A DNA stretch of 35,673 nt from Chloroflexota bacterium (lineage in GTDB: Bacteria > Chloroflexota > Anaerolineae > Anaerolineales > Villigracilaceae), in the NCBI GenBank assembly GCA_026390015.1, contig JAPLGS010000154.1, positions 1-35,673 on the forward strand. The letters are read 5' to 3'. This document shows positions 1 through 35,673 of this stretch, in pieces. The translations under genes were made by a program, and so were the position numbers. A model generated the notes under the pieces. It saw nothing but the letters and a program-made list of their open reading frames with translations. It had not been told where the DNA came from and searched no databases. The first letter of the stretch is position 1; every line of letters begins with the position of its first letter.

Positions 1-1287
1 CAATTCTTATATACTCTGCCAGATAATGTGGATTCTGTAGTTGAAAACTTTCTTGGTGCTTCATTTAACCTGCGTATCAATAAAAATCCAAACTTGAAAT
101 TTACTTCCGAAGAGCAAAAGGCAATCTCTCAACTGGTTCGGTGTGGTGACCCAGATTGGGGAGTCCTTCTCAATTTATTTCACCTGCATTCGAATAAACC
201 GGTGGAATTTTTTCTAAGTGAGGAATTTCTTAATATTTTGAAGGATCTGGCTCGGGAGAAGTTCCCGTTTGCAAGTTTTTCCGATCTGTTTTGGACTGTC
301 CGCTCAATGTTCCTTCCATTGTTTTTTTTAGTCGGGCAGCCCATGCCGGAAGCGGACATGTATCATAGTCCGTCTACCGGATATGCAGGTGTGTTGGCTG
401 GACTGGCATCACTTAAGTACAATAAGCCTTTCGTACTCACTGAGCATGGAATTTACACCAGAGAGAGAGAGGAAGAAATTCTACGCTCAGATTGGGTGAT
501 CTCCTACTTTAAGGATTATTGGATTTCAATGTACGGTATGTTTGCCCGATTTGCCTATGAACGTGCTAATCGGGTTACGAGCCTCTATCATCGTGCGAGC
601 CTGATCCAGCAGGAACTGGGCTGTCCAGAAGAAAAATGTGATGTTGTGCGGAATGGCCTTGATTTCGAGTTGTTTTCCTCAATTCCGGAGAAATCAAAGG
701 ATGGCTGGGTTGATATTGCTGCGATTGTGCGCTTTGCTCCCATCAAGGATATCAAGACCATGCTTTATTCCTTTTCTCGATTAAAACAGGATTATGACAA
801 GGTACGACTGCATATTGTGGGAGGGGTTGATGATGAAGAATATTATCAGGAATGCCTAGATCTGATAGAATTCTTGAACCTTCAGGATGTTTTCATCCTT
901 GGCAATGTCGATGTTCGTGTTTTTCTTGAAAAGATAGATTTTACAGTTCTAACAAGCATTTCCGAGGGCCAGCCATTTGCGGTACTGGAGTCGATGGCTG
1001 CAGGACGGCCAGTAGTTGCGACGGATGTCGGATGTTGCAGGGAACTCATTGAAGGCGAGGTCGGGGATGACTTTGGACGGACTGGAATTTGTGTTCCGCC
1101 GATGAATCAGGCTGGACTGGTTCAAGCTCTGGCTGAGATGTGCAGAAACCAGGAAAATTGGAAGACAATGGGGGAGATTGGTCGAAAAAGAGTCAAAACC
1201 TACTACGAGATCAATACTGTAATGGGCATATACCAGGAAGTTTATAAAAAGGCGGTCGCAACATGGCAGGCATCGGTTTTGAATTAA
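1..1287 (+). CDS. pelF: PelF-type glycosyltransferase (5' truncated by window edge)
   Basis: Cytoplasmic GT4-family glycosyltransferase. In the Pel exopolysaccharide system PelF is thought to polymerise the chain from UDP-sugar at the inner membrane, with PelD, PelE and PelG. The frame stays open to base 1, reading FLYTLPDNV before the first GTG at 28, so the gene starts upstream and that GTG is not its start. Visible signatures are TEHGIYTREREEEI (about residue 137 counting from the GTG), the nucleotide-sugar segment VRNGLDFELF, and the C-terminal SEGQPFAVLESMAAGRPVV with the GT4 E-x7-E pair, followed by ATDVGCCREL. The 3' end overlaps pelG by 25 bases, which suggests translational coupling. 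PelF assignment is strong because pelG follows directly; pelA-E lie outside the window or are absent. Confidence 0.92.
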   Translation, partial: QFLYTLPDNVDSVVENFLGASFNLRINKNPNLKFTSEEQKAISQLVRCGDPDWGVLLNLFHLHSNKPVEFFLSEEFLNILKDLAREKFPFASFSDLFWTVRSMFLPLFFLVGQPMPEADMYHSPSTGYAGVLAGLASLKYNKPFVLTEHGIYTREREEEILRSDWVISYFKDYWISMYGMFARFAYERANRVTSLYHRASLIQQELGCPEEKCDVVRNGLDFELFSSIPEKSKDGWVDIAAIVRFAPIKDIKTMLYSFSRLKQDYDKVRLHIVGGVDDEEYYQECLDLIEFLNLQDVFILGNVDVRVFLEKIDFTVLTSISEGQPFAVLESMAAGRPVVATDVGCCRELIEGEVGDDFGRTGICVPPMNQAGLVQALAEMCRNQENWKTMGEIGRKRVKTYYEINTVMGIYQEVYKKAVATWQASVLN

Positions 1288-2699
1288 AGAAATTATTTTC
1301 TAAAAGAGGCATCATACTCAAGGTAAGAGCAAATATCTATGCGAGCCTTGTTGTAGCCGGCCCGATGATCATGGGTGTACTGTTGCTGTTGGGGGCCAAA
1401 TTGATAGCAAGGTTTGGGGAGGCCAGCCTTCATCAACAGGATCTGGTTGCGATCATCATCACCTATTCGCTTCTGTTCTCTTTGCTATTTAGCAGTTTCT
1501 TTTTGTTTGTGCTATCCCGGTTCATTGCAGACATGCTGTACATGGATGCTGTTCACCGGATATTGCCTTCTATGTACGGGGCGCTTTCACTGCTTTTGAC
1601 CGTTGGTTCCGTGGGCTGGGCGATCTTCCTTTATTTTTGCAAGATCGATTTTATTTATAGCATGCTTTGCTTTATTTTATTCTGTGAGGGGTTGGTTGTA
1701 TGGATTCAGATTAATTATATTGCGGCCGTAAAAGAATATCGTAGCATAGTCGCCGGTTTTTTCTTTGGGTTGTTCACCGGGCTGTTGATCGCGTTTTTGT
1801 TGACCTATTTGAAATATGATGTGGTTGCTTCTGTCCTTTTTGGGGTTTGCGTTGCATACGGGGTCATCATCATTGTCTTCACAGACCTCCTGCATAGGTT
1901 TTTCCCAATGGGTTCAGGTAGCCCGTTGAAGTTCCTGCAATGGATCGACGAATATCCGCAGCTGCCCTTTATTGGGTTTTTTTCCACCCTTGCCCTTTTT
2001 GCCCACCTCATGATCATGTGGACAAGTCCATTGAGTGAGCAGGTGGAGGGCTTGTTTTATCAGGCTCCCCCTCATGATATTGCTGCCCTGGTTGCCTTTT
2101 TAACGATCTTGATTACCTCTGTTAATTTTGTTACATCGGTCGAGGTTAATTTTTACCCCACCTATAGGCGTTATTTTAGTTTGCTGAATGGGGATGGATC
2201 ACTCAGTAATATCGAGAAAGCGTATGAGGGAATGATGGCGGTCCTTAAGCAGGAGCTGTTTTACCTTGCGATCCAGCAGGCCCTAGTGACTTTGTTCTCC
2301 ATTGTTTTGATTAGCGAAGTCTTGATGTATATTGGTTTAGGTTTTACCTCAAATATGGTCGGAATGTTCCGTGTTTTATGTGTGGGTTATGCGTTATTTG
2401 CCATCGGGAACAGCATCATGTTGTTTTTGATGTATTTTTCGAACAACAACGATGCATTAATTGCTACTTTGACGCTCCTTGTTTTTAACATCCTTGGAAC
2501 CTGGATATCGTTATCATTTCCTGTCGAATTCTATGGTTTTGGTTTTGTCTTTGCCTCTGCAGTTTTTTACCTTGTTGGTTTGCAGCGTTTGTATTCGTAT
2601 ACAAAACGCCTGGATTATTATATATTCACCAAGCAGCCCGTGTTTTTTACCCAGAAAAAAGGTCTTTTAACAAGCCTGGTTGAAAAACTCGAGGCGTAG
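1263..2699 (+). CDS. pelG: PelG-like polysaccharide export membrane protein
   Basis: Integral membrane protein of 478 residues with about twelve hydrophobic segments, a member of the MOP/flippase-like superfamily. PelG is the putative Pel translocase partner of PelF. The N-terminus MAGIGFELKKLF is the characteristic PelG start, followed by a first membrane segment (ASLVVAGPMIMGVLLLLGA). The ATG lies inside the end of pelF in another frame. A soluble loop around residues 270-330 contains YPTYRRYFSLLNGDG. Length matches the family. A 30-base gap separates it from the first CotH gene, so pelFG and the downstream genes may be one transcript. No pelD, pelE or pelA is visible. Confidence 0.92.
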   Translation: MAGIGFELKKLFSKRGIILKVRANIYASLVVAGPMIMGVLLLLGAKLIARFGEASLHQQDLVAIIITYSLLFSLLFSSFFLFVLSRFIADMLYMDAVHRILPSMYGALSLLLTVGSVGWAIFLYFCKIDFIYSMLCFILFCEGLVVWIQINYIAAVKEYRSIVAGFFFGLFTGLLIAFLLTYLKYDVVASVLFGVCVAYGVIIIVFTDLLHRFFPMGSGSPLKFLQWIDEYPQLPFIGFFSTLALFAHLMIMWTSPLSEQVEGLFYQAPPHDIAALVAFLTILITSVNFVTSVEVNFYPTYRRYFSLLNGDGSLSNIEKAYEGMMAVLKQELFYLAIQQALVTLFSIVLISEVLMYIGLGFTSNMVGMFRVLCVGYALFAIGNSIMLFLMYFSNNNDALIATLTLLVFNILGTWISLSFPVEFYGFGFVFASAVFYLVGLQRLYSYTKRLDYYIFTKQPVFFTQKKGLLTSLVEKLEA

Positions 2700-2729
2700 A
2701 TAGCAATTTTGTAGAAGTGAGGTCTTTGT

Positions 2730-4514
2730 ATGTATAAAATAATCCGGATGATACTCATAACAATGCTTGGATTGTTTGTTATCCTTGCCTCTTTGCAGAG
2801 TTTTTCTTCCACAGAGTCGTTACCCAAAATAAAATTGCCCAAGACAGCTGCAACTGCAATGGTTTTATTTGAGCAGGGGTCTGTCAGTGATGGGGATAGC
2901 CAGCCATTCCGTGATAACCCGAGTGTGTATCAGTACGATGAGCCCGGCTCGATTGTGACCATGTACGTAACGGTGCGCCGGGGGAATTCATCAGATAACA
3001 CTGATTTTACCTGGGATCAGATCACTGAGGTTACCAAGTCTTTCCAAGCAAATGATCAAACTGCTGTAGCTGTAGCAGCTGATGCGATCCTGCAAGTAGG
3101 GGATGATAATGGTCCCCTGCCAGACGAGGTGGGTTATGGGGAAGTCGCGCCAAACGCAACGATTCAATTACGAGGCGCTCCCACACTGTTCGTTGGTCAG
3201 GAATCGTATAAAATTGTGCTTATATCCAGCGCAGGGAAGTGGCGCGGGCTGTCAACTATCAACCTGAACAAGCATTCCAATGATGATACACGGGTGAGAA
3301 ACAAGCTTAATTTTGATCTGTTGAAATTAGTACCGAATATGACCAGCCTAAGAACGCAATTTGTTCACCTATACGTTAAGGATGAAAGCGCGGATCCTCC
3401 GGGCAAGGCTTTTGTGGATTACGGCCTGTTTACACAAGTTGAACAGCCAAATACAAGATTTTTACGTGACCGCCTGTTGGATAGGAATGGACAATTATAC
3501 AATGCGACCGCATTTGATTTCCAGCGCTACGCGGATCAGATCCGCATGGTGGATGATCCTTTATATAATGAGAATGCCTTTTCCTCGATCCTTGAGATCA
3601 AGGGCAATAAGGATCATACCAAGCTTATACAAATGCTGGATGATGTTAATAACTATGGTATACCCATTGAGCAAACCTTCGCGAAATACTTCAATGCGGA
3701 CAACTATTTTACATGGCTGGCATATAATATTCTTGTTGGAAATGTAAGCACTGAAAATCAGAACTATTATTTATATAGCCCTCCGAATGGAAATAAATGG
3801 TATTTTCTGCCGTGGGACTATGATGCATCATTCCCTTTGCAGGATCGACCAGACTTAGCCCGCTCTGTATCTCCACCCTGGGAAAATGGCGTTTCAAATT
3901 ACTGGAAGGCGGTTCTGCCTAACCGTGTATTGCGGATCCCACAATACAGGCAAGCCCTTGATGAAAAGGTCAATGAGGTGAAGGGGATTTTGACTCCTGA
4001 GCAAATTAAAAGCATGTTGGACGTTTACAAGAAAGCGGTTGACCCTTATGTTACAAGGATGCCGGATCTGGAATATCTTCAGGTATCATTGAAATCCAGA
4101 GACTTGGAGTTTGAATTGCTGCCTGCTGATATTCAAACGAACTATGACATGTATCTCGAATCCCTGAAAAAACCCATGCCATTCAATATGGGTACGCCTG
4201 TGGCAGAAAATGGCAAATTGGATTTTACCTGGGATGCCTCCTATGATTTTGGCGGTCAGGATATTACCTACGATTTTGCGGTAAGTACAGACTGGGAATT
4301 TATTAATATAGTTGCCGAAAGTGGATTAAAAAATTTAACCGAAATTCAAATAGATAAGCTAAAACCGGGGACATATTTTTGGCGGGTAACTGCTGAGAAT
4401 ACCTCTGGTGAAACCCAGGTTCCTTATAATTATTATTTGGATGCCAATTCCATTAGTCATTATGGAATAAAGTATTTATACATTACTCCCGATGAGCAGG
4501 TGCTGGAAAAATAA
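2730..4514 (+). CDS. CotH-family kinase-like secreted/anchored protein, copy 1
   Basis: Protein of 594 residues. Residues 1-27 form an N-terminal hydrophobic signal or anchor (MILITMLGLFVILASLQ), so most of the protein should face outward. The body resembles the CotH kinase family (Bacillus CotH phosphorylates spore-coat proteins): an RG pair with a downstream lysine (TIQLRGAPTLF, then SYKIVL), VRNKLNFDLLK, DYGLFTQVEQ, and the signature NKWYFLPWDYDASFP with the candidate metal-binding aspartates. The last 90 residues (from about 500) look like a fibronectin III-type beta domain with LKPGTYFWRVTAENTSGE. A GAGG ribosome site lies 8 bases before the ATG. It is followed by a paralogue of nearly the same length. 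Substrate is unknown; a matrix or polysaccharide-associated role is inferred from pelFG. Confidence 0.88.
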   Translation: MYKIIRMILITMLGLFVILASLQSFSSTESLPKIKLPKTAATAMVLFEQGSVSDGDSQPFRDNPSVYQYDEPGSIVTMYVTVRRGNSSDNTDFTWDQITEVTKSFQANDQTAVAVAADAILQVGDDNGPLPDEVGYGEVAPNATIQLRGAPTLFVGQESYKIVLISSAGKWRGLSTINLNKHSNDDTRVRNKLNFDLLKLVPNMTSLRTQFVHLYVKDESADPPGKAFVDYGLFTQVEQPNTRFLRDRLLDRNGQLYNATAFDFQRYADQIRMVDDPLYNENAFSSILEIKGNKDHTKLIQMLDDVNNYGIPIEQTFAKYFNADNYFTWLAYNILVGNVSTENQNYYLYSPPNGNKWYFLPWDYDASFPLQDRPDLARSVSPPWENGVSNYWKAVLPNRVLRIPQYRQALDEKVNEVKGILTPEQIKSMLDVYKKAVDPYVTRMPDLEYLQVSLKSRDLEFELLPADIQTNYDMYLESLKKPMPFNMGTPVAENGKLDFTWDASYDFGGQDITYDFAVSTDWEFINIVAESGLKNLTEIQIDKLKPGTYFWRVTAENTSGETQVPYNYYLDANSISHYGIKYLYITPDEQVLEK

Positions 4515-4525
4515 ATAGGACTTTC

Positions 4526-4625
4526 GCTTGTCTTTCTGAGCGTAGCGACACTTGCGCTGCACGCCATTGCAGTGAGAATCTCTGACTTCATAAGTAGAGA
4601 CCCTTCGCTAACGCTCAGGACAACA
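4526..4625. repeat. REP-like palindromic repeat between the CotH genes
   Basis: The 278-base spacer 4515-4792 carries a degenerate extragenic palindrome: CTTTCTGAGCGTAGCGAC on the left and CCTTCGCTAACGCTCAGGA on the right are inverted copies, with GAGAATCTCTGA and AGTAGAGACCC in the middle. This is the common 'ctgagcgaagcgaagaatctc' type of dispersed bacterial repeat. No gene is seen in the rest of the spacer, which may hold a promoter for the second CotH gene. Confidence 0.7.
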
Positions 4626-4792
4626 TGAAAAGGCATGGTTGAGTGAAAGCCCTGTAAGAATTAAAAATGAGCATTGATGTCTTTTTGATTATCGCTTTGC
4701 GGTGAGGTAGCATTCGTAAGGCTTTGCTGTCAGACTTAAGCAATCAATAAGTACGTCTTTTCGCCAAACGAATCCAAGGAAGAAATATTGCT

Positions 4793-6583
4793 ATGATAAA
4801 GATATTAAAATTAATATTAATTACGTTTGGCGGATTATTATTATTGTTTACCTCTCTCCAATCCCTGTCGGTGGAGAGTTCAATAGGCAAACCAGTTCAA
4901 CCTACAACTCAAGTTCTGCCCTCTCCAACCCCGTTGTCATTTGAGAAGCTTCCCAATATTGATGATCTCCCGCTGCGGGATAATCCGGACATATACAAGT
5001 CTGATGACCCCGGCTCCGTTGTGACCATGTATGTGACAGTCAGAAAAGGAAATGTGTCCGATAATACTGACTATACTTGGGACGAAGTCAATTCCTTTAC
5101 CAAGGTTTTCGATTTAAAAAATGGTATACCGCCCATAGTCGGAAAGGCTGAGGCCATTCTTCAAATTGGGGACGAGAACGGGCTGCTTGCAGGCGAACTA
5201 GGCTATGGAGTTGTTGTGCCAAACGCAACAATTAACATTCGCGGCTACACTACATCGCTTGCCCGCCAGAAAGGATATAAGATTGAACTTTTGTCCGACG
5301 CAGGAACATGGCGAGGTCAATCAACGATCGACCTGAACAAACATCCTTATGACCGCACCAGAGTGAAAAACAAACTAAATTTCGATCTCTTGAAACAGAT
5401 TCCAAATATGACAAGCCTTCGGACGCAGTTTGTTCATTTGTACGTTAAGGATGAGACTACGGAAACTGGGGATAAGACCTTTGTGGATTATGGCTTGTTC
5501 ACACAGATAGAGCAGCCAAATAACATATTTTTAAAAGCCCATCTCTTAGACCCGGAAGGGCAATTATACAAAGCAACCTTTTTTGAGTTCTTTAGGTACA
5601 AAGATATCATCCGAATGGTAGATGATCCGTTGTATGATGCGACAGCCTTTTCGAAAATATTCGAGGTCAAGGGAAATAACGATCACTCGAAACTCATACA
5701 GATGCTGGATGACCTTAACAATTATGATTTACCGATTGAGCAAACCTTCGTGAAGTATTTCGACTCAGATAACTATTTTACATGGTTGGCTTATAATATC
5801 CTTGTAGGGAATGTTGACACTCAAAGCCAAAACTTTTACTTGTACAGTCCCCACAATGGAAATAAATGGTATTTTCTCCCATGGGACTACGATGGTGCTT
5901 TTCCTATGCAGGACCGGGCTGTAGAACATGAATTTATATACGCACCCTGGGAAAATGGAGTTTCAAATTATTGGGGGGTGATTCTGACTAACCGTTTGTT
6001 GCGGTTTCAAAAATACAGGCAAATGCTCGATGACAAGATAAACGAACTTAGAATATTTTTAACTCCCGAGAGAATAAAAAATATGTTGGATGTTTATAAA
6101 AAGGCGGTGGACCCTTATGTTACAAGGATGCCGGATTTAAAAAATCTTGGAAATTCTTTAAAAACGAGAGACTTGGATTTTGAACTTATGCCCGGGGAAA
6201 TACTGACAAATTACGATATGTATCTCGAGTCTTTAAAAAAGCCCATGCCCTTCTATTTGGGTACTCCTAAAGTTGACACCGATGGTCAGTTGGCTTTTGA
6301 TTGGGACGAATCCTATGATTTTAATGGTCAGGATATTACCTATGATTTTGTAGTGGGCGAGGACCCGGAATTCAAGAACATTGTGTCTGAAAGTAAATTA
6401 ACGAATCTAATTGATATTAAAATTGATATGTTAAAGCCAGGAACATATTTTTGGCGAGTCATAGCTACAAATGCTTCTGGTGAATTCCAAATTCCATTTG
6501 ATAATTATGTGGATACCAAATCCAAAAGTTATTTTGGAATTAAGTATTTGTTGATCACGCCAGACGATGAGGTTCAGGAATAA
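4793..6583 (+). CDS. CotH-family kinase-like secreted/anchored protein, copy 2
   Basis: Paralogue of the preceding gene, 596 residues, colinear over the whole length. It has a signal/anchor (ILKLILITFGGLLLLFTSLQ), the RG motif in TINIRGYTTSLARQKG, VKNKLNFDLLK, DYGLFTQIEQ, the candidate catalytic/metal motif NKWYFLPWDYDGAFP, and a C-terminal FnIII-like domain with LKPGTYFWRVIATNASGE. A proline- and threonine-rich linker follows the anchor (residues 30-45). GGAAG lies about 10 bases before the ATG. Its TAA overlaps the ATG of the VTC gene (TAATG), so translation is probably coupled. Both copies keep the same key residues, which suggests two active proteins rather than a decaying duplicate. Confidence 0.88.
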   Translation: MIKILKLILITFGGLLLLFTSLQSLSVESSIGKPVQPTTQVLPSPTPLSFEKLPNIDDLPLRDNPDIYKSDDPGSVVTMYVTVRKGNVSDNTDYTWDEVNSFTKVFDLKNGIPPIVGKAEAILQIGDENGLLAGELGYGVVVPNATINIRGYTTSLARQKGYKIELLSDAGTWRGQSTIDLNKHPYDRTRVKNKLNFDLLKQIPNMTSLRTQFVHLYVKDETTETGDKTFVDYGLFTQIEQPNNIFLKAHLLDPEGQLYKATFFEFFRYKDIIRMVDDPLYDATAFSKIFEVKGNNDHSKLIQMLDDLNNYDLPIEQTFVKYFDSDNYFTWLAYNILVGNVDTQSQNFYLYSPHNGNKWYFLPWDYDGAFPMQDRAVEHEFIYAPWENGVSNYWGVILTNRLLRFQKYRQMLDDKINELRIFLTPERIKNMLDVYKKAVDPYVTRMPDLKNLGNSLKTRDLDFELMPGEILTNYDMYLESLKKPMPFYLGTPKVDTDGQLAFDWDESYDFNGQDITYDFVVGEDPEFKNIVSESKLTNLIDIKIDMLKPGTYFWRVIATNASGEFQIPFDNYVDTKSKSYFGIKYLLITPDDEVQE

Positions 6584-7287
6584 TGAAATTCCGACATGAA
6601 ATGAAGTACCTGATAAATTATCGGGATTATGCGCTCATCAAATTAAGGCTAAAAACCTTGATGCGTACTGATGTCAACGCGGCAGATTCTGATGGTGCTT
6701 ACTTTGTGCGCAGTCTATATTTTGATGATTACTACAATCATTCTTACAACGATAAATTTGCCGGCGTGCAGAACCGATCCAAATATCGAATTCGGATCTA
6801 TAATTGTTCTGATAAGGTCATAAAGTTGGAGAAGAAAATAAAGGCAGGTATGTATAATCATAAACTCGCCGCTTCGCTAACGCGCGACCAGTTCTATGAT
6901 ATCCTCCAAGGAAATTATGAATTTCTCCTTAAGAGCTCCGACAACCTCTTGAATGTCTTCTATCATGAATGTGTTTCGAATTTTATGCGCCCGAGGGTGA
7001 TTGTTGATTATGACCGTGAACCATATACGTTGGCGGCTGGCGATGTGCGCATCACGTTCGACAGGAACGTCCGCGCCGGGTTGAAAGGATTTGATATTTT
7101 CGATCCTAAGTTGCCAACTGTGGAAACTTTGGACCCCGGCCTGCTAATTTTCGAGGTGAAGTTCACGGAATTTCTGCCGAGTGTGATTCGGCGAATTTTG
7201 CCATCGGGCGCTGCTGATTATCTTGCTTTATCAAAGTATATATTGTGTTGTGATAAAGTTTTGCACAAGCAAATTACAAACATCTAA
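6583..7287 (+). CDS. VTC-domain polyphosphate polymerase-like protein
   Basis: A 234-residue stand-alone VTC domain (tunnel-fold, triphosphate-tunnel-like). In yeast Vtc4 this domain makes polyphosphate from ATP; bacterial versions are common next to CotH and DUF4956 genes. Visible motifs: RHEMKYLI at residues 4-11, VRSLYFDDYYN near 43, the paired basic strand SKYRIRIYN near 66-74 (R-x-R), KLEKKIK near 82, DYDREPY, and LIFEVKF near 202 with the C-terminal Glu/Lys pair. No SPX domain or membrane segment is present. The start overlaps the upstream stop, and DUF4956 follows 20 bases downstream, so all three likely form one translational unit. Enzymatic activity is inferred from the domain only. 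Confidence 0.88.
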   Translation: MKFRHEMKYLINYRDYALIKLRLKTLMRTDVNAADSDGAYFVRSLYFDDYYNHSYNDKFAGVQNRSKYRIRIYNCSDKVIKLEKKIKAGMYNHKLAASLTRDQFYDILQGNYEFLLKSSDNLLNVFYHECVSNFMRPRVIVDYDREPYTLAAGDVRITFDRNVRAGLKGFDIFDPKLPTVETLDPGLLIFEVKFTEFLPSVIRRILPSGAADYLALSKYILCCDKVLHKQITNI

Positions 7288-7307
7288 TAACTTTCGAAGA
7301 GGTAAAA

Positions 7308-7745
7308 ATGGTAAACATTCTTAATTTTAATTTCGATCTCATAGGCGCCCTGACAATTCTTGCACCGGTTATCACGGCTTTGTTGGTGTCATTCTCTCTG
7401 GGATGGCTCATTCATTTTGTGTACCAAAAATCCTTCAGGGGGGTTGTTTATAATCAGGCATTTTCAGTGTCTTTGGCCGTCCTGACTATCCTTACCACCC
7501 TTATCACCCTGGCGATCAGCTCGAACATTGCCCTATCCTTGGGTATGGTCGGCGCATTAAGTATTGTCCGTTATAGAACTGCGATCAAGGATCCAGCGGA
7601 TATCATTTTTCTGTTTTGGGCAGTTGCAAGCGGGATTACCATCGGAGCGCAGCTCCCATATCTGGCCGTTGCTGGGTCAATAATGGTTATCTTCATGCTA
7701 TGGATAGCATTAAGGGCATGCCCTCAGTTAGTGACGTTTCCTTAA
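7308..7745 (+). CDS. DUF4956 membrane protein (C-terminus probably frameshifted)
   Basis: Small membrane protein of 145 residues with three or four hydrophobic segments and the family hallmark SLGMVGALSIVRYRTAIKDP near residues 78-97, then WAVASGITIGAQ. AGAGG lies 6 bases before the ATG. Function unknown; the family is typically found beside VTC and CotH genes. The last residues in this frame are LRACPQLVTFP, but a one-base shift after the TGG at 7701-7703 gives DSIKGMPSVSDVSLIQFAG and ends at 7774. That alternative tail closely matches the tail encoded at 9430-9522 (DAIKNVSSVNDVSLFQFSG), so a single-base loss (TGGGAT to TGGAT) is likely, either real or a sequence error. Confidence 0.85.
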   Translation: MVNILNFNFDLIGALTILAPVITALLVSFSLGWLIHFVYQKSFRGVVYNQAFSVSLAVLTILTTLITLAISSNIALSLGMVGALSIVRYRTAIKDPADIIFLFWAVASGITIGAQLPYLAVAGSIMVIFMLWIALRACPQLVTFP

Positions 7746-7800
7746 TTCAATTTGCAGGGGAATACAATAGTTAGAAAATATTTTGAGAAAGAATAAAAAG

Positions 7801-8224
7801 ATGGCAGGAAAAAGGCAAACCCAATAATTGTAATATTGGGTTTGCCTTTGTTGTCCCTTGTGATTGTACTTTTTGGATTTTCTACAACTTTCTTTATAAG
7901 TAAGTGTCGAATCTTAAAGTTAGGAAAATTATCTGGCTGATCTTAAATCTCTTAATGGGTTTTCCTCATTGGGCTTTTGTGAAGAAGATTAAGTAGCCTC
8001 ATACACTTGTTTATGTGGATATAACCTGGAGGGATTTCGAACCTCAAGAAGGATTGTTTGACTTTGCTGCTTTTGAGAAAAAACAACAACTTGACCGATG
8101 GCGTCAGGAGGGAGAAAGAGTTGTATAGCGGTTTGTTGCTGATATTCCGGATCAGAGTTCCCATACGGATATCCCTGATTGGTTGTTTGAAAAAAATGAG
8201 GATGGCGATTTCTACGATAACTGA
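7801..8224 (+). pseudogene. Broken 5' part of a DUF4832-family gene
   Basis: A decayed partial copy of the gene at 9538. From 7940 the frame reads ILNLLMGFPHWAFVKKIK, then a TAG (7994), PHTLVYVDITWRDFEPQEG..., a second TAG (8126), RFVADIPDQSS...IPDWLFEKNED and stops at 8222. It aligns almost residue for residue with residues 75-170 of the intact protein. Upstream, one restored base in the A-run near 7811 would join ATG 7801 (MAGKK) to a hydrophobic anchor (IIVILGLPLLSLVIVLFGF), equivalent to the intact protein's anchor. Similarity ends near 8224. The next 140 bases hold only a 28-codon frame (8245-8331) that I do not recognise. Confidence 0.85.
7811..7849 (+). terminator. Strong hairpin, possible terminator after DUF4956
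   Basis: A 16-base perfect inverted repeat (AAAGGCAAACCCAATA with TATTGGGTTTGCCTTT, 7-base loop) lies 66 bases after the DUF4956 stop. The downstream tract is only TTGTTG, so it is a weak intrinsic terminator by composition. It falls inside the dead DUF4832 copy, in a segment that could encode its membrane anchor, so it may have been gained after that gene died. Confidence 0.5.
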
Positions 8225-8366
8225 CCTTACATAGCTTGGCGCGCATGCTTGCTCATGCAGTTGAGAATTTATTTGATCTGGCGGTGTCGTTTTTTGCCAT
8301 GCCCTTTTGCGCTTTCGTGATCTACTGATAGTGTGTATACTTAATAAAATTCAAAGGATTATTTCT

Positions 8367-9383
8367 ATGAGACAAATGTTGATGATCGTCAAGGTGATTA
8401 CCTTATTTTTTGCTTTTCTTATTTTTGGATGCAATTCATTTAACGCTAGTATCCCGGCAGCCACTGGAACACGTTCGATCCCTGAGGATCAAACTAAAGC
8501 ACCGGTAGCAGCTACAATTCTTGCTGCAGATATAGCTACGGCAATCGTTATAAATAGCGCCACCCCATGTGTCGGTGCATCCACGCCACCTCAATGGAAT
8601 CATGTTGTGGTGCTTATGTTTGAGAATCATGACAGTGTTATCGGCTCTCCCAGTATGCCATATATCACCAGCCTGGCACGTAAATGTGGATCTTCTGACA
8701 ATTGGAATGATGCGGATTTTCGTGTAAATGGTGCATCAGATGGAAAATATCATAGTAAGTCAAGTTATGCTACGTTAACGAACGGTCTTTCTCCAACTGT
8801 CCATGGGCTGATTGATAATGAATACCAAACCAAGACAGGGGTTGAAAATATTTTCGATCAACTTAATGTAGCCGGCAAAGCCTTCAAGGTATATTATGAC
8901 TCAGAGGCGGGAGGATGTTCTGTTGAGTTCAATGGAGCTTATCACGATCCTATTCGTTACTATACGAGTATGGCTTCCATCTGCGATGAACATGATGTGC
9001 CTCTTTCAACCTTCATGGGGGATTTGAATAGCGGCAACCTGCCAGCCTTTTCGATGATCATACCCAGCAATGACCACAACCAGCACAACAATAGTCTGGA
9101 AAGCGGGGATACTTGGGCAAAAAATTTCCTAGAGCCAATTTTAGATTCAACGACCTATCAAAAAGGAGACGTTGCTATTTTCTTTCTGTGGGACGAAGAT
9201 AGTCCCGTCCCGAATGTGTTAATATCTCCATCAATTGTTCCTGGCTCGAAAGTTCCTATTCCTTCCGGTAATCCCATCTCGCATTTTTCAGCACTAAGAA
9301 CTTGGGAGGAAATGTTAGATTTGCCTTTGCTCGGTGACGCTAACCTTGCTCCTAGTTTGTTAGCTTTCTTTGGTGGTTATTAA
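8367..9383 (+). CDS. Phosphoesterase-family (acid phosphatase-like) lipoprotein
   Basis: Resembles the phosphoesterase family that includes AcpA and phospholipase C-like enzymes (alkaline-phosphatase fold). Start chosen at ATG 8367 because AAAGGA lies 8 bases upstream; the frame also opens at TTG 8307 without a ribosome site. The N-terminus is a lipoprotein signal with a lipobox (FLIFGC), so the mature protein should be lipid-anchored outside the cytoplasm. Motifs: HVVVLMFENHDS with the family's metal-binding Glu-Asn, SSYATLTNGLSPTVHG, FSMIIPSNDHNQHNN, and FFLWDEDSPVPNVLISP. Length (338 residues) is short for the family but the core is complete. It lies between two copies of a DUF4956-DUF4832 junction, so it looks like inserted cargo. 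Substrate unknown. Confidence 0.82.
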   Translation: MRQMLMIVKVITLFFAFLIFGCNSFNASIPAATGTRSIPEDQTKAPVAATILAADIATAIVINSATPCVGASTPPQWNHVVVLMFENHDSVIGSPSMPYITSLARKCGSSDNWNDADFRVNGASDGKYHSKSSYATLTNGLSPTVHGLIDNEYQTKTGVENIFDQLNVAGKAFKVYYDSEAGGCSVEFNGAYHDPIRYYTSMASICDEHDVPLSTFMGDLNSGNLPAFSMIIPSNDHNQHNNSLESGDTWAKNFLEPILDSTTYQKGDVAIFFLWDEDSPVPNVLISPSIVPGSKVPIPSGNPISHFSALRTWEEMLDLPLLGDANLAPSLLAFFGGY

Positions 9384-9429
9384 ACCTACCCAACTTATGT
9401 AAACATAATTTGTTGACTCTTCTATTCCC

Positions 9430-9522
9430 TTCATCATTACGGCATTCCTTGATGCGATAAAGAATGTATCATCAGTTAATGATGTTTCCCTGTTCCAATT
9501 CTCCGGTAAGAATAACTGTTAA
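9430..9522 (+). pseudogene. Second 3' end of a DUF4956 gene (tail fragment)
   Basis: Thirty codons in one frame read FIITAFLDAIKNVSSVNDVS, then LFQFSGKNNC and TAA. They match the frame-corrected tail of the DUF4956 gene upstream (MLWDSIKGMPSVSDVSLIQFAG). No other part of the gene is present; an in-frame stop lies just upstream. It sits 15 bases before the intact DUF4832 gene, as expected if the ancestral order was DUF4956-DUF4832. Confidence 0.72.
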
Positions 9523-9537
9523 TTATTGTGATGCTTA

Positions 9538-11022
9538 ATGAGAGATTTTTATAATTATAAAAAAAGGAAGGCAAAGAGAGGAAAGAGATCAAGAATTCTT
9601 GCTCTCTTTGCTGTAATTATTTTATTTTTGTTTGTATTTATTGCCCGGTCGAATATTAGTCAATTAGTATTGGAGAGCCTCAAAACAGGAAGTTTGGGAA
9701 TAGTTAACGGGAAAGTGAAAGTGAAAAATCAGTTAATAAAATTTAACCCTATATCTGGACCCATCTTAAATCCCCTAATGGGTTTGTCTCCATGGGCTTC
9801 TGTAAAGGAGATTAAGCAGCCTCATACGCTTGTTTATGCTGATCTAACCTGGAGGGATTTCGAGCCTCAGGAAGGAGTGTTTGACTTTACTGCTTTCGAG
9901 AAAAAACAACAACTGGATCGGTGGCGTGGGGAGGGAAAAAGAGTTGTGTTTCGGTTTGTTGCTGATTTTCCAGGCAGGGATTCCCATATGGATATCCCTG
10001 ATTGGTTGTTCGAAAAAATAAATGGGGATGGTGATTCCTACGATAATGAATACGGAAAAGGGTTCAGTCCCAATTATTCAAATCCTTTATTTATAAAATA
10101 CCATCAATTGGCCTTAAAAGCATTGGGTGATAGATATGGTAAGGATGGATTTTTTGCATTTATCGAATTGGGGAGTTTAGGTCATTGGGGAGAATGGCAT
10201 GCATACGAAGATTTAAGGCAGTTACCCTCGGAAAATATTAGGGATATATATGTTCACGATTATATAAATGCATTTCCAGGCATACACCTCTTGATGAGAC
10301 GACCGTTTACCATAACTCGAGACCTGGGTTTGGGCTTATATAATGATATGACCGGCAGTGTGGAAGATACGAATACCTGGCTTGATTGGATCAGTAATGG
10401 CGGCGATTATTTACCTAATGAAAAAAATTCACTTGTGCCAATGCCAGATGGCTGGGAAAAGGCTCCTATTGGAGGGGAGCAGGCGCCTACCATGAGCTTT
10501 GAAGAGGTATATGGCACAAATCTGGAGACAACACTAATGTTGTTAATAGATTCGCACGCCACATTTATTGGCCCGGGGGGGCCTTATAAAGTCGAAACTA
10601 CCAGCCCCTTACAGGATGGAATTGATCAAGTACTTTCTACGATTGGATATAGATTGTATATTGAAAACGTAGAGATGCCGTTTGTTGTAATGTCTATGGA
10701 AGATATACATATCAGGTTTGTTTTTTCAAACGGCGGTATTGCTCCATTTTATTATGAATGGCCAACCAGTGTCTACATATTCAACGAAAATGGGGAGACC
10801 ATTGGTACCTATCCGTTGTCAATGGATATTAGAAAGGTACTTCCAGGGAAACTATATGAATTCCCTTTTACTATGTCTGTGGGGACCCTGGAGAACGGGA
10901 AATATTTTGTAGGCTTTGCGATTATTGATCCTCTCACCGGTCGTCCAGGCGTTAAATTAGCTAATGAAAATATTCGTGATGATTTAATTCAGGAAATTGG
11001 GTCATTCGAAGTAAAGCGGTAG
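9538..11022 (+). CDS. Membrane-anchored DUF4832 protein (glycosidase-like TIM-barrel)
   Basis: Protein of 494 residues: a basic N-terminus (KKRKAKRGKRSR), one anchor at about 24-42 (ILALFAVIILFLFVFIAR), then an extracytoplasmic domain resembling GH42/GH10-like TIM-barrels with a C-terminal DUF4832 beta domain. Visible pattern: ILNPLMGLSPW, YADLTWRDFEPQEGVFDF, VFRFVADFPG, DIPDWLF, FIELGSLGHWGEWHAYED (a conserved Glu in each of ELG and GEWH), then the immunoglobulin-like end from about 375 (IHIRFVFSNGGIAPFYYEWP). A role in cleaving or binding an exopolysaccharide is inferred from fold and neighbours, not shown. No clear ribosome site precedes the ATG. A 5' fragment of a close paralogue lies upstream at 7801-8224. 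Confidence 0.82.
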   Translation: MRDFYNYKKRKAKRGKRSRILALFAVIILFLFVFIARSNISQLVLESLKTGSLGIVNGKVKVKNQLIKFNPISGPILNPLMGLSPWASVKEIKQPHTLVYADLTWRDFEPQEGVFDFTAFEKKQQLDRWRGEGKRVVFRFVADFPGRDSHMDIPDWLFEKINGDGDSYDNEYGKGFSPNYSNPLFIKYHQLALKALGDRYGKDGFFAFIELGSLGHWGEWHAYEDLRQLPSENIRDIYVHDYINAFPGIHLLMRRPFTITRDLGLGLYNDMTGSVEDTNTWLDWISNGGDYLPNEKNSLVPMPDGWEKAPIGGEQAPTMSFEEVYGTNLETTLMLLIDSHATFIGPGGPYKVETTSPLQDGIDQVLSTIGYRLYIENVEMPFVVMSMEDIHIRFVFSNGGIAPFYYEWPTSVYIFNENGETIGTYPLSMDIRKVLPGKLYEFPFTMSVGTLENGKYFVGFAIIDPLTGRPGVKLANENIRDDLIQEIGSFEVKR

Positions 11023-11066
11023 CCCTGTCTTATAATTATTAAGAACCACAGTAAATCAAAAAACCA

Positions 11067-11095
11067 TTGACTCCCTGACAACTTGGGTGTATTCT
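11067..11095 (+). promoter_or_regulatory. Sigma-70-type promoter of the beta-oxidation operon
   Basis: TTGACT at 11067-11072 and TATTCT at 11090-11095 with a 17-base spacer, 32 bases before the tetR ATG. This is the best -35/-10 pair seen in the window. Confidence 0.7.
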
Positions 11096-11099
11096 ACCC

Positions 11100-11117
11100 C
11101 TACCAACCGTTCGGTAG
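11100..11117. promoter_or_regulatory. Putative TetR operator over the transcription start
   Basis: Imperfect palindrome CTACCAACCGTTCGGTAG (14 of 18 positions symmetric by hand count), directly after the -10 and ending 9 bases before the tetR start. The ACC-n-ACCG/CGGT-type half-sites are typical of TetR-family operators. Its position predicts autorepression and control of the whole fad operon. Confidence 0.6.
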
Positions 11118-11126
11118 GGAGAACCT

Positions 11127-11687
11127 ATGACCAGAGAAGACATTCTTGATGCAGCCGCGCAAGTGATACGCCAAAAGGGATTCCATGGCGCGTCCATGTC
11201 TGACATCGCTGAAGCAGTCAATTTGCAAAAAGCCAGCCTGTATCACCACGTGTCATCCAAGCAGGAGATCTTGCTTGCTCTTCTTGAGCGTGCGCTGGGG
11301 ATGCTCACCGAGCATATTGCAGGGATTGCCAGCCAGAGCATTCCCGCAGATGAAAAACTCAGGCAAATGATCCGCGCCTATTTATCCGCGCTCGCTGAAA
11401 ACTCCGACCTTTCTTCCGTACTTTTGTTTGAACATCGCTCGCTGGATAAAAAATCTCATGCCCGCCATATTCCTCAACGTGATAATTTTGAGGCAATTTG
11501 GCGGGCTGTTGTTAATGAGGGCATTCGCGCGAAAATATTCGACTGTCCCGATGCCGGCATGGCGATTCGGGCCTTGATGGGCATCATGAATTGGACGCTG
11601 ACCTGGTACAGTCCCGAAGGAGGAAAGTCTATTGAGAAGATCGCGGATGGATATGCAGATCTATTTTTTCATGGATTATTGAAATAA
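11127..11687 (+). CDS. TetR-family transcriptional regulator of fatty-acid degradation
   Basis: A 186-residue TetR-type repressor. Residues 1-50 form the DNA-binding domain (TREDILDAAAQVIRQKGFHG, then SMSDIAEAVNLQKASLYHHV as the helix-turn-helix and SSKQEIL). The C-terminal ligand domain is divergent and helical, as usual. It is the first gene after a promoter/operator pair and lies 52 bases before two acyl-CoA dehydrogenases, a fadN-like gene and fadA. A FadR/PsrA-like sensor of acyl-CoA is therefore the simplest reading; the ligand is inferred from context only. Confidence 0.85.
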   Translation: MTREDILDAAAQVIRQKGFHGASMSDIAEAVNLQKASLYHHVSSKQEILLALLERALGMLTEHIAGIASQSIPADEKLRQMIRAYLSALAENSDLSSVLLFEHRSLDKKSHARHIPQRDNFEAIWRAVVNEGIRAKIFDCPDAGMAIRALMGIMNWTLTWYSPEGGKSIEKIADGYADLFFHGLLK

Positions 11688-11739
11688 CATTTGGTGGTTG
11701 CCACCATTGCAATAATGAAACCAAAAGGAGAGAAAACAA

Positions 11740-12837
11740 ATGTATTCGTTCGAACCAAATGAGGAGCAACAAATGTTGGTGGATGCGGTGGGCAAATATG
11801 CCGCAAATGATCTGCATCCTGCTGCGCATGAAGCAGAGGAGTCGCGTGAATTGCCGAAGAAACTCATCAGCAAAGGGTGGGAACTCGGCTTGCTGCAAGC
11901 GTCTGTCCCCGAATCTTTTGGCGGCTTCGGGGATCGCTCTGCGGTCACAAGTGCATTGGCTGTTGAAGAAATGGCTAGTGGCGATCTCGCGGGCGCACTG
12001 GCTGTGATGACGCCTTCGCTCTTTGCAACCCCGATATTGCTTGTGGGCAGTGAAGAACAGAAAAAGGAATATCTGCCAAAAATTATCGAAGGCGAATGGC
12101 GTCCGTATACAGCCGCGCTCATCGAATATTCTTTCGACTTTGATGCAAATGACCTTCGCACAACCGCAAAATTATCGGGGAGTGATTATGTTCTGAACGG
12201 CGAAAAAGCGTTTGTGCCGTTCGCAAAAGATTCAGAAGCGCTGATCGTTTATGCCAATCTCGACGATCAGACACAGGGGTTCATCGTTCCAAAAAATACA
12301 GCAGGATTATCAATTGCAGATGAGCGTGAAAAATTGATGGGCATCAACGCCCTCCCGCTCTATCGTGTGAAACTGGATAACGTAACCGTCCCTGCCGCAA
12401 ATAGACTCGGCGGCGCAGCGGGGCATAGCTTTGAGTTGATCCTGGCTTCGATGCAAATCGCATCCGCTTCAGCCGCGGTGGGTGTATCCAAGGCCTCTTT
12501 GGAATACTCAATGAATTACGCCAAGGAACGTGAAGCGTTCGGCGTAAAGATCGCGCAGAAGCAGGCCATCGCTTTTATGCTGGCTGAAATGGCGACAGAG
12601 ATCGAAGCCATGCGTTTGCTGGTCTGGGAAGCCGCGTGGATGCTCGATAACGGCAAGGAAGAAGCTGTCAAGCAAGCCTATCTCGCCGTCACAGGCGCAG
12701 CGGATATGGCCATGATGGTCACCGATCGCGGCGTGCAGATCCTCGGCGGACATGGCTACATCCGTGAACATCCCGTTGAAATGTATATGCGGAACGGCCG
12801 CGGTTTTGCGATGTTGACTGGTCTGGCGATCGTATAA
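11740..12837 (+). CDS. Acyl-CoA dehydrogenase-like protein lacking the usual catalytic Glu
   Basis: A 365-residue acyl-CoA dehydrogenase fold protein: N-terminal helices (EQQMLVDAVGKYAANDLHP), a middle beta domain (YVLNGEKAFVPFA, GFIVPKNTAGL) and the FAD-binding C-terminal helices (MNYAKEREAFG, QILGGHGYIREHPVEMYMRN). AAGGAG lies about 10 bases before the ATG. The chain ends with GRGFAMLTGLAIV; the conserved (I)YEGT segment carrying the catalytic glutamate is absent, and the alternative glutamate of the isovaleryl/long-chain type is not visible either. The middle-domain T-E-x-x-x-GSD signature is replaced by LIEYSFDFDAND. The next gene 14 bases away has both motifs, so this may be the non-catalytic half of a heteromeric enzyme. 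Confidence 0.87.
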   Translation: MYSFEPNEEQQMLVDAVGKYAANDLHPAAHEAEESRELPKKLISKGWELGLLQASVPESFGGFGDRSAVTSALAVEEMASGDLAGALAVMTPSLFATPILLVGSEEQKKEYLPKIIEGEWRPYTAALIEYSFDFDANDLRTTAKLSGSDYVLNGEKAFVPFAKDSEALIVYANLDDQTQGFIVPKNTAGLSIADEREKLMGINALPLYRVKLDNVTVPAANRLGGAAGHSFELILASMQIASASAAVGVSKASLEYSMNYAKEREAFGVKIAQKQAIAFMLAEMATEIEAMRLLVWEAAWMLDNGKEEAVKQAYLAVTGAADMAMMVTDRGVQILGGHGYIREHPVEMYMRNGRGFAMLTGLAIV

Positions 12838-12851
12838 AGGAAGAGGCTGAC

Positions 12852-14111
12852 ATGACTATCGAATTTGAAACACCCAAACCAATTGCCCAAATGCAAACGA
12901 TGTTGCAGAGTGTTGCGGAAAACATGATGCGCTCTGTATCGCGCGAGTTTGATGAAAACGAACATGCCATTCCCTGGGACTACGTTGAGTTTATGCACAC
13001 TGCCATGAAAGCTGCTGGCCTAGGAGGAGGATTAACTCCAGGAGATGATAAACCAAAAGAAGGTGCTGAAAAACGTCCACCGATCGGGTATCAACGGTTG
13101 GCGGCACAGATCGAGATGCTCTCGTGGGGTGACGTTGGTTTCTACCTCATCACTCCTGGCGGCGGACTAGGCGCGGCGGCAGTGCAGGCGGCCGGTTCCC
13201 CCGAACAGCGCATAAAATTTTTGGCACGGTTTAATGAAGATAAACCTACTTATGCCGCAATGTGTATGACCGAAGCAGGCGCAGGCTCAGACACGTCTGC
13301 GATTCGTACTCGCGCTTTATTAGATGAAGTCGCACAGGAGTGGGTCATCAACGGTGAGAAGATCTTTGTCACTGGCGGTGACAAGTCATTTACCGAATAC
13401 GAGAAACTCGGTAAAGGCTTTATCGTCGTCTGGGCTTCCATTGACCCGATGGCTGGCCGCGCAGGGATGCGCGCTTTCGTGGTCGAGTCTGGAACCAAAG
13501 GTGTGAGTATCGTCAAGTTGGAACATAAACTTGGCATCCGCGCCAGTGATACGGCTGTCATCTCTCTGGTGGATGCGCGCGTGCCATACGATAATGTTCT
13601 TGGCAGCGCCACAGTGGAGAAGACCACGACGGGCTTCAAAGGCGCGATGGCTACCTTCGACGCGACTCGGCCACTCGTAGCGGCATCAGGCCTCGGTGTG
13701 GCAAGAGCGGGTCTTGAATTCCTCAAAGAAAAATTGACCGAGAATGGAGTTACGATACGCTATGGACTGCCGCGTAATAAGCTGACTTCCATCGAACGTG
13801 ATGTGATCGACATGGAAATCCAATTGCGCTCGGCCTGGTTGTTGGTGCTCAAGGCGGTCTGGATGGCGGATAATAAAAAATCGAATGCTTTGGAGTCGTC
13901 CATGAGTAAAGTGCGTGCGGGTGATGTGACTTCGAAGATCACGCAGAAGGCTGTTGAGATCATGGGGCCTCTCGGCTATAGCCGAGAATTCCTGCTTGAG
14001 AAATGGTTCCGCGATGCGAAGATCACCGACATTTACGAAGGCACAGGCCAGATCAACCGGCTCGTGGTGGCAAGACAGATCTTGGGTTATAGCGGAAAGG
14101 AATTACGATAG
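12852..14111 (+). CDS. Acyl-CoA dehydrogenase (catalytic Glu present)
   Basis: A 419-residue acyl-CoA dehydrogenase that oxidises acyl-CoA to trans-2-enoyl-CoA with FAD. Signature one CMTEAGAGSDTSAIRT is near residue 137, WVINGEKIFVTGG near 164, and the C-terminal signature ITDIYEGTGQINR carries the catalytic base at about E396. An extra loop (TPGDDKPKEGAEKRPPIGYQ, near 62) lies in the N-terminal helical domain. AGGAAGAG precedes the ATG. It sits in the operon between its partner dehydrogenase and the hydroxyacyl-CoA dehydrogenase gene. Chain-length preference cannot be read from sequence. Confidence 0.9.
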   Translation: MTIEFETPKPIAQMQTMLQSVAENMMRSVSREFDENEHAIPWDYVEFMHTAMKAAGLGGGLTPGDDKPKEGAEKRPPIGYQRLAAQIEMLSWGDVGFYLITPGGGLGAAAVQAAGSPEQRIKFLARFNEDKPTYAAMCMTEAGAGSDTSAIRTRALLDEVAQEWVINGEKIFVTGGDKSFTEYEKLGKGFIVVWASIDPMAGRAGMRAFVVESGTKGVSIVKLEHKLGIRASDTAVISLVDARVPYDNVLGSATVEKTTTGFKGAMATFDATRPLVAASGLGVARAGLEFLKEKLTENGVTIRYGLPRNKLTSIERDVIDMEIQLRSAWLLVLKAVWMADNKKSNALESSMSKVRAGDVTSKITQKAVEIMGPLGYSREFLLEKWFRDAKITDIYEGTGQINRLVVARQILGYSGKELR

Positions 14112-14115
14112 CGTC

Positions 14116-14234
14116 CTGGTGGTTGAGTAGGGCGAGTGTTCTTCTCGCCCGTATCGAAACCACGAATGATGAATATTTTGGAATAGCTGGTTTCGATACG
14201 TTCCTCGCCATCGCTCGGAACTACCAACCAGCAG
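14116..14234. repeat. Palindromic repeat element inside the fad operon
   Basis: The 137-base spacer between the second dehydrogenase and the fadN-like gene is almost filled by inverted sequence: GGTTGAGTAGGGCGAG with CTCGCCCGTATCGAAACCAC, then CTGGTTTCGATACG with CGGAACTACCAACCAGC. This is the dispersed 'ggtttcgatacg...ctactcaacc' repeat type; a partial relative lies at 28650-28710. It may form an RNA stem within the operon transcript. Confidence 0.75.
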
Positions 14235-14248
14235 AATAAGGAGTAAAA

Positions 14249-16569
14249 ATGAACTATCACATACACAAAGCTGTTGTTATCGGTTCCGGCACCATGGGCG
14301 CGGCCTTGGCTGCGCATCTTGCTAATGCAGGCGTGCCTGTCACATTGCTGGATATTGTCCCGAATGGCGCGCCACAAGGGGATAAAGCGGCGCGCAATAA
14401 GATCGTCAACGAAGGCTGGGATCGCTGTATCAAAGCCAAGCCTGCGAATTTGATGTCGTCTGATTTAAAAACATTTGTCACACTTGGAAATCTCGAAGAT
14501 GATTTCGGTGTCATCGCCGAAGCCGACTGGGTCATTGAAGCCATCGTTGAAAACTTGAAGATCAAAGCAGATCTGATGACTCGCATCGATGTCATTCGAA
14601 AACCGAATGCCATCGTTTCAACGAACACTTCAGGAATTCCAGTTAAAGATATAGCCGAAGGCCGCTCGAAGGAATTCAAGAAACATTTCATCGGTACACA
14701 TTTTTTTAATCCGCCGCGCTACATGAAACTGCTTGAGATCATCCCGACCGCCGACACGTCCAAGGATGTGGTTGAGTTCATCAGTCACTTTGGCGAAGTT
14801 CGTTTGGGCAAGGGCATCGTGCTTTGCAAGGATACGCCCAACTTCATCGGCAACCGCATGGCCCAACCTTCAGGCTGATAGATCTGGTCGGCGTGGATGT
14901 GTGGGATCATGTCGGGCGTAATCTTGCGCCGTTGATCCCGTATGATAAATTGGGTCAGAAATATTTGAGCGCTGAAAAACCTGCGAAATTAATTTCGACA
15001 TTGCTCGAGCGCAAATGGCTTGGCAACAAAACCAAAGTCGGCTTCTACAAGGAAGTCCGCGCTGAAGATGGCAGGAAGGAATTTTATTCGCTCGACCTGA
15101 ACACACTGGAACATGTCCCCGCGGGCAAGCCGCGTTTTGACTCTGTCAAGGCCGCCAAAGATATCGAAGGCTTGGGCGACAGACTCAAGGTCATGTTGGA
15201 AGCGCCTTCGACTGACAAAGCGGCGAAACTTGTTCAGGCGTTGACCTATCAAGCATTTCAGTACGCTTCAACCATCATCCCCGAAGTCGCTGACTCTGCC
15301 AAACCGATCGACGACGCAACTCGCTGGGGTTTCATGCACGAAGCAGGTCCATTTGAAACCTGGGATATGCTCGGCGTGAAGGACACTGTCGAGCGCATGA
15401 AGGCGGCGGGATATGCGCCAGCCAAGTGGGTCGATGCGATGTTGGAGAACGGGTTTGAGTCGTTCTATCAATACAATCGAAACAGTCCTGCGGATCAGGG
15501 CGGCGATAAGATTGGCGTGTATGATGTTGCGAAGCAAAAATATGTGGAAACCAAGCACGCCGCAGGTATGGTGATGCTGCGCGAGCTGAAAAGCACAAAG
15601 AAAATTATTTCTGAAAACGCTGGCGCGTCTTTGTATGATATAGGCGATGGCGTCGCGCTGGTGGAATTCCATACCAAGATGAACGCGCTCGATGATGATA
15701 TTTTTAACATCACTTCGGAAGCGCTTGACCGCGTTGAAAAAGATTTTGATGGTTTGGTGATCGGTAACGAAGGTGAACATTTTAGCGCGGGTGCAAATTT
15801 ATTCATGGTGGTGGTCGCCGCTCAACAAGGCATGTGGGATACGCTTGATGGCGCGATCCGCAAACTGCAAAACATGAACATGCGCATGCGTTACTTCCCC
15901 AAGCCCGTAGTGGTTGCTCCCGCTGGACTCGCGCTCGGCGGCGGTTGTGAAGTGACCATGCACGCTTCCCGTGTTGTTGCGGCTTCAGAAACTTATATCG
16001 GTTTGGTTGAACTCGGCGCGGGAGTCATCCCTGCGGGCGCGGGTACCAAAGAATTTATGCGTCGCATCGTCAACCCTGCCATGCGAACTGATAATGCCGA
16101 AGTATTCCCGTATCTGCAACGCGCCTTTCTTCAGATCGGCCAGGCGAAAGTTGCTACATCCGCTGAGGAAGCGCGCGGCATGGGGATTTTGAATCCGCAG
16201 GACCGTATTGTGCTCAACCGCGATCACTTGCTGACCGAAGCCAAGCGCGAAGCGGTGAGCATGGCCGCCGCTGGTTATCGTCCGCCTGCGCCTGAACTCA
16301 TCTACGCCGCAGGGCGCGATATGTATGGCGCGATGAAGATCGGCGCATGGTCGTTCAAGGAAGGCAAATACATCACCGATTACGATTCTCATATTGCCAC
16401 GAAACTCGCTTTTGTGATGGCAGGCGGTGAACTCTCGAAGGCGCAATGGGTCAGCGAGCAATACATCCTTGATCTTGAGCGCGAAGCTTTCCTGTCGCTT
16501 TGCGGCGAAGAAAAGACGCAGGCCAGAATGTGGTCATTGTTGCAGACGGGCAAACCTTTAAGGAACTAG
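14249..16569 (+). pseudogene. fadN: FadN-like 3-hydroxyacyl-CoA dehydrogenase/enoyl-CoA hydratase, broken by deletion-frameshift
   Basis: Two adjacent frames together make a FadN-type bifunctional enzyme (dehydrogenase first, hydratase last, as in Bacillus fadNAE). Frame 1 (14249-14878) has the NAD-binding start [20 protein letters not shown] and runs to [13 protein letters not shown]. Frame 2 continues from about 14863 with [18 protein letters not shown], through the 3HCDH C-terminal domain to a crotonase domain (HFSAGANLFM, PAGLALGGGCEVTMHA, ETYIGLVELGAGVIPAG). In relatives about 36 residues (roughly GTYGLL... to ...RPKSA) lie between NR(I/M) and TFR; here they are missing and the frame changes at 14860-14866. 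AAGGAG precedes the ATG. Either a real deletion killed the fusion or the assembly lost about 100 bases. The two parts could still be made separately, but the cut lies in a conserved core. Confidence 0.88.
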
Positions 16570-16580
16570 GAATTGTCTCT

Positions 16581-16628
16581 TGTCTACTTGTTTACGTGTG
16601 TATTTATATACATGTAACCAAGTAGACA
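16581..16628. repeat. Long hairpin between fadN and fadA
   Basis: TGTCTACTTGTTTACGTG and CATGTAACCAAGTAGACA are inverted copies (16 of 18 pair, one of the two exceptions a G-T wobble) around a 12-base AT-rich loop. It lies 20 bases before the fadA ribosome site (AAAGGAG). It has no U-tract, so it may be a processing or stability stem, or another dispersed palindrome. Confidence 0.65.
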
Positions 16629-16649
16629 GGTATACAAAGGAGATAAACC

Positions 16650-17831
16650 ATGAAAGATGCAGTTATTGTTTCCGCAGTACGAACACCCATAGGAAAAGCC
16701 AAACGCGGCGGACTTGCCTCGGTCCGCCCCGACGAAATGGCGGCCACCGCCATCCAGGAATTACTCAAGCGGACGCCGAATCTTGACCCCGCTGAAATTG
16801 AAGATGTGGTCTTCGGCTGTGCCTTCCCTGAAGGTGAGCAGGGACTGAACGTTGCGCGCATGATCGCATTACGTGCGGGTTTGCCTGAGACCGTTCCCGC
16901 AGAGACCATTAACAGGTATTGCTCATCTGGCATCCAGTCAATTGCGCATGTGGCTCACGCGATCAAGTCAGGCGATATCGAAATTGGGATCGCGGGCGGC
17001 GTCGAATCCATGAGCATGGTGCCGATGATGGGCTATAAGTTTTCGCCCAATCCACATTTTGCGCAGGATCTGCCGCATTACTACACCAACATGGGACTCA
17101 CAGCTGAGAACGTTTCAGTCAAATACGGGATCAGCCGCGAAGACCAGGATATCTTTTCGTTCAAAAGTCATCAGAAAGCCGCCAGGGCTGTCACATCTGG
17201 TCTCTTTGACCCTGAACTGGTTTCGATCGATGTGGAATTGACCGAGCTTGACGCCAATGAAAAGATGGTGAAGAGAAACTTTGCAGTTAAGCGTGATGAA
17301 GGTCCGCGTGCAGATACGACGGTGGAGGCGCTTGCCAAGTTGAAGCCCGCTTTCAAAGAAGGCGGAACAGTCACGGCCGGCAACTCATCCCAAATGTCGG
17401 ATGGCGCTTCGGTTCTGATGGTCATGTCGGCAGAGCGCGCTGCACAGTTGGGACTCATCCCTCTCGCCAGATTTGTCTCCTTCGCCGTTGGCGGAGTCCC
17501 GCCAGAGTTGATGGGAGTCGGTCCGATCGCTGCCATTCCCAAAGCTTTGAAAATCGCAGGATTATCCCTAAACGATATTGACCTGATAGAATTGAATGAA
17601 GCCTTCGCCGCCCAGGGACTGGCTGTCATGCGCACGCTGGGAATGGATGAAGAAAAAGTTAATGTCAATGGCGGCGCGATCGCCTTGGGCCATCCGCTTG
17701 GATGTACGGGCTCAAAATTGACCACGCAACTAATCTATGAAATGGGCCGCCGCAAATCCAAATATGGAATGGTCACAATGTGCATCGGCGGCGGAATGGG
17801 CGCGACCGCGATCTTTGAAAATTTGCAATAA
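16650..17831 (+). CDS. fadA: Acetyl-CoA acyltransferase (3-ketoacyl-CoA thiolase)
   Basis: A 393-residue thiolase that cleaves 3-ketoacyl-CoA with CoA, the last step of beta-oxidation. The acyl-accepting cysteine is C91 in INRYCSSGIQS; the other active-site motifs are NEAFAAQ, GGAIALGHPLGCTGS (His) and MCIGGGMGA (second Cys). Start motif VIVSAVRTPIGKAKRGG is typical. AAAGGAG lies 8 bases before the ATG. Full length for the family. It follows the broken fadN-like gene and precedes the SCP2 gene, the same order of functions as fadNAE-type operons. Confidence 0.94.
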   Translation: MKDAVIVSAVRTPIGKAKRGGLASVRPDEMAATAIQELLKRTPNLDPAEIEDVVFGCAFPEGEQGLNVARMIALRAGLPETVPAETINRYCSSGIQSIAHVAHAIKSGDIEIGIAGGVESMSMVPMMGYKFSPNPHFAQDLPHYYTNMGLTAENVSVKYGISREDQDIFSFKSHQKAARAVTSGLFDPELVSIDVELTELDANEKMVKRNFAVKRDEGPRADTTVEALAKLKPAFKEGGTVTAGNSSQMSDGASVLMVMSAERAAQLGLIPLARFVSFAVGGVPPELMGVGPIAAIPKALKIAGLSLNDIDLIELNEAFAAQGLAVMRTLGMDEEKVNVNGGAIALGHPLGCTGSKLTTQLIYEMGRRKSKYGMVTMCIGGGMGATAIFENLQ

Positions 17832-17837
17832 AAAGAA

Positions 17838-17870
17838 AGACCTGACAGGTTTTCAAAACCTTTCAGGTCT
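17838..17870. repeat. Palindrome between fadA and the SCP2 gene
   Basis: AGACCTGACAGGTTTTC is followed by its near-inverse AAAACCTTTCAGGTCT. The 'gacctgacaggtttt' palindrome is a widespread dispersed type. Without a T-run on the + strand it is unlikely to end transcription before the SCP2 gene. Confidence 0.65.
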
Positions 17871-17897
17871 AAATAAAAAATAAAAGGAAACCAAATC

Positions 17898-18224
17898 ATG
17901 CCACTCACAATTTCAGATCTCATGTCCAAAATGCCTGGCGCGTTCATCCCCGAAAAAGCGGTTGGACTGGATGCCACCATCCAATTCAAATTCACAGGTG
18001 CGGAGCCTGGTGAATGGTACGCGACCATCAAAGATGGAAAGGTATCCATCGCACAGGGAATTTTTGAAACTCCCAAGATGACTCTCACCGCCGACTCTGC
18101 CGATTACGTTAAAATATTCACGGGCGAAATAGACGGGATGCAAGCCTTCATGCAGGGTAAGTTGAAACTGGCAGGCGACCTGAATCTCGCGATGAAATTG
18201 ACGCAGATGTTCAAGATAAAATAA
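17898..18224 (+). CDS. SCP2 sterol-binding domain protein
   Basis: A 108-residue single SCP2 domain, a small soluble hydrophobic-ligand carrier. The core pattern is ATIQFKFTGAEPGEWYATIK, then KVSIAQG, MTLTADSADYVKIFTGEIDG and AFMQGKLKLAGDLNLAMKL, the usual SCP2 end. AAAAGG lies about 10 bases before the ATG. It is the last gene of the fad operon and is followed by an intrinsic terminator, so a role in handling acyl-CoA or lipid substrates for the operon is likely but unproven. Confidence 0.88.
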   Translation: MPLTISDLMSKMPGAFIPEKAVGLDATIQFKFTGAEPGEWYATIKDGKVSIAQGIFETPKMTLTADSADYVKIFTGEIDGMQAFMQGKLKLAGDLNLAMKLTQMFKIK

Positions 18225-18234
18225 GCAGAATAAA

Positions 18235-18267
18235 AAAACTCGGAAGTCTTCAAGACTTCCGAGTTTT
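18235..18267. terminator. Bidirectional intrinsic terminator after the SCP2 gene
   Basis: A near-perfect palindrome (AAAACTCGGAAGTCTT then AAGACTTCCGAGTTTT) with TTTT on the + side and a seven-T run on the - side. It ends the fad operon. On the - strand it lies 4 bases after the stop codon of the asnS tail fragment, so it was probably once the asnS terminator. Confidence 0.85.
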
Positions 18268-18270
18268 GAT

Positions 18271-18365
18271 TTAAGGATAAACACGTTTGATCGTGCGCGG
18301 GAATGCAATCGCCTCGTGAATGTGTCAATACCGCAGATCCATGAGGTGACTCGTTCCGTGCCCAT
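18271..18365 (-). pseudogene. Orphan 3' end of asnS
   Basis: Reading leftward, the stretch encodes [12 protein letters not shown], loses one base near 18330, and continues as [14 protein letters not shown] and TAA. This is the C-terminus of the intact asnS gene (20069-21412). About 35 consecutive bases, ending in CGTGCCCAT, are identical to the intact copy; the rest carries scattered changes. Similarity stops abruptly near 18361 on the side facing the membrane-protein gene. Confidence 0.92.
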
Positions 18366-18396
18366 TTCGGATCAATTCAAAATCAGACAGAAGTTG

Positions 18397-18402
18397 TATA
18401 AT
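18397..18402 (+). promoter_or_regulatory. Candidate -10 box of the coiled-coil membrane protein gene
   Basis: A perfect TATAAT 38 bases before the ATG at 18441. No good TTGACA-like box lies at 16-18 bases upstream; the closest is TTCAAA with a 15-base spacer. It lies just outside the asnS tail fragment, so the gene seems to carry its own promoter. Confidence 0.45.
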
Positions 18403-18440
18403 ATGGCTGTCGCATTGAATTTTTATTGGAGGAGTTCGAT

Positions 18441-19967
18441 ATGGAAACATCAACGAGTAATCCAAAACCCGAATCTGTGTTCATAAAACTGATTAATTTT
18501 TTCAAAAAACTGTTTAAGATGGAATCGTCAACAAATATTTCAAAGCCCGAAGCTATGCCCAGAAAACTTTTTGAAGATGCCGTTGATGATGCGCAATATT
18601 TAATCGCTTATGCGGCCAGTAAATGCAAGGGAAAAATTGACGATAAGACACTAAAGACACTGGTCAACGCCAAGCGTCTCGTTGATGATAAACAACATGT
18701 GGTGAGCGCAGATTTTGAAGCAGAATTTTGGCTTGCCTATCAAGATATTTGGGAATTGGTCAGGCCTGTCACAGCAGAAAGTATCAAAGCGACTGAAAGA
18801 CAATCTCGTCCAACAGTTACAGGGTATATCATTTTTGCATTTTCTTTCCTGATCCTTTTGCTGATCCTTCAAATTTATTGGGTGATCGGAAATCAATTAA
18901 ACACTCAATTGGATGATCTACTGCGAAAGCAAACGGAGTCGAGCCAGAAAATCAGTCAAAATAACGATGAATTCAAAGCGATAGAACTTCGTTTCCAACA
19001 GGCCGATATCGATTCGGGAAAATATGCAGCCAATGGGAATACCTATACGTTTAATTCCAGCATAAATTGGGAACGCGACACTCTTGCGAACTCTTCTGTG
19101 GATGATCAACTCAAAACAGAGATAGCATCACTTAATGCCCAAGTGGAGAGAAGCGCGGCAATTTTACTAACCTGGAGCAGTCCATGGAGCTGGGTTATTA
19201 ATACAGGCAAAGATCAGTCTACGGCTGCTATCAAGAAGATTTCAGATGAAATTAAAATTCAAGAAAAAGAATTAACCGGGGATCCAGATGGCTTAAAAGC
19301 GGCTCAAAAAGAGATCGCGAAAGTCAATTCCCAGATAAAGGAGTTGAAGACCACATTATTAAGTTTTCAGTCGGATACAGCAGCCAATGCAGAAAATATT
19401 AAGCAAGTAACTTCAAAGATCGACGAATTAACAATAGCTAGCTCTCAGCCTACTAGTGTGGTGGCTGATCAGTTTATCAATCAAGCCAAGCAGGACTTAG
19501 ACAATTTAAAAGAACAGCTAGCTTCGCTGGAGCGACAACAAAAGGGAGATGCATCTCGTCAGGCGCTCCTGGGTACGCAATTTGTCCTTGTCATCCTGGC
19601 AAGTTACCTATTGCCCCTGGTTTATGGCATCCTGGGGGCGGCGACCTCTGTCCTGCGATCCTTGTCAAAGAAAATCGAAGATGTCACTTTTTCCGAAGAT
19701 ACAGGGATCCAAAATTTGTTACGCATTTCCCTGGGTGCATTGGCAGGGATTGTCGTCGGGTGGTTTTCATTTCTCCTGCCGAATGCGGCAGGAAACTTCC
19801 TTGGAGCGGTATCCCCTCTGGCAATTGCATTCCTGGTCGGCTACAATATTGAACTTTTCTTTTCCTTGATGGATGCAGCCATCAACCGCGTAAAAGCGCT
19901 ACAGCAGAAACCTTCCTCACCCCCGAAAGATGATCAAACGCCAGTTCCACAAAAAGCTGCAACCTAA
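18441..19967 (+). CDS. Unrecognised coiled-coil membrane protein
   Basis: I do not recognise a named family. Start at ATG 18441 is preferred over TTG 18426 because GGAGGAG lies between them. The 508-residue product has a soluble N-terminus (to about 125), a membrane segment at 127-150 (IIFAFSFLILLLILQIYWVIG), a long charged, heptad-like region at about 155-375 (KEIAKVNSQIKELKTTLLSF, DLDNLKEQLASLERQQ), three further membrane segments at about 379-402, 423-446 and 454-478, and a basic proline-rich tail. The coiled-coil is predicted between membrane segments 1 and 2, so it should lie on one face as a large loop. It is the only + strand gene in the asnS neighbourhood and lies between an asnS tail copy and the real asnS end, so it looks inserted. 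Confidence 0.8.
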   Translation: METSTSNPKPESVFIKLINFFKKLFKMESSTNISKPEAMPRKLFEDAVDDAQYLIAYAASKCKGKIDDKTLKTLVNAKRLVDDKQHVVSADFEAEFWLAYQDIWELVRPVTAESIKATERQSRPTVTGYIIFAFSFLILLLILQIYWVIGNQLNTQLDDLLRKQTESSQKISQNNDEFKAIELRFQQADIDSGKYAANGNTYTFNSSINWERDTLANSSVDDQLKTEIASLNAQVERSAAILLTWSSPWSWVINTGKDQSTAAIKKISDEIKIQEKELTGDPDGLKAAQKEIAKVNSQIKELKTTLLSFQSDTAANAENIKQVTSKIDELTIASSQPTSVVADQFINQAKQDLDNLKEQLASLERQQKGDASRQALLGTQFVLVILASYLLPLVYGILGAATSVLRSLSKKIEDVTFSEDTGIQNLLRISLGALAGIVVGWFSFLLPNAAGNFLGAVSPLAIAFLVGYNIELFFSLMDAAINRVKALQQKPSSPPKDDQTPVPQKAAT

Positions 19968-20029
19968 TCCACTGCACAAATAAATTCCACTGGTACAACA
20001 GCTGCTGATACTAGACGATATCCCTGAAA

Positions 20030-20064
20030 GAAGCTCTAAAGGTTTTATAAACCTTTAGAGCTTC
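20030..20064. terminator. Hairpin terminator between convergent genes
   Basis: GAAGCTCTAAAGGTTT and AAACCTTTAGAGCTTC form a 16-base perfect stem with a 3-base loop, followed by TTATTT on the + strand. It ends the coiled-coil gene and lies 4 bases past the asnS stop on the other strand, so it can serve both. Confidence 0.82.
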
Positions 20065-20068
20065 TTAT

Positions 20069-21412
20069 TTACGGATACACCCTCTTGATCGTGCGCGGGA
20101 AAGCAATCGCCTCGCGGACATGCTCATTGCCGCAGATCCATGAGGTGACTCGTTCCGTGCCCATGCCGAAACCTGAGTGGGGAACCGATCCATATTTTCG
20201 CAGATCGAGATACCACTTGAAAGCCTCCTCAGGAAGTTTCTGATCGCGGATACGCTGGAGCAGGGCATCGGGGTCGCTGATGCGTTCGGAGCCGCCGCAG
20301 ATCTCGCCGTAGCCTTCGGGCGCAAGCAGATCCACGCTCTTGCAGACTTCGGGACGGTTCGGCCACGGTTCCATGTAAAAGGCTTTGACTGCGGTTGGAT
20401 AGCCATAAACAAAAACTGGCTTATCGAATTGCTGTGTGATAACCGTCTCGTGCGGTGCGCCGAAGTCAATGCCCCAATCGAACTTGAGCAATTTCTTCTT
20501 TTCAGGGTCGGTTTCTTTTTCGTAGAACTCCTGGATTATTTTTGCGGCGTCATCATAGGAGATGCGCGGGAAGGGCGCTTTGATATTCTCAAGTTTCGAA
20601 ATGTCACGCCCAAGGGATTTCAACTCAGGCATGCGGTCACGCAGGACGCGCTGAACGATGTGAGTCAGCATCTGCTCCTCGATTTCCATGAGACCATCCA
20701 AATCGCAGAAGGCGATCTCAGGTTCGAGCATCCAGAATTCAGTCAGGTGGCGGCGCGTTTTTGACTTCTCCGCGCGGAAGGTGGGACCGAAGCAATAGAC
20801 TTTTCCAAACGAGAAGATGTTCGCTTCGTTATAGAGTTGACCTGTTTGCGCGAGATAGGCTTTGCCTTCATCGAAATATTCGGTTTCAAAAAGAGTGGTC
20901 GTGCCTTCGGCGGCGGCTGGAGTTAAGATGGGCGTACTCATTTCAACAAAGCCATTGAGATCGAGCCATTCGCGCGTGGCAGCCATGACTGTCGCGCGCA
21001 CACGCAGGATCGCCCACTGACTCTGCATCCGCAGCCATAGGTGACGATTGTCGAGCGCAAAATCCACGCCGTGATCTTTGAGCGACATGGGATAATCCAG
21101 ACCCGCTTCCTGCACGATCTCGATCTGCTTCACGCCGACCTCAAATCCGCCGGGGATGCCGGGCGCGCGCTTATCCTCGCGAACGGCGCCTGTGATAATG
21201 ACCGATGACTCCTGCGGCAATTTTGAAACCCTATCGAATACTTCGGGTTCTAAGTCACCTTTGAAGGCGACGCATTGTACAAATCCAGAGCCATCACGCA
21301 CGAGCAAAAATACAAGTTTGCCTTTATCTGTGCGGTTGTAAACCCAGCCCTTGATGGTGACTTCCTGTTCAATGTAATTTGAAATTTGTGTAACGCTGAT
21401 GTATTCAGCCAT
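20069..21412 (-). CDS. asnS: Asparaginyl-tRNA synthetase
   Basis: Class II synthetase charging tRNA-Asn. Start taken at the codon giving [10 protein letters not shown] (GAGG about 8 bases upstream); a further ATG six codons earlier is less likely. The N-terminal OB-fold anticodon domain ([20 protein letters not shown]) is followed by the class II core: motif 1 around [19 protein letters not shown], motif 2 with [20 protein letters not shown], and motif 3 [15 protein letters not shown]. About 447 residues, normal for bacterial AsnRS. Its presence means Asn-tRNA can be made directly even though GatCAB is encoded nearby. A diverged copy of its last 31 codons lies at 18271-18365. Confidence 0.95.
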
Positions 21413-21469
21413 GATTATCCTCACTTGCATGCTATTTTTTTATTATTATAACCGCTCGTAAGTTGTGGG

Positions 21470-21547
21470 TTACTTTCTTCTTTCCTTCAACGCCTTCACC
21501 AGAAACTCTTTCGTCACATTCGAATCCGCTTTGCCTTTGGTGGCGCG
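21470..21547 (-). pseudogene. Orphan 3' end of gatB, copy adjacent to asnS
   Basis: Twenty-six codons of the gatB C-terminus remain in frame, reading RATKGKADSNVTKEFLVKAL then KERRK and TAA. By hand count 65 of 78 bases match the real gatB end (22862 onward). It begins 18 bases after the hicA stop and ends 57 bases before the asnS start. It is closer to the other fragment (58 of 63 bases) than to the intact gene. Confidence 0.9.
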
Positions 21548-21565
21548 TAATTTATAATTTTTATT

Positions 21566-21784
21566 CTACAGTTTTTCCCACTCTTCACGCGTGAGATTTG
21601 CCTGACGCAAAATACGCGCCAACAAGTCTTTGCTGATTTCGCTTTGATGCGGATTGGCAAGAATAAGATGTAATTGTCCCTTGATTAAAAACTCGTGCCT
21701 ACCACCCGCGTGTGGGCCTTCAAAACCTGCTTCCTTGAGCGCCTTTATAAAATCCTTGCGTTTGATAGGTTTGAAAGGCGGCAT
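21566..21784 (-). CDS. hicA: HicA-family toxin (mRNA interferase)
   Basis: A 72-residue HicA-type protein with the double-stranded-RNA-binding-like fold. It shows IKRKDFIKALKEAGFEG, then the catalytic histidine region GGRHEFLIKG (H30), NPHQSEISKDLLARILRQA, and a basic end. HicA cleaves mRNA and is neutralised by HicB. GGAGG within the end of the upstream hicB serves as ribosome site, and only three bases separate hicB stop from the ATG, so the pair is coupled. Antitoxin-first order is less usual for hicAB. A gatB 3'-end fragment follows 18 bases after its stop. Confidence 0.87.
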   Translation of the reverse strand: MPPFKPIKRKDFIKALKEAGFEGPHAGGRHEFLIKGQLHLILANPHQSEISKDLLARILRQANLTREEWEKL

Positions 21785-21787
21785 GAA

Positions 21788-22024
21788 CTATGCCTCCGCT
21801 GGCGCGAGTTGAATACCAGCTACGACAGGAAGTTTATGCCCCATTCGCAAACCAAGCACAAGCCAATCTTCCAATGCGCTTTGCAGTTCTTCGCGGCAGA
21901 TTTCAAGGTGATTTGCCTGCGCCCACAATCCTTGAAAACCTTCAATTTCACCGTAATACTGCCCGTCTTCAAGGATTTCGTATCGTGCCAATTTCATGGC
22001 GTTTTGAATGTAAGAGATTAACAT
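21788..22024 (-). CDS. hicB: HicB-family antitoxin
   Basis: A 78-residue HicB-like protein with the degraded RNase H fold: MKLARYEILEDGQYYGEIEG, FQGLWAQANHLEICREELQSALEDWL, and LRMGHKLPVV at the end. No separate helix-turn-helix or ribbon-helix-helix DNA-binding domain is visible, so it may regulate only through the complex or not at all. AGAGG lies before the ATG at 22024; an internal Met (residue 10) is an alternative start. It forms a unit with hicA and lies between two gatB tail fragments, so the module looks like inserted cargo. Confidence 0.85.
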   Translation of the reverse strand: MLISYIQNAMKLARYEILEDGQYYGEIEGFQGLWAQANHLEICREELQSALEDWLVLGLRMGHKLPVVAGIQLAPAEA

Positions 22025-22052
22025 GTTGTACCTCTTTACAGATTATACAACT

Positions 22053-22164
22053 TTATTTTCTTCTTTCTTTCAACGCCTTCACCAGCAACTCTTTCGTCAC
22101 ATTCGGATCAGCTTTGTCCCTTCGACCAACTCAGGATAAGCTTTGGCGGCGCGCGCGACTTGTC
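22053..22164 (-). pseudogene. Orphan 3' end of gatB, middle copy, with a small insertion
   Basis: The segment reads ADPNVTKELLVKALKERRK and TAA, matching the real GatB end (ADPNVAKELLVKALEARRK). By hand count 53 of 63 bases match. At 22118-22141 it carries an extra 23 bases or so, TCCCTTCGACCAACTCAGG plus GATAAG, a known type of dispersed repeat core. Similarity to gatB resumes for GCGGCGCGCGCGACTTG and ends 2 bases before the stop of the protease gene. Confidence 0.9.
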
Positions 22165-22165
22165 T

Positions 22166-22555
22166 TTATTGCGATTGAGTGAATTCAATTTCCAATTTTT
22201 TAAGATCTATTTTTGCGCCAGCGGAAATTAGAAAATCCATCCCCAAAATCCCTTGAATATTGAAACCGTAATCCATTCCACCAATTTCGATTTCAAGTTG
22301 TTTTATTGTAAATGTTCCCACTTTCAATTCATTTATTTTGCGTGTGAAGACAACTTCACTGCCCCCCACGCCAAAAATGGTGTGCAAGGTGTCGTCTGCT
22401 TGCGGAACAATGCCAATCTTTGATAATACGTCTGCCGCTAAAATTGTTCCGCCTGAACCAGTATCAACAAGTACGTTTTGAATTTTGATCTTTTTACCTT
22501 GATGGTTTACTATGATCGAAACAAAAGGCAGATTATCCCTGAGCTGCAACCGCAT
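22166..22555 (-). CDS. Retropepsin-like aspartic protease
   Basis: A 129-residue single-domain retropepsin-like protein. The catalytic motif is VLVDTGSGGTIL (D31-T32-G33), followed by GVGGSEVVF and the flap-like MDYGFNIQGILGMDFL. One domain means it must dimerise, like retroviral proteases. No signal peptide. ATG 22555 is chosen because GGAGGGG is just upstream; a TTG 6 codons earlier is possible. It overlaps the end of the 92-residue gene before it by 23 bases, so the two are translated as a pair. Its stop lies next to a gatB tail fragment. The substrate is unknown; cleaving or controlling its partner is a guess. Confidence 0.83.
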   Translation of the reverse strand: MRLQLRDNLPFVSIIVNHQGKKIKIQNVLVDTGSGGTILAADVLSKIGIVPQADDTLHTIFGVGGSEVVFTRKINELKVGTFTIKQLEIEIGGMDYGFNIQGILGMDFLISAGAKIDLKKLEIEFTQSQ

Positions 22556-22811
22556 GTCCCCTCCGAACGCCAAGCCATTGCCTTTCTTGAATGTCTAATT
22601 GTTTGCGGCTGGTGTGGACAAAGTAAAACTCCCTTTCTGGGTGTTGCTGGTGAAGCCTGCGATATTTTTGCATGGCAGTTGTTCCATCAAGGCAGGTTTC
22701 CATAACGGCGATTTTATCTAACAGGCGCTTTGTTTTTAAGCTGTGTGCCTTTACAGCTTCAATGACAAGCCATTGATTTGGATACGTTTTGCGAATGTTC
22801 ATCCAGCGCAT
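22533..22811 (-). CDS. Small conserved-type protein paired with the aspartic protease
   Basis: A 92-residue basic soluble protein starting MRWMNIRKTYPNQWLVIEAV. Key parts are DKIAVMETCLDGTTAMQKY, then a YFVHTSRKQLDI segment and RQWLGVRRGHAV near the end. AAGGAG lies about 8 bases before the ATG. I recall similar small proteins directly before retropepsin-like genes in Chloroflexota and cyanobacteria, but have no named function. Its 3' end overlaps the protease start. With the protease it fills the space between the gatB stop (50 bases away) and the middle gatB tail fragment. Confidence 0.72.
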   Translation of the reverse strand: MRWMNIRKTYPNQWLVIEAVKAHSLKTKRLLDKIAVMETCLDGTTAMQKYRRLHQQHPEREFYFVHTSRKQLDIQERQWLGVRRGHAVAAQG

Positions 22812-22861
22812 GGGAACTCTCCTTGTTATGTTTGAATTATAGCAAACGATTCATTGGTTGG

Positions 22862-24313
22862 CTACTTTCTTCTCGCTTCCAACGCCTTCACCAACAACTC
22901 CTTCGCCACATTCGGGTCAGCCTTGCCTTTGGTGGCGCGCGCGACTTGCCCCATCAGCCATTGGATAATGCTCTCTTTGCCAGCGAGGAATTGTTCAACT
23001 TCTTTGGGGTTGTCGCTCAGGATTTTTTCGATGGCTTCTTGAATGAAGCCTGTATCTGAAACCTGCGCGAGATTTTTGGCTTTGACGATTTTCTGCGGCT
23101 CATCGCCGCCGCTCTTGAGCATTTCATTCAGCACGATCTTGCCTGAGTTGCCGCTGATGGTTTTGTCTGTGACCATGTCAATCAACTGCGCGAATTTTTC
23201 AGCGGGCAAATTAATTTCTTCCAGCGCCAATCCCGAGTCATTCATATAGCGCATGAACTCACCCGCGATCCACGAGTGGATCGTCTTTGTGGAACTCTTG
23301 GAATTTGCAACTATACTCTCGAAGTAGTTGGCAAGGGTTTGCTCGGAGGTAAGTAAATGTGCTTCGGATGGAGTCAGTTTGAAGTCCGAAATGAAGCGGG
23401 CGGTTTTTGCATCGGGCAATTCGGGAAGTTGATTCTTTATAGCATCAATCCACGTGCGCTCCAGTTGAAGCGGGGGCAGGTCGGGTTCGGGGAAGTAGCG
23501 ATAATCGTGAGCGTCTTCCTTGCCGCGTTGCGAAACAGTCACACCGCGTGCTTCGTCCCAACCCAGGGTTTCCTGAACAACTTCACCGCCATTTTCATAG
23601 ACTTTAATTTGACGTTCGATCTCATAAGCAGATGCGCGAGTCAGCGCGCGGAAACTGTTGAGATTCTTGATCTCGGTTCTTGTTCTTAGCTCTGAGCTGC
23701 CACTCGGTCTGACGGAGACATTCGCCTCAAAGCGCAGCACGCCTTTTTCCATATCTCCAGAGTTGACTCTGAGATAGCGCAGGATGGCACGGATTTTTGT
23801 CGCATATGAAAGCGCGGCTTCCACGGTCCGCATATCTGGTTCGGAGACGATCTCAAGCAATGGCACGCCCGCGCGGTTGAAGTCTACGAGGGCGTAATTT
23901 TTTTCGTGCGATAACTTAGCAGTGTCTTCTTCCAAATGAACGCGGCGGACGACCACGCGTTGCGGAGATTCTGTATCATCCAAGATATCCAGAAAACCTT
24001 TGGATGCGATCGGCAGATCATATTGTGAGATCTGATAACCCTTGGGCAGGTCGGGATAAAAATAATTTTTACGCGCAAAGGTATTGAATTCGTTGATGGA
24101 GCAATTAAGTGACAAGCCAACCAATATGGCTTGTTCAATAGCTTTCTTATTGAGGACAGGCATGGCACCAGGCAAGCCCGTACAAACGGGACAAATAAAT
24201 GTGTTCGGTTCTGGCGCATTGGAATAATCCGCAGAGCAGGAGCAGAACATTTTTGAGTTGGTCTGCAACTCAGCGTGGATTTCAAGTCCGATGACGGGTT
24301 CGTATTGGGTCAT
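22862..24313 (-). CDS. gatB: Asp-tRNA(Asn)/Glu-tRNA(Gln) amidotransferase subunit B
   Basis: A 483-residue GatB, the tRNA-binding kinase subunit of GatCAB that activates the mischarged Glu or Asp for amidation. Start motif EPVIGLEIHAELQT, zinc-type cysteines MFCSCS and FICPVCTGLPG, then QISQYDLPI, EEDTAKLSHE, FNRAGVPLLEIVSEPDM and the C-terminal YqeY-like tail domain (DPNVAKELLVKALEARRK). Full length. It is separated from gatA by a phosphatase and a transporter gene. Two diverged copies of its last 26-35 codons lie downstream (22053 and 21470), and all its downstream neighbours up to asnS look inserted. Confidence 0.95.
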   Translation of the reverse strand: MTQYEPVIGLEIHAELQTNSKMFCSCSADYSNAPEPNTFICPVCTGLPGAMPVLNKKAIEQAILVGLSLNCSINEFNTFARKNYFYPDLPKGYQISQYDLPIASKGFLDILDDTESPQRVVVRRVHLEEDTAKLSHEKNYALVDFNRAGVPLLEIVSEPDMRTVEAALSYATKIRAILRYLRVNSGDMEKGVLRFEANVSVRPSGSSELRTRTEIKNLNSFRALTRASAYEIERQIKVYENGGEVVQETLGWDEARGVTVSQRGKEDAHDYRYFPEPDLPPLQLERTWIDAIKNQLPELPDAKTARFISDFKLTPSEAHLLTSEQTLANYFESIVANSKSSTKTIHSWIAGEFMRYMNDSGLALEEINLPAEKFAQLIDMVTDKTISGNSGKIVLNEMLKSGGDEPQKIVKAKNLAQVSDTGFIQEAIEKILSDNPKEVEQFLAGKESIIQWLMGQVARATKGKADPNVAKELLVKALEARRK

Positions 24314-24340
24314 GATGTGCCTTTAAGTTATATTATTGTT

Positions 24341-25030
24341 TTACTTAGATTCAATGAGTAGCGTGCGGACTGCGTCCAAGTCTATCTGGCTTAAGCCGCC
24401 TGAAAGGAGGTAGTCGTCAATATTGAGTGATGCGAGGATGGAGAGGATGACTTCGCGGGTGGTGGTGTGTCTAGCCGCCAGAATTTCTTCGCGTACAGGG
24501 TCAACACTTAATTCGTAATCGGCAAGGATGTCATCTGCTGAAACGCCAGCGAGTGCAAGTAATAACAAGGCAATGATTCCGGTTCGATCGTATCCGCGCT
24601 TGCAATGGAATAAGACTCCGCCGGGTTGAGCCTGTGCAATAGCCTTGATCACTGCAATATGCCGTTCGGGCCAGCGTTTGAGGGCGTCACTGTAGTATAG
24701 AGGTGTGCACCATAGGTCTGTATCAACCCATTGTTTTATAAACTCGGCATCGGTAAAGTCCTCAATGGCTGCTTCGATGCCAGTGATGTCCGCCAGCCGC
24801 GGAGTGGTATCGAGATAATCTTCTTCAACCAGCCCATGTGTACGTAATGAAATAATGGTGCGGATGCCGTGCGCATGGAGTTGTGACCAACCGTCCGCAG
24901 TGAGTTTGGCAGGATGGTCGGAGCGAATGACTGCACCCCAACGGGTCTTGTTTCCAGTAGATGTGGTCAAGCCGCCGAGGTCTCGGACGTTGTTACAGCC
25001 ATCCCATATCAAAACTCGATTTGAAGTCAT
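24341..25030 (-). CDS. Tyrosine-protein phosphatase (Y_phosphatase3 type)
   Basis: A 229-residue phosphatase of the Y_phosphatase3/DSP-like family. Opening motif NVRDLGGLTTSTGNKTRWG with the family's R-D-L-G-G, then VIRSDHPAKL, and the P-loop FHCKRGYDRTG with C143 and R149 in C-x5-R spacing. No signal peptide or membrane segment, so cytoplasmic. Intact catalytic residues, unlike the phosphatase-like domain at 32449-34065. It lies 27 bases before gatB. It might act on lipids or phosphotyrosine; the hydrolysed substrate cannot be told from the sequence. Confidence 0.85.
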   Translation of the reverse strand: MTSNRVLIWDGCNNVRDLGGLTTSTGNKTRWGAVIRSDHPAKLTADGWSQLHAHGIRTIISLRTHGLVEEDYLDTTPRLADITGIEAAIEDFTDAEFIKQWVDTDLWCTPLYYSDALKRWPERHIAVIKAIAQAQPGGVLFHCKRGYDRTGIIALLLLALAGVSADDILADYELSVDPVREEILAARHTTTREVILSILASLNIDDYLLSGGLSQIDLDAVRTLLIESK

Positions 25031-25065
25031 TTATTCGCTCCGCATAATATTTTAAAAGTATTAAC

Positions 25066-25935
25066 TTAGAATGCCGTTACGATGATACCAATAATTGCTG
25101 TGATAATTCCAAGACTTTGAAGTTTAGTAACTTTGTCTTTCAGGAAAATAATAGCCAGCGTTATGGTCACGATTGACAAGGCGGAAGCGATGGGTGTAAT
25201 TAATATCGCGTCTCCAATCGTCAATCCATAGTTAACAATCGCTACTGCGCCAGCCTCAATAATGCCCATAAGCACGATCGTATATATTATTTTTGCAGAA
25301 GTTTTCGTTATGCTAATCTCTTTTTTTGCAAGAAAGGAGAGGATTAGCAAGAATAAAACAATCCCAAATTTCACAAGCAGAGTTGTTAATAGCCATCCGA
25401 TTTCTTCGGAAATAATCTCGCTGATGTTCCAAAAGATGCCAAAGAAAAATGCTCCAAAAATCGCTTCCTTGACGCCTGCCGAAAATTGAAAACCTTGCTT
25501 CTTGATATCGCTCCAATTCAAGGATGCCAAAGTAACGCCAGAGATAATCATCAGGACGCCTAATGTTTGTGTCGTGGAAAGCCGCTGTCCCATAAAGATA
25601 AAAGCAAACAACATGGTAAATACTGCCCATAAGTTCATGGTGGCAGCAACAATAGACACGTTGCCAATCTCAAAACCTTTGAAGAAAAATAAATACCCGG
25701 CAGAGTAAACCATTGCCGCAATTGGTAATAAAAGAATTACAAGAAGTGGGAGGCTGATACTTTTTGTAAAAATGAAAGCGAGCAAAAGCACGGAAACCGA
25801 ACCAGCCAACTGCGACCAAAACAAAGACTTGAAAGATCCTATTTGTTTGGCAAACACACCGCCCAGAAAATCGTATATTCCCCATCCAAACATGCCTGCT
25901 ATTCCAGACAAGATGCTTAAGATGGTTGTGCTCAT
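25066..25935 (-). CDS. EamA-family (DMT) transporter
   Basis: A 289-residue membrane protein with ten hydrophobic segments in two EamA repeats. Visible parts: MFGWGIYDFLGGVFAKQIG in the first segment, ATMNLWAVFTMLFAFIFMGQ and SGVTLASLNWSDIKKQGF at the end of repeat 1, and GDAILITPIASALSIVTITL in repeat 2, closing with LQSLGIITAIIGIIVTAF. Its ATG overlaps the gatA stop (ATGA), so it is translated with gatA. Drug/metabolite exporters of this kind are diverse; the substrate is unknown. Confidence 0.85.
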   Translation of the reverse strand: MSTTILSILSGIAGMFGWGIYDFLGGVFAKQIGSFKSLFWSQLAGSVSVLLLAFIFTKSISLPLLVILLLPIAAMVYSAGYLFFFKGFEIGNVSIVAATMNLWAVFTMLFAFIFMGQRLSTTQTLGVLMIISGVTLASLNWSDIKKQGFQFSAGVKEAIFGAFFFGIFWNISEIISEEIGWLLTTLLVKFGIVLFLLILSFLAKKEISITKTSAKIIYTIVLMGIIEAGAVAIVNYGLTIGDAILITPIASALSIVTITLAIIFLKDKVTKLQSLGIITAIIGIIVTAF

Positions 25936-27392
25936 AAGTTTGGCAGTTGCTTATGCCAATCAGTGACCTGTTGATACGCATGACCAACCTGGAATAATGT
26001 CTGCTCATCCAAGTGTTTGCCGATGAGCTGCATACCGACGGGCATATTATTAGAGAATCCGCAGGGCAGGGCTAACGCTGGGACGCCTGCTGGATTTGTG
26101 GCGACAACATAAATATCGGAGAGATACATTTCAAGCGGATCATTTGTTTTCTCGCCGAGTTTGAATGCGGTAGTGGGGCAGGTCGGGGCGAGCAGAATGT
26201 CCACGGAGGCCAGAGCAGTTTCAAAGTCACGACGGAGAAGTGTACGTACTTTTTGCGCTTTGAGATAGTAGGCGTCATAATATCCAGCTGATAATGCGTA
26301 TGCTCCGAGCATGATCCTGCGCTTGACTTCGTCGCCGAAGCCTTCGTGACGTGTCTGCAGATAAATGTCGATTACGTCTTTTGCGTTTTCTGAAACAGAA
26401 AGACCGAAGCGGGTGCCGTCAAAGCGTGCAAGGTTTGAACTGGCTTCGGCGAAAAGCAAAAGATAATAAACAGGCAGCGCGTATTTGGTGTTGGGCAATG
26501 AGACTTCTTGAATTTTCATGCCAAGTTTTTCATACGTGCGGATGGCTTCCTGAATGGAAATTTCCACTCCCGCTTCCATGCCTGACACAAAATATTCTTT
26601 TGGAATACCAATGGTCATGCCTTTGACGGACTTGTTAATGTGTTGAGTGTAATTAGTAATTGGTGATTGGTAAGTGGTGCTATCGAGAGGGTCGTGACCT
26701 GCTATATGTTCAAGCACGGTCGCGCAATCGTAGACATCGCGAGTCATGGGTCCGATGCAATCGAATGAAGAGACGAGTGAGATCAAGCCATAGCGGGAAA
26801 CGCGCCCATACGTTGGCTTGATGCCTGTGACGTTGCAAAAGCCTGCGGGCATGCGGACTGATCCGCCAGTGTCTTCGCCGATAGTAAATGATGCTAGTCC
26901 AGCAGACATGGCGGCGGCGGAACCTCCACTTGAACCGCCTGGGACACGCTCCAGATCCCACGGGTTACGCGTTTTGAAGAGCGCGGAATTTTCACAGGAT
27001 GATCCCATGCCGAATTCATCCATATTTGTTTTGCCGATCAACACTGCGCCTGAGTCCGCGAGTTTGTTGGCGACGGTGGCGTTGTACTGCGGGACGTAAT
27101 CCTCAAGAATTTTCGATGAGCAGGTAGTGCGGACTCCGCGCGTGGAGATGCAATCTTTCATCGCGAAGGGAATACCCGTCAGAGGGGTAACGTTTTCGCC
27201 CTTGGCGATGCGCTCATCAGCTTGCCTGGCTTGTTCAAGCGCAAGGTCATCAGTAATGGTGACGTAGGATTGAATCTGCGGATCGATTTCGTGGGCGCGT
27301 TGAAGAGTCGCCTGAGTCAGTTCGACGCTGGAGATTTTTTTGTTTGTGAGCATTTCAGATGCTTCGCGGATGGTGAGGTTGTGTAGTTGCAT
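25932..27392 (-). CDS. gatA: Asp-tRNA(Asn)/Glu-tRNA(Gln) amidotransferase subunit A
   Basis: A 486-residue amidase-signature enzyme that frees ammonia from glutamine for GatB. The Ser-cisSer-Lys triad is visible: K79 in GIPFAMKD, the cis-Ser in PGGSSGGSAAA (154-158) and the nucleophile in IGEDTGGSVR (S178). Length is normal. A short stretch encoding QSPITNYTQHI near residue 245 is built of AT-rich 'taattagtaattgg' repeats, like the repeat upstream of the gene. Followed by an overlapping transporter gene; gatC lies 80 bases upstream. Confidence 0.95.
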   Translation of the reverse strand: MQLHNLTIREASEMLTNKKISSVELTQATLQRAHEIDPQIQSYVTITDDLALEQARQADERIAKGENVTPLTGIPFAMKDCISTRGVRTTCSSKILEDYVPQYNATVANKLADSGAVLIGKTNMDEFGMGSSCENSALFKTRNPWDLERVPGGSSGGSAAAMSAGLASFTIGEDTGGSVRMPAGFCNVTGIKPTYGRVSRYGLISLVSSFDCIGPMTRDVYDCATVLEHIAGHDPLDSTTYQSPITNYTQHINKSVKGMTIGIPKEYFVSGMEAGVEISIQEAIRTYEKLGMKIQEVSLPNTKYALPVYYLLLFAEASSNLARFDGTRFGLSVSENAKDVIDIYLQTRHEGFGDEVKRRIMLGAYALSAGYYDAYYLKAQKVRTLLRRDFETALASVDILLAPTCPTTAFKLGEKTNDPLEMYLSDIYVVATNPAGVPALALPCGFSNNMPVGMQLIGKHLDEQTLFQVGHAYQQVTDWHKQLPNL

Positions 27393-27471
27393 GGTTAGTT
27401 ATTAGGTGATGAGGGATTAGGAAGAGTGGTGTGCCTACTTGCCTAATCCCTAATTCCTAATTACCTAATTC
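27393..27471. repeat. AT-rich repeat/palindrome between gatC and gatA
   Basis: Spacer of 79 bases made of 'attaggtgat / attaattcctaattacc' units with an inverted pair GGGATTAGG ... CCTAATCCC. This is a common dispersed pattern and gives an RNA stem between two genes whose products form one complex. Confidence 0.65.
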
Positions 27472-27771
27472 CTATTCTTCGCCAAACACGGTTGGCACTT
27501 TGACATATCCGCGCTCGGATTGGGGGGCGTTGTTGAGAAATTCTTCGCGGCTCATGGAGGGTTGGGCTATATCTTCGCGCAGGACATTTTTGTTGTTGGT
27601 GATATCCGATGCGGGCGGGATGTTTTCCGTGTCCACTTCATTGAGCATGGTGAAGTAGTCTATGATGGAGGAAAATTGTCCGCTGAATTTTTGCGCCTCC
27701 TCTTCCGAAATTCCAAGCCGCACGAGATGGGCTACATGTTTGACCATATCGGTATCAATTTTATTCGTCAT
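27472..27771 (-). CDS. gatC: Asp-tRNA(Asn)/Glu-tRNA(Gln) amidotransferase subunit C
   Basis: A 99-residue GatC that wraps around GatA and GatB to hold the complex. Start chosen at the ATG giving MTNKIDTDMVKHVAHLVRLG; the frame also opens nine codons earlier at a TTG that overlaps the dapB stop. Motifs LGISEEEAQKFSGQFSSIIDYF, NEVDTENIPPASDI and LREDIAQPSMSREEFLNNAP match the family. It lies 23 bases after dapB, so it is probably co-transcribed with it. Confidence 0.92.
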   Translation of the reverse strand: MTNKIDTDMVKHVAHLVRLGISEEEAQKFSGQFSSIIDYFTMLNEVDTENIPPASDITNNKNVLREDIAQPSMSREEFLNNAPQSERGYVKVPTVFGEE

Positions 27772-27794
27772 ATTTTTTATGCTCCGATTATTGC

Positions 27795-28601
27795 TCAAGT
27801 TAAATCAAGAACGCTATCCAGTCCGCGGCGCAGACCGGTAAAAGTATTGACCTTGCGAATCGCCAGTAATGCTCCATCTACATAAGGTTGTGCGCTGCTG
27901 CCTGAGTCGTGGCGGATGGTAAGTTTTTGATCGGGCATGCCGAAGATGATTTCGGCTGAGATGGTGTATCCAGGCAGACGGATGGAATGAACTTGTGAAC
28001 CTGTCAGACGTGCGCCGCGTGTTTCGACGACACCTTGAGTTTGCTCCAGAGGAACAGTCAATTCCGAAGGACGAACCTTGGATAGCCGATACGCCAGTTC
28101 GCGTACCGTTCCACTTGGCGTGTCTTTTTTGCCATCGTGGGCATAGTCAATGATCTCCCACTGTGGAATAAATCTGGCGGCAATCTCAGAAAACTTTTGC
28201 AATAAAACAACTGTCAGCGCGAAGTTGCCTACAGCCAGCACTCCGCGTTGACTTTTTTCAGCAGAGGCTGATATTTCTTCATAGTCCGCATCTGTCAATC
28301 CGGATGTGCCGATAACCACATGCATTTTTTGCTGTAAGGCGGTCAGTACATTGGATTTCGCTACATCTGGTTTTGTGAACTCGAAGAACACATCACTTGG
28401 ATGCGCTGCGAGCGCCTCCTGCACAGTTGCATATACTGGGCAAGTTAGGCGTGGCTCTGCGAGCACACCGCCTAAATCATGTGCAGCTTGTGTACGCGAT
28501 ACCGCAGACACAAGCGTTATATCATCGATGTGGGCAATTGCGCGGGCTACGGCCGAACCAGCCCAGCCGGTAGCACCAGCGAGACAAATACGAATTGTCA
28601 T
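27795..28601 (-). CDS. dapB: Dihydrodipicolinate reductase-like protein (variant active-site motif)
   Basis: A 268-residue DapB-like oxidoreductase (lysine/diaminopimelate path). The N-terminal Rossmann segment ICLAGATGWAGSAVARAI is an NAD(P)-binding motif; VVIGTSGLTDADYEEI and GVLAVGNFALTVVLLQKFSE are typical DapB. The catalytic E(x)HHxxKxDAPSGT motif reads DYAHDGKKDTPSGT: the Lys and PSGT stay, one of the two His is Ala. The product may still be a reductase of this family, with altered catalysis or substrate. Neither dapA nor another lysine gene is nearby; gatC follows. Classical DapB activity is likely but not certain. Confidence 0.8.
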   Translation of the reverse strand: MTIRICLAGATGWAGSAVARAIAHIDDITLVSAVSRTQAAHDLGGVLAEPRLTCPVYATVQEALAAHPSDVFFEFTKPDVAKSNVLTALQQKMHVVIGTSGLTDADYEEISASAEKSQRGVLAVGNFALTVVLLQKFSEIAARFIPQWEIIDYAHDGKKDTPSGTVRELAYRLSKVRPSELTVPLEQTQGVVETRGARLTGSQVHSIRLPGYTISAEIIFGMPDQKLTIRHDSGSSAQPYVDGALLAIRKVNTFTGLRRGLDSVLDLT

Positions 28602-28649
28602 GATTTGTTTACTCCGTTGGTCGAAACCATTAGGTGATAAAAATATTTA

Positions 28650-28710
28650 CAATTAGTAGTGGTTTTGATTCGCACCTCAAATAAAATTCGGGGCTACTCA
28701 ACCACCAGCG
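28650..28710. repeat. Degenerate copy of the 'ggtttcgat...ctactcaacc' repeat
   Basis: Between dapB and aspS lies TGGTTTTGATTCGCACCTC ... TTCGGGGCTACTCAACCACC, a weakened relative of the element at 14116-14234. The rest of the spacer (28602-28718) shows nothing else. Confidence 0.55.
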
Positions 28711-28718
28711 TTTGTTTG

Positions 28719-30482
28719 TTATTCAAACTTAATATGCAGCTCTTTCAACTGCTTCGGTTCCACAGCAGAAGGCGCGTCTGCCATCACGTCCCGGCCCGCT
28801 TGATTCTTGGGGAAGGCGATCACTTCGCGGATATTGGGTTCGTCCGCGAGCAGCATGACGAGTCTGTCAATGCCAGGCGCCATGCCGCCATGTGGGGGAG
28901 CGCCGTATTCAAAGGCTTCGAGCATGTGACCAAACTTGGCTTGAATATCTTCATCGCTCAAGCCTAACATTTGGAACATCTTCATTTGGATATCGCGGCG
29001 ATGAATACGAATGGAACCCGATGCTGTTTCGTATCCATTGCAGACCATGTCGTACGCGTCAGATGAGACTGCGCCAGGGTCGGTGTCGAACTTGGGAAGA
29101 TCTTCCAGCTTCGGCATGGTGAAGGGATGGTGCTCCGATTCCCAAGCCTTGTTTTCTTCATTCCACGCGAAGAATGGAAAATCCACGACCCACGCGAACG
29201 CCATCATGTCTTTATCGGCGAGATCTAATTTATCGCGGAACCACAGGCGAAGCCCGCCCAAAACTTTGTTGACCACTTTACGTGAATCGGTTGCGAATAA
29301 GATGAGATCACCAGCGCCTGCTCCTGTTTTGGATTTAAGGGATTCCACTTCTTCGGCTGTGACGAATTTCGAAGCGCTGCCTTTCACGCCTTCCGCTGTG
29401 ATCGCCAGTGTGGGCATTCCCTTCGCCCCGAAAGATTTCGCTACTTCTGTGAGAGCATCCACTTCCTTGCGGGACATGTCTGCACTTCGAGGGGCGATGA
29501 TGCACTTGATCACACCGCCAGTTTCCAGTGTAGATTGAAAGACGCGGAATTCACTCTTCGCGAAAATATCATTCAGCTCGAATAATTCCATTCCGAAGCG
29601 CAGATCAGGTTTATCCGACCCATATTTCTCCAACACTTCATGATGCGAGAATTTAGGCCACGGGGATGAAAGTAATTTTTTGTGCGGTGTGACAGCGGGG
29701 ATCATTTTGGTGAACAAATCTTCGACCAGCACGAGCACATCATCACGATGAACGAAGGACATTTCGAGGTCGAGTTGTGTGAACTCAGGTTGACGGTCGC
29801 CGCGCAGATCTTCATCGCGGAAACAGCGCGCGATCTGAAAATATTTGTCCATGCCGGCAACCATCAGCAATTGCTTCAACTGTTGAGGAGATTGCGGCAG
29901 GGCGTAGAACTGTCCAGGATAGACGCGCGAGGGGACGAGGTAATCGCGCGCGCCTTCGGGCGTGGCTTTGAACATGATCGGCGTTTCGATTTCAAGGAAG
30001 CCTTGTTCATCGAGATAGTCGCGCATAAATTTGATGACCTTATGCCGCAGCACCAGGTTGCGGGTCATGCGTTCGCGGCGCAGATCAAGGTAACGATATT
30101 TGAGGCGTGTATTTTCGTCGGCAAGATCATTGTCAGCGCTGACCATGAAGGGCAGAGTCTTTGCGGGATTTAAAACTTTTACCTCGCGCGCAATGATCTC
30201 GATCTCGCCAGTTTCCATTTTTGGATTTTTCATGCCATCCGGGCGCAGTTGCACAATACCTTCGATCTGCAAAACCCACTCCATGCGGATGTTGGTCACA
30301 AGGTCAAGCGATTCTTTTGGCAGGTCTGGATTGATGGTGATTTGTACCAGTCCCGAACGGTCACGCAGGTCAAAAAATGCCACTCCGCCGTGGTCGCGGC
30401 GTCTGTGCACCCAGCCAGAAAGGGTGATGATTTGCCCCGCGTGACTGGCACGTAATTCTCCACAAGTATGAGTTCTGTACAT
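28719..30482 (-). CDS. aspS: Aspartyl-tRNA synthetase
   Basis: A 587-residue bacterial-type class II AspRS, with the N-terminal OB fold ([20 protein letters not shown]), the class II core, the bacterial GAD insertion domain and motif 3 ([20 protein letters not shown]). Motif 2 is [36 protein letters not shown] is the flipping-loop region. Residue 31 is His, as in reported non-discriminating AspRS enzymes, in place of the Leu typical of tRNA-Asp-specific ones; with GatCAB nearby it might also make Asp-tRNA-Asn. GGAGG lies 9 bases before the ATG and a promoter element sits further upstream. Confidence 0.95.
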
Positions 30483-30499
30483 GATGCGCCTCCAGTTTG

Positions 30500-30508
30500 A
30501 TTATGTCA
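30500..30508 (-). promoter_or_regulatory. Candidate extended -10 promoter of aspS
   Basis: On the - strand, TGACATAAT lies 18-26 bases before the aspS ATG: an extended -10 (TG-n-CATAAT). No convincing -35 at the standard distance. It would transcribe aspS and probably dapB, gatC and gatA. Confidence 0.4.
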
Positions 30509-30539
30509 CATCTGCACTTGCATGCTGGTGCAAGTGTTG

Positions 30540-30620
30540 CGAGGGCGCTAGCCTGAAGTAATCTTCGTGTTGAATTGGAGATTGCTTCGTCGGGCTAAAG
30601 CCCTTCTCGCAACGACATGT
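30540..30620. repeat. REP-like palindrome upstream of aspS
   Basis: TTGCGAGGGCGCTAGCCTGA and GGGCTAAAGCCCTTCTCGCAA form the ends of a palindrome enclosing CGTGTTGAATTGGAGATTGC: the common 'ttgcgagg...cgaagcaatctc' dispersed element. With the hairpin at 30636-30665 it accounts for most of the 320-base gap 30483-30802, in which I see no gene. Confidence 0.7.
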
Positions 30621-30635
30621 GGTGTAGATAAAATA

Positions 30636-30665
30636 AATCGCCCTTCGCGTTTGCGTCGGGCGATT
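30636..30665 (-). terminator. Terminator after the protein kinase gene
   Basis: AATCGCCC and GGGCGATT pair around an inner CGC-GTTT-GCG stem. On the - strand the stem is followed by TTTATTTTATC, a fair U-tract, and it lies about 140 bases past the kinase stop. On the + strand it is followed by GGTTTTGACTT. Confidence 0.6.
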
Positions 30666-30802
30666 GGTTTTGACTTGAGTTATTTGTCAACCAGCAAAGT
30701 TTCGCCCAACGATAGGGGAATCGTCTTTATTATTATCGTTTGCGAAGTTGAGTCTGGGTTGCATGCTGGCGGTATTATAGCACAAGTGTCGAAATCCTCA
30801 CT

Positions 30803-31744
30803 TTAGATAAAACTTTTAGCCTCCTTGGTAAAATCTCGAATTAAATGATCTGTAATTTGGTATCGGTCTTTAGGATTATTCTCAATGCAGTGTAATAAAA
30901 TTTTATCAAAAACCTTGGGCAGATAGGGATTTAGCTCACTTGCCAATTTTGGATTGGGAGTCGCCTTCGTCGAAATATTTTTTCCCTCTGAGTGGTTTGC
31001 AACATTTATATTATTTTGATATGCTGTTGGATGGAACTCTGTTAATAATTCGTACAACAAAATTCCAAGAGAATAAATATCCAGGGTTGGTTCTGCCAGG
31101 ACTGGGTTATTGTAGCTTTGAAGCGCTTCGGGAGCCATGTAGCCTATTGTGCCCCCAAGAATAGGGGTATTTATGGGTCTGATTAAACCAAAATCTATCA
31201 GTATTAAATTTTGATTTATAGAAATGATGTTATTTGGCTTTAGGTCGCAATAGACATAACCCTTATTATGAACGTATCCGAGTACATCGCAGATCTGTTC
31301 CAATATACTCAGCGTCTCTTTTATGGAGAATGTTCTGTTTTTGTGTAGGATTTCCTTCTCCAAAGTGATGTTTTCCAGAAAATCCAAAACTATATAAGGT
31401 CGTTCGGCAGTCAGATTGTAATCGCGCAGGTGAATAATATTTGGATGGTGGCATGACTCTAGGAATTTGACTTCCTGGGTAATGAATTCATGCGCTTTTG
31501 CAATCTCATGGTTGGGGGACCCCGGAATTATTCCATCTTTGTTGTCAATAACTTCTTCCGGGTCGTCGACATACTCTGTCAGCAGGATTTTGATGGCCAC
31601 TTTCGAATTGTTAAATTTATCAATAGCTTTAAATATTTCTGACGTGCCGCCTTTACTTAAACGCGCAATGACTCGATATCGTTGGGAAATAAATTTGTCG
31701 ATCTCGCCATTATAAATATTTTGATCTTTGAGGAAACTAACCAT
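30803..31744 (-). CDS. Soluble Hanks-type serine/threonine protein kinase
   Basis: A 313-residue kinase domain with no membrane segment or sensor domain: the chain ends shortly after the kinase fold. Key residues: glycine loop LSKGGTSEIFKA, ATP lysine K52 in VAIKILL, catalytic loop GYVYCDLKPNN with D167 and N172, metal-binding IDFGLIR (D184), and activation/APE segment GGTIGYMAPEAL. The usual HRD reads YCD, so the Arg is absent (non-RD kinase), which suggests it does not need activation-loop phosphorylation. A longer insert (YVDDPEEVIDNKDGIIPGSP, about 58-77) follows the lysine strand. Substrate unknown; a Tyr phosphatase and a Forkhead-type partner are not adjacent. Confidence 0.9.
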   Translation of the reverse strand: MVSFLKDQNIYNGEIDKFISQRYRVIARLSKGGTSEIFKAIDKFNNSKVAIKILLTEYVDDPEEVIDNKDGIIPGSPNHEIAKAHEFITQEVKFLESCHHPNIIHLRDYNLTAERPYIVLDFLENITLEKEILHKNRTFSIKETLSILEQICDVLGYVHNKGYVYCDLKPNNIISINQNLILIDFGLIRPINTPILGGTIGYMAPEALQSYNNPVLAEPTLDIYSLGILLYELLTEFHPTAYQNNINVANHSEGKNISTKATPNPKLASELNPYLPKVFDKILLHCIENNPKDRYQITDHLIRDFTKEAKSFI

Positions 31745-31815
31745 TTTATTTTTCAGCCAATTTGAAGTATAAATACCATATGAGAAATTGCCTAATTTTC
31801 CCTATTGTAACCGAA

Positions 31816-32445
31816 TCATCCCTGATTTGTCTTGCTTTGCTCACGCCATGCCGTGGATCGAATCCCATAGATCGCCCGATCGTAAATAAATTCACCGACT
31901 ACTTCCTTATTGGGTTGTGTCACATGCAGGCGATATCCCAAACGTTCCGGGATGGCGCGGCTGCGTTGATTATTCACCGCACACCCAATTACAAATCTTT
32001 GGATATCCATTTCATTAATTGCGTAATCCATTAATGCGCTGACACAGCGTGTGACGATTCCCTTGCCCTCATGTTCTTCCGTGATCCAATAGCCAAATTC
32101 GAGCGCAGTAGAACTATCTTCCAATCGTGACATCATAATGATCCCAGCCAGTTCATCATGAAACCAAATCTCCAAGTCAAGCGGACGGTGGGCAGGCGGG
32201 AAATATGACTCCAACTCAGCATAGTATTTATCAAGCTCGCTGGATCCAAACGGATTACCGTAATAACTAAAAAGGCAGTTGATCGTAAATAACCGAGTAT
32301 CTTTAGTTGTCTCAGGCAGGGAACTTGGATCAACCCACGGGCGGAGGCGCGAACGATTCCGCTCCATAAGATTGAAAAGCGCTTCGGCATCATCGGGATG
32401 TATATTGCGTAAATGAATCTCCTTGTCAATTTTCAGACTGAACAT
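31816..32445 (-). CDS. GNAT-family N-acetyltransferase (RimJ/RimL-like)
   Basis: A 209-residue GNAT protein. Opening IHLRNIHPDDAEALFNLMER and RLRPWVDP, then DLEIWFHDELAGIIMMSRLE, the acetyl-CoA-binding WITEEHEGKGIVTRCVSALM (the EGKGI corresponds to the Q/R-x-x-G-x-G/A loop) and IQRFVIGCAVNNQRSRAIPE. A stretch of about 25 residues (LFSYYGNPFGSSELDKYYAE) is longer than in RimJ/L. Its ATG is 3 bases after the stop of the phosphoribosyltransferase fusion gene, so it is coupled to it. Substrate unknown. Confidence 0.85.
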   Translation of the reverse strand: MFSLKIDKEIHLRNIHPDDAEALFNLMERNRSRLRPWVDPSSLPETTKDTRLFTINCLFSYYGNPFGSSELDKYYAELESYFPPAHRPLDLEIWFHDELAGIIMMSRLEDSSTALEFGYWITEEHEGKGIVTRCVSALMDYAINEMDIQRFVIGCAVNNQRSRAIPERLGYRLHVTQPNKEVVGEFIYDRAIYGIRSTAWREQSKTNQG

Positions 32446-32448
32446 AAT

Positions 32449-34065
32449 TTATTCTTCCAGTTTCCAGTTCAGGATGAATTGCCGCTGTTCTTCGCTCAAC
32501 GGAGAATGAATCAGATAATGCAATGTCTTCATCCAGAACACATCCACTTTAGACAGTGCCTTTTTTGCCGAATAGCTGCGCTCGATCAACAAACAGGCGA
32601 GGATTAGCGGCGTGCGTCCCTCAAGGTTATGACCAGCATGGATATAAACGCGATGTCCTTGTTTGAGCGCGCGCGCAACATATTTCAGCGTATTCCGAAC
32701 TTGCAAACCCGAATGAGCCGCTTGAAACGCCAGGGGAAAATGTTGGATCTCGACTTTCTTTTTCATATCACGGCTAACTTGTAGTAATGTCTTGCGATAC
32801 GAAAACTTCCGATGCGCTTCTGATGGAATGGTCAGATCTACAAAGTGGGAGATCCCTTTGTTTAACAGATCCTTGAATAATTCCTCATTTGAGTTCCTGG
32901 CTAAAATTGGATAAGCTCCGGTCCAAATTTCGCCCGGCAGGAATTCAGCGAAGCCATGTGTCTGCTCTGGGGTGGTATTGACTCTGATCCATGATCTAAA
33001 TGAGTCTGCCGGAAAGTAAATGACATTGGGTCTTTGTCCGTGAGTTTGCCAGTCACGTTCCGCTTTCACATTATTCAATCCCTTTTTTATTTGCTTTGGA
33101 TCGGCTCCATAGATCTGGATAATATCCGCTTTGACGACTCCACCCTGTCCCCATCCTCTTGCTAAAAGATGTTCTTCGGCGCTAAGAGACAAGTGCGTGA
33201 TCGACATAAAATGCGTCATATCCTCTTCTGGTTCGACTGCCTCGTCGTCTTTTATTTCGTTCCGCAAGCGACGCAGGGCATAATTGCAGGCAAGGTCTTT
33301 TGCCCACTGCGGTGCGGATAATGCAACTTCAGCGGGAATATACTCCGCTATCGCTTTGACCGCTGCAGATTCTTGTGTGATCAATTTCCAGTCGAGACTG
33401 TTTTGCGCAATGTCTTCTGTCCCGTTGATCAATGGCTTGAGGATTTCCTGCCACGCGCTGCCAAAACGGACCTTGGACGTATTAATCCCGTTCTCAAGGA
33501 TCTCTTTTGCAAGAGGCGGTATAAACTCCGCGAGCCAGCCGGTGACAAAATTATCCGTCAGATCACTTCCACCTGTAAAAATATAAGCTTCGATGTTGGG
33601 GTAAAGATTATCCAACAGACCCAGAATCATATAACCTGAAAGATAAGTTCCAAAAAGATCATCCACGACGAGAACGCGCTTTGGCCTTGATGGAAGAACC
33701 GAGCTGATCTGCTTGCGCAGCATTTTCTGCCACTGGCGTTGTTCCGCGACCCAGGCAAGAAAATGACCTCGGCCTTCATTTCCCCAGCAGCATTCTCCGC
33801 AGCAAAACGCTGGGAGTGATTTCCCATACTGCGCGTGATACATTGCATATTTTTCTTGACCGATATTCGTGCGCATGGATGGAGGGAATGACGCGCTTCT
33901 GGTCTCCGCCCATAAAATTTGCGCCACGACAACCGGCGCCCAGCCTGAGTGCGCGAGTCCGATGATGACATCCGGCTGAAATTTTTCAATTTCAGCGCAG
34001 ATGTTTTTTCCCAGCTGATATAGAGCTTCAAGCGTGGAGAGTGTGGCTTGTGGATATGATGGCAT
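32449..34065 (-). CDS. Phosphoribosyltransferase-like / pseudo-tyrosine-phosphatase fusion
   Basis: A 538-residue two-domain protein. The N-terminal half resembles a type I phosphoribosyltransferase: DVIIGLAHSGWAPVVVAQIL (PRTase start) and the PRPP motif RVLVVDDLFGTYLSGYMIL with D135-D136. Four cysteines (AFCCGECCWG, 87-94) lie in an insertion and could bind metal. The C-terminal third (from about 368) resembles a dual-specificity phosphatase: EIWTGAYPIL and the P-loop-like VYIHAGHNLEGRTPLILACL. The catalytic Cys is Ala (477), with one residue extra before R484, so it should be inactive. It is coupled to the downstream GNAT gene. I know of no characterised protein with this arrangement. Confidence 0.72.
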   Translation of the reverse strand: MPSYPQATLSTLEALYQLGKNICAEIEKFQPDVIIGLAHSGWAPVVVAQILWAETRSASFPPSMRTNIGQEKYAMYHAQYGKSLPAFCCGECCWGNEGRGHFLAWVAEQRQWQKMLRKQISSVLPSRPKRVLVVDDLFGTYLSGYMILGLLDNLYPNIEAYIFTGGSDLTDNFVTGWLAEFIPPLAKEILENGINTSKVRFGSAWQEILKPLINGTEDIAQNSLDWKLITQESAAVKAIAEYIPAEVALSAPQWAKDLACNYALRRLRNEIKDDEAVEPEEDMTHFMSITHLSLSAEEHLLARGWGQGGVVKADIIQIYGADPKQIKKGLNNVKAERDWQTHGQRPNVIYFPADSFRSWIRVNTTPEQTHGFAEFLPGEIWTGAYPILARNSNEELFKDLLNKGISHFVDLTIPSEAHRKFSYRKTLLQVSRDMKKKVEIQHFPLAFQAAHSGLQVRNTLKYVARALKQGHRVYIHAGHNLEGRTPLILACLLIERSYSAKKALSKVDVFWMKTLHYLIHSPLSEEQRQFILNWKLEE

Positions 34066-34657
34066 AATAGCGCTTCCAGAGCGCTTCCTCCTCCTGTTCT
34101 GGCTACTTGGCTCATCCGCCCGTATTTGAGCGGTAAACGAAGATTATCATGCTATTTTACTCTCATCTCATAATTACCCGGGAGCAGGATGGCGGGCAAA
34201 ATCCTTCTCTGTCTACAAGAGCGCATCAAACTCTGGATAAAAAAATATGCGAGATCGAATTATTTGCAGGAGTTGAATTGATCGTCCGACAAAATTTCCG
34301 CCCAAAATTCCAAAAAAACCTGACGGATGAAGCAAGTAGCCAACTTAGATGGCTGAGATATTGTTCACCGCTGAAGGTGTGGAGTCGGCTGGCTTGGGAG
34401 GAACAGGTGTGTCGGTCGGTGTTTTTGGCAGGAGAGCTGGTATAGATAAAACAATTCTCGACCGACACATTGATGGTCTGCTTTGGGGGATCAAATGACT
34501 TGTTCATTGGATGAGGTTGAAAGAACTGTTGGTTTAACAGAAGTATCAATGAGGCTTAGGTAAATTCCCTTCAACCAGAGCGCGATTGGCGTTATTGCTT
34601 TACAGCGACGGTTAAATTTAGGCAAACTTTCTAAAATCCCGTTTTCGTAAATTGTCA
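34066..34657. other. Gene-poor stretch with a short Pro/Thr-rich reading frame
   Basis: No convincing gene. The only notable frame is on the - strand at 34345-34470 (41 codons, from ATG): after a hydrophobic start it reads LLPKTPTDTPVPPKPADSTP then SAVNNISAI. Pro/Thr-rich linkers of this sort are common in Chloroflexota surface proteins, so it may be the remnant of one. The bases just upstream of 34065 probably hold the promoter of the fusion gene. Confidence 0.4.
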
Positions 34658-34681
34658 CTATTTCTGAAGCAGTGACAATTT
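34649..34681. terminator. Hairpin with T-run
   Basis: AAATTGTCACT and AGTGACAATTT form an 11-base perfect stem with an 11-base loop, followed by TTC. It overlaps the stop codon of the sigma-factor fragment. Confidence 0.5.
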
Positions 34682-34921
34682 TTCAATATCCATTTGTTCA
34701 AGAAGATGAGATAAGCGTTCCACGTTTTCGCTTGCTTGAATCGCATCAAGCAGGTCGGGGTCAGCAGACGGATGTTCATCCAATGGAACAGAAATACGCT
34801 GGCGCTGGAAATCCACCAGCCTGCAGCGGACGATGGTAAACAGCCAGGCTGGGAAACAGCCGTTTTCTTTGTAACGGTTTTTTCTTAGCCCAATGAGCGT
34901 TTCGATAAATGTCTGCTTGAA
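34658..34921 (-). pseudogene. Internal fragment of an ECF sigma factor
   Basis: Eighty-seven codons in one frame starting FKQTFIETLIGLRKNRYKEN, then CFPAWLFTIVRCRLVDFQRQ (typical sigma region 2), a linker, and LSHLLEQMDIEKLSLLQK just where region 4 would begin; then TAG. There is no start codon, and the N-terminal part of region 2 and all of the region 4 DNA-binding helix are missing. It begins directly after the VanZ gene's stop (TAA-TTC), so the junction looks like a recombination point. Confidence 0.75.
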
Positions 34922-35491
34922 TTACATTCGCTCAGACATGGAAAGCTCAGCGGGCTGTGTTTGGCTTGCAACATTGTGGATATATGTCAGCAGACCTTTG
35001 TGATTGATATCGAAACGATGGGTTATTTTCAGGTACAGGCATGCAAAAATTCTGAAGATGCCGTATCCGAGCAGAACCCCCGTGGCATTCAACAATACAT
35101 CTGTTATGTCAACAGTGCGATAGACGCCCACTCCCAGAGAAATCACAAGTTGAGCAATCTCAATCGTAAGTCCAACTACAATCGCCAGCCAAAGAAAGTC
35201 TCTTGCCTTGAATTGGGCGATAAAAGAAACTCCAAAACCGAAAGGAATGGTTAAAAGAATGTTCTGAAAGATTTCCCGGAAAATAATATGGGGATCGACA
35301 TAGGGGTCGCTCAGATATTTGAAAGGTACAAAGTTTATATGCGAGAGAACGAATGTGATTTCTTGTTTTGTCAGAAATATCCCCGCATCGGGAAGCGGAA
35401 TTGGAAAAATCGTCACGCTGACAAGGATCAGAAGGTATACATAGAACGCAGAGAAAAAGAAAAGGTATGAAGGACTATGCTTTCGACTCAA
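34922..35491 (-). CDS. VanZ-like membrane protein (5' end doubtful)
   Basis: VanZ-like family: about 189 residues with four or five membrane segments (YLFFFSAFYVYLLILVSVTI, NILLTIPFGFGVSFIAQF, FLWLAIVVGLTIEIAQLVI, LLGYGIFRIFACLYL), and the hallmarks NFVPFKYL and TVDITDVLLNATGVLLGYG. VanZ-like proteins are linked to glycopeptide tolerance in some bacteria, but most are of unknown function. The only start in frame is a TTG at 35491 without a ribosome site. Upstream, the same frame encodes another membrane helix (FALLIGIAILIVLFPILL) that ends at a stop, and an ATG at 35547 is out of frame by one base, so the gene has probably lost one base just after its true start. Confidence 0.72.
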   Translation of the reverse strand: MSRKHSPSYLFFFSAFYVYLLILVSVTIFPIPLPDAGIFLTKQEITFVLSHINFVPFKYLSDPYVDPHIIFREIFQNILLTIPFGFGVSFIAQFKARDFLWLAIVVGLTIEIAQLVISLGVGVYRTVDITDVLLNATGVLLGYGIFRIFACLYLKITHRFDINHKGLLTYIHNVASQTQPAELSMSERM

Positions 35492-35673
35492 TAGAATGGG
35501 AAAGAGAACGATAAGGATTGCAATACCAATGAGCAGGGCGAACGCATCTTACGTCTGGACAAGTTTAGAAAAACCTGAAAGTACTTGGAGCAAATAGGCA
35601 TTATCCCAAGCAGCCTGCATACGTTTGGTTTTGATACTGCGCTTGCTAGTTTTGTCTTGCTTAAGTAAATTCA
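35492..35673 (-). other. Window end: upstream part of the VanZ gene and unassigned sequence
   Basis: 35492-35547 continues the VanZ-like frame. Beyond it, the - strand reads NLLKQDKTSKRSIKTKRMQA then AWDNAYLLQVLSGFSKLVQT and a stop, a basic stretch I cannot assign. It may be the end of a gene cut by the window edge. Confidence 0.35.

Follow-up and report, generated by a model that had tools for sequence, protein, structure and literature searches.

The stretch of DNA analysed here (35,673 nucleotides from an uncultured member of the Chloroflexota; referred to as the window) carries on its minus strand an open reading frame at positions 32449–34065 that begins with ATG and encodes a protein of 538 aa. 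All features of this gene given below are on the same strand. The protein starts with a domain resembling phosphoribosyltransferases (PRTases; residues 1–272, positions 33250–34065), which comprises a core at about residues 10–165 and a family-specific remainder. A probable winged helix-turn-helix (about residues 290–364, positions 32974–33198) comes next and is followed by a pseudo-DSP domain, that is, a dual-specificity phosphatase (DSP) fold lacking its catalytic residues (residues 375–536, positions 32458–32943). A full-length homologue of 542 aa (L033) is encoded in another genome. When the window protein was scanned against Pfam, sub-threshold DSP matches were obtained in the C-terminal part and no meaningful match in the remainder. 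The predicted structures were of low confidence (mean pLDDT of 53.6 for the full-length protein and 55.4 for the N-terminal domain). Immediately downstream are the genes for a GNAT acetyltransferase (209 aa; 31816–32445, minus strand) and a Ser/Thr protein kinase (313 aa; 30803–31744, minus strand). Upstream of the fusion gene, at about 34650–34930 on the minus strand, inspection by eye revealed sequence similar to the terminal part of ECF sigma factors, albeit without a full open reading frame. The window also contains a second gene of the tyrosine phosphatase type (24341–25030, minus strand; Y_phosphatase3, 9e-38), located between the genes for GatB and an EamA transporter; its loop, HCKRGYDR, is apparently intact.

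The C-terminal domain is a DSP fold, as judged from both sequence and structure. Its best Pfam match was to PF22785 (Tc-R-P; E-value of 1.5e-5, 26 bits in the window protein and 25.1 bits in L033), followed by PF22784 (PTP-SAK; 16.6 bits), all under the 27-bit cut-off. A profile built from the three fused proteins described below matched a solved DSP at 1.1e-7, and all six Foldseek matches at E≤0.001 to the low-confidence full-length model were PTP/DSP structures. The catalytic HCx5R loop of active DSPs is absent. Instead, the protein displays HAGHNLEGRT at residues 476–485 (positions 32611–32640), in which Ala477 occupies the position of the nucleophilic Cys and six residues rather than five separate it from Arg484, while His476 and the Arg484–Thr485 pair are retained (HAx6R). 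This is as the earlier note had read it, including the single inserted residue. The general acid has been lost as well. The column occupied by Phe447 (positions 32725–32727) holds Phe in L033 and Ser in the third fused protein, L023, and Asp in all 35 distinct sequences of the single-domain cousins, where we take it to be the DSP general acid. The domain has thus lost both its nucleophile and its acid, and the claim of a dead phosphatase stands. The earlier note considered that the fold could bind a phosphorylated ligand; the Glu and the additional residue within the altered loop weaken this idea and make simple binding of phosphate less certain.

Two further proteins share the fused architecture. 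L033 (CAIVSQ010000544.1) is identical to the window protein at 275 of 533 aligned residues (52%), and its loop reads HAGHNLEGRT, embedded in a run of 15 identical residues, VYIHAGHNLEGRTPL. Over this run 10 of the 15 codons differ between the two genes, all synonymously. Within the DSP domain 72 of 160 alignment columns are identical (45%), the 15-residue run being the longest, and a run of this length arose in only 7 of 20000 column shuffles of the domain. L023 (564 aa, genome G244) is far more divergent, with 24% identity over window residues 12–534; its C-terminal domain aligns at 5e-11 and its loop, LTGSYGYE, has no Cys. An intact C-x5-R motif, the presence of which in homologues the earlier note would have taken as a sign of a sequence error in the window, is therefore lacking from both of the other fused proteins. 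Since the altered loop is shared with L033 despite changes in two thirds of the codons, it is neither an error nor a product of decay, and a frameshift can be dismissed on the same grounds. Its retention in a distant relative makes it look like a working part of a sensor, and the pattern of codon changes indicates that it is kept by selection. The fusion may have a single origin, although the family tree lacks resolution at the L023 branch.

Intact phosphatase motifs were seen only in the single-domain cousins, which are present in most genomes of the genus. In the sample of 57 genomes from the genus, 51 matched the L033 protein, only three of them (G000, which is the window's own genome, G008 and G036) at its N-terminal half. 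We collected 44 loci from the better-scoring matches alone, several of which represent the same gene; 42 contained a cousin open reading frame, and the motif H-C-x-x-G-x-G-R was kept at every one of these (35 distinct sequences). The other two were L005, which reads HCYGGIGRT, and L046, a fragment of the N-terminal half.

Two explanations bear directly on the altered domain. The first is that the fusion is decaying and functionless. Consistent with this, resemblance to the fusion gene ends at about residue 195 in the G008 copy, and the G036 copy is in pieces. However, the window gene and L033 are both intact, and between them pN amounts to only 0.26 in the PRTase-like, 0.43 in the middle and 0.39 in the DSP region, against a saturated pS of 0.75–0.82; furthermore, it is precisely the altered loop that lies in the longest identical run. 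We consider decay very improbable. The second is that the loop is still catalytic, for example with His479 acting as the nucleophile. His476, His479 and Arg484 are indeed identical in both intact copies, but the acid Asp is gone, L023 possesses neither an equivalent of His479 nor the Arg, and we know of no PTP-fold enzyme that works with a His nucleophile in this way. There is accordingly very little to recommend a catalytic role.

The N-terminal half belongs to a protein family for which Pfam has no model. No match to PF00156 (Pribosyltran) at E≤1 was found in the window protein or in 13 of 14 relatives scanned, the remaining one, L085, scoring 12.4 bits against a cut-off of 26.3. In an alignment of 15 family members, ten residues are invariant: Leu37, His39, Trp52, Pro61, Gly69, Glu71, Lys72, Trp105, Asp135 and Pro156. 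His39 belongs to the segment IGLAHSGW (residues 35–42, positions 33940–33963), which aligns with the pyrophosphate-binding loop of a PRTase, whereas Gly69, Glu71 and Lys72 are found in NIGQEK (residues 67–72, positions 33850–33867). A further motif, GTED (residues 215–218, positions 33412–33423), contains a nearly invariant Gly215–Thr216 pair. The cysteine-rich insert of the earlier note corresponds to PAFCCGECC (residues 85–93, positions 33787–33813); it has four Cys in the window protein and L033 and two in L034, and is not a family-wide trait. The Asp pair expected for binding of phosphoribosyl pyrophosphate (PRPP) was likewise found, as Asp135–Asp136 of the PRPP-type loop VLVVDDLFGTYLSG (residues 131–144, positions 33634–33675).

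Relationship to PRTases was assessed by local profile alignment (hhalign) of the family with nine PRTases from the same genome, the 23 other proteins of the window serving as controls. With a profile of seven sequences, all nine PRTases (scores of 17.4–33.4) exceeded every control (maximum of 16.8). The phosphate loops were in register in eight of them, Asp135 falling on the first residue of the D/E-D/P pair of the PRPP loop in seven and the pyrophosphate loop being aligned in one; the exception, L072, was aligned at neither loop. With 15 sequences, PRTases and controls again differed (U-test, p of 1.1e-5) and all nine were in register, albeit L072 (17.2) scored below the best control (18.8). 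Profile searches of the PDB returned mostly PRTases, although the matches were weak (17 of 28, the best at 0.024; 6 of 10 in another search, the best at 0.0085). In a Foldseek search with the low-confidence domain model, PRTases occupied ranks 1–11 and accounted for 36 of the best 50 chains, none of them at E≤0.001. The best VIA-align Z-score was 8.1, to HGXPRT, on a scale where a value below 8 may reflect no more than a shared arrangement and where 7–8 is typical of the best score obtained without a clear match. Profile scores, loop register and fold rankings, none of which is decisive alone, together favour the assignment proposed from the sequence, and the N-terminal half likely has a PRTase fold.

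Could the domain be an active PRTase, acting on some acceptor, with the dead DSP as the adaptor through which a phosphorylated protein or other substrate is recruited? The PRPP loop of active type I PRTases combines an acidic pair with T-G-x-T. Gly-x-Thr is found in 10 of the 15 aligned sequences, for example in DDAYVTGST and DDAYFTGFT, and His39, Glu71, Lys72 and Asp135 are invariant in all 15; His39, Lys72 and Asp135 would also suit an enzyme. In the branch that contains the fusion (window protein, L033 and L034), however, the loop reads DD(L/I)FG(T/G)Y(L/R)S, with Tyr in place of the usual Gly and Ser in place of Thr, so that DDLFGTYLS of the window protein has the Asp pair and departs from T-G-x-T. 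Moreover, the middle region resembles a DNA-binding fold, and no biosynthetic partner gene is shared among the homologous loci. We therefore regard an active enzyme as possible, if on balance rather unlikely.

In ten family members the middle region shows a pattern resembling a helix-turn-helix, after which there may be a wing. Its profile matches in the PDB were mainly to the penicillinase repressor, proteins of the MarR and IclR types, CRP, Z-DNA-binding domains and eS25, all of which we take to be winged-helix folds. The E-values of the winged-helix matches were marginal, the exceptions being a repeat protein and one eS25. The repeat protein was the top match, with no single stretch passing on its own, and unrelated proteins occurred among the best 60 of 85 matches. 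The region is probably a winged helix. Together with the PRTase fold of the N-terminal half, this assignment is supported but not settled.

In order to see how widely the PRTase-like family is distributed, several overlapping sets of genomes were searched. Members were found in 7 of 400 genomes of the order (one of which, in G243, is weak and contains an internal stop), in 7 of 396 genomes of the class, the latter with a later and larger profile, in 2 of 121 and 1 of 38 genomes of two families of the window's order, in 3 of 46 genomes of the order of G1090 and in one of three of the family of G850. Within the genus there are three among 57 genomes, the window copy alone being intact. A search across the phylum with the earlier profile had retrieved only the window's own genome among 400; set against the later figure for the class, this suggests that the first draw or the first profile under-reported the family. 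A contig pattern scan for the N-terminal half yielded 131 stretches, four of which were confirmed, and the named relatives came from uncultured Anaerolineae, uncultured Chloroflexi and Anaerolineaceae metagenome-assembled genomes (MAGs). The family was seen only in Chloroflexota in these searches, which beyond the phylum covered that one contig scan, plasmids, phages and viral contigs.

The C-terminal ends vary. Among the 14 members whose C-termini were read (window, L033, L023, L035, L036, L026 and L081–L088, where L035 and L036 are the same genes as L022 and L024), three carry a DSP-like domain and the other 11 have no Pfam PTP match. L084 and L082 possess long, different ends, and L085 and L086 stop shortly after the core. 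Genome G873 encodes three tandem paralogues with different C-terminal ends (L089, 5716–10490). In addition, a 144-aa open reading frame without a Pfam match (L092, 11886–12320) groups by blastp with the family near the main G850 member, and a related unannotated protein of 171 or 181 aa is encoded beside both family genes of G265 (L036, 9157–9672; L093, 7727–8272). One member is preceded on a single strand by genes for HSP70, an OmpA-like protein (just under the cut-off), an AAA ATPase and Cas_NE0113-GerE (L036, 922–8864), a possible stress or conflict cluster.

Such features raise the question of whether the gene is an accessory of conflict or defence, its PRTase-like core making or sensing a nucleotide and its variable C-terminal domain acting as effector or reader. 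PRTases have been proposed in conflict settings (PMC5512222), and the patchy distribution, the differing C-terminal ends, the tandem paralogues and the locus beside the Cas_NE0113-GerE, AAA ATPase and HSP70 genes would all be compatible with such a role. Against it, neither the window protein nor any of four relatives matched a PADLOC model, and the N-terminal half was not matched in phages, in viral contigs (pattern scans, which detect close relatives only) or in plasmids. Nor is any effector or nuclease gene shared by the neighbourhoods of the 13 compared loci. We judge this explanation unlikely. In the plasmid search the phosphatase half alone was matched, in two Picosynechococcus plasmids, and a search of PHROGs gave one weak match for the window protein (E-value of 0.015), to a family of unknown function. 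A mobile or phage origin was rejected, given that the searches of phages and plasmids, and the viral-contig scans with their reach limited to close relatives, gave no match to the N-terminal half.

The earlier note had also coupled the fusion gene to its GNAT neighbour and proposed a unit for modification of nucleotides or of a cell signal. The physical coupling is real: the GNAT gene is on the same strand and its ATG (position 32445) lies 3 bases past the stop codon of the fusion gene. A functional partnership did not hold up. Near relatives of the GNAT (E≤1e-15) are present in only 2 of the 57 genomes of the genus, and an all-against-all blastp comparison of open reading frames from 13 loci (E≤1e-4) placed neither GNAT nor kinase at any of the 12 other homologue loci; a separate reading of six homologue loci, overlapping with the 12, also contained no GNAT. 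The only groups of neighbours outside the family across the 13 loci were three large NTPases and the 171/181-aa protein, and the NTPases are otherwise dissimilar (AAA alone; AAA with a cyclase domain; AAA/NB-ARC/TPR).

The sister genome G008 is informative in this respect. GNAT and kinase remain together there, with 90–92% DNA identity to window positions 30606–32478, and the fusion gene is absent from the site except for 27 tail-like bases; the gene upstream of the GNAT encodes a response regulator that includes an HD domain. The 30 bases before the GNAT start in the window (32446–32475, minus strand), which consist of 27 bases of the gene tail including its stop codon and the 3-base gap, match G008 at 28 positions. 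The first 195 codons of the fusion gene are found on another G008 contig among different genes. The tail remnant and the displaced 195-codon piece suggest that the gene probably once lay beside the GNAT in both genomes and was broken in G008, and the adjacency may therefore predate the split of the two species. The scar itself (L079, 1468–1500, corresponding to window 32446–32478) directly follows the response-regulator/HD-domain gene and constitutes a traceable rearrangement; the break could conceivably reflect an error of MAG binning, although both contigs continue past it. The GNAT was rejected as a partner on account of the G008 pair without the fusion gene and of the other homologue loci. 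Evidence for a modification unit was not encountered, the probable winged helix pointing to regulation instead. Despite the short gap, the common strand and the possible age of the arrangement, we give such a unit hardly any credence.

A more instructive comparison is with PurR of Bacillus, which couples a winged helix to a PRTase-like domain that has no enzymatic activity and binds PRPP and (p)ppGpp (PMC8789054). The window protein likewise combines a PRTase-like domain and, here probably, a winged helix in one chain, and in PurR the PRTase pocket has been reused for sensing (PMC8789054). Differences are also apparent. The domain order is opposite, the phosphate loops are divergent, a pseudo-DSP domain has been added, and the N-terminal Pfam family of PurR, PF09182 (PMC8789054), was not among the Pfam matches obtained here. 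Type I PRTases such as HGPRT, XPRT and OPRT align at both phosphate loops (pyrophosphate and PRPP) and provide the best fold matches, but the window protein differs from them by the His in its first loop, by its NIGxEK and GTED motifs and by having no PF00156 match. For the C-terminal domain, the closest parallels are STYX and MK-STYX, in which a DSP fold has its catalytic Cys replaced and its Arg kept (PMC8622459). These are animal proteins, as are the pseudophosphatases that we found named in that review, whereas the present protein is bacterial, has a loop longer by one residue, has lost the acid Asp and is fused to a PRTase-like domain. Compared with PF22785 and PF22784, the domain is without the catalytic Cys, and no toxin context was seen. 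The literature on pseudophosphatases that we found is mainly eukaryotic, and no open-access paper was found on a PRTase–phosphatase fusion, a search for PRTases with a pseudophosphatase leading only to work on Toxoplasma GRA44.

The PurR domain pair, here in reverse order and with its loops altered, suggests a DNA-binding regulator that responds to a ligand. The explanation that we tentatively put forward, with somewhat less than even confidence, is that the fusion gene encodes a one-component, non-enzymatic regulator similar to PurR. Its PRTase-like domain would bind PRPP or another nucleotide and would modulate the winged helix in the middle of the chain, which in turn would bind DNA. Like the corresponding fold of STYX-type proteins (PMC8622459), the dead DSP fold may serve as a docking or ligand-binding module and would thereby add a second input.

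A bolder possibility, which we hold to be quite unlikely, is that the family represents a new class of nucleotide-sensing regulators in Anaerolineae, in which a PRTase-like sensor and a winged helix are combined with exchangeable C-terminal readers, the reader of one branch being a dead phosphatase that recognises a phosphorylated molecule or protein. The protein provides a bacterial pseudophosphatase whose missing nucleophile is a feature conserved between two genomes, and 35 distinct cousins that retain the Cys are available for comparison. The PRTase-like family, being without a Pfam model and having varied C-terminal ends, offers a natural series for learning what its core senses. If the proposed regulator class is real, a single protein would integrate nucleotide supply with a phospho-signal.
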